64,000 bases of DNA, from contig QHWY01000105.1 in assembly GCA_003223875.1 (NCBI GenBank), positions 1-64,000 on the forward strand, read 5' to 3'. The notes beneath the pieces are model-generated. The model saw only the letters and a list, made by a program, of their open reading frames with translations. It had not been told where the DNA came from and searched no databases. Within the stretch, counting starts at the first letter, position 1; each line of letters begins with the position of its first letter. A program made the position numbers and the translations under genes. This DNA is from Acidobacteriota bacterium. Lineage in GTDB: Bacteria; Acidobacteriota; Terriglobia; 20CM-2-55-15. Shown here piece by piece: positions 1 to 64,000 of the stretch.

Positions 1-1
1 G

Positions 2-256
2 ATAACGCCGGAAGGGATTCGATTTTTGAGTGTCAAAGAGGATCATTCACGAACCTGGAAGTATTCAGAGATTCGAACGATTGGTGGTTCGGACCCGTTT
101 AGTTTTCGAGTGACCACACTTGCGGAAACTTTCGCGTTTGATTTGAAAGACCGTTTGACGGCGGAGGCGTACGAGCTGGTGTGGCAGCGAGTGTACGACT
201 TACAACCGCGATACAACACCGCAACCCACGAAACATCTCAACCACCTTCGAATTGA
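2..256 (+). CDS. C-terminal part of a PH-like domain hypothetical protein (5' truncated by window edge)
   Basis: An open frame runs in from the left edge and ends at TGA 254-256. A TTG at 26 exists, but the frame is open upstream and reads as coherent protein (ITPEGIRFL...), so this is the tail of a longer gene. The visible 84 residues have the pattern W-x-Y-x-x-I-x-x-I-G-x-S-D-P-F followed by a strand-turn-strand and a terminal amphipathic helix. That resembles bacterial PH-like beta-barrel domains of unknown function. The function is not recognised. It converges on thrS. Confidence 0.55.
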   Translation: MTPEGIRFLSVKEDHSRTWKYSEIRTIGGSDPFSFRVTTLAETFAFDLKDRLTAEAYELVWQRVYDLQPRYNTATHETSQPPSN

Positions 257-270
257 AAGGAGCAGATGTG

Positions 271-319
271 ACCACAAAATTCACAAAAAAGTTTTGTGAC
301 TTCTTGTGCCTCTTTGCGG
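271..319. terminator. Inverted-repeat region between convergent genes, likely bidirectional terminator
   Basis: CACAAAA and TTTTGTG words face each other, followed by TTGTGCCTCTTTGCGGC and a run of eight T (323-330, already inside the 3' end of thrS). It belongs to the GCCACAAA/GGCACAAA repeat family seen at four other places in the window, mostly between convergent genes. Confidence 0.4.
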
Positions 320-2101
320 CTAATTTTTTTTGCTTATCGCGTCGCGCGCCACGGCGAGGAATTCGTCCAGCGATTTCGATTTCAAATCCTCGCCGGATCG
401 CAACCGCACAGCAACTGCGCCTTGTTCCTGTTCGCGGTCGCCGACCACCAGCATGTAAGGAATCTTTTGCATTTGCGCATTCCGGATCTTCGCGTTCATT
501 CGCTCCACGCTCGAATCAATCTCCACGCGGAGACCGGCAGTTGCCAAGCGGTCTCGCACTTTCTGGCAGTAATCGGAATGGCGGTCCGCAATCGGAATGA
601 TGACGGCCTGAACAGGGGCCAGCCAAACGGGAAACGCCCCGGCGTAATGCTCGATCAAAATTGCGATAAATCGCTCGAAGCTGCCGAATATCGCGCGGTG
701 GATCACGACAGGGCGGTGTTCGGTGTTGTCCGCGCCGATGTATTTCAGATCGAAGTTTTCCGGTTGTGCGTAATCAAGTTGGATTGTTGCGCATTGCCAA
801 TTGCGGCCAATCGCGTCGGTTACATCGAAATCAATTTTCGGCCCGTAAAAGGCGCCGTCTTTTTCGTTAATCGTATACGCCATCCTGGCGCTTTCGAGGG
901 CAGCTTTGAGTTGCGCTTCGGCATGGTCCCATGTCGATATCTCACCTAGGAACTCATCCGGCCGCGTCGATAATTTCGCGGAAAATCGCAAACCGAAATC
1001 GCTGTAGACACGCTGAACGAGCCGGATGAGACGTTCGACTTCATCCCCAATCTGATCTTGGGTCAGAAAACAATGCGCATCATCCTGAGAAAATTGCCGC
1101 ACTCTGGTCAGGCCCGAAAGGACACCTGAAGCCTCGTTGCGATGCAGAGGTGTTTGCTCGTGGAAACGGATCGGCAGGTCACGGTAGCTGTGGACTTCAC
1201 TGGCGTAAGTCAGGAAGTGTCCGGGACAATTCATTGGCTTTAAGCTCATCGTTTCGTTTTCCGATTCGATGAGAAACATATTTTGCCGATAGTGTTTCCA
1301 ATGACCGGACCTTTCCCAAAGGGCTTTGTTGTAGACGAGCGGAGTCCTTACCTCGACATAACCTGCGGGGAAGAGCACCTCGCGCATATAGTTCGCCAGC
1401 GTGTTATAGAAGATCGTTCCTTTAGGCAACCAGAACGCCGCTCCGGGCGCCCATTGATGAAAGGTAAACAGGCCGAGTTCCCGGCCAAGTTTGCGGTGAT
1501 CGCGCTTTCGGGCTTCTTCCAGCCGAACGAAGTAGTCCTCCAACTCTTTCTTCGTGTCGAAGGCAACGCCGTAAACCCGCTGCATTTGTTCGCGCGCCTG
1601 GTTGCCGCGCCAGTAAGCACCGGATACTCGTGTGAGCCGAAAACTTTCCGGATCGATTTCGCTCGTCGAGGTAACATGAGGACCGCGGCAGAGATCAATG
1701 AATGTGCCGGTTCTATAAACGGAGACCTCGCTGACGTTATTGCCGATGAGATTGGGGTCGTCGAGGTCGGCCACAGCCGTGGTCCCTCGCGTCCTGAGGT
1801 CGTTCAGCAGTTCGACCTTGAAGTCCTGCGACATCTTTCGAAACATGTCAGACGCGGAATCAATAGGCATCTCCGACCGCTCGAATCGCAACTGTTGCTT
1901 CACCTTCTCGCGCATTCTTTTCTCAATGACCTGTAGGTCCTCCGGTGTGAGTGGGCGGCTGAGGTGGACATCATAATAGAAACCGTCTTCCACTACGGGC
2001 CCGACCCCGAACTTAGCCTCGGGAAATATTTCCAGGATGCTTGCTGCCATCAGATGCGCAAGTGAGTGGCGCTTGGTCTCGAGCTTTTCGTTCTTCGGCA
2101 T
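320..2101 (-). CDS. thrS: Threonyl-tRNA synthetase, short form without the N-terminal TGS domain
   Basis: Charges tRNA-Thr in the cytoplasm and hydrolyses Ser-tRNA-Thr. The 593 residues begin directly with the editing (N2) domain: HSLAH at 12-16 is the HxxxH half of the editing site, and CRGPH supplies the matching Cys and His. The class II core follows, with MNCPGH carrying the catalytic zinc Cys, then the C-terminal anticodon-binding domain. Typical ThrRS is about 640 residues with an N-terminal TGS domain of about 60 residues, which is absent here. The start is ATG 2101-2099. A TAAAAT -10-like box lies only 6 nt upstream, so no longer reading is likely. The gene points away from infC instead of lying co-directionally upstream of it as in many bacteria. 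Confidence 0.96.
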   Translation of the reverse strand: MPKNEKLETKRHSLAHLMAASILEIFPEAKFGVGPVVEDGFYYDVHLSRPLTPEDLQVIEKRMREKVKQQLRFERSEMPIDSASDMFRKMSQDFKVELLNDLRTRGTTAVADLDDPNLIGNNVSEVSVYRTGTFIDLCRGPHVTSTSEIDPESFRLTRVSGAYWRGNQAREQMQRVYGVAFDTKKELEDYFVRLEEARKRDHRKLGRELGLFTFHQWAPGAAFWLPKGTIFYNTLANYMREVLFPAGYVEVRTPLVYNKALWERSGHWKHYRQNMFLIESENETMSLKPMNCPGHFLTYASEVHSYRDLPIRFHEQTPLHRNEASGVLSGLTRVRQFSQDDAHCFLTQDQIGDEVERLIRLVQRVYSDFGLRFSAKLSTRPDEFLGEISTWDHAEAQLKAALESARMAYTINEKDGAFYGPKIDFDVTDAIGRNWQCATIQLDYAQPENFDLKYIGADNTEHRPVVIHRAIFGSFERFIAILIEHYAGAFPVWLAPVQAVIIPIADRHSDYCQKVRDRLATAGLRVEIDSSVERMNAKIRNAQMQKIPYMLVVGDREQEQGAVAVRLRSGEDLKSKSLDEFLAVARDAISKKN

Positions 2102-2118
2102 ACACGTATTTTACGTGT
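2102..2118. promoter_or_regulatory. thrS promoter -10 inside a perfect palindrome
   Basis: ACACGTATTTTACGTGT is a perfect inverted repeat (7-bp arms, 3-nt spacer) directly abutting the thrS start codon. Read on the minus strand it contains TAAAAT (2113-2108), 6 nt before ATG, with no Shine-Dalgarno sequence. It could be a promoter giving an almost leaderless mRNA, and the symmetry could be an operator. Both readings are inferred from sequence alone. Confidence 0.4.
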
Positions 2119-2279
2119 GTTCCGCTTTCTAAGTCCTGTGAACATGACGTCACCCTCGTAATGAGTTCCGTAAACAGAATAAGCTCGATCTGCTCTTTGA
2201 ATGATATTGAGACAGCCGGTCATACCACGTCATACTGTGATGAGCGGACGTTTTTGGACCAGTCTCGGTTGGACGGTGG

Positions 2280-2401
2280 TGACTCAGTTTCATCTGTAGA
2301 AGCGGCGGTCTATGACCGCCGGCGATGTCTAAACTGCTGCACTGTCGGCGCTCATAGAGCGCCGCTACAGTTGGGAAACCCGCAATTTTCAAACTGAGTC
2401 A
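2280..2401. repeat. 122-bp palindromic element with 11-bp terminal inverted repeats (GCGGTCTATGACCGC family)
   Basis: TGACTCAGTTT at 2280-2290 and AAACTGAGTCA at 2391-2401 form a perfect 11-bp inverted repeat. Between them lie GGCGGTCTATGACCGCC and GGCGCTCATAGAGCGCC, two palindromes of the family also seen near 3245-3275 and 44811-44880. This explains much of the 400-bp gap between thrS and infC; the rest is promoter and leader sequence. Confidence 0.6.
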
Positions 2402-2431
2402 ACTACCGGTCGGCACCGGTCGGAGTTCCAA

Positions 2432-2460
2432 TGGAAAAGCGTCAGCTATTTTGTTATTCT
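2432..2460 (+). promoter_or_regulatory. Candidate sigma-70 promoter for infC operon
   Basis: TGGAAA (2432-2437) and TATTCT (2455-2460) are separated by 17 nt, about 40 nt upstream of the infC start. The matches to consensus are imperfect. It is the best pair in the leader between the palindromic element and the ribosome-binding site. Confidence 0.3.
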
Positions 2461-2486
2461 AAACGTTTGTCCCATACGGGTCGTTT

Positions 2487-2494
2487 GAGGAGGT
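2487..2494 (+). promoter_or_regulatory. Strong Shine-Dalgarno that fixes the ATC start of infC
   Basis: GAGGAGGT lies 7 nt upstream of ATC 2502-2504. The only in-frame stop just upstream is TAG 2496-2498, so the start must be at or after 2499. No ATG, GTG or TTG occurs at a suitable distance. Confidence 0.7.
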
Positions 2495-2501
2495 CTAGGC
2501 C

Positions 2502-3062
2502 ATCGATAAAAACATAAGGGTGAATCAGCGAATCCGGGCTCGGGAGGTTCGAGTGATTGGTGATCAGAACGAGCAACTCGGAATCATGCCGCCGCAGCAA
2601 GCATTACGGATCGCTGAAGAGAGGGGCCTGGACCTGGTAGAGGTAGCCCCAACTGCAGCTCCTCCTGTTTGCAGGATTATGGATTATGGAAAGTATCTCT
2701 ACCAACTGAACAAGAAACTTCACGAAGCCAAGAAGCACCAAAAAAACATCGTTGTTAAGGAAGTGAAGTTTCGGCCCAACACGGATGAACACGATTACGA
2801 GTTCAAGAAGAACCACATCATCCGATTCCTGAAACAGGGCGACAAAGTGAAGGCGAGCGTTTTCTTTAGAGGCCGCGAGATTGTTCACAAAAACATCGGC
2901 CGCGCCATCATGGATCGGCTCGTCGAAGAGCTCGTCGACATTGGTGCCGTTGAAGCACTCCCCAAAATGGAAGGACCGAACTTAATCGCCATATTTGCTC
3001 CGAGGCCTGCGGGCTCGACGAGCACGAAGACGCAGAAGGTACATGAAACTAAAAACACATAG
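2502..3062 (+). CDS. infC: Translation initiation factor IF-3, probable ATC start codon
   Basis: IF-3 binds the 30S subunit and discriminates against non-canonical start codons. The N-terminal domain ([16 protein letters not shown]...) is followed by the linker [13 protein letters not shown] and the C-terminal domain; the product is about 186 residues, normal for the family. The frame is open from codon 2499 after TAG 2496-2498. ATC 2502 sits 7 nt after GAGGAGGT and gives the expected [12 protein letters not shown]-terminus. GTG 2520 would delete conserved residues and has no SD. A rare start codon is known in E. coli infC (AUU), where it allows IF-3 to repress its own translation; the same control is inferred here. 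The 3' end overlaps rpmI by 20 nt. Confidence 0.93.
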
Positions 3063-3237
3063 AGGCGCGGCGAAGCGCTTCAAAATTACTGCAAGCGGCA
3101 AGGTTAAACGCCGCCATTCGTTCGCCCGCCATATCCTGACGAAGAAAGCGGCTGGACGAAAACGAAAATTGAGCAAGGCAACCATCGCAACGGATGCAGA
3201 TACGCCGAAAATCCGCCGCATGTTGCCGTATGGATAA
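3043..3237 (+). CDS. rpmI: 50S ribosomal protein L35
   Basis: A 64-residue basic protein ([16 protein letters not shown], then [14 protein letters not shown] and KRKLSKA), the classical bL35 pattern and length. ATG 3043 is preceded by GAAGGT and lies inside the end of infC (20-nt overlap), which suggests translational coupling. A TTG at 2995 in the same frame would add an Arg-rich extension not found in L35, so it was not used. It is part of infC-rpmI-rplT. Confidence 0.95.
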
Positions 3238-3243
3238 GGGATT

Positions 3244-3350
3244 CATTGTAGGGGCGGTCTATGACCGCCCGCGATCCCGCAATTCGACATCGTCGGCGGT
3301 CCGCGAAGCGCAATGCGCGATAGCGCGCAGCTTCAAGAAATAGACCTCCG
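3244..3350. repeat. GCGGTCTATGACCGC-type palindrome in the rpmI-rplT spacer
   Basis: GTAGGGGCGGTCTATGACCGCCC (starting near 3249) belongs to the same palindrome family as the elements at 2280-2401 and 44795-44900. It is followed by a GC-rich segment (GCGCGATAGCGCGCAGC) that resembles material in the 28.9-kb repeat. It is transcribed with the ribosomal protein operon. Confidence 0.5.
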
Positions 3351-3377
3351 CTAGAGTCGCGCCAAAGGAGTATTAAA

Positions 3378-3743
3378 GTGCCTCGTGTAAAACGCGGAAC
3401 CAAGCGACACAACCGCCGCAAGAAGCTGCTCAGTCTTGCAAAAGGCTACTATCTCAACAAGAGCAAGCTCTATAAATTCGCGAAAGAATCAGTTGAGAAA
3501 GCGCTCACCTACGCTTATCGCGATCGGAAAGCGCGCAAGCGCGACTTCCGGCGGCTGTGGATCGTTCGGATCGGTGCGGCTGCCCGGCAGAACGGGATGA
3601 ATTACAATCAGTTTATTTTCGGCCTCAAACAGGCAGGCGTGGATATGGATCGAAAAATCTTGGCGGACCTGGCCATTCAGGATCCCGCGGCATTCACGCG
3701 GCTGGCTGAAACAGCCAAGAGTGCCATGAAGAGCGCGAGCTGA
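3378..3743 (+). CDS. rplT: 50S ribosomal protein L20
   Basis: 121 residues. The N-terminus [15 protein letters not shown] and the later [15 protein letters not shown] and NGMNYNQFI motifs are those of bL20, an early 23S rRNA assembly protein. The start is GTG 3378, with AAAGGAG at 3364-3370 spaced 7 nt. In E. coli, L20 also represses rpmI-rplT translation; whether this holds here is unknown, and the 140-nt rpmI-rplT spacer holds a palindromic repeat. Confidence 0.96.
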
Positions 3744-3744
3744 A

Positions 3745-3875
3745 TATTCCCCTCCTCGCAGAGGAGGGGTGGCGCGAAGCGCCGGGGTGGTCAGTTCGGC
3801 CTAAACGTTTCGCCGGTCTGACCACCCCGTCTGCGCCTTCGGCGCATCCACCCCTCCTCTGCGAGGAGGGGAATA
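3745..3875. repeat. Long palindromic CCCCTCC repeat, copy 1
   Basis: The outer arms TATTCCCCTCCTCGCAGAG / CTCTGCGAGGAGGGGAATA enclose inner arms CGGGGTGGTCAG / CTGACCACCCCG, so the 131-bp stretch could fold as one large branched hairpin. It starts right after the rplT stop codon and may act as terminator or attenuator between rplT and pheS. The same outer/inner architecture recurs at 12699-12926 and 28836-29035 and inside the two MITE-like copies. Confidence 0.7.
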
Positions 3876-3903
3876 CGCTGTACCAACTTATGGGATTTAC
3901 GAA

Positions 3904-4944
3904 ATGTCTTCTAACGACGGGATCGGCAGGCTTCGAGCCATCGAGCGGCAGTTCGATGAAGATCGTGTATCTGTTGCCGATCTCAAAGCTGTAGAAGACA
4001 TCAGGACTCGCTATCTCTCGCGTAAAGCCGGACTCCTCACTTTAGAACTTCAAAATCTCGGCAAGCTTCCGAAAGATCAGCGCGCGGAATTCGGCCGCGT
4101 TGCCAATGAAGTCAAGCTCAAGATCGAAGCGTCCCTCGAAACACTGCAAGCAACCATAGCTCAACGCGAAAAACAAAACGCGCTCGAACGCGAAGCGGTT
4201 GATGTCACGCTGCCCGGCAATCGGCGGCGGATCGGGCATCGGCACCCATTGACAATCGTCCGAAAGGAAATCGAGGATATCTTCGTTTCGATGGGCTATG
4301 CCGTCGAAGACGGACCGGAAGTCGAGAGCAGCTACTACAATTTCGACGCGCTCAATTTTCCTCCCGGCCATCCTGCGCGCGATCCCCGGGACACCTTCTA
4401 CGTTTCCGAGCACATGATTCTGCGAACGCACACTTCGCCGGTACAGGTTCGGACGATGGAAAAAATACAGCCCCCGATACGCATCATCTGTCCGGGCCGC
4501 GTCTTTCGCCGCGATGCGTTCGATCCAACACACTCGCCGATGTTTCACCAGGTGGAATGTCTCGTGGTCGATGAAGGCATCACATTCGCGGACCTGAAAG
4601 GAACGCTCGAGCGATTTCATAAACGATTCTTCGGCGAGAAGACAAAAACGCGGCTGCGTCCCAGTTTCTTTCCATTTGTCGAGCCCGGAGCAGAAGTCGA
4701 CGTTTCCTGCGTATTCTGCGATGGCTCGGGCTGCCGTGTTTGCAAAGGAACCGGCTGGATCGAAGTTATGGGAGCCGGCATGGTGCACCCCAACCTCTAT
4801 CAATTCGTGAACTACGATCCCGAGAAATATACCGGCTTCGCTTTTGGCGGCGGTATCGAACGTTACGCCATGCTCAAGTACAACATCAACGATCTCCAAC
4901 TGTTTTTTCAAAACGACATGCGCTTCCTCGGACACTTCGAATGA
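3904..4944 (+). CDS. pheS: Phenylalanyl-tRNA synthetase alpha subunit
   Basis: 346 residues. An N-terminal coiled-coil arm (about 1-100) is followed by the class II catalytic domain: [17 protein letters not shown] (motif 1 region), [29 protein letters not shown] (motif 2) and [12 protein letters not shown] (motif 3). The CVFC...CRVC cluster is usual for bacterial PheS. It forms an alpha2beta2 enzyme with PheT. The TGA stop overlaps the pheT ATG (ATGA), so the two are translationally coupled. Confidence 0.97.
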
Positions 4945-6953
4945 GAGTCAGTTACCGTTGGCTTAAGGAACTCGTCGAAATCGCGGAAACACCACAGCAG
5001 CTTGGCGATCGATTCACGAACGTCGGCCTGGCCGTGGACGCGTTGGAGAATTCCGGCAACGACGCCATTTTCGAGCTTGATGTAGCGACCAACCGTCCGG
5101 ATTGCCTGAGCCACTTGGGTGTCGCGCGCGAGGTCGCAGCGATTTATGGTTCGGCGCTGCGTCCGCCGAAATTCCAGTTGCGCGAATCGGAAAAACGGGC
5201 CGCCGACGTGTTCTCGATTTCCATTTCGGATCCCGACCTCTGTGCGCGTTACTGCGGCCGGTATATCGCCGGAGTGAAGATTGGCCCCTCTCCGGAGTGG
5301 CTGAAAGCGCGTCTCGAATTGCTCGGCGTCAGGTCCATCAACAATGTCGCGGACGTGACGAACTACGTCATGCTCGAACTTGGGCAGCCGCTGCATGCAT
5401 TCGATGCCGATACACTTGCCGGCCAGCAAATCATCGTGCGGCGAGCGGATTTTGACGAGAAGCTGACGACGCTGGATGGGGTCGAACGCAAACTGAATCC
5501 GTCGATGCTTGTTATCGCCGATGCCAAGCGCACTGTCGCGGTTGCGGGCGTCATGGGAGGCGGGGAGACGGAAATTTCCGCAAGCACCGGGAACGTGCTT
5601 CTTGAAAGCGCAAACTTCGATGCGCTGTCTATTCGAAAGACATCTCGCGCGTTAGGGCTGGCTACCGAGGCGTCGTACCGCTTCGAACGGGGTGCCGATA
5701 TCGAGATGGCGCGCTTTGCGTGCGATCGCGCTGCTGCGTTAATCCAAGAACTGGCCGGCGGCACCATCTTGCGGGACCTGATCGATGTGTATCCTCGGCC
5801 TCGAACGCCGGTTACTGCAACACTTCGCCGAAACAAAATCGGGGCGTTTCTCGGAGCGTCTGTTGACGACGCGATTGTGGACGGCATCTTCGAACGGCTT
5901 GCTTTTAAGAGCAAGCATACTCATGAGGGCTGGTCGGTGGAGGTTCCCAGCCATCGCGTCGACATTGGACGCGAAGAAGATTTGCTCGATGAGATCGCGC
6001 GGCATCACGGCTTCGACAAATTTCCTGCGACGTTACCGAAATGGTCCGGATACGGATCCAGTTTGCCTTCCGAATCGGACGAACGATTTCTGCGAAACCG
6101 GCTGGCCGCAGCCGGCTACTCGGAAATTATTCCAATGGCGTTCAGCGACGAATCCACTGAACGAAAGTTCCGGCCCCAGATCGAACCGGTACGATTGACG
6201 AACCCCATGGCTGAGGATGAAGCGGTTCTGAGAACATCGTTGGTCCCAAGCATACTGCGGGCCATTCAATGGAATGCGTACCACGGGATCCGTGACGTAC
6301 AGTTGTACGAACTGGGAAAAGTTTATCGGAATGGCGGAGAAAACCGGTCACTGATCATTGCGGCAACGGGTGCTTTGAGACCAAAAGGGGTACACGAAGC
6401 TGAGCGCGAATTCGGTTTCTATGACCTCAAAGGGGACGTTGAAGATCTCCTCCATGCCTTTAACGTAAAACTGCAGTCCGGCGTCGATTCACTCCCGGCT
6501 TATTATCATCCCGGACGGGCGGTGGGCCTCGGCGATTTACTGGTCTTCGGAGAGCTGCATCGGGATTATGTCCGTGATTACAAGCTGAAGCATCGAGTCT
6601 ACATGGCGGAATTCGACGTCCAACTGCTCTTCGAATCGCGAGCACCACGATCAATCGAAGCGGTGCCGCGGTTCCCCTCGATCCGGCGGGATTTTTCGCT
6701 GCTCCTGAACAAAGCGGTGAAGTATGCCGACGTCGAACAGGCCGTGCGGGCCGTGGCTATTCCGCAGCTGATTGAGATCGAACCGTTCGATCGGCTGGAG
6801 AGGGGTCCATTTCCCGAATCGAAATATGCTCTGGCCATTTCATTGACCTATCAATCTCCGGACCGCACCCTTACGGATGATGAGGTCGAGGTCTTTGACA
6901 AACGCATTCTCGATTCTTTAAGGCAACGCCTGGGTGCCGAATTGAGACAATAG
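4941..6953 (+). CDS. pheT: Phenylalanyl-tRNA synthetase beta subunit, short form lacking the tRNA-binding (EMAP/OB) insert
   Basis: 670 residues against about 790-800 in most bacteria. The N-terminal B1 segment ([13 protein letters not shown]...FTNVGLAVDAL) runs straight into IFELDVATNRPDCLSHLGVARE. The roughly 110-residue EMAP-like tRNA-binding domain that normally sits between these elements is absent. B3/B4 editing, B5, the core and the C-terminal ferredoxin-fold anticodon-binding domain (RFPSIRRDFSLLL...) are present. The start is the ATG that overlaps the pheS stop; a longer reading from 4740 only adds out-of-family residues overlapping pheS. Confidence 0.96.
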   Translation: MRVSYRWLKELVEIAETPQQLGDRFTNVGLAVDALENSGNDAIFELDVATNRPDCLSHLGVAREVAAIYGSALRPPKFQLRESEKRAADVFSISISDPDLCARYCGRYIAGVKIGPSPEWLKARLELLGVRSINNVADVTNYVMLELGQPLHAFDADTLAGQQIIVRRADFDEKLTTLDGVERKLNPSMLVIADAKRTVAVAGVMGGGETEISASTGNVLLESANFDALSIRKTSRALGLATEASYRFERGADIEMARFACDRAAALIQELAGGTILRDLIDVYPRPRTPVTATLRRNKIGAFLGASVDDAIVDGIFERLAFKSKHTHEGWSVEVPSHRVDIGREEDLLDEIARHHGFDKFPATLPKWSGYGSSLPSESDERFLRNRLAAAGYSEIIPMAFSDESTERKFRPQIEPVRLTNPMAEDEAVLRTSLVPSILRAIQWNAYHGIRDVQLYELGKVYRNGGENRSLIIAATGALRPKGVHEAEREFGFYDLKGDVEDLLHAFNVKLQSGVDSLPAYYHPGRAVGLGDLLVFGELHRDYVRDYKLKHRVYMAEFDVQLLFESRAPRSIEAVPRFPSIRRDFSLLLNKAVKYADVEQAVRAVAIPQLIEIEPFDRLERGPFPESKYALAISLTYQSPDRTLTDDEVEVFDKRILDSLRQRLGAELRQ

Positions 6954-6962
6954 GCAAGCAAT

Positions 6963-7196
6963 ATGCCTGATAAATTTGATGAGCTGGAAACCCGGATATC
7001 GCGAACCGTCGAGCTGGTCAAAACAACCCGGCAGGAGCAAGCCCAGACCGAAAAAGAGCTCGCCAGCGCGCGCCGGCAAATTGCCGCTCTCGAACGCGAG
7101 CTGGAGCAGTTAAGACGCGAACGCGATGTAGTGAAGAATAAAGTCGAGTCCCTATTGGAAATGCTTGCTAAATTAACCGAGGAAACTCTTGTCTAA
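6963..7196 (+). CDS. Small coiled-coil protein, ZapB-like cell-division candidate
   Basis: 77 residues, almost entirely heptad-rich helix (KFDELETRISRTVELVKTT, then ELASARRQIAALERELEQLRRERD). It has no cysteine and no membrane segment. It lies between pheT and zapA, overlaps zapA by 8 nt and is probably co-translated with it. Position and coiled-coil character suggest a ZapB-like partner of the FtsZ ring. The sequence is too low-complexity to assign by similarity, so the role is inference. Confidence 0.7.
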   Translation: MPDKFDELETRISRTVELVKTTRQEQAQTEKELASARRQIAALERELEQLRRERDVVKNKVESLLEMLAKLTEETLV

Positions 7197-7467
7197 AGCA
7201 AAACCGCGAAGGATTGAAGTCGAAATCTACGATCAAAGGTATTCCATCCTTCTCAAAACACCTCTGCCGGAAGCGGAAGTCCGTAAGCTCGCCGACGAAG
7301 TCGACTCACGTATGAGGGACATTGCAGCTCGAGCCAATACTGCCGATTCGCTGAAAGTTGCCGTACTGACTGCCCTGCACCTCGCCCAGGAATACAAAGA
7401 ATTTCAGCAGAGATGTGAAGAAAAAACCGGTGCGTTCTCCCGCACTCTCGATGCAGTCTTGAAATAG
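7189..7467 (+). CDS. zapA: Cell division protein ZapA
   Basis: 92 residues with the ZapA layout: RRIEVEIYDQRYSILLKT (beta-hairpin head), VRKLADEVDSRMRDIAAR, then SLKVAVLTALHLAQEYKE and a coiled-coil tail. ZapA binds and bundles FtsZ at the division site. The start is TTG 7189, within the last codons of the preceding gene and with GAGGA about 5 nt upstream. A probable 6S RNA follows, an arrangement known from many bacteria. Confidence 0.87.
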   Translation: MSKAKPRRIEVEIYDQRYSILLKTPLPEAEVRKLADEVDSRMRDIAARANTADSLKVAVLTALHLAQEYKEFQQRCEEKTGAFSRTLDAVLK

Positions 7468-7479
7468 GAACTCGTGCTA

Positions 7480-7715
7480 TCATCAACTACCCTGCGGAGA
7501 GCGTGATGGTGTCAGCTAAATTTGAACCAACGCTTATTTGATAGGGAGTCCGATTGGCCGCGCCGTGTGTGGGCCTTACCCTTCGGGGTCCCGAGGTCCC
7601 CTAAAGCGTGGATAGGATGCCCACCTGTATAAACAGGTTCAAATAGGTGATCGCCACACGCCTCTCGCGGGCCCCAGCTGTAGCCAGCTGGACCGCGGTG
7701 CGCCATCCTTGAGTC
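7480..7715 (+). ncRNA. ssrS: Probable 6S RNA
   Basis: The 326-nt gap between zapA and the ymdB-like gene has no credible coding frame, but it has the size, position and base-paired character of 6S RNA, the RNA that mimics an open promoter and binds sigma-70 RNA polymerase. The 5' part holds GCGGAGAGCGTGATGG and TTTGAACCAACGC; the 3' part holds CTGGACCGCGGTGCGCCATCC. TATCAT (7479-7484 region) may be its -10. The ends are approximate. The call rests on synteny and overall look; I could not fold it or run a covariance search. Confidence 0.55.
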
Positions 7716-7735
7716 GAGGCTTCGTCCTATCGGGC

Positions 7736-7758
7736 TCGCGCGGGCTCCGCCCGCGGGC
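7736..7758 (+). other. GC-rich hairpin upstream of the ymdB-like gene
   Basis: CGCGGGCTCCGCCCGCG forms a perfect 7-bp stem with a 3-nt loop between the putative 6S RNA and ATG 7794. No T-run follows, so an intrinsic terminator is not clear. It may be a processing or terminating structure for the small RNA. Confidence 0.35.
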
Positions 7759-7793
7759 AGGGTTCAACCCATCCATGGGAACCCAGCAATTTC

Positions 7794-8570
7794 ATGAAAA
7801 TACTTTTTATCGGAGACACGGTTGGAAAGGCTGGTCGCGCTATCGTTCGCCAGTACCTCCAGCCGCTGCAGGAGGAGTACGACATCGACGTCACGATTCT
7901 GAATTGCGAGAACGCCGCAGCGGGCTTTGGGATCACACCGAAGATTGCCGACGAGTTTTTCGATTGGGGAATCGACGTTCTCACGTCGGGTAATCACATC
8001 TGGGATAAAAAAGAAATCATGCCGTATCTGGACAAGAACCGAAGGCTGTTGCGGCCCGCGAATTATCCCGGTGACAACCCGGGTACAGGCGTCACGGTCT
8101 TGAAGACAACATCCGGAGAAGAAGCGGCAGTCCTCAACCTGCAAGGCCGCGTCTTTATGCCGCCAACGGACGATCCGTTTCGCGTTGCGGATAAAGAACT
8201 GGCGAAGCTGCCAAAAGAGATCAAAGTCATTTTTGTGGATATGCATGGCGAAGCGACATCGGAGAAGGTTGCAATGGGCTGGTATCTCGATGGCCGCGTT
8301 TCCGCAGTCATCGGAACCCATACGCACGTACCGACCGCCGACGAGACGATTCTGCCGAAAGGAACCGCATTCCTAACGGATGCCGGTATGGCCGGTCCCT
8401 TTCATTCCGTGATCGGTGTGGTGAAGGAAGACGTCATTCGCCGCTTTCTTACATCGATTCCCTCCAAATTCGAATCCGCCTCGCAGGATGCGCGCTTGAA
8501 CGGAGTTTTTCTGGAGATCGACTCACAAACGGGTAAAGCTCTGCGCATTGAGAGAGTCCACCGGCGATAG
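7794..8570 (+). CDS. YmdB/TIGR00282-type metallophosphoesterase (2',3'-cAMP phosphodiesterase-like)
   Basis: 258 residues. Dinuclear-metal phosphoesterase motifs are in order: MKILFIGDTVGKAGR (GD), ILNCENAAAGFGIT (NCEN), SGNHIWDKKE (GNH), VDMHGEATSEK (HGE) and IGTHTHVPTADE (GTHTH). This matches Bacillus YmdB-like enzymes, which act on 2',3'-cyclic nucleotides and affect RNA turnover and biofilm. rny (RNase Y), often the neighbour, is absent here. The TAG stop (8568-8570) is formed at the boundary of a MITE-like element, so the original 3' end may have been altered by that insertion. The terminal residues IERVHRR look complete. Confidence 0.87.
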   Translation: MKILFIGDTVGKAGRAIVRQYLQPLQEEYDIDVTILNCENAAAGFGITPKIADEFFDWGIDVLTSGNHIWDKKEIMPYLDKNRRLLRPANYPGDNPGTGVTVLKTTSGEEAAVLNLQGRVFMPPTDDPFRVADKELAKLPKEIKVIFVDMHGEATSEKVAMGWYLDGRVSAVIGTHTHVPTADETILPKGTAFLTDAGMAGPFHSVIGVVKEDVIRRFLTSIPSKFESASQDARLNGVFLEIDSQTGKALRIERVHRR

Positions 8571-8878
8571 TGTGGTGTCCCAAATAAATTTTGACAAGCA
8601 GACATGTTTCAGTTTGGGTACATTCCCCTCCTTACAAAGGGGGGGGCTGCGGCATCAATCAAAAGTCGCGAAGCCACCGAAGAGCCGCAGACGGGGTGGT
8701 CGCTCACGCGCCACGTTTCACAAACGCATTCCGAAGCCTCGCTTGTGAGCGACCACCCCGTCCGCGCCTTTTTTCGGAACGGATCCATTTTGCTAATGGC
8801 GCGTCCACCCCTCCTTTGCAAGGAGGGGAATGCACCTACCCCAAATCGGTGTCAAACATGAAGTGGGACACCACACTA
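8568..8878. mobile_element. MITE-like element, copy 1 (about 310 bp)
   Basis: Bounded by TA: TAGTGTGGTGTCCCA on the left and its exact complement TGGGACACCACACTA on the right. The interior is non-coding and includes the CCCCTCC...GGGGTGGTCGCTCAC / GTGAGCGACCACCCC palindromes. Copy 2 (57522-57831) is the reverse complement with only about six mismatches. TA at both ends and the absence of any transposase suggest mobilisation in trans by a TA-targeting (IS630/Tc1-type) enzyme; that link is inference. Confidence 0.8.
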
Positions 8879-9070
8879 GCGCGCAGTCCAAAGCCGCGAA
8901 GCGGCGTGGGAACCTACCCCGTAAGCGCTGGGTGTCGGTGTTCATGTCGTCCACAGCCCCGCAGGGGCGGCAGGTGAATGCATCTGGCGCCGGGCCGCGG
9001 CTTAAGTTGGTGGTGAAATCAAACCCACAGGGCTCGCGCCCTGGGCTAAGGTATAACGCCGCTTCGCGGC
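8879..9070. repeat. REP-like palindromes between the MITE and ffh
   Basis: Holds AGCCGCGAAGCGGCG, the palindrome CCCACAGGGCTCGCGCCCTG (9024-9043) and GCCGCTTCGCGGC just before the ffh promoter. A similar CCCAGGGCTGACGCCCTGGG with nearby CGCCGCTTCGCGGCG occurs at 43286-43332. No gene or SRP RNA signature is seen in this stretch. Confidence 0.5.
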
Positions 9071-9076
9071 TATACT
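9071..9076 (+). promoter_or_regulatory. ffh -10 element, near-leaderless
   Basis: TATACT ends 8 nt before ATG 9085, and there is no Shine-Dalgarno between them. Transcription would be expected to begin at or next to the start codon. Confidence 0.45.
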
Positions 9077-9084
9077 AAAAAGAT

Positions 9085-10428
9085 ATGTTCGAAACGTTGT
9101 CCGAGAAACTACAACGCGTCTTCAAGAATTTGCGCGGTGAAGGCCGGCTGACGGAGCTTCACATCGAGGAAGCCTTGAAAGAGATCCGCATGGCACTTCT
9201 CGAAGCGGACGTGAATTTCAAGGTCGCCAAACAATTCACCGATGCTGTGAGGTCGAAAGCTGTCGGTGCGGAAGTACTGCAGAGTTTGAGTCCGGGCCAG
9301 CAGGTCGTAAAGATCGTTCGCGATGAGTTGATCGAGATTCTCGGCGGCATGAATGTCCGGTTGAATTTTGCATCGCAGCTCCCGACGGTTATCATGCTCG
9401 TCGGCCTTCAAGGATCGGGTAAAACCACGTCATCGGGAAAGCTCGCGAAGTGGCTGGAAAAAGGAGGCCATCGCCCGATTCTGGTCTCTGTCGACGTGTA
9501 CCGTCCCGCGGCCCGCGATCAATTGAAGGTAATCGCGAAAGATATCGGCGTGAAGCTGTGGGAAGGAAACCCTAACGATACGCCTCTTCAACTCTGTCAG
9601 GACGCAGTGCGAGAGGCTCGCAACAGCGCGCACGACGTGGTGATCGTCGATACCGCCGGACGGCTCCATATCGATGAAGCGCTGATGAAGGAGCTCCGCG
9701 AACTCAAAGACGCCGTTCGCCCGAACGAAATCCTTTTCGTGGCGGACGCAATGCTCGGTCAGGACGCTGTTAAAAGCGCGCAGCAGTTCTACGATCAGCT
9801 CGGTTTCCATGGATTCATTTTGACGAAGATGGACGGCGATGCGCGCGGCGGCGCGGCGCTATCGATCAAGCAGGTCACGGGTCAGCCGGTCAAATTTGTC
9901 GGCACCGGTGAGAAGTACGATGCTCTGGAGCTTTTCCATCCGGATCGCCTGGTGTCGCGAATCATGGGCATGGGCGACATCCTGTCGCTTATCGAGAAAG
10001 CAGAAGAAGTTGTCGACAAGAAAAAAGCAGTCGAGCTTCAGGAAAAAATGCTTTCCGACAGCTTCACCCTTGAAGACTTTCGGGACCAACTCAAACAGAT
10101 CCGCAAGATGGGAACGCTCGATCAAATTCTTGGGATGCTGCCCAGCATCGGCCCTTTTAAAGACATGCAAAAGGTCAAAGTGGATGAGAAAGAACTGGTC
10201 CGAGTTGAAGCCATCATCAATTCAATGACTCCGAAAGAGCGGCGGAATCACCAGCTCATCAATGGCAGCCGGCGGAAGCGCATCGCCAAGGGCAGCGGCA
10301 CGAGCGTGCAGCAGGTCAACCAACTTTTGAAACAGTACGCCCAGACGCGCAGGATGATGAAGGGCATGAAAAATTCCTTCTTCGGGCGCCGTCTCAAGGG
10401 AATGAAGCTGCCCGAAATGCCGTTTTAG
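9085..10428 (+). CDS. ffh: Signal recognition particle protein Ffh (SRP54)
   Basis: 447 residues. The N domain helical bundle is followed by the G domain with GLQGSGKTTSSGKLAKWL (P-loop), DTAGRLHIDE (G3) and TKMDGDARGGAALS (G4). A Met-rich M domain (about 300-447) binds the SRP RNA and signal sequences. It delivers nascent membrane proteins to FtsY/SecYEG. It stands immediately upstream of rpsP but has its own TATACT box. Confidence 0.97.
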   Translation: MFETLSEKLQRVFKNLRGEGRLTELHIEEALKEIRMALLEADVNFKVAKQFTDAVRSKAVGAEVLQSLSPGQQVVKIVRDELIEILGGMNVRLNFASQLPTVIMLVGLQGSGKTTSSGKLAKWLEKGGHRPILVSVDVYRPAARDQLKVIAKDIGVKLWEGNPNDTPLQLCQDAVREARNSAHDVVIVDTAGRLHIDEALMKELRELKDAVRPNEILFVADAMLGQDAVKSAQQFYDQLGFHGFILTKMDGDARGGAALSIKQVTGQPVKFVGTGEKYDALELFHPDRLVSRIMGMGDILSLIEKAEEVVDKKKAVELQEKMLSDSFTLEDFRDQLKQIRKMGTLDQILGMLPSIGPFKDMQKVKVDEKELVRVEAIINSMTPKERRNHQLINGSRRKRIAKGSGTSVQQVNQLLKQYAQTRRMMKGMKNSFFGRRLKGMKLPEMPF

Positions 10429-10430
10429 GC

Positions 10431-10436
10431 TATAAT
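10431..10436 (+). promoter_or_regulatory. Candidate -10 for the rpsP operon
   Basis: A perfect TATAAT lies just after the ffh stop, 36 nt upstream of the rpsP start, with GAGGAGGT between. No good -35 is visible, so the confidence is modest. Confidence 0.4.
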
Positions 10437-10472
10437 TTTGGAGTTCTCCCCAACAACGAGGAGGTAAACCAT

Positions 10473-10721
10473 TTGGTAGCAATGCGTTTGAGCCGGATTG
10501 GGTCGACTAAACGTCCCTATTACCGGATTGTCGTCATCGACAAGCGCCGCGCACGCAACGGACGTTTTTTGGAAGTACTGGGAAAGTACAACCCAATCGC
10601 GAATCCTGCGCAGGTCGAAATTAATGCCGAACGCGCGCAATATTGGCTCGCGAAAGGTGCGGCTCCGTCGGAGACGGTGCGTAGCATTCTTCGGCAAAAA
10701 GAACTTATTCACTCCCGCTAA
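10473..10721 (+). CDS. rpsP: 30S ribosomal protein S16
   Basis: 82 residues with the bS16 signature MRLSRIGSTKRPYYRIVVID and GRFLEVLGKYNP. TTG 10473 was chosen because GAGGAGGT (10458-10465) is 7 nt upstream and the resulting N-terminus MVAMRLSRIG fits the family. ATG 10482 would be 16 nt from the SD. It is the first gene of rpsP-khpA-rimM-trmD-rplS. Confidence 0.94.
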   Translation: MVAMRLSRIGSTKRPYYRIVVIDKRRARNGRFLEVLGKYNPIANPAQVEINAERAQYWLAKGAAPSETVRSILRQKELIHSR

Positions 10722-10858
10722 GGATGATGTCGAATCCACGGGGCCGTTTCCGTGGAGTCGGCACTATCCAGTGCGGGACTCAAAGAGTAGTGTAAAAGCC
10801 CTTTTCGGCTGTCCTCGACGCGGATTCATACTACGTGTAGCTCGTATTGGAGGTGGCT
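10722..10858 (+). other. Structured spacer between rpsP and khpA
   Basis: This 137-nt spacer contains TCCACGG...CCGTGGA (stem around 10736-10757) but no reading frame of interest. It ends in GGAGG for khpA. It may be an operon-internal processing or attenuation structure; no further claim is made. Confidence 0.3.
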
Positions 10859-11089
10859 ATGAAGGAGCTCATCGAGCAAATAGCGAAAGCTCTCGTGGAT
10901 AATCCCGACCAGGTTACCGTCCGCCCGATCGAAGGCGAGCAAACAACGGTTCTTGAATTAAGAGTTGCTCAAAGCGACCTCGGCAAAGTCATCGGGAAAC
11001 AAGGCAGAACGGCACGGTCGATCCGGACCATTTTGAGTGCCGCGGGAATGAAGCTGAAAAAGCGGTTCACGCTCGAGATTTTGGAGTAG
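10859..11089 (+). CDS. khpA: KH-domain RNA-binding protein KhpA
   Basis: 76 residues forming a single type II KH domain, with the GxxG loop in [22 protein letters not shown] 10859 follows GGAGGTGGCT with correct spacing; an upstream TTG at 10847 overlaps the SD itself and was rejected. KhpA proteins bind RNA, often with KhpB, and affect cell division and translation. The position between rpsP and rimM is the standard one. Confidence 0.92.
11083..11086 (+). promoter_or_regulatory. Shine-Dalgarno supporting an ATC start for rimM
   Basis: GGAG lies at the very end of khpA, 9 nt upstream of ATC 11096. The in-frame stop TAG 11087-11089 (the khpA stop) bounds the possible start region, and no ATG, GTG or TTG occurs in frame until 11180. 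Confidence 0.5.
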
Positions 11090-11095
11090 CGCTTC

Positions 11096-11626
11096 ATCAG
11101 TCAATCGGAAGCCTCCTTCATATCCATCGCTCGGATCACAAAAACACAAGGTCTGAAAGGCGAGGTCAGAATCGAGCAATTGCTCGAAGATGATGCAATA
11201 TTCGGCGCCGGAAGGCGCATCGTGCTATCGGGCGCCAAAATCGCGGAGCGTGAGGCGGAAATCAATTATTTTCGCAGGCAACATGGGCACTGTGTGGTCA
11301 AGTTTCACGGAATCGATTCGATCGCGGAGGCCGAAAAATACATCGGCGCGGAGATCAAAATTCCCGCAGGCGACTTGCCGGCACCGAATGCAGGTTGGTA
11401 TTACACCTTTCAGTTGAAAGGCTGCGAGGTATTCACGGAGGACGGACAGTACATAGGAACACTCAGCGACATCCTCGATTGGGGCGGCACGCAGATTTTG
11501 AAAGTCGATCGCGAGAACGAAGAAACGCTGATCCCGTTCGCGCGGTCGTTTCTGAAACGCATCGATCTGGATCAGCGGCGAATTGAAGTGGATTTGCCGG
11601 AAGACCTCCGAAATTTGAATAAGTGA
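11096..11626 (+). CDS. rimM: Ribosome maturation factor RimM, probable ATC start codon
   Basis: Binds S19 and helps assemble the 30S head. The conserved N-terminal segment FISIARITKTQGLKGEVRIE is in frame only upstream of the first standard start (TTG 11180). Starting there would give 148 residues and remove the family's GxxGEV motif. From ATC 11096 the product is 176 residues, normal for RimM, with the PRC-barrel domain at the C-terminus (YTFQLKGCEVFTEDG...). GGAG is 9 nt upstream. An ATG-to-ATC change or sequencing error is the alternative. It overlaps trmD (GTGA). Confidence 0.85.
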   Translation: MSQSEASFISIARITKTQGLKGEVRIEQLLEDDAIFGAGRRIVLSGAKIAEREAEINYFRRQHGHCVVKFHGIDSIAEAEKYIGAEIKIPAGDLPAPNAGWYYTFQLKGCEVFTEDGQYIGTLSDILDWGGTQILKVDRENEETLIPFARSFLKRIDLDQRRIEVDLPEDLRNLNK

Positions 11627-12312
11627 TCTTTGACGTCATCACGATCTTCCCGGAGTTCTTTAATGGCCCATTCGATTTTGGTGTAATCCGGCGAGGCCGC
11701 GCGAAGGGACTCGTTGAAGTTCGAGTTCATGATCTAAGGGACTTCACCTCAGATCGCCATCGTACCGTCGACGATCGGCCGTTTGGAGGTGGTGAAGGAA
11801 TGGTTTTCAAGCCTGAGCCGATGTTCAAAGCGGTCGAGACGGTTCGGAAAAACGATGAGGCCGAAGTGGTCGTCCTCAGTGCTGCGGGACGACCGTTTAC
11901 ACAGGCCGCGGCATTGCGGCTCTCCAAGGCCGCGCAGATTATTGTGATTTGCGGCCGCTACGAAGGTGTCGACGAACGCGTCGTCGAGCATCTGGCGACA
12001 GCGGAGATTTCGATCGGGGATTTCATCCTTTCGGGGGGTGAGATTGCGGCTGTCGTTGTCGTTGACGCTGTGACACGATATGTCCCCGGGGTGGTGGGAA
12101 AAGAGGAATCGATCTTGCGAGATTCTTTTTCGGATCCCGCAGCCGAGAGACAACTGGTCGAACACCCGCACTACACGCGGCCTGCGGATTTCCGAGGCTG
12201 GAAGGTACCTGAAGTTCTCATATCGGGTGATCATGAAGCCGTCCGCGAATGGCGGCGTCAAGCCGCGCTGAAGAAAACAGAAAAGAACAGACCGGATCTG
12301 TTGCAAAAATAA
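11623..12312 (+). CDS. trmD: tRNA (guanine37-N1)-methyltransferase TrmD
   Basis: 229 residues. N-terminal IFDVITIFPEFF, then the SPOUT knot with ICGRYEGVDERV and SIGDFILSGGEIAAVVVVDA, and the loop RYVPGVVGKEES. Methylates G37 next to the anticodon, preventing +1 frameshifts. The GTG start at 11623 overlaps the rimM TGA stop. Confidence 0.97.
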   Translation: MIFDVITIFPEFFNGPFDFGVIRRGRAKGLVEVRVHDLRDFTSDRHRTVDDRPFGGGEGMVFKPEPMFKAVETVRKNDEAEVVVLSAAGRPFTQAAALRLSKAAQIIVICGRYEGVDERVVEHLATAEISIGDFILSGGEIAAVVVVDAVTRYVPGVVGKEESILRDSFSDPAAERQLVEHPHYTRPADFRGWKVPEVLISGDHEAVREWRRQAALKKTEKNRPDLLQK

Positions 12313-12328
12313 TTTGGAGTAGCAAGTC

Positions 12329-12679
12329 ATGAACGCATTAGACCTCGTCGAAAAACAACAATTGCGGACGGATATCCCGGAATTCAGACCCGGCGATACC
12401 ATAAAGGTTCACGTCAAGATCAAGGAAGGCGATAAAGAGCGCATCCAGGTATTCGAAGGAATTTGTATCGCACAAAAACATGGCGGCGCCCGCGAAACAT
12501 TTACGGTCCGCAAGATGTCCTTTGGGCACGGAGTGGAACGCATCTTCCCACTTCACTCGAAGGTCATCGATAAGATCGAAATCGTCCGTTCCGGGCGAGT
12601 TCGTCGGGCAAAGCTCTATTACATGCGTGCACTCCGCGGCAAGGCTGCCCGTATCAAAGAAGTGAAGGCTGCGCAATAA
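12329..12679 (+). CDS. rplS: 50S ribosomal protein L19
   Basis: 116 residues with [27 protein letters not shown] and a [13 protein letters not shown] motif, the bL19 pattern. The start is ATG 12329 after GGAG. It is the last gene of the conserved rpsP-rplS block. Confidence 0.97.
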
Positions 12680-12698
12680 CAATGAGTTGTAATGGGGA

Positions 12699-12926
12699 GC
12701 CATTCCCCTCCTTCGAGAGGAGGGCGCGAAGCGCGAGCCCGCTAGGGCGAAGCCTCAATAGAAGCCGCGCCGAGCGAAGCACAGGGTCAGGCGGCGTGGC
12801 CCGAAGCGCGAGCCGGATAGGGCGAAGCCTCAATAGAAGACCGGCCGGAACGTTGTGCCAAACTGACCCCCCCGGCGCTTCTATTAAGCTGTCGCGCCAC
12901 CCCTCCTCTCGAAGGAGGGGAATGGC
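12699..12926. repeat. Long palindromic CCCCTCC repeat, copy 2, with an internal duplication
   Basis: The outer arms GCCATTCCCCTCCTTCGAGA and TCTCGAAGGAGGGGAATGGC face each other. Inside, a roughly 38-nt unit ending TAGGGCGAAGCCTCAATAGA appears twice. It fills the gap between rplS and the small membrane protein and may serve as the rplS terminator. Confidence 0.65.
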
Positions 12927-12941
12927 TTCCCATCCATTTTC

Positions 12942-13208
12942 ATGAATCGCCTTCTCGCGGTCGCCTTCATTCTTTTTTGCTTCGAGATCGGTCTTTTCCT
13001 CATGTTCGTCCCGTGGTCCGCTCTGTGGGAAAACAACGTCTTGCTCGCTTATTCATTCACGCTGCGTGAACTGCTCTTGAACAATTTCATTCGAGGAGCA
13101 ATCTCAGGACTCGGCGCCATCGATGTTCTACTCGGGTTTTCAGAGCTTGGCCGTTTTTGGAAGTCTCTCAAGGTCATCAATCGTCCCCGGACCACAACTA
13201 CCGAATGA
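12942..13208 (+). CDS. Small two-helix membrane protein of unknown function
   Basis: 88 residues. The first hydrophobic segment (about 3-25) is followed by a short polar stretch and a second, weaker segment (about 45-68), ending in a basic tail (KSLKVINRPRTTTTE). The TGA stop overlaps the thiE ATG (ATGA), which strongly suggests co-translation and that the frame is real. The family is not recognised. Confidence 0.7.
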   Translation: MNRLLAVAFILFCFEIGLFLMFVPWSALWENNVLLAYSFTLRELLLNNFIRGAISGLGAIDVLLGFSELGRFWKSLKVINRPRTTTTE

Positions 13209-13747
13209 TTCGTTATTACGTGACGGACCGGCGCCAAGGCGACGTTCTGGCCTGCGCCTCACGCGCGATTCGTAAGGGTGTCGATATGATCCAGGTCCGC
13301 GAAAAGGATCTGGCGGCGCGGGATCTCTTCGACCTGGTGTGCAAAATTCGAGACATCGCCGCAGGATCAAAAACACGCATCCTCGTCAACGATCGCTTAG
13401 ATATTGCGATAGCAGCCGGTATCGACGGTGTCCACCTTCCAAGCAATGGCCTGCCGGCGGAGAGGGTTCGTCCTCTGGTCAAGTTGCTCGGCATTTCCAC
13501 TCACACACTGGATGAAGCCATCCATGCTGAGCGGACCGGAGCGGACTTCATTGTCTTTGGTCCGATTTTCGATACGCCCGGCAAGCGTCCCGTCGGGCTT
13601 GAACCATTACGCACCGTTGCTTCTCAACTGAAGATTCCCGTCCTCGCGATCGGCGGTATTAAAGAGGAAAACTCCAAAGATGTCCTCGATGCAGGTGCCG
13701 CCGGAATTGCGGGTATCCGGTTATTCCAGTCGGGCCAATCTTATTAA
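13205..13747 (+). CDS. thiE: Thiamine-phosphate synthase / TenI-like protein
   Basis: 180 residues forming a TIM barrel with QVREKDL, ILVNDRLDIA, DGVHL, DFIVFGPIFDTPGK and VLAIGGI, which match the diphosphate- and thiazole-phosphate-binding loops of ThiE. ATG 13205 is chosen because it overlaps the previous stop; the longer frame from 13157 lies inside the upstream gene. No other thiamine genes are nearby, so a TenI-like thiazole tautomerase cannot be excluded. Confidence 0.82.
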   Translation: MIRYYVTDRRQGDVLACASRAIRKGVDMIQVREKDLAARDLFDLVCKIRDIAAGSKTRILVNDRLDIAIAAGIDGVHLPSNGLPAERVRPLVKLLGISTHTLDEAIHAERTGADFIVFGPIFDTPGKRPVGLEPLRTVASQLKIPVLAIGGIKEENSKDVLDAGAAGIAGIRLFQSGQSY

Positions 13748-13748
13748 T

Positions 13749-14441
13749 TTATAACGTATCAAGCAGACGCTGAAGCGCAGTGCGCGGATCGCGTTCACCG
13801 GTCACGGCGCGGCCGAGGACAATGTAATCGGCGCCCGATGAGAGCGCTTCGCGTGGCGTCGCAACACGCTGCTGATCGTTGTGAGATTGATCGGGGAGGC
13901 GGATTCCGGGAGTGACGATTTTGAACTGCGGATTGACGACCTTTCGAACCAGTTGGATCTCACGCGGAGAGCAAACAACACCGTCGATGCCGGAATCCTG
14001 GGCGAGCAGCGCGAGTCTTTCGACTTGTTGGTCCACCGGTTGTTCCCATCCCATTTCGAATAAGGCCCGAGTGTCGAGGCTGGTCAGAACGGTTACGGCA
14101 ACGACTCGTGGCTTCCGGTCACCAAACTTCTCACCGAGTTCTCTTGCGATAGCTTCCATCATCGCGCGCCCTCCCGCAGCGTGGACAGTCATCATCGAGA
14201 CGCCGAGCTTGGCAGCTTCGACAGCGGCTTGCGTAACGGTGTTCGGAATATCGTGAAATTTCAAGTCAAGAAAAACATTGCCGCCGTTCCCGATGGTCTC
14301 CTGAACGATGGATGGACCGGCGGTCATGAATAGTTGGCTTCCGACCTTGAACATTCCCACAAGGTCGCGCAGTTGTTTTAAGAGATGAAGCGCCTCTTCA
14401 CGTGAACTGACGTCCAAGGCGATGATGACTCTTCGGTTCAT
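13749..14441 (-). CDS. pyrF: Orotidine 5'-phosphate decarboxylase
   Basis: 230 residues. MNRRVIIALDVSSREEALHL, the catalytic DLKFHDIPNTV (Lys/Asp tetrad), VTPGIRLPDQSHNDQQRVATP and DYIVLGRAVT are the type I OMPDC motifs. Catalyses the last step to UMP. The start is ATG 14441-14439, which overlaps the pyrD stop by 4 nt; the longer frame to 14660 lies inside pyrD. It converges on thiE with a 1-nt gap. Confidence 0.95.
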   Translation of the reverse strand: MNRRVIIALDVSSREEALHLLKQLRDLVGMFKVGSQLFMTAGPSIVQETIGNGGNVFLDLKFHDIPNTVTQAAVEAAKLGVSMMTVHAAGGRAMMEAIARELGEKFGDRKPRVVAVTVLTSLDTRALFEMGWEQPVDQQVERLALLAQDSGIDGVVCSPREIQLVRKVVNPQFKIVTPGIRLPDQSHNDQQRVATPREALSSGADYIVLGRAVTGERDPRTALQRLLDTL

Positions 14442-15355
14442 TGCTTCATCTGCCCGATCAGGTCGCGTACCGATCGCAATCCCTTTGCCTTTAAAAATTT
14501 TCCCAGCCCGATCAGGATATGCAGTGGAGCTTTCGGATCGTAAAAGTTCGCGGTGCCCACTTGTACGGCGGCGGCGCCGGCGAGAAAATACTCGACGGCG
14601 TCCTCCGTCTTTGTGATCCCGCCTAGACCGATGACGGGAATCTTCACGGCATGGGAACATTGGTAAACCATCCGTAGGGTGATCGGCCGGATTGCAGGTC
14701 CCGAAAGGCCGCCGGTGATGGTATGGATCCGCGGCCTGAAAGTGTCCGGATCAATGGCCATGCCCAGGAATGTATTAGCGACAGTCAAGGCATCCGCGCC
14801 GCCGGCTTCCGCGCCTCGCGCAAGTTCTGTGATGTCGGTGACATTGGGTGATAGCTTCACAATAATCGGCCGTCGCGACCGCGCCTTGAGCGTTCGGGTC
14901 AGCGCCTCGGTCAACCGGGGACTCTGCCCGAAGACCATGCCGCCGTGTTTCGTATTCGGACAAGAGATATTCAATTCGTAAGCCGCGATTCCCTCGCATG
15001 CATTGAGCTTGTCGATGACTTCCAGGTATTCGTCTTCGTTAAAACCAAATACATTGACGAACACGGCGCAACCCGCTTTTCGCAGGAACGGCATCTTGTC
15101 TTGGATGAGCGCATCAACGCCGACATTTTCCAAGCCGATGGAGTTCAGCATACCCGACGCGGTAGGAAACAAGCGCGGAGGAAGATTGCCGTCGATCGGC
15201 CGCGCCGATGTTCCTTTCACGCAAATGGCGCCAATGCGGCGGAGTTCCGCGAATCGCTCGAATTCCTCGCCGTATCCGAATGTTCCGCTTGCCGCAATGA
15301 TTGGATTATCAAGAAGGATTCCCGCCAAGTCGATACTGAGATCGACGTCACTCAT
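14438..15355 (-). CDS. pyrD: Dihydroorotate dehydrogenase, class 1B catalytic subunit
   Basis: 305 residues, FMN TIM-barrel. AYELNISCPNTKHGG carries the catalytic Cys of class 1 enzymes (class 2 has Ser), with GGLSGPAIRPITLRMV and GLGGI phosphate-binding loops. Class 1B enzymes normally pair with the iron-sulfur/FAD subunit PyrK for electron transfer to NAD; no pyrK is in this window. Divergent from pyrR with a 34-bp gap, so its promoter must overlap pyrR. Confidence 0.93.
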   Translation of the reverse strand: MSDVDLSIDLAGILLDNPIIAASGTFGYGEEFERFAELRRIGAICVKGTSARPIDGNLPPRLFPTASGMLNSIGLENVGVDALIQDKMPFLRKAGCAVFVNVFGFNEDEYLEVIDKLNACEGIAAYELNISCPNTKHGGMVFGQSPRLTEALTRTLKARSRRPIIVKLSPNVTDITELARGAEAGGADALTVANTFLGMAIDPDTFRPRIHTITGGLSGPAIRPITLRMVYQCSHAVKIPVIGLGGITKTEDAVEYFLAGAAAVQVGTANFYDPKAPLHILIGLGKFLKAKGLRSVRDLIGQMKQ

Positions 15356-15372
15356 ATCGATTCAATCTAGCA

Positions 15373-15378
15373 TATAAT
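15373..15378 (+). promoter_or_regulatory. pyrR -10 element in the 34-bp pyrD/pyrR gap
   Basis: A perfect TATAAT lies 11 nt upstream of ATG 15390, so the pyrR leader can be only a few nucleotides long. No -35 with consensus character is visible. The distance leaves no room for an upstream attenuator. Confidence 0.45.
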
Positions 15379-15389
15379 TTCCGTCCGCC

Positions 15390-15932
15390 ATGTCTTTGAA
15401 GCTGAACTACCAACTGATGAAGGCTAGCGAAGTGAATGCCACGTTGGACCGAATGGCTAGCGAGATCCTGGAGGCAAACAACGGCAGACCGGTCGTGCTC
15501 ATCGGTATTCAGCGGCGGGGCGTGCCCATGGCGCGGCGAATGGCCCTGCGCATGGCAAAAAAGACGCAGCGGGAACCGCAAATCGGCACACTCGATATCA
15601 ACCTGTATCGCGATGATCTAACTCGCGTGGCGTCACAACCTGTCGTGCAAAAAACGGAAGTGCCGCCGAATATCGACGATCGCGACATCGTGCTCGTCGA
15701 CGATGTTCTTTATACCGGTCGGACTGTCCGAGCAGCGCTGGACGCTCTTTGCGACTTTGGCCGCATGCGAACGATTCAGCTCGCCGTGTTCATCGATCGA
15801 GGACACCGCGAATTGCCGATCGAAGCCAATTTCATCGGCAAGAAGATCACCACCAAGGACAGCGAGGTGGTTGAAGTAAAGCTGACCGAAATCGACGGTG
15901 AAGACGCGATCTACGTGATGGAGAAAATCTAG
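15390..15932 (+). CDS. pyrR: Bifunctional pyr operon regulator / uracil phosphoribosyltransferase PyrR
   Basis: 180 residues. The PRPP motif [20 protein letters not shown], the flexible loop region [15 protein letters not shown] and the C-terminal [19 protein letters not shown] are typical of PyrR. In Bacillus PyrR binds nascent pyr mRNA and causes termination. Here neither the upstream gap nor the 4-nt pyrR-pyrB spacer can hold an attenuator, so its regulatory mode is unclear; UPRT activity is plausible. It overlaps nothing and is followed at once by pyrB. Confidence 0.95.
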
Positions 15933-15936
15933 CGGC

Positions 15937-16869
15937 GTGCTAAAGCGAAAAGATCTGCTGGGAACACAAGACCTCAGCCGCGACGAGATTCTGGAAATTC
16001 TCGATACCGCCGAATCTTTTCAAGAAGTCTCCACAAGACCGATCAAGAAAGTCCCGACACTGCGCGGCAAGACAATCATCAATCTCTTCTTCGAAGCGTC
16101 TACACGCACCCGGACTTCATTCGAAATCGCAGGAAAGCGCCTGTCCGCCGACGTTGTAAATATTTCGGCATCCACGAGCAGCCTCTCGAAGGGCGAAACC
16201 TTGATCGACACGGCGCGCACGCTTGATGCAATGGCCGCCGATTGCGTGGTCATCCGCCACTCGGCAGCCGGCGCGCCACATACCTTATCCAGGCTCACCA
16301 AGGCATCGATCATCAATGGCGGCGACGGAGCACACGAGCATCCCACGCAAGCCCTGCTTGACGCTTACATCATTCGGCAACGAAAAGGCCGGCTGAACGA
16401 TCTGAAAATCGCCGTCATCGGCGATATTGCACACAGCCGTGTGGCTCGTTCCAACGTTCATCTGCTGACGAAATTCGGCACTCAGGTATGGCTTTGCTCG
16501 GCGCCGACTTTAATGCCGCCTGGCATCGAGAAGATTGTTTGCGATCACGGCGAGTTCCTTCACGTAACACATGCGATGGATGAAGCGGTCGCACAAGCGG
16601 ACGTCATTATGATGCTGCGCGTACAGTTTGAAAGAATGAACGAATCGTTCTTCCCATCGATCCGTGAGTACTTTCGTTATTACGGCCTGACTCGGGAGCG
16701 CGCGGAGTACGCCAAATCAGACGTCATCATCATGCATCCGGGTCCGATCAATCGCGGTGTGGAAATCGCCACCGACGTTGCGGATGGACCATACTCCGTC
16801 ATTCTCGATCAGGTGTCGGCCGGCGTAGCGGTGCGAATGGCTGTTCTGTTTCTGCTGTTGGGAGGCTGA
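15937..16869 (+). CDS. pyrB: Aspartate carbamoyltransferase catalytic subunit
   Basis: 310 residues. [18 protein letters not shown] binds carbamoyl phosphate, [14 protein letters not shown] and [12 protein letters not shown] complete the active site. The start is GTG 15937, 4 nt after pyrR. The TGA stop shares bases with the pyrC ATG (TGATG). No pyrI regulatory chain is present, as expected next to a PyrC of this type. Confidence 0.96.
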
Positions 16870-18146
16870 TGGATCTCGTCGTGAGAAATGGGCGGCTCGT
16901 CGATCCGGCACGGAAAATCGACACCGTTGCCAACATCGTCATTCGCGGCGGCAAGATTCAATCCATTGGCGTTGGAGCGGGCAGTGCTTTGCCCTCGAAC
17001 ATCCCGGTCTTCGATGCAACCGGGCTCATCGTCGCTCCCGGATTCTTCGATATTCATGTGCATTTGCGCGAGCCCGGCACTGAGGAAGCAGAAACGATTG
17101 CAACAGGCGGCAGCGCGGCGGTAGCTGGCGGATTCACGGCCGTGGCGGCAATGCCGAATACCAAGCCTCCAAACGACAATCCATCGATCACGTACTACAT
17201 CATCTCTGAAGCGCGGCGATCCTCTCCGGCGCGCGTGTTCCCGATTGGCGCAATCACGAAAGAACAGAAAGGTGAGACGCTCGCGGAAATCGGCGAAATG
17301 TTCGAAGCGGGTATTGTCGGCATTTCCGATGACGGAAAACCCGTCATGGACGCCCAACTGTTTCGGCGCGCACTCGAGTACGCGCGCATGTTCGACATGC
17401 CGGTGATCCAACACTGCGAGGATCTCCACCTTTCCAAGGACGGCGTGATGCACGAGGGGATATACTCGACCCGGCTGGGCCTGAAAGGGATCCCTGGCGC
17501 AGCGGAAGAGACAATGGTAAGCCGCGATTTGATCCTCGCCGAGATCACGGGCAGTAAATATCACGTCGCTCACCTTAGCACCCGCCGGTCCCTCGAGAAC
17601 CTTCGAAAAGCCAAGAGTCGTGACTTACGCGTCACAGCCGAAGTCACTCCGCATCACTTCGCGCTGACGGATTCGGCTGTCGCCGATTACGACACCAACG
17701 CTAAAATGAATCCACCTCTCCGATCAGCCGATGACGTTGCGGCCATCGTTGAAGGAATCTCCGACGGCACAATTGACGCGATCGCCAGCGATCACGCGCC
17801 GCATCACATCAACCTGAAAATGCTCGAATTCGACCGTGCACCGTTCGGTATTACGGGTATGGAAACCGCGGTTGGTCTGGCCCTAACGAAGCTTCAGCTT
17901 TCGATTACCCGGCTGATCGAATTATTCTCTATAAATCCGCAGAAGATCATGAAGGTTGCGCCATGGGGCCTGTTCGAAGGGAGTGATGCGGATTTGACCG
18001 TCCTGGATCTGAATAGAACCTGGACGTTTGATGTGAACCAGTCGCGGTCCCGCAGCCGAAATTCTCCTTTTCATGGTTGGCCGATGAAAGGAAAAGCAGT
18101 TGGAACCATTGTAGGGGGCAAACTTGTCTTCCAAGATCGCGCGTAG
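16869..18146 (+). CDS. pyrC: Dihydroorotase, class I
   Basis: 425 residues of the amidohydrolase fold. DIHVHLREPG supplies the first two zinc His, VIQHCEDL, TAEVTPHHF and SDHAPHH the others. VGISDDGKPV, with Asp in place of the carboxylated Lys, is the class I variant seen in dihydroorotases that work with PyrB. Cyclises carbamoyl aspartate to dihydroorotate. The 3' end overlaps the M20 peptidase gene by 23 nt. Confidence 0.95.
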   Translation: MDLVVRNGRLVDPARKIDTVANIVIRGGKIQSIGVGAGSALPSNIPVFDATGLIVAPGFFDIHVHLREPGTEEAETIATGGSAAVAGGFTAVAAMPNTKPPNDNPSITYYIISEARRSSPARVFPIGAITKEQKGETLAEIGEMFEAGIVGISDDGKPVMDAQLFRRALEYARMFDMPVIQHCEDLHLSKDGVMHEGIYSTRLGLKGIPGAAEETMVSRDLILAEITGSKYHVAHLSTRRSLENLRKAKSRDLRVTAEVTPHHFALTDSAVADYDTNAKMNPPLRSADDVAAIVEGISDGTIDAIASDHAPHHINLKMLEFDRAPFGITGMETAVGLALTKLQLSITRLIELFSINPQKIMKVAPWGLFEGSDADLTVLDLNRTWTFDVNQSRSRSRNSPFHGWPMKGKAVGTIVGGKLVFQDRA

Positions 18147-19407
18147 GATCGCGACGCTTGCGCTGCTGTCGACTATGGTCGCAGCAACGGCTCTCACCCA
18201 AACCGCGAATGTTCAACGCGTCCTCATGGATGCCAAAGTTCAGGCCGCTCAGGAGTTTGTCGCAAAGGACCACGACCGTTTCGTGCGGGAGATTATCCAA
18301 ATCACGGAGGTCGAAGCCCCGCCCTTCAAAGAAGCAAAGCGCGCCAAGCTATTCGCGGAAATGCTACGCCAGAGCGGGGTGAGCAATGTCGAAATCGATG
18401 CCGAAGGCAATGTCGTCGGCCTTCGCAAAGGGATCGGCGCCGGCCCGTTGATTGCTATCGCCGCTCATCTCGACACTGTATTTCCCGAAGGAATAAACGT
18501 CAAAGTTCGGCGCGAAGGAACCAAGCTCTACGCGCCCGGAGTTGGTGACGACTCGCGCGCGCTGGCCGTACTGCTGCAAATTGTCCGGGCAATGGATGCG
18601 GCGAAGATACAGACCGCAAGCGACATTCTCTTCATCGCGGATGTGGGTGAAGAGGGCCCCGGAGATCTTCGAGGAATGAAGTACCTTTTCCAAAAAGGAT
18701 CCTATAAAGACAAGATCAAAATGTTCATCTCTCTTGATCCCTTCGGATGGGGGAACGACATTACGACGGCGGGAATGGGCAGCAAACGGTTCAAAGTCAT
18801 TTTCAAGGGACCCGGCGGGCACAGTTTTGGATCATTTGGTCTCGTCAGCCCGGCATACGCCCTCGGCAATGCGATAGCGAAACTCTCGAGGATGCAGGTA
18901 CCGCAGAGGCCGAAAACCACCTTTAACGTGGGAGTGGTAGGCGGCGGGACTTCGGTGAACTCGATTCCTTTTGAATCTTGGATGGAAGTCGATATCCGTT
19001 CCGAAACGAAGGAAGAACTCAACAGGGCCGTTGAAAATTTCACGCACCTGATGCAAGAGGCCGCCGAAGAGGAAAATCGCGCGCGGTCGACATCGCAGGG
19101 AAAAATCGAAATCGACGTGAAGTTGATCGGAGACCGGCCGTTTGGCGAGGTATCCGAGAACGCTGCCATCGTCCAGACAGCCGAGGCGGTCATCCGGGCA
19201 TTCGGAATGACTCCCACACTTGGCGTAAGTAGCACGGATGCCAACATACCCCTGAGCATGGGCATCCCGGCGATTACCCTGGAGTCCGGAGGCACGGGCT
19301 TACGAAATCACACGCTTGATGAATGGATCGATGTTGAAAAGACCCCGAGCGTGAGGGGAATTCACATCGATATGGGGGTCTTGCTGTCGCTCGCGGGAAT
19401 AAATTAG
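18124..19407 (+). CDS. Exported M20-family zinc metallopeptidase
   Basis: 427 residues. The signal peptide (RRIATLALLSTMVAATALTQ) begins from TTG 18124, which has AGGGGG 5 nt upstream inside pyrC. The metal-binding series is complete: AAHLDTV (His, Asp), GVGDDSRA (Asp), DVGEEGPGD (Glu-Glu), FISLDP (Asp) and a late His in LRNHTLDEWID. The dimerisation domain spans about 215-330. Family members cleave small peptides or deacylate amino acids. Co-transcription with pyrC looks accidental, though a peptide-salvage role in the periplasm is plausible. Confidence 0.85.
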   Translation: MSSKIARRIATLALLSTMVAATALTQTANVQRVLMDAKVQAAQEFVAKDHDRFVREIIQITEVEAPPFKEAKRAKLFAEMLRQSGVSNVEIDAEGNVVGLRKGIGAGPLIAIAAHLDTVFPEGINVKVRREGTKLYAPGVGDDSRALAVLLQIVRAMDAAKIQTASDILFIADVGEEGPGDLRGMKYLFQKGSYKDKIKMFISLDPFGWGNDITTAGMGSKRFKVIFKGPGGHSFGSFGLVSPAYALGNAIAKLSRMQVPQRPKTTFNVGVVGGGTSVNSIPFESWMEVDIRSETKEELNRAVENFTHLMQEAAEEENRARSTSQGKIEIDVKLIGDRPFGEVSENAAIVQTAEAVIRAFGMTPTLGVSSTDANIPLSMGIPAITLESGGTGLRNHTLDEWIDVEKTPSVRGIHIDMGVLLSLAGIN

Positions 19408-19468
19408 CCACAAAAAGGCACAAAATTCACAAACACAAATTTTTGTGATTTTTCTGCTTTTTCGTGGC
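19407..19468. terminator. Bidirectional terminator-like inverted repeat between M20 gene and leuS
   Basis: GCCACAAAAAGGCACAAAA is partly complementary to TTTTTCTGCTTTTTCGTGGC across 62 bp between convergent genes, with T-rich arms on both strands. It belongs to the GCCACAAA/GGCACAAA family. Confidence 0.55.
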
Positions 19469-19471
19469 CAA

Positions 19472-21907
19472 TCATCCTACGACCAGATTCAGAATCCGGT
19501 TCTTCACGTATACCTTTTTCCGGATCTGCTTTCCGTCCAGGTATCGCGTGATGGCCGGATCGTTTTTCGCCGCTTCCAGCACGGATTCCTCCGGAGCTTC
19601 AGCTTTTACCAGAATCGTACCGCGGAGTTTTCCGTTGATCTGGACGGCCACCGTGACGGTATCCGCCCTCGTATAGCGCCCATCCCACTTCGGCCACTTC
19701 TGAAAGAAAATCGACGGTTGATGTCCTGTTCTCTGCCACAACTCTTCGGCGAAATGAGGAGCGAATGGTGCAATCGCAACCAAGAACGCTTCGATCGTTT
19801 CTTTATCTGGCGGTTGGCTCATCGACGTCACTTCGTTTACAAATTCCATAAATGAACTGACGATTGTATTCATACGGAAGGTTTCCAACCGCTCGGTCAC
19901 GTTCTTGATGAGCAAGTGCCGCTGAGTCAGCATTTCTGTTGAAGGCGTCGCAGTCCAAGCGCCGTTGTGCATCAACACCCAATGCCAGGCTCGCTTCAGA
20001 AAACGGTGCACGCCTTCGATTCCGTTATTTCTCCATTCGGCATCCAATTCAGGCGGCCCCACGAAGAGCTCATACATGCGCAGCGCGTCGCAGCCGAAGT
20101 CGCGGACAAGATCATCCGGATTGACGACATTCCCCTTCGACTTCGACATCTTTTCGGCCTTCCCGCTTTTGCCGACATAGGTGATCATCCCCTGGTTAAA
20201 CAAGCGTAGGAATGGCTCATCAAAATCCACGACGCCGGCATCGTGCAGAAACATCGTGAAGAACCGCGCGTACAGCAAATGTAAGATCGCGTGTTCGACA
20301 CCGCCGACATAGAGATCCACCGGCAGCCATTTTTTGCCTTCTTTCGTGATGAGCGCGTCTTCGGCATGCGGTGACGCATAACGCAGGAAGTACCACGAAG
20401 AGCCGGCCCACTGCGGCATCGTATCGGTTTCCCGCTCGGCGGGGCCTCCGCAGTTTGGACATCGTGTGTTTACCCACTCCTTGATGGCCGCAAGCGGCGA
20501 CTCGCCCGTGCCGGTCGGCTGATACTGCTCAACGTCGGGCAACCGCACCGGAAGATCTTCTTCAGGTACAGGAACCAGACCGCAGTTGATCGAGCAGTGG
20601 ACAACCGGAATCGGTTCGCCCCAATATCGCTGTCGCGAAAAAACCCAATCGCGAAGTTTGTAGTTCACCGTAGCGCGGCCGAGCCCTTTCTCTTCCAGCC
20701 AGCGCACAATCGCCTTACGGCCTGGATTGGAGGGCATTCCGGTGAACTCGCCGGAATTCACCATTGTGCCTTCACCGATGTACGCCTCTTGCTCGATGCC
20801 TTCTTTGGACGAGACGACTTCGCGAATTTCCAATCCCAACTTCTTTGCGAATTCGTAATCGCGCTCATCGTGCGCGGGGACGGCCATGATCGCGCCGGTA
20901 CCATAAGCCATCAGGACGTAGTCCGCGATCCAGATCGGGATTTTTTCGTTGTTGACCGGATTGATGGCGTATGCGCCGGTGAACACTCCCGTCTTCTCCG
21001 TCTTTGCGGCCCGATCCACATCGCGTTCGCTCTTCACCTTCTCGACGTATGCCTCGACCTCTGCCGCTTGCTGCTTAGACGTCACCTCGCTTACCAACGG
21101 ATGTTCGGGGGCCATGACCATGTATGTCGCGCCGAACAGCGTGTCAGGACGAGTTGTGAAAATATTCAGCGGATGCTTGGCGCCATTCGCTGCGATGGCA
21201 GTAAAGGTCACCTCGGCGCCTTCGGACCGGCCGATCCAGTTGGTCTGCATGGTTTTGACTTTTTCGGGCCAGTGGAGTTTCTCAAGTCCGTTGAGCAAGC
21301 GATCGGCATATCGTGTGATGCGAAGCATCCATTGATTCAGTTCTTTCTTCGTAACCTCTGTACCGCAACGCTCACAGCGCCCATTGACGACATCTTCATT
21401 AGCGATGCCCGTCTTGCAGCTCGGACACCAGTTCACCGGCATAAAGGTCTTGTAGGCGAGGCCCGCCTTGAACATTTTTACGAAAATCCATTGCGTCCAC
21501 TTGTAGTATTCGGGATCGGTTGTATTGATCTCTCGCGACCAGTCGTACATGGCGCCGATTTCATGGAGCTGCCGCTTGAAATTTTCCACATTCCGCTTCG
21601 TGCCGAGTGCGGGGTGGATACCCTTCTGAATGGCATCGTTCTCGGCAGGAGACCCAAAGGCGTCCCAGCCCATCGGATGGAGAACCTTGTAGCCTTGCAG
21701 CCATTTGTATCGCGACCAGCAGTCTGGAAGGACGTAACTGCGCCAATGGCCCACGTGGAGTCCGGATCCGGACGGGTATGGAAACATGTCCAGACAGTAA
21801 TACTTCGGCCTCGGATCCTCATCCCGTGCTTCGTGCAGTCTGTTGGAAATCCAGTATTCACGCCACTTTGGCTCAATCTCTCTATGTTTATAACTTTCGT
21901 CCGACAT
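19472..21907 (-). CDS. leuS: Leucyl-tRNA synthetase
   Basis: 811 residues, class I. The HIGH-equivalent HVGH lies in PYPSGSGLHVGHW, the zinc-knuckle CPSC...CERCG follows, the CP1 editing domain carries TTRPDTLFGATYM, and KMSKSKGNVVNPDDL is the KMSKS loop, with anticodon and C-terminal domains after it. The start is ATG 21907-21905, 8 nt after a TATAAT box. It is slightly shorter than the 850-870 residues of many bacterial enzymes, but all core parts are seen. Confidence 0.97.
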   Translation of the reverse strand: MSDESYKHREIEPKWREYWISNRLHEARDEDPRPKYYCLDMFPYPSGSGLHVGHWRSYVLPDCWSRYKWLQGYKVLHPMGWDAFGSPAENDAIQKGIHPALGTKRNVENFKRQLHEIGAMYDWSREINTTDPEYYKWTQWIFVKMFKAGLAYKTFMPVNWCPSCKTGIANEDVVNGRCERCGTEVTKKELNQWMLRITRYADRLLNGLEKLHWPEKVKTMQTNWIGRSEGAEVTFTAIAANGAKHPLNIFTTRPDTLFGATYMVMAPEHPLVSEVTSKQQAAEVEAYVEKVKSERDVDRAAKTEKTGVFTGAYAINPVNNEKIPIWIADYVLMAYGTGAIMAVPAHDERDYEFAKKLGLEIREVVSSKEGIEQEAYIGEGTMVNSGEFTGMPSNPGRKAIVRWLEEKGLGRATVNYKLRDWVFSRQRYWGEPIPVVHCSINCGLVPVPEEDLPVRLPDVEQYQPTGTGESPLAAIKEWVNTRCPNCGGPAERETDTMPQWAGSSWYFLRYASPHAEDALITKEGKKWLPVDLYVGGVEHAILHLLYARFFTMFLHDAGVVDFDEPFLRLFNQGMITYVGKSGKAEKMSKSKGNVVNPDDLVRDFGCDALRMYELFVGPPELDAEWRNNGIEGVHRFLKRAWHWVLMHNGAWTATPSTEMLTQRHLLIKNVTERLETFRMNTIVSSFMEFVNEVTSMSQPPDKETIEAFLVAIAPFAPHFAEELWQRTGHQPSIFFQKWPKWDGRYTRADTVTVAVQINGKLRGTILVKAEAPEESVLEAAKNDPAITRYLDGKQIRKKVYVKNRILNLVVG

Positions 21908-21915
21908 GATCCGAG

Positions 21916-21921
21916 ATTATA
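21916..21921 (-). promoter_or_regulatory. leuS -10 element, near-leaderless
   Basis: TATAAT on the minus strand lies 8 nt before the leuS ATG, with no Shine-Dalgarno between. The same layout is seen for ffh and thrS. Confidence 0.45.
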
Positions 21922-21969
21922 GCGTATCGGTTGGCCGTGCTTCTTCAGGCGGGGTTACAATACGGACCG

Positions 21970-22116
21970 ATGATTTTCATTGCTCGATTTACCAACAAGC
22001 CCGAAGCGGCGGCACTTCTCAGGCAGCACTATCCTGCGCATGTTGAATGGCTGAAGCAGCACGATTCCGCCATTATCGTCGCGGGGACTATGGACCTTAG
22101 GAAATTTTCAAATTAG
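21970..22116 (+). pseudogene. Truncated YCII-domain protein
   Basis: 48 codons read MIFIARFTNKPEAAALL, then HYPAHVEWLKQHDSAIIVAGTM, matching the N-terminal half of YCII (YciI-like) proteins of about 90-100 residues, including the conserved His in PAHVEWL. The frame then ends after DLRKFSN, where the family continues for another beta-alpha-beta unit. A TACAAT box lies 8 nt upstream of ATG. It is best read as a remnant cut by a deletion before the next gene. Confidence 0.5.
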
Positions 22117-22137
22117 GTTTACAATAGATGGGGTGTG

Positions 22138-22144
22138 AAAGGAG
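22138..22144 (+). promoter_or_regulatory. Shine-Dalgarno of the heme-c/PHM-like gene
   Basis: AAAGGAG sits 6 nt upstream of ATG 22151. A TACAAT -10-like box lies at 22120-22125. Confidence 0.5.
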
Positions 22145-22150
22145 TCGTTT

Positions 22151-23515
22151 ATGACGAGACGAGTTCCTGCGTTGGTATTGGCTGCGGTGGTGGTGCCATT
22201 CGTAATGACGGCGAGCGCGGCTGCGGCCGAAGTGACTTTTTCTAAGGATATTGCCCCGATCTTTCAGGCGAAATGCCAGGAATGCCATCAGCCGAATTCG
22301 ATCGCGCCAATGTCGCTGATCACCTATCAAGAAGCGCGGCCATGGGCGAAAGCGATTCGCGAGCGCGTGATCACGCGGCAGATGCCTCCTTGGCATATCG
22401 ATCGCAGCGTTGGCGTGCAGAAGTTCAAGAATGATATGTCGCTGACCGACGAGCAGGTAGACAAGATCATAGGTTGGGTCGATGCCGGCGCGCCCGAAGG
22501 CAATCCGAAAGATCTGCCGCCGCCGAAGCCGCTTGTCACTGACAATGAGTGGAAAGGCGTCCGGGATGGTTACGGGCCGCCAGACCTCATCATCCGGTCC
22601 CCCGAATATGTCATGTCTGCCCAACACCAGGACGTGTGGTTCCGGACGATGTCCGACATTCCTCTCGCAGAGCCGCGCTGGGCAAAGATGGTTGAGATTC
22701 GTCCGACGAGTCTAAAGGGGCGGCGAACGCTTCATCATTCCGTTGCCTATCTGGTGCTGAACAACGATCCCGACGCCATCAACAAAGGCACCGCGAACGG
22801 GCCGGACCGTTTCCGCGACGGTGACGATCTTGTCAACCGCCGGCCGCAGTTGATGGAATGGGCCATCGGCAAAGGCTACGATCTGTTCCGGCCGGATACG
22901 GGCAGATTGTTGTTGCCGGGCGAAAAGATTGCCTGGGATCAGCACATTCATGCCGTTGGTGAGGAGATCGCCACAGGTTCGGAGATCGGTATTTGGCTCT
23001 ACAAGAAAGGCGAGGAGCCGAAGAAGCGAAGCTATCTGATTGCTTTCACGGGAATCCGAAACGGCCGATCTCTCGACATCCCACCGAACACGCTCGCGAT
23101 GACGGAAGGCTTCACCGTGCTGAAGGAGAACGCGGTACTCGAGAACTTCCAGCCCCATTTCCACCTGCGCGGCAAATCGATGCAGGTCGAAGCGATTTTG
23201 CCCGACGGCAGCTCGCAAATCGTCAGCTACGTCGGCAACTTTAACTTCAACTGGATGACAAACTACATCTACGCTGACGATGCGGCTCCCGTGTTCCCGA
23301 AAGGAACCGTCATCCATGTGAGTGCCTGGTACGACAACACGCGAGCGAACAAGAACAACCCCGATCCGGATCAGTGGGTCGGTTACGGCGACCGCACTGT
23401 CGATGAAATGGCTCACGCCTGGATCAATGTTGTCTATCTCAACGACCAGGAGTACAACGCACTACTCGCGGAACGTAAGACGAAAAACGCTAAAGAGACC
23501 GACGCGGGTAATTAG
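22151..23515 (+). CDS. Exported cytochrome c / PHM-like (copper monooxygenase-like) fusion protein, copy A
   Basis: 454 residues. The signal peptide runs to about 26. A short cytochrome-c-like domain carries CQECH (42-46) and a later MPPWH (78-82). A beta-rich region follows with a His series like the two copper sites of peptidylglycine hydroxylating monooxygenase: HH 195-196, HIH 265-267, PHFH 335-338 and a late Met (DEM, M420). Heme attachment and copper binding are inferred from motifs; the reaction is unknown. The next gene starts 2 nt later. A paralogue with the same motifs in the same order lies at 43353-44675, also followed by a paralogue of the next gene. Confidence 0.8.
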   Translation: MTRRVPALVLAAVVVPFVMTASAAAAEVTFSKDIAPIFQAKCQECHQPNSIAPMSLITYQEARPWAKAIRERVITRQMPPWHIDRSVGVQKFKNDMSLTDEQVDKIIGWVDAGAPEGNPKDLPPPKPLVTDNEWKGVRDGYGPPDLIIRSPEYVMSAQHQDVWFRTMSDIPLAEPRWAKMVEIRPTSLKGRRTLHHSVAYLVLNNDPDAINKGTANGPDRFRDGDDLVNRRPQLMEWAIGKGYDLFRPDTGRLLLPGEKIAWDQHIHAVGEEIATGSEIGIWLYKKGEEPKKRSYLIAFTGIRNGRSLDIPPNTLAMTEGFTVLKENAVLENFQPHFHLRGKSMQVEAILPDGSSQIVSYVGNFNFNWMTNYIYADDAAPVFPKGTVIHVSAWYDNTRANKNNPDPDQWVGYGDRTVDEMAHAWINVVYLNDQEYNALLAERKTKNAKETDAGN

Positions 23516-23517
23516 CA

Positions 23518-24384
23518 GTGAGAAGGCTCGTTAGTCTGAGCGCCGCCGGCGTGATTGCCGGCGGCGTGCTGCTTTTAGGGCAACAGATTCCCGAGCCGCG
23601 GAAGCAGTTCGGCGCCGGCGTCACGGGTGCTTTCGAGGGCTGGTTCGACAACAAAGACAGCAGCCGCGGTTTCCTTGTCGGGTATTTCAATCGCAACACG
23701 CAACAAGAACTCGACATCCCGGTCGGGCCAAACAATCGAATTGAACCCGGCGGGCCCGACATGGGGCAACCGACACATTTCCTTCCCGGCCGCCAATGGG
23801 GAATGTTCGCCATTCCCGTCCCGAAGGTTTTCACTCCACAAGACAAGTTCACATGGACGCTCTTCGTGAACGGCCAGACCACGGTCATTCCTCTTCGCCT
23901 GAATCCGGATTACGTCATCAGCCCGTTCAGTGAGATCGGGGCCGGCAACACGCCGCCTGTGATTGGCTTCGAGGAGAAAGCGCCAACGATTCAGGGTCCG
24001 ATTGCCATGCTGGCTACGGCACCGCCGCGCACGGCGTCTTTGTCCACGCCTCTCGCATTGACGCTCTGGGTGACCGACGACATGAAGTACATCTCGGGCA
24101 CCGGCACGCCGTCGCCATCGTCGCGGCCTCCGGTAACGCTCACCTGGTCGAAATATCGCGGGCCCGGCGCCGTGACGTTCGACAAAGCCACACCGACTGT
24201 TGAGAAGTTGCCGGCCGGAACCGACAACGCGGCCTTCACCGGGAAGGCAACCACGAATGTCAAGTTCAGCGAAGCCGGCGACTACGTGCTCCACGTCACC
24301 GTGAATGATTATTCAGGCGACGGAGGAGGAGGATTTCAGTGCTGCTGGACGACCGGACTCGTGAAAGTCTCGGTCAAGCCCTGA
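23518..24384 (+). CDS. Exported beta-sandwich partner of the heme-c/PHM-like protein, copy A
   Basis: 288 residues. The start is GTG 23518 with a signal-like segment (residues 3-21). The N-terminal domain has the block GYFNRNTQQELDIPVGPNN followed by GQPTHFLP and a WTL strand. The C-terminal half is Ig/PKD-like with proline-rich strands (PPVTLTWSKYRGPG, then DYVLHVTVND) and ends CCWTTGLVKVSV. The protein at 42282-43142 shares the whole layout (GYYNRNSEEEVDIPIGPDN, GQPTHFYP). The function is not known; fixed pairing with the cytochrome gene suggests a structural or electron-transfer partner. Confidence 0.78.
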   Translation: MRRLVSLSAAGVIAGGVLLLGQQIPEPRKQFGAGVTGAFEGWFDNKDSSRGFLVGYFNRNTQQELDIPVGPNNRIEPGGPDMGQPTHFLPGRQWGMFAIPVPKVFTPQDKFTWTLFVNGQTTVIPLRLNPDYVISPFSEIGAGNTPPVIGFEEKAPTIQGPIAMLATAPPRTASLSTPLALTLWVTDDMKYISGTGTPSPSSRPPVTLTWSKYRGPGAVTFDKATPTVEKLPAGTDNAAFTGKATTNVKFSEAGDYVLHVTVNDYSGDGGGGFQCCWTTGLVKVSVKP

Positions 24385-24563
24385 GCAGGTCTCACTGCTC
24401 CCGGATTCGGCCGGACCGACCTTTAGATTGCCGTTGGTGGCAGCGGATGCGGTGCTTACTGTTTGAGATCGAACGCCAAAATGCAATGGCCCGGCGATCG
24501 CGACATACGGTGAAGATTTTTCAGGAACTTTCACCACCTTCCAGCTTCTTGTAACATATCCAT

Positions 24564-24815
24564 ATGTTGTCCGGCTTCAGGGAGGCCCTTCTCAAACGAT
24601 GTCGTCAATGGCAGGCCTTTCACGACTGGGAACGGAATCGGGCTGATACTGTTCTGACCATGGATGAGCGGGTAGCCTGGTACGTGGCTGCCTTCAATTT
24701 CGTGAGAAACTTGCCGCAGAAAGTGGTCATTGAAGACAAGAGCGAAAAAATCAAACAAGTCCGGAATTTACAGGCACGCCTGAGACATTTGAAGCTAAGC
24801 GATCGCGATGCCTGA
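24564..24815 (+). CDS. Small hypothetical protein paired with a nucleotidyltransferase
   Basis: 83 residues, helical, with no signal peptide or membrane segment. It contains DERVAWYVAAFNFVRNLP and a basic Lys/Arg-rich C-terminus. It overlaps the nucleotidyltransferase gene by 8 nt. The family is not recognised. The overlap and size suggest the companion of a two-gene toxin-antitoxin-like unit, but that is inference. The 179 bp upstream (24385-24563) hold no recognisable feature. Confidence 0.55.
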   Translation: MLSGFREALLKRCRQWQAFHDWERNRADTVLTMDERVAWYVAAFNFVRNLPQKVVIEDKSEKIKQVRNLQARLRHLKLSDRDA

Positions 24816-25371
24816 GCTGGATGATGCGCTCGTCGAGCTAAGCTCCTGGCTGACCGAAAACGAAATCCGCCATATGGTAATCGGCGGTTTTGCCGTGACT
24901 GTGTGGGGTGAACCGCGCTTTACGCGCGATTTGGATGTGACAGTTTCCGTGCCCGCCGACAAATTCGGTCAGATAATTGATCGCATCTGTGCGCGATTCC
25001 CTTCTCTTTCGGGTGATCCTCTCAAATTCGTTACGGAAACCCGAGTGCTACCGATCATGGTTGAAGCCGTCCCGGTCGATCTCATCTTTGCTGCCCTACC
25101 CTATGAAGAAGACGCGATTGCCCGAGCGCGTCCGATCCATTTGAAGGATGCCAGTGTCCCGGTTTGTTCTCCTGAAGACCTGATCCTGCATAAGATCGTC
25201 TCGCCACGTCCCCGAGATCATGAAGACATCGAAGGTGTGTTTCGCTATCGGCATGCGGAACTGGATTATGGCTATTTGGACCCTCGAGTTGAGGAGCTTG
25301 CGGACGCGCTCAGTGACCGGAATATGCTCGATTGGTACCGGCGTCTACGCGAACGCTGGCGCAATCGATGA
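24808..25371 (+). CDS. Nucleotidyltransferase, AbiEii/MNT-like
   Basis: 187 residues. The N-terminal VIGGFAVTVWGEPRFTRDLDV contains the Gly-Gly signature and the Asp pair D41/D43 of polymerase-beta-type nucleotidyltransferases, with the third acidic residue at D91 in VPVDLIF. A conserved late helix follows SPEDLILHKIVSPRPRDHEDI. Such proteins act as toxins or antitoxins in type IV TA/abortive-infection systems or as stand-alone enzymes. The active-site carboxylates are intact. Confidence 0.75.
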   Translation: MPELDDALVELSSWLTENEIRHMVIGGFAVTVWGEPRFTRDLDVTVSVPADKFGQIIDRICARFPSLSGDPLKFVTETRVLPIMVEAVPVDLIFAALPYEEDAIARARPIHLKDASVPVCSPEDLILHKIVSPRPRDHEDIEGVFRYRHAELDYGYLDPRVEELADALSDRNMLDWYRRLRERWRNR

Positions 25372-25421
25372 TGCATTCGATCTGGCCGACCGCCCTTGCG
25401 GAGAAGGCGATTCTGCTGTGA

Positions 25422-25868
25422 TTATTTTTGTGGAGTTCTTTGGAGCGCGCGCTGCCGGCGCTCTTCCTCGATGGATTTGAGACGCTGAGGTCCTGCGGGT
25501 AGAAGCTCGGCGCCGTCTGCCCGAACGAGCTTGCGAAAGAACATGCGTTGGGAACCCGTATGGGTGGGATTACCGGTTACCGTGATTCGCTCACCGGCTT
25601 TGACGGAGTCGGCGGTCCAGCCGACTTCGGAGAGATTCAGCCTGCCGGCGAACTCCACCGTCCACTTCGCGACCTTGCCGGCGTCATCGGTCACGTTCAC
25701 AAACATCATGGCGTGCGGATTGACGAATCGGAACTCCGTCACGACGCCCACGACCGTAATCAGCCGTTTCTCGTCATAGACCGGTGAAAAGGCATGGTGG
25801 GAACTCGCCGCCGCTGCTGACAGCATCAGCACAGGCATAACGAATATGCACGCGCGCAGTAATCTCAC
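25422..25868 (-). CDS. Exported DUF6152-type protein
   Basis: 148 residues. Signal peptide (LLRACIFVMPVLMLSAAAAS), then SHHAFSPVYDEKRLITVVGVV, VNPHAMMFVNVTD and KWTVEFAGRLNLSEVGW, an OB-like beta barrel matching DUF6152. The conserved HH at the mature N-terminus and NPH hint at metal binding, which is untested. It overlaps the next upstream gene by 4 nt, so they are co-transcribed. Confidence 0.78.
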   Translation of the reverse strand: MRLLRACIFVMPVLMLSAAAASSHHAFSPVYDEKRLITVVGVVTEFRFVNPHAMMFVNVTDDAGKVAKWTVEFAGRLNLSEVGWTADSVKAGERITVTGNPTHTGSQRMFFRKLVRADGAELLPAGPQRLKSIEEERRQRALQRTPQK

Positions 25869-26674
25869 GGCCTCACCCCCTTTTTGAATTCGGTCGGAGC
25901 CTGGCAGTTTTCATACGGCGTGATCTTACTTTCTGGGGCCCAGCGCCAGATCTTTTTGAGGACCACCGGTTCCCGGAAAGTCGGAGGATCCTCCATAGTC
26001 ACCGTGAGCTGCAACGTGTTCCCCTCCTTCGAGCGCGTATAGCGTTCCACGATGCGCAGTTGGTCGCTGTGGCGGGCCGTGGTGGCCAAGTCAGGCAAAC
26101 CGGCTATATTCGCCGCGATACCGGAAGTCTCAACAATCAAAGTATCGCCGTCCCAGTGTCCTAGGGAATGCCCCATTGCGCTCGGCGGCTGGTTGACCGG
26201 GCGCTTGCGGCCGTCCAGATAGATGGTCCGCCGCGCATCCCATTCTCCATACCGGAATTCGAGCCGGTCACGGCCTACTTGCCGTATCTCGAACTGATGA
26301 GGCGCAATCATCTGCCGCGCAACGCCCCACGGCTCACAACGAAGAAATCCCGGGTCATCTGCCGGATCAAGGGGAAAAGTCCTCAGCGCGGTCCCCGTTA
26401 GCCGCGAACGAAGGTATTCTCGCTCGTATTTCTTGGCTTCTGCTGCAAGTTCCTCGTACGGACGAGCGTCGTTGGCCGGATTGTCGAGCAAGGCATTCAG
26501 ACGGTCGATTCCGGCGTCGGTGCAGGAGAACGAGCAAAACGAACCTACGATGCTGGCAGGCGGGTCGCTCCACATGCCTTCCAACTTAGAGCGAGATTGG
26601 GATTGACCCGGTAAGGGAATGAACAGCAGTACAGGTAGGACCATTAACAATTGAAGGAGATGGTCTCGCCTCAT
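25865..26674 (-). CDS. Exported hypothetical protein upstream of DUF6152 gene
   Basis: 269 residues from ATG 26674, which has AAGGAG 6 nt upstream; a longer frame to 26707 overlaps that SD and was rejected. Signal peptide (LLQLLMVLPVLLFIPLPGQS), then a Cys pair (FCSFSCTD) and a beta-rich C-terminal half (HSLGHWDGDTLIVET...). Proteins with the GHWDGDTLIVET-type strand commonly occur beside DUF6152 genes. The function is unknown. Confidence 0.7.
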   Translation of the reverse strand: MRRDHLLQLLMVLPVLLFIPLPGQSQSRSKLEGMWSDPPASIVGSFCSFSCTDAGIDRLNALLDNPANDARPYEELAAEAKKYEREYLRSRLTGTALRTFPLDPADDPGFLRCEPWGVARQMIAPHQFEIRQVGRDRLEFRYGEWDARRTIYLDGRKRPVNQPPSAMGHSLGHWDGDTLIVETSGIAANIAGLPDLATTARHSDQLRIVERYTRSKEGNTLQLTVTMEDPPTFREPVVLKKIWRWAPESKITPYENCQAPTEFKKGVRP

Positions 26675-26700
26675 CGCACACTCCTTTCGGATGAATTGCA

Positions 26701-28749
26701 TTACCAAACCTTACAGATCTGATCTGCGAGCTTCACCATCGGCTGTCCCGGTTTGCACGAGAATGCCTTGGCGAACTCCGGCATGTTCACCACCACGCCG
26801 TTGATGCGGTATTTTGCCGGCGAATGCGGATCCGTGATGGCGCGAAGACGGAGGTCCTCCGGACGCTCGTTCGTGCATGCCCACTGGGCAAAGCCGACGA
26901 AGAATCGCTGATCGGGAATGAGGCCATCGATGGGATTAAGCTGCTTCTCTTTCGTCGCATCTTTCCATGCAACATAAGCAAGGATCTCGCCACCCAGATC
27001 CGCCACATCTTCACCTAACGTGAGCTTACTGTTAATGTGCACGTCGTCAACGACAACATACTTAGCGTACTGATCTTCAACACATTGCGTTCTTGCCTCG
27101 AACTTCTCCCGATCGGTTTTCGTCCACCAGTTTTTCAGGTTGCCTTTCGCGTCGAACTGGCTGCCCTCATCATCGAAACCGTGCGTGAGTTCGTGGCCGA
27201 TGGTTCCGCCGGTGTCGCCATAGTTGGGCGCGTCGTCGAGTTTCGCGTCGAACAGCGGTGGCTGAAGCACGCCGGCAGGAAAGTTGATGTCGTTCATTTG
27301 AGGGTCATAATAGGCATTCACCGTCGGCGGTGTCATGTGCCATTCCCCTCGATCGACCGGCTTGCCGACTTTATTGATCTGCCGGCGCCGTTCGAATTCC
27401 GAAGCGCGCGCGATGTTTCCTCGAAAATCATCGCGCGTGATGCGAATTGAACTGTAATCGCGCCACTTCTCCGGATGACCGATTTTGTTTCGGATGCCGG
27501 CCAACTTTTCAAGAGCCTGTTGTTTCGTTTCCGGGCTCATCCAGTCGAGATCCCGGATGCGTTTGCTCATTGCATCTTCAATGCGCCGCACCATATCGAG
27601 CGTGCGCGCCTCTGCCTCGGGGCCGAATGTTTTTCGGACGTAGATCTGCCCCAAGGCTTCGCCAAGATTGCCGTCCGTGTATTGCACACACCGTTTCCAG
27701 CGAGGCTGCATGTCTTCGACTCCCCGGAGGTACTTGCGGTAGAAGTCGAAATTCTCCTGTACGAATTTGGACGACAGGTGCGATGACGCCGAATCCACGA
27801 CGTGATATCGAAGGTATGTCTTCCAGTTTGCGAGCGAGCTGCGTTCCAATTGCGCATTCATCTCGCGGAAGAAATCCGGAGGCGCCACATTGACGATTTC
27901 GAAACTGGGATATCGCAGTTCTTTGTAGTAAAGCGGCCAGTCAAAGTTCGGCGCCAGCTTCGACAATTCCGCTATCTTTATCTTATGTTTCAACTTGTAT
28001 GGATCGCGCCGATCGACTCGAGTCATGGAAGCCTTTGCCAGCAGCGTTTCCAGACTCATGACGACTTCCGCGTTCTTTTTCGCCGTTTCGGCACCGTCTC
28101 CCATCAACTCGAAGAGGCGCTGCACATGCTGCAGGTAGCGCGTACGGATCTCTTTGGATTTATCGTCGTCTTTGGCGTAGTAGTCGCGGTCCGGCAGACC
28201 TAGGCCGCCTTGATCGAGCTCCGCAATCTGCTGCTCAGAGTCATCCGGATCCTGAGTTGAGCCCTGGCGGAAGAGAATCGCGCTTCCATAGGTCAGTTGG
28301 AGACGGCCGATAAACCGCGCTAATTGCCGGACTGATCGGAGCCTGCTGATCGCGTTCAGGTCTGCTTCCAGAGGAATCAGACCGCGTTTTTCGACCGTCA
28401 GCTCATCCATGCACGCACTATAGAAGTCACCGATCTCTCGCGTCACTTCATCGCGGGTCGTCTGGGACGAAGCCGCCGCCTGTTCCAAGATGCTGCGCAG
28501 ATATTTCAAATTGTCTTCATAGAGTTTTCCATACACGTCCCACCTCGTTTGATCCGGCGGAATCGGATTGTTCTTTTGCCATCCACCGCAGGCGTACTTA
28601 TAGAAGTCCACACAAGCATCGACGGACTTATCCATCGCGCTGAGGTCCAGGCTTGGGGTATATGGGAACGCGGGATCTTGGCTCTCGGCAAAGGAGCAGA
28701 GGAGCAGGATGAACAAACAAGCGAATAGGGCGGTTCGTTTGGTCACCAC
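26701..28749 (-). CDS. Exported M13-family (neprilysin-like) zinc metallopeptidase
   Basis: 682 residues with a signal peptide. The N-terminal DFYKYACGGWQKNNPIPPDQ is the family signature. The active site is TIGHELTHGFDDEG (HExxH), and the third ligand lies in LGEDVADLGGE (Asp where most members have Asn, GENxAD). The C-terminal substrate loop and the final CKVW, where the Cys-x-x-Trp ending is diagnostic of M13, are intact. Degrades oligopeptides in the periplasm or outside. It is first of three co-directional exported genes. Confidence 0.93.
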   Translation of the reverse strand: MVTKRTALFACLFILLLCSFAESQDPAFPYTPSLDLSAMDKSVDACVDFYKYACGGWQKNNPIPPDQTRWDVYGKLYEDNLKYLRSILEQAAASSQTTRDEVTREIGDFYSACMDELTVEKRGLIPLEADLNAISRLRSVRQLARFIGRLQLTYGSAILFRQGSTQDPDDSEQQIAELDQGGLGLPDRDYYAKDDDKSKEIRTRYLQHVQRLFELMGDGAETAKKNAEVVMSLETLLAKASMTRVDRRDPYKLKHKIKIAELSKLAPNFDWPLYYKELRYPSFEIVNVAPPDFFREMNAQLERSSLANWKTYLRYHVVDSASSHLSSKFVQENFDFYRKYLRGVEDMQPRWKRCVQYTDGNLGEALGQIYVRKTFGPEAEARTLDMVRRIEDAMSKRIRDLDWMSPETKQQALEKLAGIRNKIGHPEKWRDYSSIRITRDDFRGNIARASEFERRRQINKVGKPVDRGEWHMTPPTVNAYYDPQMNDINFPAGVLQPPLFDAKLDDAPNYGDTGGTIGHELTHGFDDEGSQFDAKGNLKNWWTKTDREKFEARTQCVEDQYAKYVVVDDVHINSKLTLGEDVADLGGEILAYVAWKDATKEKQLNPIDGLIPDQRFFVGFAQWACTNERPEDLRLRAITDPHSPAKYRINGVVVNMPEFAKAFSCKPGQPMVKLADQICKVW

Positions 28750-28835
28750 GCTATCGTAGCATGCGGATTACAAGGCGGCGCGCCATAGCGTGGTAAGAGA
28801 GGAAATTGCAATCAGTGGGCCAGGGGCGAGAGAAA

Positions 28836-29035
28836 AACTCCCCTCCTAAGTTAGGAGGGGTGGCTTCGCGAACCGCGAAGCGCGAGCCCGCGCGAAGCGC
28901 AAGCGCGATAGCGCGCAGCCTCAAGAAACAGGGCGAAGCCTCAAAAGAAGTGAGCGAAGACGGGGTGGTTCTAATGGGAACCACCCCGCCTCGCCCTTGC
29001 GGGCTCGGCACCCCTCCTAACTTCGGAGGGGAGTT
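28836..29035. repeat. Long palindromic CCCCTCC repeat, copy 3, partly coding
   Basis: The outer arms AACTCCCCTCCTAAGTTAGG and CGGAGGGGAGTT, with inner GGGGTGGTTCTAATGGGAAC folding back on CACCCCG, follow the same design as copies 1 and 2. It lies between the M13 gene and the RNase H gene and supplies about the last 20 codons and the stop codon of the latter. Confidence 0.7.
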
Positions 29036-29435
29036 CCCACTTCATTGAATTGCGGCGGGTGTCCATTGCGAGGTTGGCCAACTTGTCGGCTTCGGCGTTG
29101 GCTTCGCGGCGGACGTGTTCGATCGAGAACTGAGGAATCAGTTCAATCCAACGCAACGCGCTGTTGTGAAGAACACGGATGCCTTCATTCTTTACCTGAT
29201 ATTCGCCCTTGATCTGCTTGACGACCAACTCGGAGTCCGCGAAAACCCGAAGCTCTTCACATCGGGTGAAAACGGCGAAGCGGAGTGCGGCAAGAAGAGC
29301 CGAATATTCGGCATAGTTGTTTGTCCCGACACCCAGATATTCGGCGATCCGTACCACACCGGGAAAGTACACTCCAATGCCCGCCTCGCCCGGATTGCCG
29401 CGTGAGCCTCCGTCGATATAGGCGGACAATTTCAT
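28971..29435 (-). CDS. Ribonuclease HI-like protein with a repeat-derived C-terminus
   Basis: 154 residues. The RNase H active site is complete: SAYIDGGSRGNPGEAGIG (Asp), NNYAEYSALLAAL (Glu), VFADSELVVKQI (Asp) and NAEADKLANLA (Asp). It is the short RnhA/RnhC-like form that lacks the basic protrusion. Removes RNA from RNA-DNA hybrids. The last roughly 20 residues (from about WELPSEVRRG) are encoded by the palindromic repeat, which also brings the TAG stop (28973-28971); the native C-terminus has been replaced or extended. Confidence 0.85.
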   Translation of the reverse strand: MKLSAYIDGGSRGNPGEAGIGVYFPGVVRIAEYLGVGTNNYAEYSALLAALRFAVFTRCEELRVFADSELVVKQIKGEYQVKNEGIRVLHNSALRWIELIPQFSIEHVRREANAEADKLANLAMDTRRNSMKWELPSEVRRGAEPARARRGGSH

Positions 29436-30167
29436 TTATGCGACTTCGAAAGGATGGTCGAGATTTTCCGGATCATAGAGGATGCGCTGGCACGCATCGC
29501 ACGCGATGATCTGATCGTTGCGGTGGATTTCTTGATAAACCTGAGGCCGGATTCGGACCTGACAAATTTCGCAGACTTCATTTCTAGCCGCGGCGACAGC
29601 GATTCCGCCGCGAGCCTTGCGGACGCGCTCGTATCGAGGAAGCAAGTCGGAGGAAATCGAGGTTTCGATCTCTTTGCGCTCCTTTAAGTACGATTCCAGA
29701 CCGCTGAGATCGTGCTGGTTTTGTTCGGTGAGTTGCCTTCGCTCTTGATCGACTTTCTGCTGATCTTCTTTCAACCGCGCCTCGGCGACTTTGATATCTC
29801 CCTGAGATGACTCGGCATCCACCATCAGATTCAGGATGTCGTCCTCGATCTTCCGGATGGCATTCTGCGCGTGTTCAATTTCATGTTGAAGCGCCCGGTA
29901 TTCGTCATTCGTCTTCACAGCCATCATCTGATCGCGGTATTTCGAAATCTTGCTTTCGATCGAGCTGATCTCACTTTCAAGTTTCTTCCGATTTCCTTGG
30001 TTGCTCTTCGCCCGCTCCTTGATGGATTCCAGAGCGGCCTGGGCGGATCTCAGCTTCTCGTCGAGAGCTTTCGAAATTCCGGGGAACTTATCAATTCTAG
30101 TGCGGAGTTGTTGAATGGCGAGGTCAATGGTTTGGAGTCTTATAAGTTGCTTTAGATCCTGATTCAT
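29436..30167 (-). CDS. Coiled-coil protein with C-terminal C4 zinc ribbon
   Basis: 243 residues. A long antiparallel coiled coil (about 5-190) is followed by a zinc ribbon with CEICQVRIRP and CDACQRILY. This is the CT398/zf-RING_7 family found in many bacteria, often next to RNase H or dnaG-rpoD genes; it may bind nucleic acid or flagellar/secretion components, but its function is unsettled. It is directly joined to the RNase H gene (no gap). Confidence 0.85.
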   Translation of the reverse strand: MNQDLKQLIRLQTIDLAIQQLRTRIDKFPGISKALDEKLRSAQAALESIKERAKSNQGNRKKLESEISSIESKISKYRDQMMAVKTNDEYRALQHEIEHAQNAIRKIEDDILNLMVDAESSQGDIKVAEARLKEDQQKVDQERRQLTEQNQHDLSGLESYLKERKEIETSISSDLLPRYERVRKARGGIAVAAARNEVCEICQVRIRPQVYQEIHRNDQIIACDACQRILYDPENLDHPFEVA

Positions 30168-30178
30168 CGTTCAACGAG

Positions 30179-30252
30179 TGGGCCCAGTAGGACTTGAACC
30201 TACGACTCCCCGGTTATGAGCCGGGAGCTCTAACCGACTGAGCTATGGGCCC
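30179..30252 (-). tRNA. tRNA with CAU anticodon, probably tRNA-Ile2 (could be elongator Met)
   Basis: A complete 74-nt cloverleaf: acceptor GGGCCCA/TGGGCCC, D stem GCTC/GAGC, anticodon stem CCCGG-CTCATAA-CCGGG, T arm GTAGG-TTCAAGT-CCTAC, discriminator A. CCA is not encoded. The anticodon is CAU. C4-C5 in the acceptor stem match the features that TilS reads in E. coli tRNA-Ile2, so isoleucine (lysidine-modified) is favoured over elongator methionine, at moderate certainty. Confidence 0.93.
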
Positions 30253-30263
30253 AAAAATAACAA

Positions 30264-30327
30264 ATGACAGTTGATCATTGAACAATGACATTAAATGCTT
30301 TGTCATTGTTCAATGATCAACTGTCAT
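30264..30327. terminator. Perfect 27-bp hairpin between rpoD and the tRNA gene
   Basis: 30264-30290 is the exact complement of 30301-30327 with a 10-nt loop. It lies 7 nt beyond the rpoD stop codon and probably terminates or protects the rpoD transcript. The AT-rich word set (ATTGAACAATGACA) recurs in the hairpin at 37116-37201. Confidence 0.65.
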
Positions 30328-30333
30328 CTTACC

Positions 30334-32139
30334 TCAGTCTCGCCCGGTCCCATCTAGGAATGCGCGGAGCCGGCGGCTGCGGCTGGGGTGCCGCAATTTC
30401 CGTAGAGCCTTGGCTTCGATTTGACGGATGCGTTCGCGGGTGACGGCAAAGTTTTGACCCACTTCTTCCAAAGTGTGCTCGGTTCCATCTTCCAGACCGA
30501 AACGCATCTTGATGACGCGCTCTTCGCGCGGCGTGAGCGTGTTCAACACCTGCTCGGTCATCTCTTTTAAGTTGATGTTGATTACGGCATCGGCCGGTGA
30601 CACCACGCCACGGTCTTCGATGAAATCGCCCAGATGCGAATCTTCCTCTTCGCCAATCGGCGTCTCCAACGAGATCGGTTCCTGTGCGATCTTTAGAACC
30701 TTCCGGACCTTAGATACCGGAATGTCCATACGCTTTGCGATTTCTTCGCTCGTAGGTTCACGCCCGAGTTCCTGCACAAGAGCACGAGAGGTCCGGATCA
30801 ATTTGTTGATCGTCTCGATCATGTGCACCGGAATTCGGATGGTGCGTGCCTGATCGGCGATCGCGCGGGTGATGGCCTGCCGGATCCACCATGTGGCGTA
30901 AGTTGAAAACTTGTAACCGCGGCGGTATTCGAATTTATCCACAGCCTTCATCAATCCGATGTTGCCTTCCTGGATCAGATCGAGGAATTGCAGTCCGCGA
31001 TTCGTGTATTTCTTGGCGATCGACACGACCAGACGGAGATTGGCTTCGACCAACTCGCGCTTCGCGACTTCGGCCTGTACCTGGCCTTGCATGATCGTTT
31101 GCAATGTGCGCTTCAGTTCGAGAGCCGTGGATTTTGTGTCATCTTCGACGGCAGCAATCTTCGCTTTGACATGCCGGATGTCCTTCTGGATTGCCTTGCG
31201 ATACTCCTTCTTCGTGTGATCCGCTTTGCGTTCGAGCCGGCTGAGCTCCTGCTCCAGGGGCCGCATCTTCTCGACGGTGCCTTTCATCAAACCGACGAGC
31301 CGCAATTTTTCGGAAATGGAAAATTCCAGGGAGCGGACAAGCTGCGAAAGATTGACTCGGGTTCGGGCTAGATTCCAGTAAGCCCGGCGGTAAGGCCCTT
31401 TCTTTGCCTTCGGGACCGTGTCGAGTTTTGCGCGGAGTTGGTTGACCTTTTTATACGTTTTGTTGATCTGCTCGATGATCTCGAGGGTTTCCTGATGTTT
31501 CTCTTCGATCTTTTCGTCAGTCAGTTCCTCGTCGCTGAACTGCAGGATGTCCTTGATGATGCTCGGATCCCTCTTCAGTTGGTCTCCAAGCGCGATGATC
31601 TCACGTACGATGACCGCGGAACGGGAGAGCGATTTCAAAACGGTCATCTGGCCCCGCTCGATGCGTTTTGCGATCTCGACTTCGCCGTCGCGTGTAAGCA
31701 ACGGCACGGTTCCCATCTCGCGCAAGTACATGCGCACAGGGTCGTTGGTTTTTTCGAGAGCTCCCGGCGTCAGGTCCAGTTCGATATCTTCGGGCTGTTC
31801 CTCGAATTTCTTTTCGCCGGCTACTTTGTCGAGCCCGGCAAAGCTTTGGTCGTCGGTATCGATGACTTCGATGCCGGCGGTTCCAAATGCGGAAAACAGA
31901 TCGTCGAGATCCTCGGCCGAAGAGCTGATTTCCGGAGGGAGCAGGTCGCTGACTTCATCGTAAAGGAGATATCCTTTCTCCTTTCCGATATCGATGAGTT
32001 TCTGGACTTCGTCGTACTTTTCCTCGAGCCCGCCCAGCGACTCTTCCACAGCAACCGCGGCGGAGCGCTTTTGGTTCGCCTCCGCGCCTGCAGGGTGTTG
32101 TTGCTTCTTATGATTGCCTTTATTCATGCCTTTATTCAC
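30334..32139 (-). CDS. rpoD: RNA polymerase principal sigma factor RpoD
   Basis: About 601 residues. Region 1.1 is present near the N-terminus, region 1.2 has [11 protein letters not shown], a non-conserved coiled insert follows, region 2 shows [26 protein letters not shown] and [10 protein letters not shown], region 3 HMIETINKL, and region 4 [20 protein letters not shown]. The start is GTG 32139, 10 nt from AAGGAG (32155-32150). A TTG at 32166 precedes that SD and ATG 32127 lacks one; both remain possible. It sits directly downstream of dnaG, the core of the macromolecular-synthesis operon (rpsU is not here). Confidence 0.96.
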
Positions 32140-32169
32140 TAATAAGCGGCTCCTTCGTCTTTTCAAGCT

Positions 32170-33900
32170 TTAAACGCCTCCCACACGGCTTTTTTCAGCG
32201 ATTATTTTCATATGCCTTTCCATCGTTTCGACCAACTCGGGAGGGGCGCCATCGGATCCGTTGTACTGTTTGAGCCGTTCACGGATCTCCCCTATCTTTT
32301 TGACGTGATAGGCATCATTGAGTCGCTTGACAGAAGCCAGTGCCTCATCGGCGGAAACACGTCCAAATGGCTCTAGAAGTGCTGCGCGGACTTGCTTCCG
32401 AAGCTCTTCATCGGAAATGTCTTCGAGGGCATTTTCGACGTTTCCGCCTGGGTTATTGGTAATGTTTCGGAGCACCGGTGCAGACCAAACTTCCGACAGA
32501 AAGTCGCCTTGTAGAGAGGCCTGCAAGTGCTTTGCAATCTCGGGTTCCTGGATTAAGGCATGTATTAACTGCTTTTCCGCGAGTGTCAGTTTGCGCTCAG
32601 GCTCGATCATGCCCTTGCTCGGGACGGCCGGACGGATATCCGGCGGACGCGGTGTCAAACGAAGCCGCTCCAGAATCGCGCTTTCCGGAACCTTGAACCC
32701 TTCAGCCACAGCCCGTGCGACCTCAAGTTGTTCGATACGGTCTTGGATTTTCGCGACATGCTGAACGACGTCCTGTACAGCAGTCGCCTTCATCGCCGGT
32801 TCATTCAGATCGTAGTGGCGAGCGGCCTCGGCCATTAGGTATTGCCAGAAATAAGGGGCATTTGCCAGTAACCGCTTGTAAACTTCAGCGCCTTCTTTCC
32901 GAACGAAGTCATCCGGATCCAACCCCCCGCTCAGCTTGAGGATTCGAATCCGTAAACCCTTCCCAAGCAACAGGTCGATTGAACGGCGCATTGCGTTTTG
33001 ACCGGCAGCATCCGGATCGTAGTTCATCACGACCTCGGGTACATACCGGGACATGATCGCCACCTGCTGCTGGGTCAAACTCGTGCCGCACGACGCCACG
33101 ACGTTTTCGATTCCTGCCTGGTGCAAGCTCAAGCAGTCAAAATAACCCTCGACGACAACGAGCCGGCCCGCTTTCTGAGCCACATCCCGCGCGAAGTGCA
33201 GCGCGTAAAGTACATGCGACTTGGAGTACAGCGGCGACTCGGGCGAGTTGAGATACTTTGGCTGAGCGTCAACAAGTGCGCGGCCTCCGAACCCGATCGT
33301 CTTACCTCGCTCGTTCCAGATTGGAAACATCAGGCGGCGGCGAAATCTGTCGTAAACTTCGCCCCCGTCATTCTTTACAAACAGGCCGCTACCCACCGGA
33401 TCGCTGAGCCGCAAATAGTTGGACAAGCCGGCTGCCGGGGCATAGCCGAGGCGAAATCGCTCGAGGTATTGGGGTTGGATCTGCCGCTTCTCCAAAACCT
33501 GCCTTGCCGGAGCTGCCTCGTCCGCCGAGAGCTTCTGATGAAAATACGATGCAGCACGTTCGTAAATTTCAAAAAGGTGCTGGCGCTCGTCGAATTTTTT
33601 ATCGTCCAAACCCGACGCCGCCGGGATCGGAACGCCACATTTCTCGGCGACGGTCCGCACGGCTTCAGGGAAAGAGACTTTCTCAGCCAGCATTACGAAT
33701 GAGAAAACGTCCCCTCCTGCGCCGCAACCAAAACAGTGAAAAATTTGCTTCTCTCGGTGGACTGAAAACGAAGGTGTCTTTTCGGAATGGAACGGACACA
33801 GCCCCTTGAATGCACTTCCTGCGCCCTTCAGACTCACATAATCCGAAACCACTCGGACGATATCGGCAGAATTACGAACGGTTTCGGTAAATTGGTTCAT
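32170..33900 (-). CDS. dnaG: DNA primase
   Basis: 576 residues. The N-terminal CHC2 zinc finger is CPFHSEKTPSFSVHREKQIFHCFGCG (Cys, His, Cys, Cys; each motif in order), followed by the RNA-polymerase domain with GFGGRAL, the TOPRIM acidic residues in VVVEGYFD and YDPDAAGQNA, and a C-terminal DnaB-interaction region. Synthesises Okazaki primers. It ends 30 nt before the rpoD start region. Confidence 0.96.
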   Translation of the reverse strand: MNQFTETVRNSADIVRVVSDYVSLKGAGSAFKGLCPFHSEKTPSFSVHREKQIFHCFGCGAGGDVFSFVMLAEKVSFPEAVRTVAEKCGVPIPAASGLDDKKFDERQHLFEIYERAASYFHQKLSADEAAPARQVLEKRQIQPQYLERFRLGYAPAAGLSNYLRLSDPVGSGLFVKNDGGEVYDRFRRRLMFPIWNERGKTIGFGGRALVDAQPKYLNSPESPLYSKSHVLYALHFARDVAQKAGRLVVVEGYFDCLSLHQAGIENVVASCGTSLTQQQVAIMSRYVPEVVMNYDPDAAGQNAMRRSIDLLLGKGLRIRILKLSGGLDPDDFVRKEGAEVYKRLLANAPYFWQYLMAEAARHYDLNEPAMKATAVQDVVQHVAKIQDRIEQLEVARAVAEGFKVPESAILERLRLTPRPPDIRPAVPSKGMIEPERKLTLAEKQLIHALIQEPEIAKHLQASLQGDFLSEVWSAPVLRNITNNPGGNVENALEDISDEELRKQVRAALLEPFGRVSADEALASVKRLNDAYHVKKIGEIRERLKQYNGSDGAPPELVETMERHMKIIAEKSRVGGV

Positions 33901-33974
33901 TAGGCTGCCGTGGGGTCCAAAAAAAACTAAATCAAATAACTTATACGTTTGGACATGAAAATTTCAAGTCCAAA

Positions 33975-36338
33975 TTAGTCCCTTAACGTGACAATGGTTA
34001 CGCCACGGCCGCCTTCCGATTGGGGTGCGGACTCAAAACGGCTGACGTGGGGGTGCTTCCGGAGCTGCTCCGAAATCGCCTGGCGCAAAGCGCCCGTACC
34101 CATCCCATGCACAATGCGGACTGGATTGACTTGGGCAAGGAACGCATCGTCGAGGAACTTGTCGGTCATATCAAGGGCTTCATCCACATTTCGTCCGATG
34201 ACGTTGATCTCGGTTTTTTCGAGGTGCTTCGGTGAGATGCTCAAGTGAACGCGGTCCGGCAGCTTGGGCCCAACATCCTCGATTACCTCTAAATCATTCA
34301 GAGGCCTACGCAGTCTGATGTTTCCCATGAGCACTTCGGCTTCTCCATCCTTTATTGACGCTATTGTGCCGGTAACCGCCAACGACAGCACTCGCACTCT
34401 CTGCCCCTCTCCCCCTGGGAGAGGGCGCCGCGCCTGCGGCGCGGCGGGTGAGGGTCCCAATTTCGACGTCGGCTCGATTCTCTCCTTTTCTTTACTCAGC
34501 TCCCTGGCCGCCTCCGCCTTGGCATCCGCCAACTTCTTCTGATACTTCTTAACCGATTCCTCGCCCGCCGATTCCAGCTCCCGCAAAGCCTTCCCCGACA
34601 TTTCCTGAACGATGCGTTCGAGTTTCTTCTCGACCCTCGCGATTTCCTGTCTCTGCTGCCCTGTGAGCTGCTCGAATTCTCTTCGCTTCCACTCTTCGAA
34701 CTCTTGACGTTCTTTTTCCAGCCGCGACTTTTCGTGCTCGAGGTTGGCCACGCGACGCCTCAACTCTTCGACATAATGGGCAGCTTCAAGGTCTGCCGTA
34801 TCAAGGTAACCGACCGCGGACTCGAGCACCGGCCGGGGCAACTGAAGTCGCTCCGCAATTTTCAAGCCGCTCGACGCACCCGCCAAACCGTGAATCAACC
34901 GATAGGTCGGTTCGAGTGTGATTTCATTGAATTCCATCGCCGCGTTCGCAACGCCCGGTGTCGTTTCTGCATAGACCTTCAACCGGTTGTAATGGGTTGT
35001 AGCAATCGCCAAGGCGCCGATTTCTCGGAATTTGTCCAGAACGGCACGGGCAAGGGCGGCGCCTTCGCCGGGCTCGGTGCTGCTTCCGATTTCATCGAGT
35101 AAAACGAGCGACCGGACCGTCGCCGACTCGATCATCGACTTGATAGCCAGAACATGGGCCGAAAATGTGCTGAGGTGATCGGTAATCGACTGCTGATCGC
35201 CAATGTCGGCGAGGACTCGATCAAACACCGGCAACGTCGCTTCCTCAGCCGGAACAGGAATCCCGGACTGAGCCATAAGAGCAAAGAGGCCCACAGTCTT
35301 GAGAACCACTGTTTTGCCTCCGGCATTTGGACCGCTGATCACCAGAACTCGTCGATTGGAATCCATATCCAGGGAAACAGGTGCAACCGATCCGTTTTCA
35401 CGCCGGAGGTTATCTTCCAAAAGCGGATGACGTGCCTTGATCAGGCTGAGCAGTAAGCCCCGGGAAAAGCTGGGGCCCACACAATTGAAATCGCGCGCAA
35501 AGCGGGCTTTCGCGAAAACCAACTCGATATAAGCCGACAGCGAGCGCGCGAACTCCAGAGACGCCGTACTGGCCTGAATCAAATCCGTCAGCTCGGCGAG
35601 TATTCGAGCGATTTCGGCCCTCTCTTCATCCTGTAGCCGGACCAACTCATTGTTCATCTCGAGAACCGCAAGCGGTTCCATAAACACAGTCGCTCCACTG
35701 GAGGAACTGCCATGGATGATGCCTTCAACGCTGCGCTTCTGCTCGGTTCGGATGGGGATCACGAATCGTCCATTGCGAATCGTGACGATTTGTTCCTGCA
35801 GTTGCGGTGAGTACGCGGGACTTCGGACGATCGATTCCAGCTTCTCGGTCAAACGCGAGCGTGTCGTCGAAAGGGCCTTCCGGATTCGCGCCAGTTCAGG
35901 ACTGTATTTGTCGTCCACTTCACCGTTTTGAATCGCGCGGCCAAGATGCTTCCCGAGTTCGCGAAGATCCGGAAATCGATGGGCAGTTTGCGCCAGCTTC
36001 GGAAATTTTTCGCGATCCTCTTTCCACTGAATACGCAATCCTTCTACTTGCGTCAGGAACAACTGGATTGCTTCAATCTCGGGGATTTCCAGCATTACGC
36101 CGGAAACGGTGAGCTTGTCGAGTACCTGGCCAAGCATGGGAACATCGTGGAAAGGCAAACGATGTTCTCTCAAATAGGACATCGCTTCGGCTGTGATCGC
36201 GTGCTCCGACTCGAGCTTCTGCTCATCGGCTGTCGGGGCAAGATCGTCCAGCGCAAACTTCCCAGCCTCGGTCGAAACATAGCGGCCAAGCAGATCCTTC
36301 AACCGGTAATATTCAAGGGCGTCGAGCGAGAAATCCAT
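33975..36338 (-). CDS. mutS2: MutS2 endonuclease / ribosome-rescue ATPase with a repeat-derived insertion
   Basis: 787 residues. Core and clamp helices are followed by the ATPase: SGPNAGGKTVVLKTVGLFALM (Walker A), LLDEIGSSTEPGEGAAL (Walker B and signature) and ATTHYNRLK. The coiled arm, a KOW-like barrel (SLAVTGTIASIKDGEAEV) and the C-terminal Smr nuclease domain (VRIVHGMGTGALRQAI) follow. MutS2 acts in recombination control or splitting collided ribosomes. A segment before the barrel (SKLGPSPAAPQARRPLPGGE) is encoded by an inserted palindromic repeat (34391-34456) that stays in frame. Confidence 0.93.
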   Translation of the reverse strand: MDFSLDALEYYRLKDLLGRYVSTEAGKFALDDLAPTADEQKLESEHAITAEAMSYLREHRLPFHDVPMLGQVLDKLTVSGVMLEIPEIEAIQLFLTQVEGLRIQWKEDREKFPKLAQTAHRFPDLRELGKHLGRAIQNGEVDDKYSPELARIRKALSTTRSRLTEKLESIVRSPAYSPQLQEQIVTIRNGRFVIPIRTEQKRSVEGIIHGSSSSGATVFMEPLAVLEMNNELVRLQDEERAEIARILAELTDLIQASTASLEFARSLSAYIELVFAKARFARDFNCVGPSFSRGLLLSLIKARHPLLEDNLRRENGSVAPVSLDMDSNRRVLVISGPNAGGKTVVLKTVGLFALMAQSGIPVPAEEATLPVFDRVLADIGDQQSITDHLSTFSAHVLAIKSMIESATVRSLVLLDEIGSSTEPGEGAALARAVLDKFREIGALAIATTHYNRLKVYAETTPGVANAAMEFNEITLEPTYRLIHGLAGASSGLKIAERLQLPRPVLESAVGYLDTADLEAAHYVEELRRRVANLEHEKSRLEKERQEFEEWKRREFEQLTGQQRQEIARVEKKLERIVQEMSGKALRELESAGEESVKKYQKKLADAKAEAARELSKEKERIEPTSKLGPSPAAPQARRPLPGGEGQRVRVLSLAVTGTIASIKDGEAEVLMGNIRLRRPLNDLEVIEDVGPKLPDRVHLSISPKHLEKTEINVIGRNVDEALDMTDKFLDDAFLAQVNPVRIVHGMGTGALRQAISEQLRKHPHVSRFESAPQSEGGRGVTIVTLRD
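34391..34456. repeat. Palindromic CCTCTCCC...GGGTGAGGG repeat inside mutS2
   Basis: CCCCTCTCCCCCTGGGAGAG and GCCGCGCCTGCGGCGCGGC form nested hairpins ending in GGGTGAGGG, a layout typical of intergenic repeat elements. Here it is in frame within mutS2 and replaces the usual short linker before the KOW-like barrel. Confidence 0.6.
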
Positions 36339-36348
36339 AAAGCGGATG

Positions 36349-37095
36349 CTATAGGCGGTTGATCAAACTGGCGACAACAGCTGCTCCATAACCGTTGTCA
36401 ATATTGACGACCGTAACGTTTGAAGCGCAGCTATTCAGCATACCCAGCAATGCGGCCACGCCATTAAAGCTGGCACCATAGCCAACGCTGGTAGGAACTG
36501 CAATAACAGGCACAGACACGAGTCCTCCCACGACACTGGGTAATGCTCCCTCCATACCTGCAACGACGATGATGACACGCGACCTCACAAGACGCTCGCG
36601 CCGGTCGAGCAACCGATGGAGGCCCGCGACGCCGACATCGTACAGTGAGTCGACTTCGTTACCCATCACTTTCAATGTGACGGCCGCTTCCTCGGCAACG
36701 GGCATGTCGGACGTACCGGCCGAAACAACCATGACTGTGCCTTTGCCCAAAACTTCGTTGGTCTTTTTGATGACGATCGCCCGCGCACTGTCAAAAAACT
36801 CGGCTTCCGGCACGATTTGCTTCACGCGTTCAAAATGAGCCGGAGTCGTTCGAGTAACCAGAATGTTGTGATTATTCTTGTACATGGACTCGACAATTTT
36901 TCCGACTTGATCGACAGTCTTGCCCATGCCGAATACCACTTCCGGAAAACCTTGGCGAATCGTGCGATGATGATCGACGTTCGCGAATCCCAAATCCTCG
37001 AAAGGAAGGGCCCTCAAACGGTTCAAAACGTCGGCGCTGGAGATTATTCCTGCCTTGTATTGTTCTAGGATGGTGCGAATCTCTTGTTCGGTCAT
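36349..37095 (-). CDS. larB: Nickel-pincer cofactor biosynthesis protein LarB
   Basis: 248 residues. LarB carboxylates nicotinic acid adenine dinucleotide, the first step to the nickel-pincer cofactor of lactate racemase. N-terminal EEQIR-type helix ([20 protein letters not shown]), then [20 protein letters not shown], the PurE-like core [18 protein letters not shown], and [31 protein letters not shown] 37095 begins the conserved part; the longer frame to 37185 translates an AT-rich inverted repeat. larC and larE are not in the window. Confidence 0.92.
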
Positions 37096-37115
37096 CACTT
37101 GAATAGAATTTAAAA

Positions 37116-37201
37116 AATTGAACAATGACAATTGAACAGTGAACAATGAACATTTCTGAAAAAATTGCCAATGTTCAAGGTTCAATTGTCATTGTTCAAT
37201 T
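37116..37201. repeat. AT-rich inverted repeat between larB and the ChaN-like gene
   Basis: AATTGAACAATGACAATTGA on the left faces TCAATTGTCATTGTTCAATT on the right (ends 37201), with further imperfect pairing inside. The right arm overlaps the stop codon of the ChaN-like gene. Word content matches the 30264-30327 hairpin. Confidence 0.6.
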
Positions 37202-38660
37202 ACAGGAGATGAAGCTCCCTATAACATTCTAACGGACGCAGCGGTGTATTGAGAGGATCATGAAAGATGGCGTGAATATCTTTCCGGGAAATGCGTGATT
37301 GCATGTATGCAATATAAAGCCGTCGTCCTAGAGCGTAGCCGAGCAACTGGGCAAGCATTCGCTTGGTTTTCTGCTTACCGGCTCTGGCTTCAATGGCGGA
37401 ACGCAGCGCCGCAAAATGCTGAGCGCCCGGCCGTTTTCCCGGGTCAATTAGAAGTTCGATTGCGCGCGTGAGTTGCTCGTTTCGGCCAATCTGGCTGAGC
37501 ACGCGCCCCGCAAGAGATTCGATGCCGTCTCTGGACGAGTCCAGGACCTTCGAGCAAAAGTATCCTAAGCCGTGTTCGATCACATTCACAAAAAATTGAT
37601 CGCGAGCCGCTCGTTCAATGGGCTTGTCGAGTTCGCCGCGGCACGCCTGATGGATGAATCGTGCGAATTCCTCGGCTGCATTGCCGATTTCGAATTGACC
37701 GGCCCAAAGCGAATCGAACTCGGGCAAGGACATCAGTCTCTCGGCCTGTTTGTCCATCGCCAGGAAATTGATCATCGTTTCCATGAGTGTCTGCGCGAGA
37801 AGCGTCCAATCACCGCACGAATCTTCCTCGATGCATTTGTGAAGGTACTGCCGGAACGATTCGTATTTCTCGATCGGCGTCGCATTGAAGACGCAGTAGC
37901 AACCCTCGCGCACGCGCACCGCGCGGGCCTGATCGAAACCGGTCTCCTGGAGTTTCCAATACAGTGCATCGATATTCTGAAGGACGAGCAATTGTCTCGA
38001 TTCGATTCCTTTCCTTTCGAGGATCGCGCGGACGCGCTGCGGCAAATGATTGTTGGCCAGATGCGATTCCCCAAAGACGACAACCAGGGTTCGTTGCGGA
38101 TCGTTTGCTAGAAGCCGGGCTACCCGGCGAGCAACACCAAGGTCGCGGCGGCTGATGCTGCGCATGTCATTTCGGGGATGACAGTCCGCTCCGTATATCG
38201 GGATATCTAGTTCGCGGGCAGCGGCGAAAATGGTTTTGTACCCTTCCCAATCGCAGCCCCATTCCTCGCGGTAGTGGATTCGCTCTAGGAAGTCTTGTTC
38301 CGAAATTTTGCCCGCCATCCAACAGTCGAGGATCTCTTGGTTTCGAGCAAAGACAGGCTCAACAGCAACGGCAATATCCCTTTTATGCGCTTTCAGCTCT
38401 CTTAGGAATTCGGATGCATAGGTTTGGCTTTGGATAAGCGCGTGATAATCCCCGATCCAGATTAAGTTCGCCTGCCGGGCTTGCTCTAAGATCTCGGCGG
38501 GATCGTTGACAGATTCGAAGTTCTGGAATTCGCGATTAAACTCCTGGGTGTATTTGCGGCTAAGTGACGCACCCATCTCGCCAATATCGTTTTGAATGCG
38601 GCGGACGGCTTCTCTTTTGAGAGCCGTTACTTCCTTAAGCCGCTGTCTGGAATACGTCAT
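37200..38660 (-). CDS. ChaN-like (Tiki superfamily) protein, long cytoplasmic form
   Basis: 486 residues with no signal peptide or lipobox. The first 260 residues match the ChaN/DUF399 fold: NLIWIGDYHALIQSQTYA, VAVEPVFARNQEILDCWMAG, REEWGCDWEGY, DIPIYGADCHPRND and TLVVVFGESHLANNHLP. The His and Glu residues in these blocks are those proposed for heme or metal binding in ChaN. The C-terminal 220 residues are helical and not recognised. Whether it is a metallohydrolase or heme-handling protein is open. Confidence 0.7.
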   Translation of the reverse strand: MTYSRQRLKEVTALKREAVRRIQNDIGEMGASLSRKYTQEFNREFQNFESVNDPAEILEQARQANLIWIGDYHALIQSQTYASEFLRELKAHKRDIAVAVEPVFARNQEILDCWMAGKISEQDFLERIHYREEWGCDWEGYKTIFAAARELDIPIYGADCHPRNDMRSISRRDLGVARRVARLLANDPQRTLVVVFGESHLANNHLPQRVRAILERKGIESRQLLVLQNIDALYWKLQETGFDQARAVRVREGCYCVFNATPIEKYESFRQYLHKCIEEDSCGDWTLLAQTLMETMINFLAMDKQAERLMSLPEFDSLWAGQFEIGNAAEEFARFIHQACRGELDKPIERAARDQFFVNVIEHGLGYFCSKVLDSSRDGIESLAGRVLSQIGRNEQLTRAIELLIDPGKRPGAQHFAALRSAIEARAGKQKTKRMLAQLLGYALGRRLYIAYMQSRISRKDIHAIFHDPLNTPLRPLECYRELHLL

Positions 38661-38674
38661 AGTAAGTTAGACTA

Positions 38675-39559
38675 ATGACAGTCCCTATCGGGAGCCAACT
38701 GTTGATTCTGCGAAAGTTACAGATAACCCTCGACATGATTACGTTCGAGCACACCATATTCGCCCTTCCCTTTGCATTTATAGGGGCATTGTTGGCGCGA
38801 AAGGGGTTGCCGACCGGCTGGCAATTGACCTGGATCATTGGTGCCATGGTCGGAGCACGAAGTGCCGCAATGACTTTCAACCGGATTGCGGATCTCCGTT
38901 ATGACAAATCGAATCCACGCACCAGCGAACGCGCTTTGCCGCGTGGCGCGTTGTCGATGGAGTTCGCTGTCGTTTTTACGATTGCCATGTCCCTCTTGTT
39001 CGTTTTTTCGGCGTGGCAACTGAATTCATTGTGCTTTTATCTATCGTTTCCGACGCTGGCAATCCTGCTTCTATATTCGTACACTAAGAGATTCACATCG
39101 CTGAGCCACGTCGTGTTGGGTTTCGCCGTCGGCTGTGCCCCTCTCGCCGCATGGTTGGCGGTAGGTGGCGAGTTTGCATGGCCTCCGGTTCTTCTGAGTG
39201 GCGCTGTCATGTTCTGGGTCGCTGGGTTCGACTTGATCTACGCGCTGCAAGATGTCGAATTTGATCGAAAGGCGAAGCTGTTTTCCCTGCCTTCGAGGTT
39301 CGGTATCGCGCCGGCGCTGCGCATATCGAGCGTTTTTCATGCAGCAACGATCATTCTGTTGGCGGCAACTGCGGTGATTACGAATCTTGGTTGGGTTGCC
39401 TACGCAGGCATCGCGATTGTGGCGAGTATCTTGTATTGGGAGCATCGGCTTGTGACGCCGAATGACCTAAGCCGGATCAACGTTGCGTTTTTTAATCTGA
39501 ACGGCTACGTCAGCATTCTCTTACTTCTCACGTTTGCAGGGGATATCCTAATAAGGTGA
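38675..39559 (+). CDS. mqnP: UbiA-family prenyltransferase, probably menaquinone (futalosine route) MqnP
   Basis: 294 residues with about eight membrane helices. Both Asp-rich motifs are present: NRIADLRYDKSNPRT (NxxxDxxxD) and YALQDVEFDRK (DxxxD). The sub-type, with YSYTKRFT and NPRTSERALP, resembles the UbiA-like group found in futalosine-pathway organisms, where it attaches the polyprenyl tail. The specific substrate is inferred. The TGA stop overlaps the GTG of the next gene. Confidence 0.82.
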   Translation: MTVPIGSQLLILRKLQITLDMITFEHTIFALPFAFIGALLARKGLPTGWQLTWIIGAMVGARSAAMTFNRIADLRYDKSNPRTSERALPRGALSMEFAVVFTIAMSLLFVFSAWQLNSLCFYLSFPTLAILLLYSYTKRFTSLSHVVLGFAVGCAPLAAWLAVGGEFAWPPVLLSGAVMFWVAGFDLIYALQDVEFDRKAKLFSLPSRFGIAPALRISSVFHAATIILLAATAVITNLGWVAYAGIAIVASILYWEHRLVTPNDLSRINVAFFNLNGYVSILLLLTFAGDILIR

Positions 39560-41130
39560 GTAATTTCTATTTAGCGATGGCCCTCATTCTTCCGCCCGAG
39601 CGTAAACATTTCTACCAGTTTCCTGCGATCGATCACTGGAACAGCCTTTACAAGCTAACCGCTTTTGATATTTTCATCCTGATCCCATATCTCACGATCC
39701 TGACCATTCTCGCCATTTATGGTATTCACCGATATCATCTGGTGTTTCTTTACTTGAAACACAAGGATAAGACTGCGCACCCCCATGCAAAGCTGGAAAT
39801 AAAACCGCGAGTCACGATACAGCTTCCGATTTACAACGAAATGTACGTTGTGGAACGGCTTGTCGAGGCAGCTTGCAATGTGGGTTATCCGCGCGAGCTT
39901 CTGGAGATCCAGGTTTTGGACGACTCTACCGATCGCACCGTCGAAATTGCTGCTGCCTGCGTGGAGAAATATCGCGAGAGTGGGTTCAATATTCAGTACG
40001 TTCACCGGGCCAATCGCAAAGGTTTCAAAGCCGGCGCTCTCGAAAATGGTTTGAACCTAGCGACAGGTGAATTGGTCGCCATCTTCGATGCGGATTTCAT
40101 TCCTGCGCCGAACTTCCTGGAAGACGTTGTCGATTATTTCAGCGATCCGCAGGTCGGAATGGTTCAGGTGCGTTGGGGCCATATCAATCGCGAATATTCT
40201 TTGCTGACGCAAGTGGAGTCTGTAATTCTCGATGGCCACTTCATCATCGAACACGGCGGACGGCATTTCTCCGGGCGGTTCTTCAATTTCAACGGCACGG
40301 CAGGCATTTGGCGGCGCACCGCAATTGAAAGCGCTGGAGGATGGCAACACGATACGCTGACTGAAGACACCGATCTCAGCTATCGCGCCCAAATGGCCGG
40401 ATGGCAGTTCCTTTACCTGCCTCACATCGTTTGTCCAGCCGAGCTTCCGGTTGAGATGAATTCGTTCAAGAGCCAGCAGGCTCGATGGGCGAAAGGACTG
40501 ATTCAGACCGCCATCAAATTGCTTCCGCGAATTCTCCGAAGCGAGCTGCCGTGGAAAATCAAGATCGAGGCCTTCTTCCATCTCACGGCCAACATTGCGT
40601 ACCCCCTGATGATTGCGCTCTCTTTTTTGCTACTGCCCGCGATGATCGTGAGGTTCAATCAGGGTTGGTTCCAGATGCTTTATATCGATCTACCTCTATG
40701 GCTGGCTTCGACGGCTTCGGTTTCGACCTTTTATTTGATTTCGCAAAAGGAACTCTATCCGGATTGGAGAGTCCGTCTGCGCTACCTGCCGTTCCTGATG
40801 ACGGTCGGAATTGGACTGTCGGTCAGTAACTCGAAGGCCGTAATGGAAGCGCTCTTAGGCATCAAGAGCAGTTTCAAGCGCACACCCAAATACCGAATCG
40901 AGAGTAGGAAAGACCGGTGGGCCACGAAGAAATATCTCCGGCGAACCGGTGTCATGCCTCTATTCGAATTGAGTCTCGGCGCGTATTTCGCGCTCGTGGT
41001 TTTCTACGCGTTCGTGAATCAGAACTATCCCACCATCCCCTTCTTGATGTTGTTTGTTGTCGGTTTTACCTACATGGGGCTCATGTCAATCGTGCACATG
41101 ACGCTGCACCGATGGTTAAAAAACATATAG
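39556..41130 (+). CDS. Processive family 2 glycosyltransferase (cellulose/mannan synthase-like)
   Basis: 524 residues. An N-terminal membrane helix is followed by a cytoplasmic GT2 domain with QVLDDSTD, AIFDADFIP, LTEDTDLSYR and QQARWAKG (the D, DxD, TED, QxxRW set), then four or more membrane helices at the C-terminus. Similar proteins polymerise beta-glucan or beta-mannan. No cellulose-operon partner (BcsB, PilZ domain) is visible. The start is GTG 39556 (GTGA overlap); ATG 39577 is an alternative. Confidence 0.88.
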   Translation: MSNFYLAMALILPPERKHFYQFPAIDHWNSLYKLTAFDIFILIPYLTILTILAIYGIHRYHLVFLYLKHKDKTAHPHAKLEIKPRVTIQLPIYNEMYVVERLVEAACNVGYPRELLEIQVLDDSTDRTVEIAAACVEKYRESGFNIQYVHRANRKGFKAGALENGLNLATGELVAIFDADFIPAPNFLEDVVDYFSDPQVGMVQVRWGHINREYSLLTQVESVILDGHFIIEHGGRHFSGRFFNFNGTAGIWRRTAIESAGGWQHDTLTEDTDLSYRAQMAGWQFLYLPHIVCPAELPVEMNSFKSQQARWAKGLIQTAIKLLPRILRSELPWKIKIEAFFHLTANIAYPLMIALSFLLLPAMIVRFNQGWFQMLYIDLPLWLASTASVSTFYLISQKELYPDWRVRLRYLPFLMTVGIGLSVSNSKAVMEALLGIKSSFKRTPKYRIESRKDRWATKKYLRRTGVMPLFELSLGAYFALVVFYAFVNQNYPTIPFLMLFVVGFTYMGLMSIVHMTLHRWLKNI

Positions 41131-42278
41131 CCGCGGTTTGCTTATTTCTCGCCCTCACGCCACTCCTTGCAACTGAAAAGGAACCGCTGGGAGAATACAA
41201 ATCCCGCCGGGAGCGGCTGGCGGCGCGGATCAAGGGCAATGCGCTCGTCCTTCGCGCGGCTCCGGAACAAGAGCTGGTGAAGTACCAACAAGAACGAAAT
41301 TTTTACTATCTCACCGGATTCGATCAGCCCGGAGCGATTTTGCTGCTGGATGCGAGCTCGGATCCGCCGCAGGAATTTTTCTTTTTGCCCGAACGGAACT
41401 CCGCCGCGGAACGTTGGACGGGACCCAAACTTGGTCCCGGTGCAGACGTGGAAAAGATAACCGGCTTTGCGAGAGTTCTCTCGACATCCGATTTTGACAC
41501 GACGCTCAAGCGAGCTTCAGAAGGAGCGAAAGCCGTATATGGTTTGAAGGACGTTGAGAGCGATATCGCTTATCTGCGGCAAACCAAATCGCCCACAGAA
41601 ATCGCCCTGTTGGAAAAAGCCGTTCAGATAACATTGAAGGCACATCAAGCTGCGGCCCGTACAATTGCCCCGGGCGCGATGGAATACGAGGTCCAGGCCG
41701 CGCTGGAATACGAATTCACGCGCAATGGTGCGGAGCGACCCGGTTATCCCTCCATCGTGGGCTCCGGACTGTTTTCGACAATCCTTCACTACAACGTCAA
41801 CACGCGACGCATGCAAGCAGGCGACGTGGTTGTGGTTGATGTCGGTGCCGAATATAGCGGGTACAGTGCGGATGTGACGCGTACGTACCCGGTCTCCGGA
41901 AAGTACTCCCCACGCCAACGCGAGATCTACCAAATCGTGCTCGATGCCCAAAAGGCGGCAATCGCAAAAGTCAAACCCGGCGCGCGGATCAGCGACCTGC
42001 ACAATGCCGCCATGTCGCACATTCGATCAAAGGGCTACGAAAAGTATTTCATTCACGGAACCAGTCACCACATTGGACTCGAAGTCCACGACGTTGGCGA
42101 TACATCTCGTCCTTTCGAACCGAACATGGTGATCACCGTCGAGCCCGGCATTTATATCCCCGAAGAACAACTCGGCATCCGAATCGAAGACGACGTGGTC
42201 GTCACAACGAACGGTCATCGAGTTCTCTCTGACTTTCCGAAGGAAATATCTGAAATCGAGAGCCTGTTTAAGAGATAG
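41112..42278 (+). CDS. Exported M24B aminopeptidase P-like metallopeptidase
   Basis: 388 residues. The start is ATG 41112, inside the end of the glycosyltransferase gene; from there a signal peptide follows (KKHIAAVCLFLALTPLLA). All five M24 metal ligands are seen: VVDVGAEYSGYSADVTRTYP (two Asp), GTSHHIGLEVHD (His), TVEPGIYIPEE (Glu) and IRIEDDVVVT (Glu). Removes N-terminal residues before proline. The longer frame from 40917 is out-of-frame reading of the upstream gene. Confidence 0.9.
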   Translation: MVKKHIAAVCLFLALTPLLATEKEPLGEYKSRRERLAARIKGNALVLRAAPEQELVKYQQERNFYYLTGFDQPGAILLLDASSDPPQEFFFLPERNSAAERWTGPKLGPGADVEKITGFARVLSTSDFDTTLKRASEGAKAVYGLKDVESDIAYLRQTKSPTEIALLEKAVQITLKAHQAAARTIAPGAMEYEVQAALEYEFTRNGAERPGYPSIVGSGLFSTILHYNVNTRRMQAGDVVVVDVGAEYSGYSADVTRTYPVSGKYSPRQREIYQIVLDAQKAAIAKVKPGARISDLHNAAMSHIRSKGYEKYFIHGTSHHIGLEVHDVGDTSRPFEPNMVITVEPGIYIPEEQLGIRIEDDVVVTTNGHRVLSDFPKEISEIESLFKR

Positions 42279-42281
42279 GGC

Positions 42282-43142
42282 TTAGTTCCGAGGATTGACC
42301 GTGACGTCGACGTCGAAGGGACCAGCCAACTGGCCGTCACTGGCAAGAGCTCGAAGACGGTAATTGCCCGGCGCGCCGAACGTTACTTTGGTTTGCATGG
42401 TCACGGGTTTTCCGTAACTGCGCTCGCTCATGATATCAGGCTCAAAGCGAACTCTGCCTGAACCGCGGTAAACGATCCATCGGATGCGCACACCTTGTTG
42501 GCGGCCCGGGGCGGTGATCGGCTTCGGCCGGCCGTCATCGGTGGCGGTGACGGTCAATGTCAGGGGATCACCCAGCTTGATTGTCTGGGCTGGGCTTCCT
42601 GTCATCGTGGGAGCCACGTTGTCGAAGTCAACGTCACCAAGTCCGGTGGTCATCAACATCGCATCGCGCGGAGAATTTTTGGAAATGATTCCTTGATCGA
42701 CTTCCCATTCCGGCTCGAGCCAGGCTTTGGCTTGATTCGTATGGCCACGGTTCGTCAGCGTCCAGACGAGCCTTTTATCTTTCGGCCAATCTTTGGGTAC
42801 GACGACACCCAACACCCACCATCGCGGCGACGGGTAAAAATGTGTAGGCTGGCCCTGATCGATGTTATCCGTATCGAACTTGTTATCCGGACCAATCGGG
42901 ATGTCGACCTCTTCTTCCGAATTCCTGTTGTAATACCCGAAGTAAAACGTGTAGGTCCCATCCGGATTCATTTTCCAGCCGTCGAATGTCGGACTCACAT
43001 CCTGCCCACGCGCGTATTTGATCTGATATTGTCCAAACAGGCTGGAGACCAAGAGGATAAAAAAACAGAACGACACGATCCCGATAAGGACACTTCTTTT
43101 GGTGTAGCGGCGGTCGTAGAAGCTGTGAACGAATTGACCCAT
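42282..43142 (-). CDS. Membrane-anchored beta-sandwich partner of the heme-c/PHM-like protein, copy B
   Basis: 286 residues from ATG 43142. A membrane anchor (SVLIGIVSFCFFILLVSSLF) is followed by the same domain layout as the 23518-24384 protein: GYYNRNSEEEVDIPIGPDN, GQPTHFYP, VPKDW...WTLTNRG, then PPKPITAPGRQQG-like loops and an Ig-type end. It lies downstream of its heme-c partner as in copy A, but with a 210-bp repeat-rich gap. Copy A has a simple signal segment instead of this long anchor. The function is unknown. Confidence 0.75.
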   Translation of the reverse strand: MGQFVHSFYDRRYTKRSVLIGIVSFCFFILLVSSLFGQYQIKYARGQDVSPTFDGWKMNPDGTYTFYFGYYNRNSEEEVDIPIGPDNKFDTDNIDQGQPTHFYPSPRWWVLGVVVPKDWPKDKRLVWTLTNRGHTNQAKAWLEPEWEVDQGIISKNSPRDAMLMTTGLGDVDFDNVAPTMTGSPAQTIKLGDPLTLTVTATDDGRPKPITAPGRQQGVRIRWIVYRGSGRVRFEPDIMSERSYGKPVTMQTKVTFGAPGNYRLRALASDGQLAGPFDVDVTVNPRN

Positions 43143-43154
43143 CTGCCAATCTAG

Positions 43155-43335
43155 CCGCGGAAGCGGCGTCAGCACATTAGCCCCGAGCGTAAACCCTGGG
43201 TCAGAGTTGATCGCAGCCAAAAGCCCAGACAGGGCGACATATTCTGCCGCCCCTTCTGGGGACTATTCGATCCACTGTACGTCTTCCCAGGGCTGACGCC
43301 CTGGGGTAGTTTCTGTCGCCGCTTCGCGGCGAAAC
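43155..43335. repeat. REP-like palindromes in the copy B gene gap
   Basis: Contains CCGCGGAAGCGGCG, AAACCCTGGGTC, the perfect palindrome CCCAGGGCTGACGCCCTGGG (43286-43305, loop included) and CGCCGCTTCGCGGCG. The same words occur before ffh (8890-9070). No gene is seen here. Confidence 0.5.
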
Positions 43336-43352
43336 AATTCATTCACCCCTGT

Positions 43353-44675
43353 TCATTCCCGCGAACTGGTCAGGATCCGCTGTGCTGCTTTTCTCTCTTC
43401 AACCTCTTTTTTGTAATCCGGTTCGGGCATGTAGTACCAACTGATCCAGGCGGAACCCATTTCGTCCACCGTTCGTTGTCCCCATGTGATCTGCGCATCA
43501 GGATCCGGGTTGAACTTGTTCGCGGCTGTGTTGTCATGCCACGAGATCGAATGCAGAACAGTCCCTTGCGGCAGCAGAGGCGCGGCGTCATCGCGGTAGA
43601 CGTAGTTGATATGCCAATTGAAGTAGAACTTCGCGCAGGACAGCATTTCTACTTTGCCGTTCGGATAGATTGCTTCCAGGCACTCTGCTTTTCCGCGGTT
43701 GTGCATATGAGGTTGGAACGATAGGAGCCGCGCGGGTTTCACGAGTGTGAGATAGCCGTCGGAGCGCACGTTGTCCGTATTGGGGCGAAGGTCGATCTCT
43801 GCCACGCTCACGGTTGTGGAGGAGATCACGTGTTTCGGGACATAACCCTTCGGATAAAACTTCAGACCGAGAGCAACATTGGTTGGTGTCTCCGTACCGA
43901 CCGCATGGAGGTGCAATTGGAAGTTAATTTTCGTTCCTGCCTTGATCAACCGGCCCGATCCTTCTGGAAAGATGTCGCCTTTCTTGCCAATCGCGTACTC
44001 GTTGAGGAAGATTCCCTGCTCGCCCACCTCAAGGGTTCCATCGGTATCGTCGAGTTTGCCGCTGTTGCGGGTCTCAGATGCGGGCTCAACAACTGAGGTT
44101 CTGATATGGTGGATCACCGGGAATCCCTTGACGGGAATGATCTGGACACCTTTTATGTAGCGGTCTTCTGTCAAACCGGGGTCGACCAGGATATCTGGCC
44201 ATTGATCGGGCGCCTTCGCCTTTACAATGACGTCCTTCGGAAGCGTGATGACGCGATCCGGTTCTCCGATCTGCCACGTTTCGTTGTCATTGAACTTAGG
44301 CGCCGGGGGCATATCACCCGGATTGCCTCGAACTGCTCCGCCGTCGACCCACTTCACGATCGTCGCGATTTGATCATCAGTTAAAGAAATGTCGTTGCTG
44401 AAGTACTGCACGCCAACGTTCTTGTCGAGGTGCCAGGGCGGCATCTCTCGCATGAGAACTTTTTCCTTGATCGATCTGGCCCATGGCCTGGCTTCCTCAT
44501 ATGTCATCAATGACATCGGTGCAAACGTGCCGGGGTGGTGGCATATCTGACAGCGCGCCTGAAAGATCGGCGCCACGTCCTTTGTAAAGGTAACCTGGCT
44601 CTGCGCCGATTGCGCGCTCGCAGACACCGCGATCAACAACGTCACAAGCAGAACGGATATAGAAATCGTTCTCAT
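43353..44675 (-). CDS. Exported cytochrome c / PHM-like fusion protein, copy B
   Basis: 440 residues. Signal peptide to about 22, CQICH heme-c motif at 42-46 and MPPWH at 78-82 at the same positions as copy A. The PHM-like His series is HH 189-190, HLH 255-257, PHMH 322-325, and Met in VDEM (406). The conserved closing block NPDPDAQITWGQRTVDEM is also shared. The central region (about 125-235) differs strongly between the copies, which suggests different substrates. No biochemical activity can be assigned from sequence alone. Confidence 0.8.
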   Translation of the reverse strand: MRTISISVLLVTLLIAVSASAQSAQSQVTFTKDVAPIFQARCQICHHPGTFAPMSLMTYEEARPWARSIKEKVLMREMPPWHLDKNVGVQYFSNDISLTDDQIATIVKWVDGGAVRGNPGDMPPAPKFNDNETWQIGEPDRVITLPKDVIVKAKAPDQWPDILVDPGLTEDRYIKGVQIIPVKGFPVIHHIRTSVVEPASETRNSGKLDDTDGTLEVGEQGIFLNEYAIGKKGDIFPEGSGRLIKAGTKINFQLHLHAVGTETPTNVALGLKFYPKGYVPKHVISSTTVSVAEIDLRPNTDNVRSDGYLTLVKPARLLSFQPHMHNRGKAECLEAIYPNGKVEMLSCAKFYFNWHINYVYRDDAAPLLPQGTVLHSISWHDNTAANKFNPDPDAQITWGQRTVDEMGSAWISWYYMPEPDYKKEVEERKAAQRILTSSRE

Positions 44676-44780
44676 GCCTACCTCCGAGAGAGGTCCTTGG
44701 GTATTTTGTCAGTCTTCCTCCTGTTCTTATATCCAACGTTCCTGTTATATGCAAATTGTTTCGGAACCGGCAAAAAGGAA

Positions 44781-44968
44781 TAGCCACAAAGAGGGCTTTG
44801 CACAAAAAATCCTGGGCGGTAATAGACCGCCCCTACAGCTTGGGGTGCGCAACTGTAGGGGCGCTCTATGAGCGCCCGCGATGTATTTTTTGTGCAAAGC
44901 CCACAAAGAGGCACAAAAATCACAAGGTATTCCCATTCTTGTGTTTTTTGTGCCTTTTTGTGGCCAAT
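44781..44968. repeat. GCCACAAA/GGCACAAA inverted repeat, interrupted by the 106-bp element
   Basis: AGCCACAAAGAGGCACAAAA on the left (split by the insertion) faces TTTTTTGTGCCTTTTTGTGG on the right. It fills most of the 344-bp gap between the divergent copy B cytochrome gene and the flavoprotein gene; no gene is seen here. Confidence 0.55.
44795..44900. mobile_element. 106-bp MITE-like element with 11-bp target duplication
   Basis: The 16-bp terminal inverted repeat GCTTTGCACAAAAAAT (44795-44810) / ATTTTTTGTGCAAAGC (44885-44900) is perfect. The direct repeat CCACAAAGAGG flanks it exactly (44784-44794 and 44901-44911). The interior is two GCGGT/ACCGC and GCGCTC/GAGCGC palindromes of the family at 2280-2401. 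Removing the element restores an uninterrupted GCCACAAAGAGGCACAAAA repeat. No coding capacity. Confidence 0.75.
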
Positions 44969-45019
44969 AATTCTTTCGTTGATGTAAATTGCTTTTCACC
45001 ACTTCTCGAGGACAGAAAC

Positions 45020-46678
45020 ATGGCCAAGAAAAACGACTCTTTCAATCCAAGCCGAAGAAAATTCATTAAGGGCGCCGCCCTCACTGTCGGCACGACCGGT
45101 CTGGCCGGCGCTGGCCAGGAAGTCAATGCCGCGCCGCAGGCCCGAGTCCAATGGGACAGAACAGCGGATGTGGTCGTTATCGGAGCGGGAGCCTCGGGTC
45201 TGCCCGCAGCGATCATGGCGCGCGATCGGAGCGCCACCGTAATCCTCATCGATGCCAATCATGATATTGGCGGACACGCGATGTTGAGCGGCGGAAGAGT
45301 CCCACTGGGCGGCGGGACAAGTCTCCAAAAAAAATACGGGATCGTCGATTCGGCGGATCAGGTTTATCTGGACCACACGAATCACAAGAACCGCGAGGTC
45401 CGGTATGGTGATAGGGATCTTGTCCGGATGTGGGCCGACGAGAACGTCGCCACGTTCGAATTCCTCATCGAAAATGGCGTCAAGTTCGTCGATGAAAAAC
45501 CCGAAGTGGTGAATGGAGGAGAAGTCCCTCGTCTTTTCGTGGCGAAGGTATATTCGGACGATCTTAGTGAAACCATCAACGGGAGACCGGGGTCGGGTCT
45601 GGTGCGTCCCTTGGAAAAAAGCGCACGAGCCAAGGGAGTGGAAATTCTCCTGAAGCACCGCATGACCAAAATCATCAGAGAAAATCCGACTTCGGGAAGA
45701 GTGCTTGGAATCACAGCCGTCTTCGAAAACAAGAACGTGAACATCCGCGCGCGGAAGGGTGTGATCATCGCGACCGGCGGCCATACGAGCAATGTCGCTT
45801 TTCGCAGGATGTTTGATCCGCGGCTGACCGAAGAATACCAGGTTGCAGGTGAACCTTGGACGAAACAGAACGCCGACGGAGAAATGCTAGCGATGGACAT
45901 CGGCGCCTCACTTTGGGCGACATCCAATCAGAGTAACGAGGGCGGCCGTGGCGTGACCAAGACACGTCATATTGGAGTCCGTTATGGTTACGAGAATCTC
46001 AGATGGGAACCCCAGAGCCCGATGTTTGCGCAGGCCGGCGGTTCCGGACTCACGGTTCGCAGTTTTCAGAATCTGATCCTGGTGAACCAGATGGGGCAGC
46101 GATTCTGGGACGAGATGGACAATTCATACGCGTTTCTTTCCGCTTGTCTCGGAACCAACGGCAATCTCGGACGCGACGGAAAGGCAAACGGCGGCGGGCC
46201 AATCTGGGCGATCTTCGACTCCGACGCTGTAGCACGCGAGAAGTGGGATCCCAAACCTCCAAATGTGGATCTGAACGGATGGTTCTTCAGTGCGGACACT
46301 ATCGGGGAATTAGCCGGCAAAATCAAAAATCCTTATCAAAGGCACCCTGTTTCACCCAGCGTGCTGGAGCAAACGGTCAATAAGTACAACGGCTATGTGG
46401 ATGCAGGAAAAGACTCGCAGTTCGGAAAGCCAGGTCCAATGTACAAGATTCAAAGACCACCGTTCTACGCGGCATGGTCCACGCCTATCCTTCACGACAC
46501 GCTGACCGGCCTCAAGATCAATACGAAATGCCAGATCATCGATCGCAATAACCAGGTCATCCCTGGCCTGTACGCCTGCGGGGAATCGGCCGGTGGATTT
46601 GCTTTGCACGGGCTGCCGAGAGTTACCGTCTTTGGCCGTGTCGCCGGCCGTGAAGCCGCAAGCGCCAATGCCTCCTGA
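45020..46678 (+). CDS. Tat-exported FAD-dependent oxidoreductase (fumarate reductase / ketosteroid dehydrogenase-like)
   Basis: 552 residues from ATG 45020 with GAGGA 8 nt upstream. A twin-arginine signal SRRKFIKGAALTVG (11-24) precedes the FAD-binding VVVIGAGASGLPAAI (51-65) and a second dinucleotide-fold block ending GLYACGESAGG. The family reduces or dehydrogenates double bonds (fumarate, urocanate, steroid rings). No heme domain is on the chain, so an external electron carrier is needed; the neighbouring c-type proteins are candidates. The substrate is unknown. Confidence 0.85.
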   Translation: MAKKNDSFNPSRRKFIKGAALTVGTTGLAGAGQEVNAAPQARVQWDRTADVVVIGAGASGLPAAIMARDRSATVILIDANHDIGGHAMLSGGRVPLGGGTSLQKKYGIVDSADQVYLDHTNHKNREVRYGDRDLVRMWADENVATFEFLIENGVKFVDEKPEVVNGGEVPRLFVAKVYSDDLSETINGRPGSGLVRPLEKSARAKGVEILLKHRMTKIIRENPTSGRVLGITAVFENKNVNIRARKGVIIATGGHTSNVAFRRMFDPRLTEEYQVAGEPWTKQNADGEMLAMDIGASLWATSNQSNEGGRGVTKTRHIGVRYGYENLRWEPQSPMFAQAGGSGLTVRSFQNLILVNQMGQRFWDEMDNSYAFLSACLGTNGNLGRDGKANGGGPIWAIFDSDAVAREKWDPKPPNVDLNGWFFSADTIGELAGKIKNPYQRHPVSPSVLEQTVNKYNGYVDAGKDSQFGKPGPMYKIQRPPFYAAWSTPILHDTLTGLKINTKCQIIDRNNQVIPGLYACGESAGGFALHGLPRVTVFGRVAGREAASANAS

Positions 46679-47270
46679 AGATGTAGAAGCCGGAGAACAC
46701 AAGGCGAGCATTGCGGTCTGGGAGCTCGTCTCTCCTCTGGTGATCGGCCGCACAACGAAAATTAAAGTGGGAGCGAAGTGCTCGGCCGGCTGTCAACTCA
46801 CGGATCATGAAATCTCGATCCACGACGCTGCCGGCCAAGTGATCGCCCGCGCCGGTTTTGGTGCTACAGCTTGGCCGGGCACGAGCGGTCTCTATTGGGT
46901 GGACATCGAATTCCGCGCTCCCACGGAAGCCGGCACTCATACGTTTTCGGTCGAGTGCGAACACGGCGAGGCTTACTCCGAATTTAGCTTCATCACCGTC
47001 GAACCGCCCGAACACAGCCTGACAATCCAGATCTACGACAAGGCCACAAAAGAACCCATCCCTGAAGTGGAAATCCGGCTCGGTGTCTATCGAAGCATCA
47101 GCAATGAACGAGGCCTTGCGAGAATAGATGCGCCGAAAGGCAGCTACACCCTCACTGCTTGGAAGCTTGGATACGACCTCTTTTCAACCGAGCTCAATAT
47201 CACCAGTACAGTCGCGATTGAGGTTGAAATCGCCGTTGAGCCTGAGCCCGCGCAGCCCTACTGGATGTAA
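46668..47270 (+). CDS. Two-domain beta-sandwich protein coupled to the flavoenzyme
   Basis: 200 residues from ATG 46668, overlapping the flavoprotein gene by 11 nt. The N-terminal half is an Ig-like sandwich with Cys residues (KCSAGCQLTDHEISIHD, later VECEHGEAYSEF). The C-terminal half is carboxypeptidase-regulatory-like (LTIQIYDKATKEPIPEVEIR, GSYTLTAWKLGYD). There is no signal peptide, so it may be cytoplasmic or co-exported with the Tat partner. The function is not recognised; coupling suggests an accessory or docking role. Confidence 0.65.
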   Translation: MPPEDVEAGEHKASIAVWELVSPLVIGRTTKIKVGAKCSAGCQLTDHEISIHDAAGQVIARAGFGATAWPGTSGLYWVDIEFRAPTEAGTHTFSVECEHGEAYSEFSFITVEPPEHSLTIQIYDKATKEPIPEVEIRLGVYRSISNERGLARIDAPKGSYTLTAWKLGYDLFSTELNITSTVAIEVEIAVEPEPAQPYWM

Positions 47271-48079
47271 ACCGCGTTCGGCCGTTCGTTCAGCTCGATG
47301 TAAGTTCCCCACGGATCGTAAATGAACGCGAGCGCGCCGCCGGTCTGCGGATTCCTCGTCAACGGACGATCGAGCTTGATGCCCGCTGCTTCGAGCTTTT
47401 TGCAGAACGCCTCGAGGTTCTGAACATCGAAGCCGATGTGATCGAGAATGCGGCCCCTGGTCGTGACAGCCGGGCCGTCGGCTTTGGAAAACGTCAGGTT
47501 CACGCCGGGAAGATCGGCAGCCTGATTCTGTCCCCGCGTCCCGGGTTTCGCGCCAAACGTCTTTGCGTACCACGCCTGGATTTGCGGTATGACCGACTCG
47601 GGCACGTTGAAGTGGACGTGATGATGCTGGATCGGGAACTTCTGGTCCTTGTTTTCCAAGATCTCAATGCGCAATTCGTCGCCTGTCACTACAAACGCCT
47701 GATCGGTTCTGCCGTTGCCGCCGGGAAGGACCGGCACGCCCGCAGCTTTCCAAGCTTTGACGGATTCCTGGACGTTTTTCACAGTGAATCCGACATGGTT
47801 CACAATTGAACCCACGGTGCCGCCTTTCGGCGGTGGCGTCCCCGCTGCCTGGTGCAAAATCACGAGCACGCCGGGGAACCGCACGGTTTCAAAGTTTCCG
47901 CCTTTGACTTCGGTGCCGCCCATCGCAAGAAAGATCTTCTTATTTGCGGCGACATCCCGGCTATTGAGATGCCAATGGCCCATAGTCACACCGGCTTCAT
48001 TTGGCGGGAATGCCTGTGCCCACGCGGTGCCGGCGGAAAAACTCAAAATGAGACACAAAACTAGGATCAGTCTTTTCAT
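47258..48079 (-). CDS. Exported VOC (glyoxalase/dioxygenase fold) protein
   Basis: 273 residues. Signal peptide (RLILVLCLILSFSAGTAWAQ), then two tandem VOC modules: GHWHLNSRDVAANKKIFLAM with IVNHVGFTVKNVQ, and HHHVHFNVPES with ILDHIGFDVQNLEAF and FIYDPWGTYIELNE. His and Glu residues at metal positions are present. Whether it is a dioxygenase, lyase or binding protein is not clear. Its 3' end overlaps the convergent upstream gene by 13 nt. Confidence 0.82.
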   Translation of the reverse strand: MKRLILVLCLILSFSAGTAWAQAFPPNEAGVTMGHWHLNSRDVAANKKIFLAMGGTEVKGGNFETVRFPGVLVILHQAAGTPPPKGGTVGSIVNHVGFTVKNVQESVKAWKAAGVPVLPGGNGRTDQAFVVTGDELRIEILENKDQKFPIQHHHVHFNVPESVIPQIQAWYAKTFGAKPGTRGQNQAADLPGVNLTFSKADGPAVTTRGRILDHIGFDVQNLEAFCKKLEAAGIKLDRPLTRNPQTGGALAFIYDPWGTYIELNERPNAVYIQ

Positions 48080-48108
48080 CGTTTGCTCCTTGTCGGTAGC
48101 TCCAACTG

Positions 48109-48210
48109 AGAATTGAAAATTGATTGATGAGTAATGATTAATCGACTTGGTAAATCGCAGATTTTTAGAAGTGCGTTAATCATTCGTCACTAATCAATTC
48201 TCAATTCTCA
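48109..48210. repeat. Inverted repeat between VOC gene and FMN oxidase gene
   Basis: GAGAATTGAAAATTGATTGA on the left pairs with TCACTAATCAATTCTCAATTCTC on the right (end 48210) with few mismatches. AT-rich, non-coding, located upstream of the VOC gene and downstream of the oxidase gene. Confidence 0.55.
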
Positions 48211-48226
48211 TTTTGAGAAAGTCTCC

Positions 48227-49468
48227 TCAGATCTTCCAATCGGGTGTTGCGATGTACGAGCGGTTGATATCCGCTACCGTGCGCGTTCCGCAATTGCCCA
48301 TGACTAGCTTCAGCTCGCCCTGCAGAATCTCGATGACACGATCGACACCTGCCTGACCGAAAGCACCGAGTCCCCATAGGAATGGCCGGCCTACGCCAAC
48401 CGCCTTCGCGCCAAGCGCGAGCGCTTTGAATATGTCTGTTCCGCGGCGGAATCCGCCGTCCACGAAGACCGGAACGCGATTGCCGACTTCACCGACCACT
48501 TCGGGCAGCGCCTCGAGTGTAGAACGCAGCGTTTCGGTAGCGCGTCCGCCGTGGTTGGATACGAGAATGCCGTCGAAGCCATGCTCGATCGCCAGGCGCG
48601 CATCTTCATGCGTGTCGATGCCTTTGATGACGAGTTTTCCGCGCCAGAATTTTCTGAGCTGATCGACGAATTCCCAATCCATAGCAGGATTCGGAGCGCG
48701 CACGCCAGTCATATCGATACCTTTGAACATCGCGCGCTCGCCGACCGGCCCTGGAGGCTGACCCGAGCCGTGGTGGCATGAAGCGCATTGGGTCAGATCC
48801 TTCGGACGCGTGCGCATATAGGTTTCACTGTTGCGGCCGGTAATGTTATCAACTGTTAGCAACACGACTGTCGAACCGGCCGCCTGAACGCGCCGAAGCA
48901 ATTGTTCGCACGCTTCCCACTTGCTCGGTGCATAGAGCTGATACCAGACCGGACGCCCCAAAGCTTTGTTCACGTCTTCGATCGGCGTTGAAGTCATCGT
49001 CGAGAGGCACTGCAGTGTGCCGCGGCCGCGGGCTGCGCGGGCGACAGATACCTCGCCGTCCATGTAAAAGCCCCGCTCGCCGCCCGTAGGACACAAGAAA
49101 ATCGGGCTGTCGTAAACGGTGCCGAACAATTCCACGCGCGTATCGACGAGAGTTGCATTGTGCAAGCGGCGCGGCCGTAGCTGGACGTGCTTGAAGATCT
49201 CACGATTCGCCCGGAGCGTCGCGTCATCGTCGACGCCACTGGCCATGTATGCCCAATGACCTGGGTGTACCTTCCGGTGCGCCGCTTCTTCGAAGTCCAA
49301 CACGTTGAGCGCACTTGCCGGATCGTTGATGACCTCAGGAGTCTGCGCCGACGCTCCTGGGAGGCGCACGAAAGCACCTATTCCGCCGGCGGCTGCGACA
49401 TAGGGACTCGCAGCCAAGAATTTGAGAAATTCGCGACGCGCTAATAGAGTAGAAGGATGGTTCTTCAT
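48227..49468 (-). CDS. Exported FMN-dependent alpha-hydroxyacid oxidase with a CxxCH motif
   Basis: 413 residues from ATG 49468. Twin-arginine-like signal (ARREFLKFLAASPYVAAAGG). FMN TIM-barrel residues are in place: AYMASG (Tyr74), YQLYAP, TVDN (Asp207), GRNSE (Arg212), VIKGI (Lys282), SNHGGR (His306, Arg309) and VDGGFRRGTDIFKAL. Oxidises L-lactate, glycolate or a similar 2-hydroxyacid. The loop before the barrel's second half contains QCASCHHG (Cys228, Cys231, His232), a heme-c type motif not expected in this family. It may instead bind metal. Confidence 0.85.
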   Translation of the reverse strand: MKNHPSTLLARREFLKFLAASPYVAAAGGIGAFVRLPGASAQTPEVINDPASALNVLDFEEAAHRKVHPGHWAYMASGVDDDATLRANREIFKHVQLRPRRLHNATLVDTRVELFGTVYDSPIFLCPTGGERGFYMDGEVSVARAARGRGTLQCLSTMTSTPIEDVNKALGRPVWYQLYAPSKWEACEQLLRRVQAAGSTVVLLTVDNITGRNSETYMRTRPKDLTQCASCHHGSGQPPGPVGERAMFKGIDMTGVRAPNPAMDWEFVDQLRKFWRGKLVIKGIDTHEDARLAIEHGFDGILVSNHGGRATETLRSTLEALPEVVGEVGNRVPVFVDGGFRRGTDIFKALALGAKAVGVGRPFLWGLGAFGQAGVDRVIEILQGELKLVMGNCGTRTVADINRSYIATPDWKI

Positions 49469-49579
49469 GGGGGCTGATTCTAACTCCGATTGCCGTATTT
49501 GCGAAAGAATCGGCGCGATGGAATAATCGCCGCATGCGATATCTAACAATCTGTCTTCTGATAAGCGGTAATGTGTTGC

Positions 49580-49585
49580 TACAAT
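49580..49585 (+). promoter_or_regulatory. Candidate -10 for efp
   Basis: TACAAT lies about 35 nt upstream of the efp start, with AGGGGAG in the leader. No clear -35 is visible. Confidence 0.35.
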
Positions 49586-49620
49586 AGCCGTTTTCACTAA
49601 ACAAGGGGAGCCTGTCTGTA

Positions 49621-50184
49621 ATGATTCAAGCAACACAACTGCGCCGTGGAAACACAATTCTAATGAACGGCGAACTTTACCAGGTGGTGGATTATCAGCA
49701 CATCACGCCCGGAAACTGGCGAGGAATGGTGCAAACCAAACTACGCAAGCTGAGCACGGGAGCGATTATCGATCACCGGTTCCGCTCGGAAGACCGTGTC
49801 GAGCGGGCCGTGCTGGACGAACGCGAGATGGAATATCTCTACAAGGATGGAACCGATCACTATTTCATGGATACCGAGAATTACGAACAAATCCATCTCA
49901 GCGAGGAAGTCCTCGGCGACGCAGTCAACTATCTGGTCGCAAATTCGAAAATCAAAGTCGATTTCTATGAAGGCAGCCCCCTAGGCGTGGAGCTTCCCAT
50001 GACAATGGATCTTCGCGTTGTGGAGACTGATCCGGGAATGCCTTCTGCCACCGTCAGCAATGTTCTAAAGCCAGCCAAACTGGAAACTGGATTGGTCGTC
50101 GGCGTACCGCACTTCGTTCAACAGGGCGAGGTAATCCGCGTGGACACCGCTGAAGGAAAATACGTCGAGCGCGTCCGGGGTTAA
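49621..50184 (+). CDS. efp: Elongation factor P with an asparagine at the loop tip
   Basis: 187 residues in three OB/KOW domains. EF-P relieves ribosome stalling at polyproline. Domain I reads VVDYQHITPGNWRGMVQTKL. The residue aligned with modified Lys34 of E. coli (after PG) is Asn32, with Arg34 two places on, so neither the beta-lysyl nor the simple rhamnosyl-Arg setting is obvious. The C-terminal VGVPHFVQQGEVIRVDT is standard. A monocistronic gene, divergent from the oxidase. Confidence 0.95.
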   Translation: MIQATQLRRGNTILMNGELYQVVDYQHITPGNWRGMVQTKLRKLSTGAIIDHRFRSEDRVERAVLDEREMEYLYKDGTDHYFMDTENYEQIHLSEEVLGDAVNYLVANSKIKVDFYEGSPLGVELPMTMDLRVVETDPGMPSATVSNVLKPAKLETGLVVGVPHFVQQGEVIRVDTAEGKYVERVRG

Positions 50185-50190
50185 GAATTA

Positions 50191-50236
50191 GCCATAAAGA
50201 GGCAAAGTCACCCAAAATGTTTCTGCCTTTTTGTGG
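50191..50236. terminator. Terminator-like inverted repeat between efp and selA
   Basis: GCCATAAAGAGGCAAA and TTTCTGCCTTTTTGTGG face each other between convergent genes and end in a T-rich stretch. A member of the GCCACAAA/GGCACAAA family. Confidence 0.5.
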
Positions 50237-50242
50237 ATTTTC

Positions 50243-51610
50243 TTATCCTGTAATCTTACGAATATTGGCGAGGAGATCGTCTTCGTCGGTCGTGAATATG
50301 GTTCGGAAATCCAGAACTACGCGGCCTTCTTCGAGTCTCACAATAACGGGGGGATTGGAATTACGAAGGCGGCGTTCCAGTTCCGCATCCGAGAATCCGG
50401 GAAAATCCAGCGCGACCCCCCAGGACGGCACATAGGTTTCGGGAGCGGAGCCACCGCCAACGACCGACTTGAGCTCGACCGGCTTTGCGTTTCCTCCTAC
50501 GCGCCGGGCAAAGGATTCGGCACGATTTTTGAGGTCGGCGGCGCTCGCCTGCAACATCCGCAAGACCGGAATCTCCTCCGTTTTGCCGCGTAAGTAAGCG
50601 CGGAGAACAAACTCCAGAACCGAGATCGTCAGCTTATCCACACGCAGGGCGCGGAACAGCGGATTCTGCCGAATCTTTTCGACATAGAGTTTTTTCCCCG
50701 CGATGATGCCGGCCTGCGGTCCACCCAGAAGTTTGTCTCCACTAAACGAAATCACGTCAATACCCGCATGGATGCTGCCGGCGGCAACGGGCTCATCAGC
50801 GATGCCGAGCGATCTGGGGTCGGCGACGCACCCGCTTCCCAAGTCTTCAAACGTCGGAATGTTGTGCCGCTTACCCAATTCAACAAACTCTTCCAGCGAC
50901 GGCCGCTCCGTGAAACCCATCATCCGGAAATTGCTGGGGTGCACACGGAGCAACAGACGCGTATTGTCATTGATGGCCTTTTCGTAATCTTTGATGCGGG
51001 TGCGGTTCGTCGTGCCGACTTCGCGCAAGCGGGCGCCACTACGCGCCATGATTTCAGGAATGCGGAATGAATCCCCAATCTCGATCTGTTCTCCGCGAGA
51101 AACGATCACTTCCCCACCTTCGCCCAGCGTGTTCAATACAAGAAGAACCGCGGCGGCATTGTTATTCACCACGATGGCCGCTTCGCACCCGACCAACTGG
51201 CGGAGGATTCTGTCGATGTGAACATCACGCTTTCCGCGCTTGCCCTGTTGCACGTCGAATTCAAGATTCGAATAGCCGGCGGACACAAGATGTAAGTGTT
51301 CAATGGCTCCCTCCGGCAGTGGCGCACGGCCAAGATTGGTGTGCAGAACAACGCCGGACGCATTGATGACACGCCGCAGAGAAGGCTCCAGCGACTCGCG
51401 TATGCGGTGCGCAACCTTACCGGCAATCGCGGAAGTCAATTCGGCTCGAGACGCCGGAGATTTGGATTGCGCGAGGTCACGGCGCGTCTCACTAAGCACG
51501 TTATCGAGAATCTCCGTGACGAAAGGCTGGTCCACGATGTCGCGGAACGCCGCGAGTTCCTCCGCCCGAAGCACGTCGTTCACTGGTGGGATTTGGCGCA
51601 GCGCTTCCAT
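50243..51610 (-). CDS. selA: L-seryl-tRNA(Sec) selenium transferase
   Basis: 455 residues, PLP enzyme. [34 protein letters not shown] and the Schiff-base Lys in [14 protein letters not shown] are diagnostic. Converts Ser-tRNA-Sec to Sec-tRNA-Sec, so the organism probably makes selenoproteins. selB, selC and selD are not in this window. It is divergent from the 51665 gene, whose promoter lies inside the first codons of selA or just upstream. Confidence 0.95.
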
Positions 51611-51649
51611 AAATTTGGAGCCGCTATTTCAGCACACGAAGACTTGATT

Positions 51650-51655
51650 TACAAT
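51650..51655 (+). promoter_or_regulatory. -10 element of the exported hypothetical gene, near-leaderless
   Basis: TACAAT ends 9 nt before ATG 51665 with no Shine-Dalgarno. Confidence 0.35.
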
Positions 51656-51664
51656 TGCCACTCA

Positions 51665-52267
51665 ATGTCGATGTTGATCACGCGCGCCGCGTTACTGTTT
51701 CTGTTTTCTTTACTCATTTTTCCGTTCGAAGCGGCCGCGTGGCCGCGATCGACACTGCCCAAAATTCTCCGCGACGCGGCGTTGCCCCTGCCAAAAAGTC
51801 TCAGCATGCTCTTAAAAGATTTTGAACCAATTATGTTGGAGCCGTGTCGAGACATGCCGGTGGAAGAAGCGGTAAACATCGCCGTTGCGGAATTGAAGAA
51901 GAAACGAGGCAATCTGGCCGCCTCGGTCGCCGCCATACGGGACGCCGGATGCGCGGTGGCGACATTAAATGATCCTCAGCTCGATTCGCTTGTTGCGGCT
52001 GAAGCCGCAAAGTTTGCGGTCGTTTTTTATGGGTATCATCAACTCATTACGGATGGTGACCTTGCAGGTTTCCTGAACGCCCGCCGGGAAGAGCGCGAGC
52101 GCCTGTTTACGCGGCTTCGGCGTTCTTCGGAACTGCCGGACCGCAACAACGTGATCGAAACATCATCTCAATTTGGGATTGCCTCCATCGCGTATTCACA
52201 CGCCGTCACCGATGTGGCAAATGTCTGGTATCTGATCTGGAAGACAGTGAACGGCGACCTGAAATAA
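51665..52267 (+). CDS. Exported hypothetical protein
   Basis: 200 residues from ATG 51665. Signal peptide ([22 protein letters not shown]), then an all-helical mature part containing [38 protein letters not shown] and [21 protein letters not shown]. Two Cys and several His are present but no known motif. The longer frame from 51296 lies antisense to selA and was not used. The function is unknown. Confidence 0.7.
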
Positions 52268-52352
52268 TTCGGGGTCAGACGGGTGAATTCCCTATTTTCC
52301 TTATGGAATCTTTGATTGGAAAATAGGGAATTCACCCGTCTGACCCCGAATT
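52266..52352. repeat. Perfect 35-bp inverted repeat (GGGGTCAGACGGG hairpin)
   Basis: 52266-52300 is the exact complement of 52318-52352, with a 17-nt loop. It begins at the stop codon of the upstream gene and ends 10 nt before the purH ATG. It may terminate upstream transcription or mask the purH ribosome-binding site (GGAG lies just outside the stem). Confidence 0.75.
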
Positions 52353-52362
52353 TGGAGATTTC

Positions 52363-53907
52363 ATGCGACGAATTGAACGCGCGCTGATCAGCGTGTATGA
52401 CAAAACCGGAATCGTCGAATTTGCGAAGATGTTGGCCAGCCTCAAAGTCGAAATCATTTCTACCGGAGGTACATCGCGGTTGCTGCGTTCCAACGGTATT
52501 GCGGTGCGCGAGGTATCCGACCTGACGGGATTTCCCGAGATCTTGGATGGGCGGGTGAAAACCCTGAGTCCGCGAATTGCAGGAGGCCTGCTTGCCATCC
52601 GCAACAACTCGGAACACATGAAGCAGGTAGCGGCACATGAAATCCCGCTGATCGATCTCGTATGTGTAAACCTTTACCCGTTTGTAGAGACCATCCACAA
52701 GCCCGGTGTGCAGTTTGACGAGGTCATTGAGAATATCGACATCGGCGGGCCATCCATGATTCGAGCGGCCGCGAAAAATTTTCAGGACGTGGCAGTTGTT
52801 ACATCACCGGCGGACTACAAAATGGTTGCGGCGGCACTCGCCGAAGGAGGCGGCTTGTTCAGGCACGAAACGCTTTTTGATCTGGCGCGCAAAGCGTTTC
52901 TTTGCACTGCCAGGTACGATGCGCAGGTCGCGCAATACCTGTCTCATAGCGGACACGACAGCGCTTTTCCGCCAAACATCTTCATGGACTTCGAAAAAAT
53001 TTCCGACTTGCGCTACGGTGAGAACCCGCATCAACGCGCCGGGTTTTACAAGTGGGGCGGCCGGCCGGCTTACGGGCTGGCTGCTGCAAAGCAGATCCAG
53101 GGAAAAGAACTCTCCTACAACAATCTGATCGATGCCGAAGCGGCCTGGAATCTCGTGTGCGAATTTGATTCCGCAGCCTGCTGCATCATCAAACACACGA
53201 ATCCTTGCGGTACGGCGATCGCCGATTCACTGCGCGATGCGTATTTGAAAGCTTACGCAGCGGATCCCGTGTCCGCATTTGGTTCGATTATTGCTCTGAA
53301 CAGAACGGCTGATGACGAGACTGCTACCGAACTGGCCAAGCTGTTCGTCGAAGCGGTGATTGCGCCGGATTATCGGCCGGAGGCGCTATCGATTCTCGCT
53401 GCGAAGAAGAATCTTCGGGTCTTGTCGATCGATCGCGCCGCCCTCTCTCAAGGGGAGACGGAAATGAGGAGGGTGTCCGGCGGCATTCTTTTACAAGATG
53501 TGGATAACGCTTTGTTTGGTCCGGAATCCAGAATCGTCACGAAACGCCGGCCGACGGAAAATGAGCATCGGGATCTACATTTTGCCTGGCGTGTGGTCAA
53601 GCATGTGAAGTCCAATGCCATTGTTCTCGCTGAGAGCGGCCGCACAGTGGGCGTGGGAGCTGGGCAAATGAGCCGGGTGGACTCGGTCAAACTCAGTATT
53701 CAGAAGGCACAACCTACTGCCAAAGGATCCGTATTGGCTTCGGACGCTTTCTTTCCTTTTCGCGACGGAATCGATGAAGCCGGAAGAGCCGGCGTGACGG
53801 CAATAGTCCAACCCGGGGGCTCGGTCCGCGATGCTGAGGTTATCGAAGCAGCCGACGAGCATGGCATCGCGATGATTTTTACGGGTTTAAGACATTTCAA
53901 ACACTAG
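52363..53907 (+). CDS. purH: Bifunctional AICAR formyltransferase / IMP cyclohydrolase
   Basis: 514 residues. The N-terminal IMPCH domain has [33 protein letters not shown] and [12 protein letters not shown]. The C-terminal transformylase has [49 protein letters not shown] and [14 protein letters not shown]. Last two steps of IMP synthesis. The start is ATG 52363 after GGAG. Confidence 0.97.
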
Positions 53908-53917
53908 CTCATATGCG

Positions 53918-53923
53918 TATAAT
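53918..53923 (+). promoter_or_regulatory. -10 element of the TPR gene
   Basis: A perfect TATAAT lies 13 nt upstream of ATG 53937 and overlaps an earlier in-frame ATG (53913), which argues for the later start. TTCAAA 17 nt upstream is a weak -35. Confidence 0.45.
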
Positions 53924-53936
53924 GGGTCTGAATGTT

Positions 53937-55916
53937 ATGAATAAATATCTGCTCGTGTTCGTGCTGGCGGTTGGTTTCTTGACCACCGGTTTGGCAAACA
54001 GCGGATTTGCTCAGACGAAAGCGAATTCGCGCACCGAAGCTTATTACCACTTTTCGAAGGCGCGAATGCTCGATGATCAAGGGCAGTCAGCCCAGGCAAT
54101 CGACGAATACAAGAAGGCGCTTGAACTGGATCCGAACAATTCGTTGATTTTTTCCGAAATGGCCGAAAGTTATTTGCGAAACAACCGGCTGCGGGAAGCC
54201 GTCGATGTGGCGCAAAAGGCCATCCAGGCGGATCGCGACAATATCGAGGCCCACAAGCTTTTGACCACGGTCTACCTACAGGTGATTGGAAGGGCCAGCG
54301 CGCAGCAACCGCCGAGCACGGAAACGATCAACAACGCCATCCATGAATTTGAGGAGATCGTCCGGATCGATCCCACGGAACGCCAATCGTTCTTGATGCT
54401 CGGCCGGCTCTATCAAATCAAAGGCGAACGAGACAAGGCCGCCGATATCTATAAGAAATTCCTCGGAGTTGAACCGGGTTCTGAAGAAGGTGTGACGGCT
54501 CTTGCGAAGCTGCACATGGATGCGGGCAACTACAAGGAAGCGGTCGAATTGCTCGAAAGTTTTGTGAAGCAAAGGCCCGATTCCGACAGTGCTCTTCAGA
54601 CGCTGGGTGAGGCGTACTCCGACATGCAAGAGTACGCTAAGGCGGCGGAGGCCTACAAGCGAGCCAGTGAACTCGATCCCGACAACGTCGAGCTTAAAAA
54701 GGCCGAGGCGCAGGCCTTGTTTCTCGCCGACGACATCGATAGTGCCGGAAAAAGGTACGAAGATTTGATCAAGGTCGAGCCCGAGGACGGAGTCGCGCGG
54801 CTAAGACTCGGCCAAATCTATCGGCGTCAAATGAAATATGATTTGGCGCGGCAGAACCTGGAGAAGGCGAGCCAGGCTTTCCCGGACAGCATCGAAATTC
54901 AATTCAATCTTGTCCTGCTCGATCGGGATCAAGGCCGGCTCGACGAGGCGCTGAAACTCGCGAACGATCTTCTCAAGAAGACCGAAAAAGCGAACGGCCG
55001 CTATACAGAAGCCGAGAAGCAAAATCGGCGGATTTTCCTCATTAATCAGGCGATTTTGAATCAGACGCTTGGGAATTATAACGAGGCGGTGCGCACATTC
55101 ACGGAAGTGAAGGGGCTCACCAATGAAAAAGACGGCCGCGTCGATGCCTTGATCATTGAGACCTATCGCCTCGCAAAGAATCTCGACAAGGCTCTGCAGC
55201 ATACCGAGCAGGCGCTTTCAGAAACTCCGGGCAGCCGGCAGCTTCAAATGGTTCGTGCCGACCTCGTCGCAGAAAAAGGCAAGGTGGACGAAGGTATTAA
55301 AGCTCTTCAGCAATTACAAAGAGGAAACGAGGAAGATCTCGATGTGCTTTCGGCAATGGTGAGCGTGTATCAGCGCGCAAAGCGCTTTGATGATGCTCAG
55401 AATGTCCTCAATCGAGCGACTCAGCGTTTTCCCAACCAAGAGCAGGTACACTTCCTCCAAGGCTCGCTATACGAAAAGCAAAAGAAGTACAACGACGCTG
55501 AAAAGGCGTTTCGCAAGGCACTCGAAATCCAGAAAGACGACCCGGCTGTCCTTAACTATTTGGGGTTCATGTTTGCCGACCGTGGAATCCGCCTGGACGA
55601 AGCGGAGGCTATGGTCCAAAAGGCCGTGCAGGCCGATCCGACCAACGGTGCTTACCTCGACAGCTTGGGTTGGGTTTACTTCAAGCAGAACCGGTTCGAT
55701 CGTGCTGAGGAATATTTGAAGAAGGCCATTGTTTTCCTGAGCACGGATTCCAACATCCATGACCATTTGGGCGATGTTTACTTCAAAACCAAACGGTATG
55801 ACGAAGCCCGGGCCGAATGGAACAAGACGCTACAGCTATCGACGGAACCAGAAGAAATTGATAGGGTTAAGAAAAAACTGGACGAACTGAAAACAACGAA
55901 GGCAGCCAAAAAATAA
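53937..55916 (+). CDS. Exported TPR-repeat protein
   Basis: 659 residues. Signal peptide (KYLLVFVLAVGFLTTGLANS), then about sixteen TPR-type helix pairs from residue 35 to the end (for example YYHFSKARMLDDQGQSAQAI and YLDSLGWVYFKQNRFDRAEE). The last repeats have the GW-Y-x-K-x-x-x-x-x-A pattern seen in envelope TPR scaffolds. Such proteins assemble outer-membrane or secretion complexes. It ends in a Lys-rich tail. The partner is not known. Confidence 0.85.
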   Translation: MNKYLLVFVLAVGFLTTGLANSGFAQTKANSRTEAYYHFSKARMLDDQGQSAQAIDEYKKALELDPNNSLIFSEMAESYLRNNRLREAVDVAQKAIQADRDNIEAHKLLTTVYLQVIGRASAQQPPSTETINNAIHEFEEIVRIDPTERQSFLMLGRLYQIKGERDKAADIYKKFLGVEPGSEEGVTALAKLHMDAGNYKEAVELLESFVKQRPDSDSALQTLGEAYSDMQEYAKAAEAYKRASELDPDNVELKKAEAQALFLADDIDSAGKRYEDLIKVEPEDGVARLRLGQIYRRQMKYDLARQNLEKASQAFPDSIEIQFNLVLLDRDQGRLDEALKLANDLLKKTEKANGRYTEAEKQNRRIFLINQAILNQTLGNYNEAVRTFTEVKGLTNEKDGRVDALIIETYRLAKNLDKALQHTEQALSETPGSRQLQMVRADLVAEKGKVDEGIKALQQLQRGNEEDLDVLSAMVSVYQRAKRFDDAQNVLNRATQRFPNQEQVHFLQGSLYEKQKKYNDAEKAFRKALEIQKDDPAVLNYLGFMFADRGIRLDEAEAMVQKAVQADPTNGAYLDSLGWVYFKQNRFDRAEEYLKKAIVFLSTDSNIHDHLGDVYFKTKRYDEARAEWNKTLQLSTEPEEIDRVKKKLDELKTTKAAKK

Positions 55917-55964
55917 TTCGAACCTACCTTTCCTCGTGGCTGTCATTATTTCAGACATCGACGG

Positions 55965-56513
55965 ATGAAGACGGTCGCTGTTCGAGCAGAAGACATTGAT
56001 TTTGACGCTGCTGCTCGGGAGCATCGCCCGTTCTTGCTTCAAATAGCGGTCGCTTCAACGCGTAACCCGACAGACGCGGAAGACATTGTGCAAGAAGCTC
56101 TTATGCGCGGTTATCGAGGGATTAAGCGATTTCGAGGCGACTGTCCGCTGCGGATCTGGTTGTCCCGTATCGTCGTTCGCGTGGCGATCAATCATCATCG
56201 GAGTCTCGCCCGCCGTGTGAAGCGGTGGGTCTTCTTTGGAGACCTGCAGTCGGTTTACGAAGATGGCTCGGTGCAGGAATTCGAACCGGCGGACCCGCGA
56301 GGCCTGTTCGATCGCGAGGCGGTGTTGGACATACGCAAACATGTGAACCGTCTTCCCGATGAGGTTCGGATGCCGCTGGTGATGCTGGCCGTGGATGGAT
56401 TGACTATTCCGGAAATCGCCGGCATTCTCGAAATCCCGGAAGGAACGGTAAAGTCCAGAATCTTCTATGCGCGCAAGCGGCTGAAGCAGGCGTTGCAAGC
56501 TAGGAAAAGGTAA
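55965..56513 (+). CDS. ECF-type RNA polymerase sigma factor
   Basis: 182 residues. Region 2 (HRPFLLQIAVASTRNPTDAE, DIVQEALMRGYRGIKRF, IWLSRIVVRVAINHHR) and region 4 (LPDEVRMPLVMLAVDGL, IPEIAGILEIPEGTVKSRIF) are intact, with no region 1 or 3. The next gene, 8 nt on, encodes a zinc-binding membrane anti-sigma factor, so it is probably held inactive until an envelope signal appears. Confidence 0.93.
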   Translation: MKTVAVRAEDIDFDAAAREHRPFLLQIAVASTRNPTDAEDIVQEALMRGYRGIKRFRGDCPLRIWLSRIVVRVAINHHRSLARRVKRWVFFGDLQSVYEDGSVQEFEPADPRGLFDREAVLDIRKHVNRLPDEVRMPLVMLAVDGLTIPEIAGILEIPEGTVKSRIFYARKRLKQALQARKR

Positions 56514-56521
56514 GAATCAAG

Positions 56522-57361
56522 ATGACTGTTGATTGCCAATGGATCGAGAAAAACTTGGAAGCCCTGTTCTGCGACACGCTGAGCCCGGAACAGAATCGGA
56601 TTGCCCGGGCACATATCGAGAGCTGTGACTCTTGCGGAAAGGAAGTCGCGACCCTGAAAGCGATCGATCCACTGGTCAAAAGATACTTCCAAAGCGAACT
56701 CGATCGAGCGCTGAGGGTCCGTGTGGCTGGACGCCGCTTGCCGGCAAGTCGATTCCTCGGCCTCGGTTCGGCAGCACTGGTCGCAGCATCCGTGCTGCTC
56801 GTTTTTGCGTTGCGTACACCACCCCAGCGACCTGCCACCGCTGCAAGTTCCTCGGTGCAAGGAACGACCGAGTCTCAATCGTCAGAGGCAACACCTGTAG
56901 TGAAAAGTACGGATGCGGTAAATGTCGAACGCGCTAAGCCAGATGCAAGTGCGTCGGTTGAGCCCCCGCAAACCGCTCGTGCTGCCGCTGCGACTAACGA
57001 GAACGCTCCTCAATTCCTTGTGACCGACCCGGCAGGATATTCGCGCACTCTTAGCGATTACCGCGGTTATGTCTTGGTTATCGGCGTTCTAAACGTCCGT
57101 CAGGCCGATTCGGCATCAAATCTCGAGCGCCTGTATAAAGCTTTCGGCTCGAATCCAAAATTCCGGTTCGTTGCCGTCTCCCTCGACCGCCAGCCCAGAC
57201 CTGCGGAAACAACGTTCCCCGTAACTTACAATGAGGGTTCTACGCTGTTTGGTGCCAAACCGGGAGACTTTGTGCTGCTGGATCAAACTGGATCGATTCA
57301 GTTGCGCGGCTCGCTCGTCAAGGATTACGACAGCCTTTTCAAGCGGTTACAGGAAAACTAG
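56522..57361 (+). CDS. Membrane anti-sigma factor with a cysteine-less thioredoxin-like periplasmic domain
   Basis: 279 residues. The cytoplasmic zf-HC2 domain carries H31, C35 and C38 (HIESCDSC). One membrane helix spans about 79-97, a Ser/Thr/Pro/Ala-rich linker runs to about 163, and residues 164-279 form a redoxin/AhpC-like domain (FLVTDPAGYSRTLSDYRGYV, FRFVAVSLDRQ, FVLLDQTGSIQLRG). Where thiol enzymes carry the catalytic Cys after the first strand, this protein has GVLNVRQADS. It presumably binds a ligand or partner rather than reducing disulfides. Released sigma would follow proteolysis or binding; that is inferred. Confidence 0.82.
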   Translation: MTVDCQWIEKNLEALFCDTLSPEQNRIARAHIESCDSCGKEVATLKAIDPLVKRYFQSELDRALRVRVAGRRLPASRFLGLGSAALVAASVLLVFALRTPPQRPATAASSSVQGTTESQSSEATPVVKSTDAVNVERAKPDASASVEPPQTARAAAATNENAPQFLVTDPAGYSRTLSDYRGYVLVIGVLNVRQADSASNLERLYKAFGSNPKFRFVAVSLDRQPRPAETTFPVTYNEGSTLFGAKPGDFVLLDQTGSIQLRGSLVKDYDSLFKRLQEN

Positions 57362-57379
57362 TTAGACAGGTTGGTTTCA

Positions 57380-57512
57380 AGTCTTTGCAGCCTTGTATTT
57401 CCCAAAACAACACTGCTGCCGCGTTTGCAACGTTGCTTTTCCAATAGCAACACTGCCGGCCCGTTTGTAGCGCTGCTTTTGCAAAAACAACACTGCTGCC
57501 GCGTTTCCAACA
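57380..57512. repeat. 40-bp tandem repeat array (about three copies)
   Basis: Units begin with CAACACTGCTGCCGCGTTTG at 57408, 57448 and 57488, exactly 40 bp apart, preceded by a degenerate partial unit from about 57380. The units differ at a few bases. Non-coding, between the anti-sigma gene and the MITE-like copy. Confidence 0.75.
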
Positions 57513-57521
57513 GAGACCTTC

Positions 57522-57831
57522 TAGTGTGGTGTCCCACTTCGTGTTTGACACCGATTTGGGGTGGGTGCATTCCCCTCCTTGCAAAGGAGGGGTGGACGCG
57601 CCATTAGCAAAATGGATCCGTTCCGAAAAAAGGCGCGGACGGGGTGGTCGCTCACAAGCGATGCTTCGGAATGCGTTTGTGCAACGTGGCGCGTGAGCGA
57701 CCACCCCGTCTGCGGCTCTTCGGTGGCTTCGCGACTTTTGATTGATGCCGCAGCCACCCCTTTGTAAGGAGGGGAATGTACCCAAACTGAAACATGTCTG
57801 CTTCTCAAAATTTATTTGGGACACCACACTA
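57522..57831. mobile_element. MITE-like element, copy 2 (310 bp, inverted relative to copy 1)
   Basis: Bounded by TAGTGTGGTGTCCCA / TGGGACACCACACTA. About six differences from copy 1 over 310 bp. It is flanked by C and G so that the ends read C-TA-G. On the minus strand its terminal TAG is the stop codon of the adjacent TonB-dependent receptor (57831-57829). Confidence 0.8.
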
Positions 57832-60795
57832 GAAAACAATCTTCGCAGCCAGTTGAAGGATGCGCGGATCGTAGACCGACTGCGGCCAGCCGAAGGCGGT
57901 CGACGGCATTGCCGGGTTGGCCAGAGGCCGGAAGAAACCTCCGCTGAAGGTATAACGCGTCGTTAACATGCCGCTGATATTCGCGCGATTGGTTACGTTG
58001 AACAGCTCAGCAATCAACTGAAGACGCACGCGTTCGCTTTGGAGCGGAACGTCCTTGCTGAGGCGCAGGTCGACGGCAACGAATTCAGGGCCGCGGATCG
58101 TATTCCGGCCGATTCCCGGTGTGCGGTCATTGGCAGTATTGCTATCGTTGCCGGGATCACCCGTGGTGACGTCGTTGAATGCACGGCCCGACTGGGCCTG
58201 TGTGATCAGGCCAAAGTGCCAATCATTCAGGAATCCCTTGAGCACTGGATTTGAGACGGAATTGGCGTAGTTGATGTCCCAAACTCCTGATAGCACGAAA
58301 CGGTGACGGATATCGGAAGCCCCTGGCCCGCGGTCAAAATTGGGAGCTAAGGTGTCCTGAGCCACCTTGGCATCGTCGCCGGCATTGCCGGGTACGACGG
58401 AAGTGGCATCGGGCGTGGTATCCAGTACTTTGGAAAACGTATAGGACACTTGCGCCTCGAAACGATCGGCAAACCGGCGCTGAAAATGGACGAATCCACC
58501 GTGATAAATCGCGTTACCTCCGCTGTCGAACAGCGAGATGCGGCCGAAGGCTGGATTTGGACGTGCCGGTCCAGTTGTCCCGGGATGGCGGAAATACGTG
58601 ACAGGTGTTCCCTCTGCCGCTGTGCACACCGCGAAAGTCGGACAGATATATCCAGTGGTGGGCTGTGAAGGAAGCAAGTTGATGTCCCGCGTTCGAGTCA
58701 GGTGCGTACCGTTAACCCCAAGATAGCCGACCGTCACGCTAGAGCCGCGGCCCGCCGCGATTTCAGTTTGCACGCTGAACTGCTGTGTTCTGGGGGTCTT
58801 GAAGTTCCGGTCGGTGACATAAATATCCGGCGGAGAACCGGCTCCCGGTGGCGCGGCTAAAATGTTGGGGTACGTCGGGAGATTCGTTATAACCAGAAAC
58901 TGCTGAGTCGCGAAACCGTTATTGAGTATCGCCGTACTCAGCAGCAATCCGGGTGTCCGAGCGTAATAAATGCCATATCCGCCGCGCACAACTATTTTCT
59001 CGGTATTGGTAACGCGATATGCAAATCCAACTCGCGGTCCCAAATTAATGGAATCTGTGGGAATTCGGTCGGTACGGAGATCGGCTGCCGCGAGCTGCGC
59101 GTTGGGATTCTGATAGTCCGGTTGACGATATTTGAAATAGTCGTACCGGAGTCCATAGTTCAACGTCAACCGCTCAGTCGTGCGCCAGGAATCTTGCGCA
59201 AAGAACGCCCACTCATTGACGTCGGGATGGCTTATCGGGGCTCCGTTACCCCTACCGGCAAAGGACTGCCGAAAATTAGAAGGCGTTCCATTGAGGAAGT
59301 CGTTCCAACTATTGTATGTATAACCACCGGCGAAGAATCCCGGGAAATAGTTTTCCGCGCGCAGGAAGTTGAAATCGAAGCCCATTTTGTACGAATGGCG
59401 TCCACGCAAATAAGACAATGAGCCCGTTGGCTGGTACGCATAGGTGTTCGTGAACCGTGGACTGAAATTGTTGGCGCCGAAAAGTACTCCATTAATGATG
59501 TTGACCTCCGGCCCCGCCGTGTTGGCAAATCCCGGTTGTTTATCCTGTACAAAGTTGAAGTGCATCTCCGCGACCATTCGAGAGCTCAGAGTCCGGTTGT
59601 AGACGAGCGCGATATTGTCGGTGTTGACTTCGTTGTTGCCGGAGTGCTCCTCAGCGACACTTGAACCGAAAGATTCCTGATTAAGACCTGTATAGCGGCT
59701 CAGGTTGTATCGGATACTGAGCCGGTCTCTATCGGAGATGTTCCAATCGCCCTTCACGAGTCCCAAGTTATTTTCCAAACCTATCAGGTAGGGCTTCAGA
59801 TATTTCCCGAACGGACCTGCCACACCGCCTGGCGGCGTGACGTTCGGCACCACGATATTTGTCACTTTGTTCCGCTGCGCGTCGTAGCTCAGGAAGAAGA
59901 ACAGCTTGTCGCGCTGGATCGGTCCACCGAAAGTTCCACCGAACTGGTTGAAATGATATGGACTCTTCGGCATCCTGTTACGGTTATTGATGAAGGTATT
60001 GGCGTTGATTCCTTTGTCTCGATAAAACTCAAATGCTGATCCATGGAAGTCATTGGTTCCGCTGCGCGTGATGACGTTGATCACGCCTCCGCCGGCGCGT
60101 CCGATTTCAGCCGCGAAAGCGTTGGAATTCACCTGAAATTCCTGTATCGCACCCTGGCTGAATGCAGGAGGTCGAAAACCGGTTCGGCCTGTCGCCTGAC
60201 CAAAGAACAGATTGTTCGAATCCGCGCCGTCCACCAGCATCGCATTGCTTGGACCGCGCTGGCCACCAAAAGCCAGATCGCCACTCCGAGTCGGATCCCT
60301 AACGACACCTGGAGTCAGAACGGCCAGATCGAGAAAACTTCTGCCGTTGAGCGGCAGATCGGCAACGGAGCGCATATCGATTGTAGTTGCCACATTCGAA
60401 CGCGTCGTTTCGATCACCGGGATTACATCCGCGACAGACACGCTCTCCGTGATCCCGCCAACTTCCAATTTGGCGTCCACAGTTACGACGGCACCGACGG
60501 TTAAAGGGACATTCTTTTGAATGACCATCTTGAAACCCGGGGCCTCTATAGTTAAGTCGTAATTCCCGGAAGGCAGACCACCGAATCTGTAAAGGCCGGC
60601 ATTCGTGGTTTCCATGGCTCTCGTAAGACCAATCTCCGTGCTGTGAACCGCGACCTTTGCGCCTGCGACAACAGCGTTCGATGGATCGGTCACCACACCA
60701 TTGAGAGTAGCGCTGGCGATCTCCGACTGTGCGAACAGGAATCCACCGCAGAGCAGAACAATAGTGATGGCTATCGAAACGAGTTTCTTGGACAT
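57829..60795 (-). CDS. TonB-dependent receptor with N-terminal carboxypeptidase-regulatory-like domain (Oar-type), copy 1
   Basis: 988 residues from ATG 60795. Signal peptide (LVSIAITIVLLCGGFLFAQS), a carboxypeptidase-regulatory-like domain (ATLNGVVTDPSNAVVAGAKV), a plug-like region (VADLPLNGRSFLDLAVLTPG, GRAGGGVINVITRSGTNDFH) and a long beta barrel ending in ...AAKIVF, the expected terminal Phe. No clear TonB box. Probably imports a polymer or peptide. The stop codon coincides with the end of the MITE-like copy 2. Confidence 0.9.
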   Translation of the reverse strand: MSKKLVSIAITIVLLCGGFLFAQSEIASATLNGVVTDPSNAVVAGAKVAVHSTEIGLTRAMETTNAGLYRFGGLPSGNYDLTIEAPGFKMVIQKNVPLTVGAVVTVDAKLEVGGITESVSVADVIPVIETTRSNVATTIDMRSVADLPLNGRSFLDLAVLTPGVVRDPTRSGDLAFGGQRGPSNAMLVDGADSNNLFFGQATGRTGFRPPAFSQGAIQEFQVNSNAFAAEIGRAGGGVINVITRSGTNDFHGSAFEFYRDKGINANTFINNRNRMPKSPYHFNQFGGTFGGPIQRDKLFFFLSYDAQRNKVTNIVVPNVTPPGGVAGPFGKYLKPYLIGLENNLGLVKGDWNISDRDRLSIRYNLSRYTGLNQESFGSSVAEEHSGNNEVNTDNIALVYNRTLSSRMVAEMHFNFVQDKQPGFANTAGPEVNIINGVLFGANNFSPRFTNTYAYQPTGSLSYLRGRHSYKMGFDFNFLRAENYFPGFFAGGYTYNSWNDFLNGTPSNFRQSFAGRGNGAPISHPDVNEWAFFAQDSWRTTERLTLNYGLRYDYFKYRQPDYQNPNAQLAAADLRTDRIPTDSINLGPRVGFAYRVTNTEKIVVRGGYGIYYARTPGLLLSTAILNNGFATQQFLVITNLPTYPNILAAPPGAGSPPDIYVTDRNFKTPRTQQFSVQTEIAAGRGSSVTVGYLGVNGTHLTRTRDINLLPSQPTTGYICPTFAVCTAAEGTPVTYFRHPGTTGPARPNPAFGRISLFDSGGNAIYHGGFVHFQRRFADRFEAQVSYTFSKVLDTTPDATSVVPGNAGDDAKVAQDTLAPNFDRGPGASDIRHRFVLSGVWDINYANSVSNPVLKGFLNDWHFGLITQAQSGRAFNDVTTGDPGNDSNTANDRTPGIGRNTIRGPEFVAVDLRLSKDVPLQSERVRLQLIAELFNVTNRANISGMLTTRYTFSGGFFRPLANPAMPSTAFGWPQSVYDPRILQLAAKIVF

Positions 60796-60820
60796 GACAG
60801 GCACTGTTTCCTTTCTCTTA

Positions 60821-63800
60821 TTAGAACACCGCACGCAACGACACCTGAGCGCGACGAGCATTGGTGCCATCCGGACTGCTCGCTGTCGAACTGCCGGTCC
60901 CGTAGGATGGAATGTAGCTCAGCGTCGACCCAGTCAGACTGTATTCGTCCGTACGGCGGCTCGTGTTGTACTGCCTATTGAATACGTTGAAAGCTTCAAA
61001 AGTGAGATAACCTGTAACGCGATCTGTGATTGGAATCCTCTTGGAGAGGCGCGCATCGAAGCGATAGATGCGATCCAAATCCAGATTGCTGACCGGCTGA
61101 AATGGCACGCGGAAACTGCAGCCGCAGCCATTGAGTGAGCCGGCAACCAGGGCACCGGTGAAGGCATTCCCGGAGACCGCTGTCGTAGAGTTAACAGGTC
61201 GCGACGACTGGAGCGTTGTTATTTCGCTCAACTGCCAATTGTTGATGAGATGACGGGCCAAGGCGCTGCTACTCGTGCTGAATGTCGGACTCCAAACAAA
61301 GCTAATTGCTGCGCGATGGCGGATGTCATTTGCTGCTGAACCTTTTTCAGCGGCAAAGTTGCCGTTGTCGTAGCTCGTGGGGCCTGAGTCATAGAAGACA
61401 TTGGGATCTCCGGTCGGTTGGTTGAAGTCGATCGCGTGCGACCAGGTATAGGACACCGACGCCTGAAATCCGCGGCTGTACCGCTTATTCACCTGAATGG
61501 CCAACCCATCGAAATAGCTCAGTCCGGGATTTTCGAGCTCGTTGACTCGGCGGTATCTGGGATCGACTCTTGTACGATAAGTGGGCGTTGTGTAAGTTCC
61601 GGCTACATTCCCAGTGCGGTCCAGAATCGTATACGTGACCGGCGGCCCCAGAGCTCCAACGTTCAAGTCTCTGACGCCATACAACCGCACGCCCCGGCTC
61701 CACAAATAAGAGATACTGAGATCGATATTCGTCGTGAGCTGCCGCTCGATAGCAAGGTTGGCTTGATGCGTGTACGGGTTTCGCAGGCTCTTGTCCGCAA
61801 ATGTGATGTCGACCGTTCCAGGAAGCGGATTGAACGCCGTGGAAGGAAGATAATTCGGATAGACTGGGCCCGCAGCGAGCTGCTCGGATGTGGCGCTATT
61901 GTATGTGATGGCTTTGCGATAGACGTTGTTATTAGTGAAGAGCCTGTTGATCAGCCCTGACTGATATCGGGCGAAAAACATGCCATATCCGGCGCGAATC
62001 ACCGAATTCGAGTTGATCCTATAGGAAACACCGGCCCGCGGAGCAATGTTGTCCGTTGCAGAGTGGATGGTACCGGTCTGCGGGTAGTCCGGATTGACGA
62101 CGGTAGGACGAGGGATTGAGGTGTAGTCATACCGCAGGCCGAAATTCAGCACCACGTCGGGATTGATGCGAAACTGATCCTGCGCATACAAACCGTACGT
62201 CTTCAGGTTGATATCGACGACCGGGTTTCCGAACGCTTGCGAGTACGTGGTCCAGTTCTTCAAACCCGCCGTGTTTCCGCTAAAGTCCAACGCAAAATTG
62301 TTTAGCGTGAGATAACTGTAACTGCCATACCGATTGATAAGCTGCTCCTGATAATCTTCGGTGTGCATGATATCAACGCCGAATTTCATCGTATGCGCAC
62401 CAGTATTCCAGCTCACATTGTCGGCGTACTCGAAGCGGGTCTCGCTCGGATTCAATCGTGGATAGGCGTTGGCAAGACCCAAATTACTTGTGCTGTTGAT
62501 TGTCAGGCTGGCCAGACCGAGGCCTGGATAAAGGAAGTCCGGGCTTGCAGGGTCGTACAACCGATCCTTGAACCATCCGAAGCGGGCTTCGTTGACGACG
62601 CGTGGACTTACGATGGTCGTTAACTGTGCGCGCCCGTATGCGTCCCGGACCGTGGAGTCGGCATTGTTACCTATGGCATTTCCGTTGGAAAAAACGATTC
62701 CGGTTGCCTGTATGCCGTGCGGAGAAATCCAGCGCAAGCCGCTCAGACTGAAGCTCAGACTATTCCGGTCGTTTAACCGGTAATCCATCTTGCCAAAACC
62801 GAGATCCTGCTGCACGGTTCGCGAGACGGTTCCGAAATTACGCGTTGTCAGCACCTGGATCGCTGTTTGACACTGCGCTGCCGTCGCTTGGATGGTTGCG
62901 GTCGGGTTGGGACAGGGGTTCCTCGCCGCATCCAATGTACCGGCCGCGGTGAAAAGGTTTGCGCTCGTGACTGTGGCGATCGCCGGAAAGTTCCGCCGCG
63001 TGGCTTCGTAATTGAAGAAGTAGAACAGCTTGTCTTTGATCAATGAACCGCCCAAGCTCGCGCCGGCCTGATGTCGAATGTCCTGAGGATTGAAACTGGC
63101 ATAACGGTCACGCGCGTTCAAACTTCGATTGCGAAAGAACCAGTAGGCGGTTCCGTGAACGTCGTTGCTTCCGCTCTTGGTGATCGTGTTCACCACGCCG
63201 CCCATCGCTTGGCCATATTCAGCAGCATAATTATTGGAGATGACCTGGAATTCCTGCACGGCCTCTTGAGAAATCGGGCTGGTGATCCGCGTCCGTCCGG
63301 CGTTCTCGTTGTAAAACGTGTTGGTCGTGTCATTCCCGTCGGTCAGAAAGGCATTGTGGCCGCCAATGCCGCGAAAACTCAGCAGACCGAACGCACCGTC
63401 GGGGACAACAGCCGGTGTCAGCAGAACGAAAGAATCGACCCGCCGGCCATTGATTGGCAGTTCGATAATCTGCCTTGAATTCACCAGTTGGGAGACGTCG
63501 GTCTTCGTGTCTTCGAGCAGTACTGCTTCGGCCGTGACTTCGACGCTCGTCTCCGTGCCCGCCACGGCCAGCTCCACATGAAGATCGATATTCTGGCCAA
63601 CCGCCAATGTGATTCCTGTCGCTTGGTAAGTTGCGAAGGCACTCTTATTGACGGTTACGCTGTACCCTTCCGCAGGAATGAGAGCGGGGGCGGTAAATAC
63701 GCCCTGTCCGTTTGTATCCAGATTACGCCGGATTCCCTTGGCCTCATTCGAGATCACAACGGAAGCACCGGGAACTGCGGCTTTCGAGGCGTCCTGCACC

Positions 63801-63898
63801 ACTCCGGAAATGCTTCCGAGACCGGCACCCGACTGGCCAAGCGCATGCGCTGCAAAAGCAAAAATTAAAACAACTAAAATCGCACTCTTTCGCTTCAT
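60821..63898 (-). CDS. TonB-dependent receptor with N-terminal carboxypeptidase-regulatory-like domain (Oar-type), copy 2
   Basis: 1025 residues from ATG 63898, preceded on the minus strand by a run of G that can serve as SD. Signal peptide (KSAILVVLIFAFAAHALGQS), regulatory-like domain (SISGVVQDASKAAVPGASVV), plug (IIELPINGRRVDSFVLLTPA, AEYGQAMGGVVNTITKSGSN) and a beta barrel ending ...VSLRAVF. It shares layout but only moderate similarity with copy 1, 25 bp downstream, so an old tandem duplication or paired receptors is likely. The two are co-directional and probably co-transcribed. Confidence 0.9.
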   Translation of the reverse strand: MKRKSAILVVLIFAFAAHALGQSGAGLGSISGVVQDASKAAVPGASVVISNEAKGIRRNLDTNGQGVFTAPALIPAEGYSVTVNKSAFATYQATGITLAVGQNIDLHVELAVAGTETSVEVTAEAVLLEDTKTDVSQLVNSRQIIELPINGRRVDSFVLLTPAVVPDGAFGLLSFRGIGGHNAFLTDGNDTTNTFYNENAGRTRITSPISQEAVQEFQVISNNYAAEYGQAMGGVVNTITKSGSNDVHGTAYWFFRNRSLNARDRYASFNPQDIRHQAGASLGGSLIKDKLFYFFNYEATRRNFPAIATVTSANLFTAAGTLDAARNPCPNPTATIQATAAQCQTAIQVLTTRNFGTVSRTVQQDLGFGKMDYRLNDRNSLSFSLSGLRWISPHGIQATGIVFSNGNAIGNNADSTVRDAYGRAQLTTIVSPRVVNEARFGWFKDRLYDPASPDFLYPGLGLASLTINSTSNLGLANAYPRLNPSETRFEYADNVSWNTGAHTMKFGVDIMHTEDYQEQLINRYGSYSYLTLNNFALDFSGNTAGLKNWTTYSQAFGNPVVDINLKTYGLYAQDQFRINPDVVLNFGLRYDYTSIPRPTVVNPDYPQTGTIHSATDNIAPRAGVSYRINSNSVIRAGYGMFFARYQSGLINRLFTNNNVYRKAITYNSATSEQLAAGPVYPNYLPSTAFNPLPGTVDITFADKSLRNPYTHQANLAIERQLTTNIDLSISYLWSRGVRLYGVRDLNVGALGPPVTYTILDRTGNVAGTYTTPTYRTRVDPRYRRVNELENPGLSYFDGLAIQVNKRYSRGFQASVSYTWSHAIDFNQPTGDPNVFYDSGPTSYDNGNFAAEKGSAANDIRHRAAISFVWSPTFSTSSSALARHLINNWQLSEITTLQSSRPVNSTTAVSGNAFTGALVAGSLNGCGCSFRVPFQPVSNLDLDRIYRFDARLSKRIPITDRVTGYLTFEAFNVFNRQYNTSRRTDEYSLTGSTLSYIPSYGTGSSTASSPDGTNARRAQVSLRAVF

Positions 63899-63954
63899 AG
63901 GTTTCCCCCCCCAAAACCGCAGCCGAAAAAGCACACAAAGAACAGTCTTCCCTA

Positions 63955-64000
63955 GTGCGGTTTCTTGTGCCTTTTTGTGATCTTCATTGTGCCTTTTGTG
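63955..64000. repeat. GCCACAAA/GGCACAAA-type repeat at the window edge
   Basis: TTCTTGTGCCTTTTTGTGAT and ATTGTGCCTTTTGTG are direct repeats of the right arm of this family. The left partner, if any, lies outside the window. Confidence 0.4.

Follow-up and report, generated by a model that had tools for sequence, protein, structure and literature searches.

The stretch of DNA analysed here (the window; 64,000 nucleotides) corresponds to contig C451 of a 6.58-Mb genome in 489 contigs, which we call the home genome, and the closest relatives at the genes described here are found in records titled Acidobacteria. The window contains two gene pairs with the same gene order, one at 22151-24384 on the plus strand and one at 44675-42282 on the minus strand, both present where the original prediction had placed them. 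In the first pair (module 1), the gene A1 (22151..23515, plus strand) encodes a predicted exported protein of 454 aa with a single heme c motif and likeness to peptidylglycine hydroxylating monooxygenase (PHM) and dopamine beta-hydroxylase (DBH). The gene B1 (23518..24384, plus strand) encodes its predicted exported partner, a 288 aa protein of two beta-sandwich domains whose GTG start lies two bases past the A1 stop codon. The second pair (module 2) consists of A2 (43353..44675, minus strand), encoding a second heme-c and PHM/DBH-like protein of 440 aa, and B2 (42282..43142, minus strand), encoding a second beta-sandwich partner. The ORF of B2 as listed opens at a TTG at 43220; because this codon falls within a dispersed repeat (43145..43345, minus strand), the true start is likely the ATG at 43142. 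The repeat lies in the A2-B2 intergenic gap and has no part in function. It is partly palindromic, with self-complementary matches, abuts the B2 start and misleads ORF calling; six more copies match most of it at 84-92% identity, and partial copies number in the dozens genome-wide (76 match rows).

Both A proteins carry the motifs C42xxC45H46 and M78PPWH82, an HH pair (residues 195/196 in A1 and 189/190 in A2), HxH, PHxH and DEM, and both B proteins carry GY(F/Y)NRN, DIP(V/I)GP and GQPTHF, in agreement with what had been read from the sequence earlier. A1 and A2 are 43% identical across 443 columns (E 1e-117) and B1 and B2 are 32% identical (E 7e-33), far above chance level in both cases. The module had been described as duplicated, which understates the case: the duplication is neither local nor recent, and the genome has at least nine such modules, all of them paralogous and ancient. 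A whole-genome search of the home genome found nine A-B modules (two on C451 and one each on C478, C396, C79, C30, C273, C488, and C489). It also found a tenth B, as a fragment, where C449 ends and about 14 A genes that lack B. Modules 1 and 2 sit on separate deep branches of the A tree; the nearest kin of A1 (83% identity) is in another genome, and that of A2 (64% identity) is the home copy on C79. Because the genome holds nine modules and the two in the window are placed in different deep branches, we regard the window copies as old paralogs and not as a local duplication.

An AlphaFold model of A1, built from 77 natural sequences, reached a pLDDT of 87.9 and a pTM of 0.85. When this model was searched against the PDB, PHM and DBH filled ranks 1-31 (E 2e-11 to 1.6e-8, probability 1.00), and the next kind of match appeared only at E 5.5e-5. 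Against PHM, the model reached moderate TM-scores of 0.51-0.64, by target length, with an rmsd of 6-8 A, which is consistent with two domains set differently in the model. A profile of the 19 A rows from the home genome, searched against the PDB, retrieved human DBH (4zel) at E 9e-5 with the HH pair, the third His, and the HxH aligned, which makes dopamine beta-hydroxylase/MOXD the closest solved relative of A by sequence. Against the PDB-deposited sequence of rat PHM, the same profile aligned H107/H108 with H195/H196 and H172 with H265, and on the CuM side H242/H244 with H336/H338 and M314 with M420. This pairwise score is weak on its own (E 0.002); the register is the point, and alignment A5 yields the same one. 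Alignment A3, made up mostly of the module clade, recovered neither the DBH match nor the ligand register against the PDB or rat PHM, both of which came only from the more diverse alignments, A5 and the one labelled A1.

In A1, H195, H196, and H265 would thus be the ligands of CuH and H336, H338, and M420 those of CuM; the predicted fold is that of PHM/DBH, and the His/Met series, whose convergence had been proposed as a check, falls in order on the PHM copper ligands. All six positions are invariant in the 19 home-genome rows, and among the wider set of 77 A rows one lacks three ligands and one is gapped at M420. The earlier reading of the motifs needs partial revision: the HH pair and a third His correspond to the putative CuH, whereas CuM is predicted to use PHxH and the Met of DEM. 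The motif listed as HxH contributes only its first residue, H265, as the candidate third CuH His, and H267 is not conserved (9 of 19 home-genome rows). We would like to note that one A-family protein, encoded at L109:2867-4081, has R, N, and Y in place of H336, H338, and M420; judging by its sequence, this product is possibly inactive or repurposed.

Neither window A protein matched Pfam Cu2_monooxygen or Cu2_monoox_C. Cu2_monoox_C is matched by 9 of the 19 home paralogs (best E 4.4e-6), one of which exceeds the cut-off (25.7 vs 23 bits) and also gives a weak Cu2_monooxygen match. Taken on its modeled fold and aligned ligands, A has the double beta-sandwich fold of PHM/DBH with a predicted two-copper core. 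It shares with PHM the fold, the six copper ligands in order, and the motifs IPP, HxHxxGK, and DEM at the CuM methionine, and differs in its low identity (10-14% in the fold match), its N-terminal heme c domain, its dedicated partner gene, and the lack of a peptide-carboxylate clamp. With DBH it shares a Gln two residues ahead of the CuM HxH, and the third-His motif LEVHYH of DBH resembles WDQHIH of A; DBH has an N-terminal DOMON domain, whereas A has a cytochrome c.

All 77 A rows keep the CxxCH motif, M54, and the MPPW methionine M78, and the A N-terminus is signal-like. In the A1 model, the heme part is predicted to form helices at residues 30-41, 59-74, and 100-111, and M78, a candidate axial ligand, is on sequence grounds the likeliest sixth heme ligand. 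Pfam and NCBIfam searches with the window A proteins gave sub-threshold cytochrome matches only, among them Cytochrome_CBB3 (20.4 vs 27 bits). By its motif, export signal, and predicted helices, the N-terminal part of A is a divergent c-type cytochrome domain.

The partner protein B is modeled as two beta-sandwich domains (pLDDT 87.9). A fold search with this model gave generic Ig-like matches, with weak ones including adhesins and one carbohydrate-binding module, and a profile of B against the PDB gave antibody-like noise only. No Pfam or NCBIfam family scored above cut-off for B, the match of B1 to Pfam PKD falling below the gathering score (14.1 vs 23.5 bits). GW, GYxNRN, GxN, and DxGQPTHF are strongly conserved, the aromatic residues W42, Y56, and W113 are conserved, and a C-terminal CCW motif is present in 70 of 73 wider-set rows and absent from B2 and from its relatives in the home genome. 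Family f48 matches B over the N-terminal domain only, once in an ORF of 166 aa; since this is the sole part matched there, the N-terminal domain is probably the essential part of B.

The pairing of A and B was examined from both sides. The 80 public loci contain 83 B genes, 82 of which lie beside an A gene on the same strand (six of these pairs scored far apart merely through overlapping ORF calls), and the lone exception is located 251 bases from the start of its contig. The order B-A was found in 12 cases, and A-B order also; A and B on opposite strands, an A-A-B array, and an A-B fusion of 755 aa, known from one genome, also occur. On the A side, an independent search of 297 genomes of the phylum with A gave 82 A genes better than E 1e-125. 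B was found within 700 bases for 72 of these and for four more once the flanks were read, and two ran off their contigs; three A genes that belong by score to the module clade (two in L141, one in L142) have no nearby B, and L147, a weaker A match, has none. Of the 79 high-scoring A genes that are informative, 76 have B, with one A-A-B array counted and L147 left out, so that the adjacency proposed earlier is conserved from either gene. The three module-clade genes with no nearby B suggest that A may also work without it. Two records bearing the module are titled Acidimicrobiia (L111) and Bordetella parapertussis (L091), as though the pair had spread into Actinomycetota and Bordetella; they seem to correspond to G237:C14 and G187:C1, which are placed in the window's phylum/class, and we rejected such a spread since the titles look wrong.

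In the A tree, the A genes accompanied by B group in one clade (SH-aLRT 100) of 104 rows, 101 of them labelled as having B; the three unlabelled rows (L066, L115, and L117) have B too, with ORFs that overlap. Most rows of this clade were gathered through B, which is a bias, and the unbiased checks are the home genome (9/9) and the phylum search. Solo heme-c/PHM-like proteins in the same genomes have the two-part architecture and the copper ligands of A, and differ in having no B gene alongside and in falling outside the B-bearing clade. Across the nine home modules, the identities of A and B correlate (r 0.90, Mantel p 5e-5); as this comparison is confined to a single genome, species history is no confounder. 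From the pairing, the co-divergence, and the fusion, we infer that B docks on A.

Around the modules, the recurrent neighbors fix no substrate or pathway context. In four related loci, a PQQ dehydrogenase gene lies 13-76 bases after A-B, followed in three of them by a small CxxCH cytochrome. PQQ dehydrogenases are enriched near modules, at 16 of 88 loci against about 3 expected on the basis of about 13 copies in the home genome. These neighbors fit an electron chain, on thin evidence; since direct adjacency is seen in only a few related loci, naming the PQQ dehydrogenase as the electron donor is a guess. TonB receptors, DUF6152, and the family of the window gene at 25868-26707 also recur. The last of these was considered as a substrate clue and set aside, because the family has over 120 matches in the home genome and nearness is to be expected by chance. 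Together, these window genes (25422-26707) encode a DUF6152 protein and a member of a strikingly expanded, unexplained paralog family without a Pfam or NCBIfam match. Near module 2, the window encodes an FAD-binding protein of the flavocytochrome c/3-ketosteroid dehydrogenase type (44756-46678), divergently oriented from the module, and a glyoxalase-fold protein (47258-48079); neither gene was seen to recur at other modules.

The predicted fold, the ligand register, and the adjacency of B together support the original proposal of an exported heme-and-copper enzyme with a dedicated partner. We consider it likely that A is an exported copper monooxygenase supplied with electrons by its own heme and not by ascorbate, and that B is an accessory subunit docked on it. 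Located in the periplasm or secreted, A would accept electrons from a periplasmic donor at its heme domain (C42xxC45H46, with M78 the likely sixth ligand). The heme would then reduce CuH (H195, H196, and H265), the electron-transfer copper, in place of the soluble ascorbate of animals, and CuM (H336, H338, and M420) would bind O2 and hydroxylate an organic substrate. In animal PHM and DBH, ascorbate reduces both coppers, and how electrons cross the gap of roughly 11 A between them is still argued; as A has a heme fused to it, heme-to-CuH transfer is the simplest reading. B, whose two Ig-like domains would make up an accessory subunit obligate to the enzyme, would dock on A, probably through its N-terminal domain, the part that the smallest B proteins retain, and may help to position the substrate or hold the complex together. 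Because the pocket differs among the paralogs and the copper core does not, each module probably acts on a compound of its own.

The residues of the pocket bear directly on what A may do. In PHM, R240, N316, and Y318 form the clamp that holds the carboxylate of the substrate peptide; at these positions, 69-74 of the 77 module-clade rows have Q334, H422, and W424, and paralogs without B are variable. Fixed ligands, together with clamp positions occupied by Q/H/W in the module clade but by varying residues elsewhere, argue for catalysis with diversified substrates. The absence of the clamp also makes peptide amidation improbable, and with it the possibility that A is a bacterial PHM proper, hydroxylating C-terminal glycines while NHL beta-propellers act in trans as PAL to yield amidated peptides. 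We regard this as very unlikely, despite the shared fold and copper ligands and the PAL-like/NHL propellers encoded within 10 kb of a module at about 14 of 88 loci. One such propeller matches rat PAL (E 1.2e-13), yet fits plain NHL proteins better; with some 15 close propeller copies in the home genome (over 30 in all) and rare direct adjacency, the co-location is weak.

That six ligands are invariant in the 19 home-genome rows while the pocket varies between paralogs is the pattern expected of enzymes, and it counts against A being a noncatalytic redox/copper sensor or copper-handling protein on the PHM fold, with B as a signalling or storage partner. The absence of a fixed substrate or pathway context would suit such a role, as would L109:2867-4081, since part of the family may have lost activity; the recurrent neighbors, however, include no gene for copper export, for a chaperone, or for signalling, and we think this role unlikely. 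A heme-linked oxygenase acting on polymers, with B as the polymer-binding module, would have a precedent in fungal cellobiose dehydrogenase/LPMO pairs, where a heme domain donates electrons to a copper oxygenase, and would make sense of the Ig-like domains of B with W42, Y56, and W113 and of their weak fold matches to adhesins and a carbohydrate-binding module. In those pairs, though, the heme is b-type and the proteins are separate, whereas A fuses a c-type heme to an oxygenase with an unrelated copper site, of PHM type and not the LPMO histidine brace. As B matches no Pfam carbohydrate-binding family and no glycoside hydrolase is among the recurrent neighbors, an LPMO-like role seems quite unlikely.

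The proposed copper monooxygenase with its own heme belongs to a known kind, that of PHM and DBH, which are known mainly from animals, where they make hormones and neurotransmitters; the variant features are the heme c fusion, the near-obligate partner of an unnamed family, and the large bacterial expansion. A broader statement, which in our judgment is evenly balanced, is that these proteins are a large bacterial PHM/DBH branch in which a c-type heme, part of the protein itself and connected to the respiratory or PQQ pool of electrons, takes the place of ascorbate, with one clade an obligate two-subunit complex whose paralogs are tuned to different substrates. A literature search, with subscription journals mostly outside its scope and a prior mention therefore possible, found no study of a heme-c-fused PHM/DBH-like enzyme, and automatic database labels for relatives may exist. 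If this is right, bacteria would provide a heme-fed version of these enzymes that is soluble and open to engineering, one in which the delivery of electrons could be timed and altered by mutation. A chemistry would also be found for genes that number about two dozen in a single genome of a soil phylum that is abundant and poorly understood, as well as for the B partner family, which the searched libraries leave unnamed.

Other arrangements of the A family were also seen. Five tandem A-family genes without B lie at L148:3012-10121 in one genome (G235), and the A-family proteins encoded at L032:7565-9553 and L037:3-2687 have extra C-terminal parts, consisting of TPR repeats and a DUF5719-like region, respectively.

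Follow-up and report, generated by a model that had tools for sequence, protein, structure and literature searches.

A conserved CxxCH motif on the active-site lid of twin-arginine FMN-dependent hydroxyacid dehydrogenases suggests a flavocytochrome c without a cytochrome domain

Glycolate oxidase is a peroxisomal enzyme that uses O2 and is not known to have a CxxCH motif or a Tat signal. Flavocytochrome b2, the yeast L-lactate:cytochrome c oxidoreductase, binds heme b non-covalently in a cytochrome b5 domain that forms a separate N-terminal unit. The FAD flavocytochromes c, such as sulfide dehydrogenase and the fumarate reductases, combine a flavin with heme c in the periplasm and hold their hemes in separate domains or subunits. 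The heme of flavocytochrome b2 is described as His/His ligated (PMC6472588), and a survey of enzymes classed as EC 1.1.3.15 mentions both cytochrome b5 domains and a long loop 4 (PMC8491902). Here, we analyze a protein, P0001, in which a CxxCH motif lies inside the catalytic barrel itself.

P0001 (413 aa) is encoded on the minus strand at positions 48,227–49,468 of the window, i.e., the 64,000-nucleotide stretch of acidobacterial DNA that was analyzed; its host has been called a soil bacterium. Residues 63–407 (48,248–49,282, minus strand) match the FMN_dh family, PF01070, with 373 bits against a curated cut-off of 24.9 (E 1.7e-111), and the Pfam scan returned three weaker barrel models and nothing else. 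An AF2 model built from 28 sequences had a mean pLDDT of 75 with a good barrel, which matched spinach glycolate oxidase (1gox) at Z 40 and 36% identity over 336 aligned residues; all 50 fold matches listed belong, by title, to the same superfamily. The PDB chains recovered by sequence were glycolate, lactate, mandelate and related hydroxyacid enzymes, flavocytochrome b2, and remoter barrel enzymes. In the alignment, Y74, Y179, D207, K282, H306 and R309 are all present, corresponding to Tyr24, Tyr129, Asp157, Lys230, His254 and Arg257 in 1gox numbering. An earlier note on this DNA had stated that every FMN and substrate residue was in place. This was true of the catalytic and FMN residues and did not extend to the mobile active-site arginine. 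In spinach glycolate oxidase this is Arg164, which follows Asp157 by seven residues; in P0001 the arginine is R212, five residues after D207 and thus two residues off the usual place. Among the 129 CxxCH proteins described below, this arginine lies at +5 in 59, at +7 in 66 and at neither position in 4. P0001 is a member of PF01070 and a predicted FMN-dependent L-2-hydroxyacid dehydrogenase.

The motif, C228-A-S-C231-H232 (48,773–48,787, minus strand), is a candidate heme c attachment site. It sits in loop 4, the lid that joins strand 4 to helix 4 and runs from D207 to W265 (48,674–48,850, minus strand), a region whose model is unreliable (pLDDT <50 at residues 207–240). The earlier note was right about a CxxCH inside loop 4 of a Tat-signal FMN_dh protein and about the gene coordinates; its QCASCHHG occupies residues 227–234 rather than 228–235. 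From the composition of P0001, about 0.002 CxxCH motifs would be expected by chance. Lack of conservation of the cysteines had been named beforehand as grounds for abandoning the heme proposal. The whole CxxCH was found in all 30 first-search loci that reach the loop and then in 129 aligned proteins. That first scan of GTDB species genomes yielded 33 loci, titled mostly Acidobacteriota with some Pseudomonadota; L030 and L032, which start at contig ends past the loop start, and L033, which matches residues 354–406 only, fall outside the count, and L028 and L029 contain stops within the matched frame.

The first alignment set comprised 96 rows, reduced to 93 because three two-protein loci shared row names. 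Wider sampling, together with a Methylobacterium bullatum plasmid that carries a CxxCH member, gave 168 distinct aligned proteins under unique row names. Rows identical over the matched core (L129–L133, copies of L006, L010, L012, L009 and L016, respectively) and low-coverage rows (L141 and L199) had been removed before this count. CxxCH occupies the C228/C231/H232 columns in 129 of the 168 proteins and is missing from 39, in a sample gathered with a profile built from CxxCH proteins. Several of the searches, at 1e-88 to 1e-95, miss remote relatives without the motif; the rows lacking CxxCH came mainly from two other searches. In one of these rows, L118, the open frame contains a CVACH that precedes the barrel and is not part of loop 4; this protein was scored as lacking the motif. 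Since near-copies persist among the 168 rows, we also counted clusters at 90% identity, of which there are 92 with CxxCH and 37 without. The CxxCH-bearing records come from Acidobacteriota and Pseudomonadota.

Across the 129 CxxCH proteins, whose pairwise identity falls to 28% (median 49%), 55 different residue pairs separate the two cysteines, and both synonymous codons are used at each of C228, C231, H232 and H71. This combination indicates selection on the cysteines and the histidine and not on the residues between them, the pattern that heme c attachment predicts. Loop 4 has a median length of 55 residues with the motif versus 54 without it; the motif is thus built into a loop of ordinary size.

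Examining the remaining columns revealed a second histidine that accompanies the motif. H71 (49,256–49,258, minus strand), three residues before the active-site tyrosine Y74, is present in 129 of 129 CxxCH proteins and in three of the 39 others (92 of 92 versus 2 of 37 clusters), making it a candidate distal heme ligand. It is more constant than Y74 itself, which is kept in 117 of the 129. Nine positions are invariant in the CxxCH proteins (H71, P122, W175, G198, D207, C228, C231, H232 and K282), and only four of these, H71, C228, C231 and H232, are seldom or never found in relatives. A methionine of loop 4, M247 (48,728–48,730, minus strand), found in 119 of 129 CxxCH rows and, in a smaller set, in 1 of the 32 rows that lack CxxCH, is an alternative distal ligand. 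In the alignment with 1gox, H71 falls on Val21 and Y74 on Tyr24, counted from the aligned start, and in the AF2 model both lie in helix 69–76. Y74 should align with Tyr40 of lactate oxidase. That tyrosine binds the substrate carboxylate, and loop 4, which is mobile (PMC10153336), closes over the active site (PMC4908395). Because the tyrosine three residues after H71 holds the substrate beneath this closing loop, H71 and loop 4 are expected to come near one another over the active site, a geometry derived from these relatives.

The CxxCH proteins form one clade. In a tree of 93 proteins computed without the loop, all 57 CxxCH proteins fell on one side of a single branch (SH-aLRT 99). A tree of the 168 proteins, computed without the loop and column 71, again required one motif change (SH-aLRT 100), with long branches flagged mainly among the proteins lacking CxxCH. 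The root was not inferred, so gain and loss of the motif look alike on the tree, and a single change means that the coupling of the motif to H71 comes without independent repeats. The nearest relative without the motif, L098 (G208:C565:4784-5911), has the same style of twin-arginine signal, no CxxCH and an alanine at position 71; it also has phenylalanine for the substrate tyrosine (Y74F) and differs at other conserved positions, which makes it a supportive case and not a clean control for H71. As judged from the alignments, the invariant set C228, C231, H232 and H71 in a twin-arginine FMN barrel defines this clade.

The family varied considerably in frequency among the sampled groups. Matches at 1e-60, counting proteins with and without CxxCH together, were found in 35 of 297 sampled genomes of the phylum. 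At 1e-88, 71 of 193 genomes of one acidobacterial class (that of G226) had a match, and all 65 aligned rows from loci L129–L200 carry CxxCH. Among 274 sampled genomes from the class of a betaproteobacterial carrier, searched at 1e-90, the only match was in the carrier itself. Two loci, L018 and L031, are titled Bordetella parapertussis and Chitinophaga pinensis; their proteins group with those of betaproteobacterial MAGs, and the titles look unreliable.

Residues 1–41 of P0001 (49,346–49,468, minus strand) resemble a Tat-type signal peptide, with twin arginines R11-R12 (49,433–49,438, minus strand) followed by a hydrophobic stretch. The N-terminal A-R-R-E-F-L-K fits the Tat motif, and cleavage would follow ASA by the AxA rule. 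The Tat-like signal reported earlier proved to be general, since a twin arginine followed by a hydrophobic stretch was found in 128 of 128 CxxCH proteins with an N-terminus, as well as in 21 of the 39 proteins without CxxCH. Predicted export therefore appears wider than the motif, and CxxCH was never seen without a twin-arginine signal. The Tat system exports folded proteins, and heme c attachment usually takes place on unfolded Sec substrates, which sits awkwardly with a Tat signal. We hypothesize that a motif on an exposed, mobile loop could reconcile the export of a folded protein with heme attachment. In 28 CxxCH rows (L092–L094, L096, L097, L099, L115, L125 and 20 of L175–L198), an N-terminal extension with a CxxCG knuckle, possibly a further metal site, separates the signal from the barrel.

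We clustered the neighboring ORFs around the 33 loci and the window, with gene maps for 22 loci (L018 and L019 in part), and listed neighbors for 13 of 15 further loci; in the other two, L209 and L210, the FMN gene was not located. A dedicated partner gene system was rejected: the neighborhood varies, and no neighbor recurs in most loci. The widest cluster spans 10 loci (the four members scanned are NHL-repeat propellers), and the next spans nine (two members scanned, with no Pfam match). Among the maps listed, a c-type cytochrome ORF adjoins the gene only in L207, L007 and L128. In L207, it lies 20 nt upstream, by the chosen start, on the same strand, and scores 21.7 bits with PF00034 against a cut-off of 21.3; in L007 it is convergent with the gene and scores 43.8 bits; and in L128, from M. 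bullatum, a cytochrome-like ORF, judged by eye, lies upstream in the same direction (6812–7588 and 7758–9266). M. bullatum is a named organism in which the CxxCH family could be tested. Cytochrome c assembly genes were detected in the window's genome and in all 12 further carriers that were tested; PF01578 was also found in 9 of 14 control genomes, so its presence in carriers says little. Together with the three adjacent cytochrome ORFs, these genes are consistent with a heme route, though weak as evidence for it.

Other genes of the window were noted in passing. Directly downstream, on the same strand, lies a VOC/glyoxalase-fold protein with a signal-like start (47,258–48,079, minus strand), and in L001 the gene is likewise followed by a nearly identical ORF. 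At 44,756–46,678 (plus strand) we found an FAD_binding_2 flavoprotein with a Tat-like SRRKF signal, whose true start is probably an internal ATG and which resembles flavocytochrome c (TIGR01813, under cut-off). SelA, L-seryl-tRNA selenium transferase, is encoded at 50,243–51,610 (minus strand), so the organism may use selenocysteine.

We consider it likely that the lid of P0001 and its CxxCH relatives carries a covalently bound heme c, with His232 and His71 as its probable ligands, and that this heme passes FMN electrons to periplasmic cytochrome c; such a protein would be a flavocytochrome c without a cytochrome domain. The loop-borne heme c that the earlier note had proposed is supported, on sequence grounds, by the free middle pair, the histidine directly after the second cysteine, the constant twin-arginine signal and the co-conserved H71, and from these features we infer both heme binding and electron flow to cytochrome c.

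The main rival to a heme, for which the earlier note had also left room, is a C2H2 metal site holding zinc or iron or possibly copper; it would either fix the lid to the barrel or transfer electrons without heme. The four invariant residues correspond exactly to the ligands of a C2H2 site, and the CxxCG knuckle of the 28-row subgroup recalls zinc-binding proteins. However, a CxxC followed at once by histidine is the signature of heme c, and adjacent Cys and His residues uncommonly ligate one small metal ion. The spacing is never altered, nor are His and Cys ever swapped, in 129 proteins diverging to 28% identity, a count over rows called CxxCH by those same columns, beside which one near relative without the motif lost it whole. 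Predicted export points the same way, as a signal accompanies every CxxCH protein with an N-terminus, and heme c needs export while zinc does not. We therefore judge a C2H2 site improbable. Still further from our expectation, and very improbable, is a redox-active or structural CxxC disulfide with no cofactor; the predicted periplasmic location and the use of CxxC as a disulfide motif in other proteins would suit it, but it leaves the invariant H232 and H71 (129 of 129) and the free middle pair unexplained. A functionless CxxCH, arisen by chance or confined to one lineage, can practically be dismissed, given 129 proteins in 92 clusters from both Acidobacteriota and Pseudomonadota, and we found no points in its favor.

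A different kind of alternative keeps the heme c and changes its second ligand. Here, H232 and M247 would form a His-Met pair, leaving H71 for, say, proton transfer or contact with a propionate. His-Met is the typical ligand pair of c-type hemes (PMC6472588), and the near-restriction of M247 to CxxCH rows speaks for it; against it, M247 is replaced in 10 of the 129 proteins and H71 in none. We regard this variant, which does not exclude a lid-borne heme, as unlikely.

Under the His232/His71 reading of the heme c, two thioether bonds would attach the heme to C228 and C231 on loop 4, the mobile active-site lid. H232 would be the proximal ligand, and H71, on the helix before the active-site tyrosine, the likely distal one. 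Because a single helical turn separates H71 from the tyrosine holding the carboxylate, the heme would lie over the mouth of the active site, close to the FMN. Substrate would reduce FMN by two electrons, which would then pass singly from FMN to heme; their next acceptors would be soluble c-type cytochromes of the periplasm rather than O2. FMN loading and barrel folding would take place in the cytoplasm, followed by Tat export, and with the motif on an exposed and flexible loop, heme could then be added to the folded protein by the cytochrome c maturation system. More tentatively, and with doubt outweighing confidence, we propose that the bond to the second ligand forms or breaks as the lid closes over the substrate, thereby gating electron flow, that heme is attached after folding around FMN and Tat export, and that these proteins constitute a new class of flavocytochrome.

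Should the heme be confirmed, a heme c would have been grafted onto the catalytic loop of a TIM barrel without a cytochrome domain and fixed for a whole family, providing a second solution, besides flavocytochrome b2, by which an FMN hydroxyacid dehydrogenase can be connected to cytochrome c. It would also pose a testable question about heme attachment to folded, Tat-exported proteins, imply a route of periplasmic hydroxyacid respiration in Acidobacteriota, and supply lactate-like sensors with a compact direct-electron-transfer enzyme. In the open-access literature, judged by titles and the beginnings of abstracts, we found no account of CxxCH in the FMN_dh family and no earlier description of a lid that wires FMN to the protein's own heme. 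A search there for Tyr143 of flavocytochrome b2 next to a heme propionate turned up no paper naming that residue.

Comparison with known systems places P0001 in the superfamily of LldD, L-lactate oxidase and MftD (pre-mycofactocin synthase), with NCBIfam E-values of 1e-58 to 1e-68. Assignment to a specific NCBIfam family was rejected, as all models shown scored far under their cut-offs (PRK11197, 231.7 of 376 bits; LldD, 209 of 550; lactate oxidase, 196.6 of 645.5; MftD, 203.3 of 470.85). No cytochrome c model matches P0001, which is accordingly not a member of a cytochrome c family and would only work like a heme c protein. With glycolate oxidase it shares the barrel, the FMN site and the catalytic residues, and it adds the Tat-type signal, the CxxCH and H71. 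Nor is it a flavocytochrome b2, since only the signal and a short linker precede the barrel and there is no cytochrome b5 domain. The two have the same FMN barrel and, as far as can be predicted for P0001, a like route from FMN through heme to cytochrome c, but the heme, its attachment and its position would differ. The FAD flavocytochromes c resemble P0001 in pairing a flavin with what would be a heme c; their folds are unrelated, and P0001 bears its motif on one loop of the FMN barrel.
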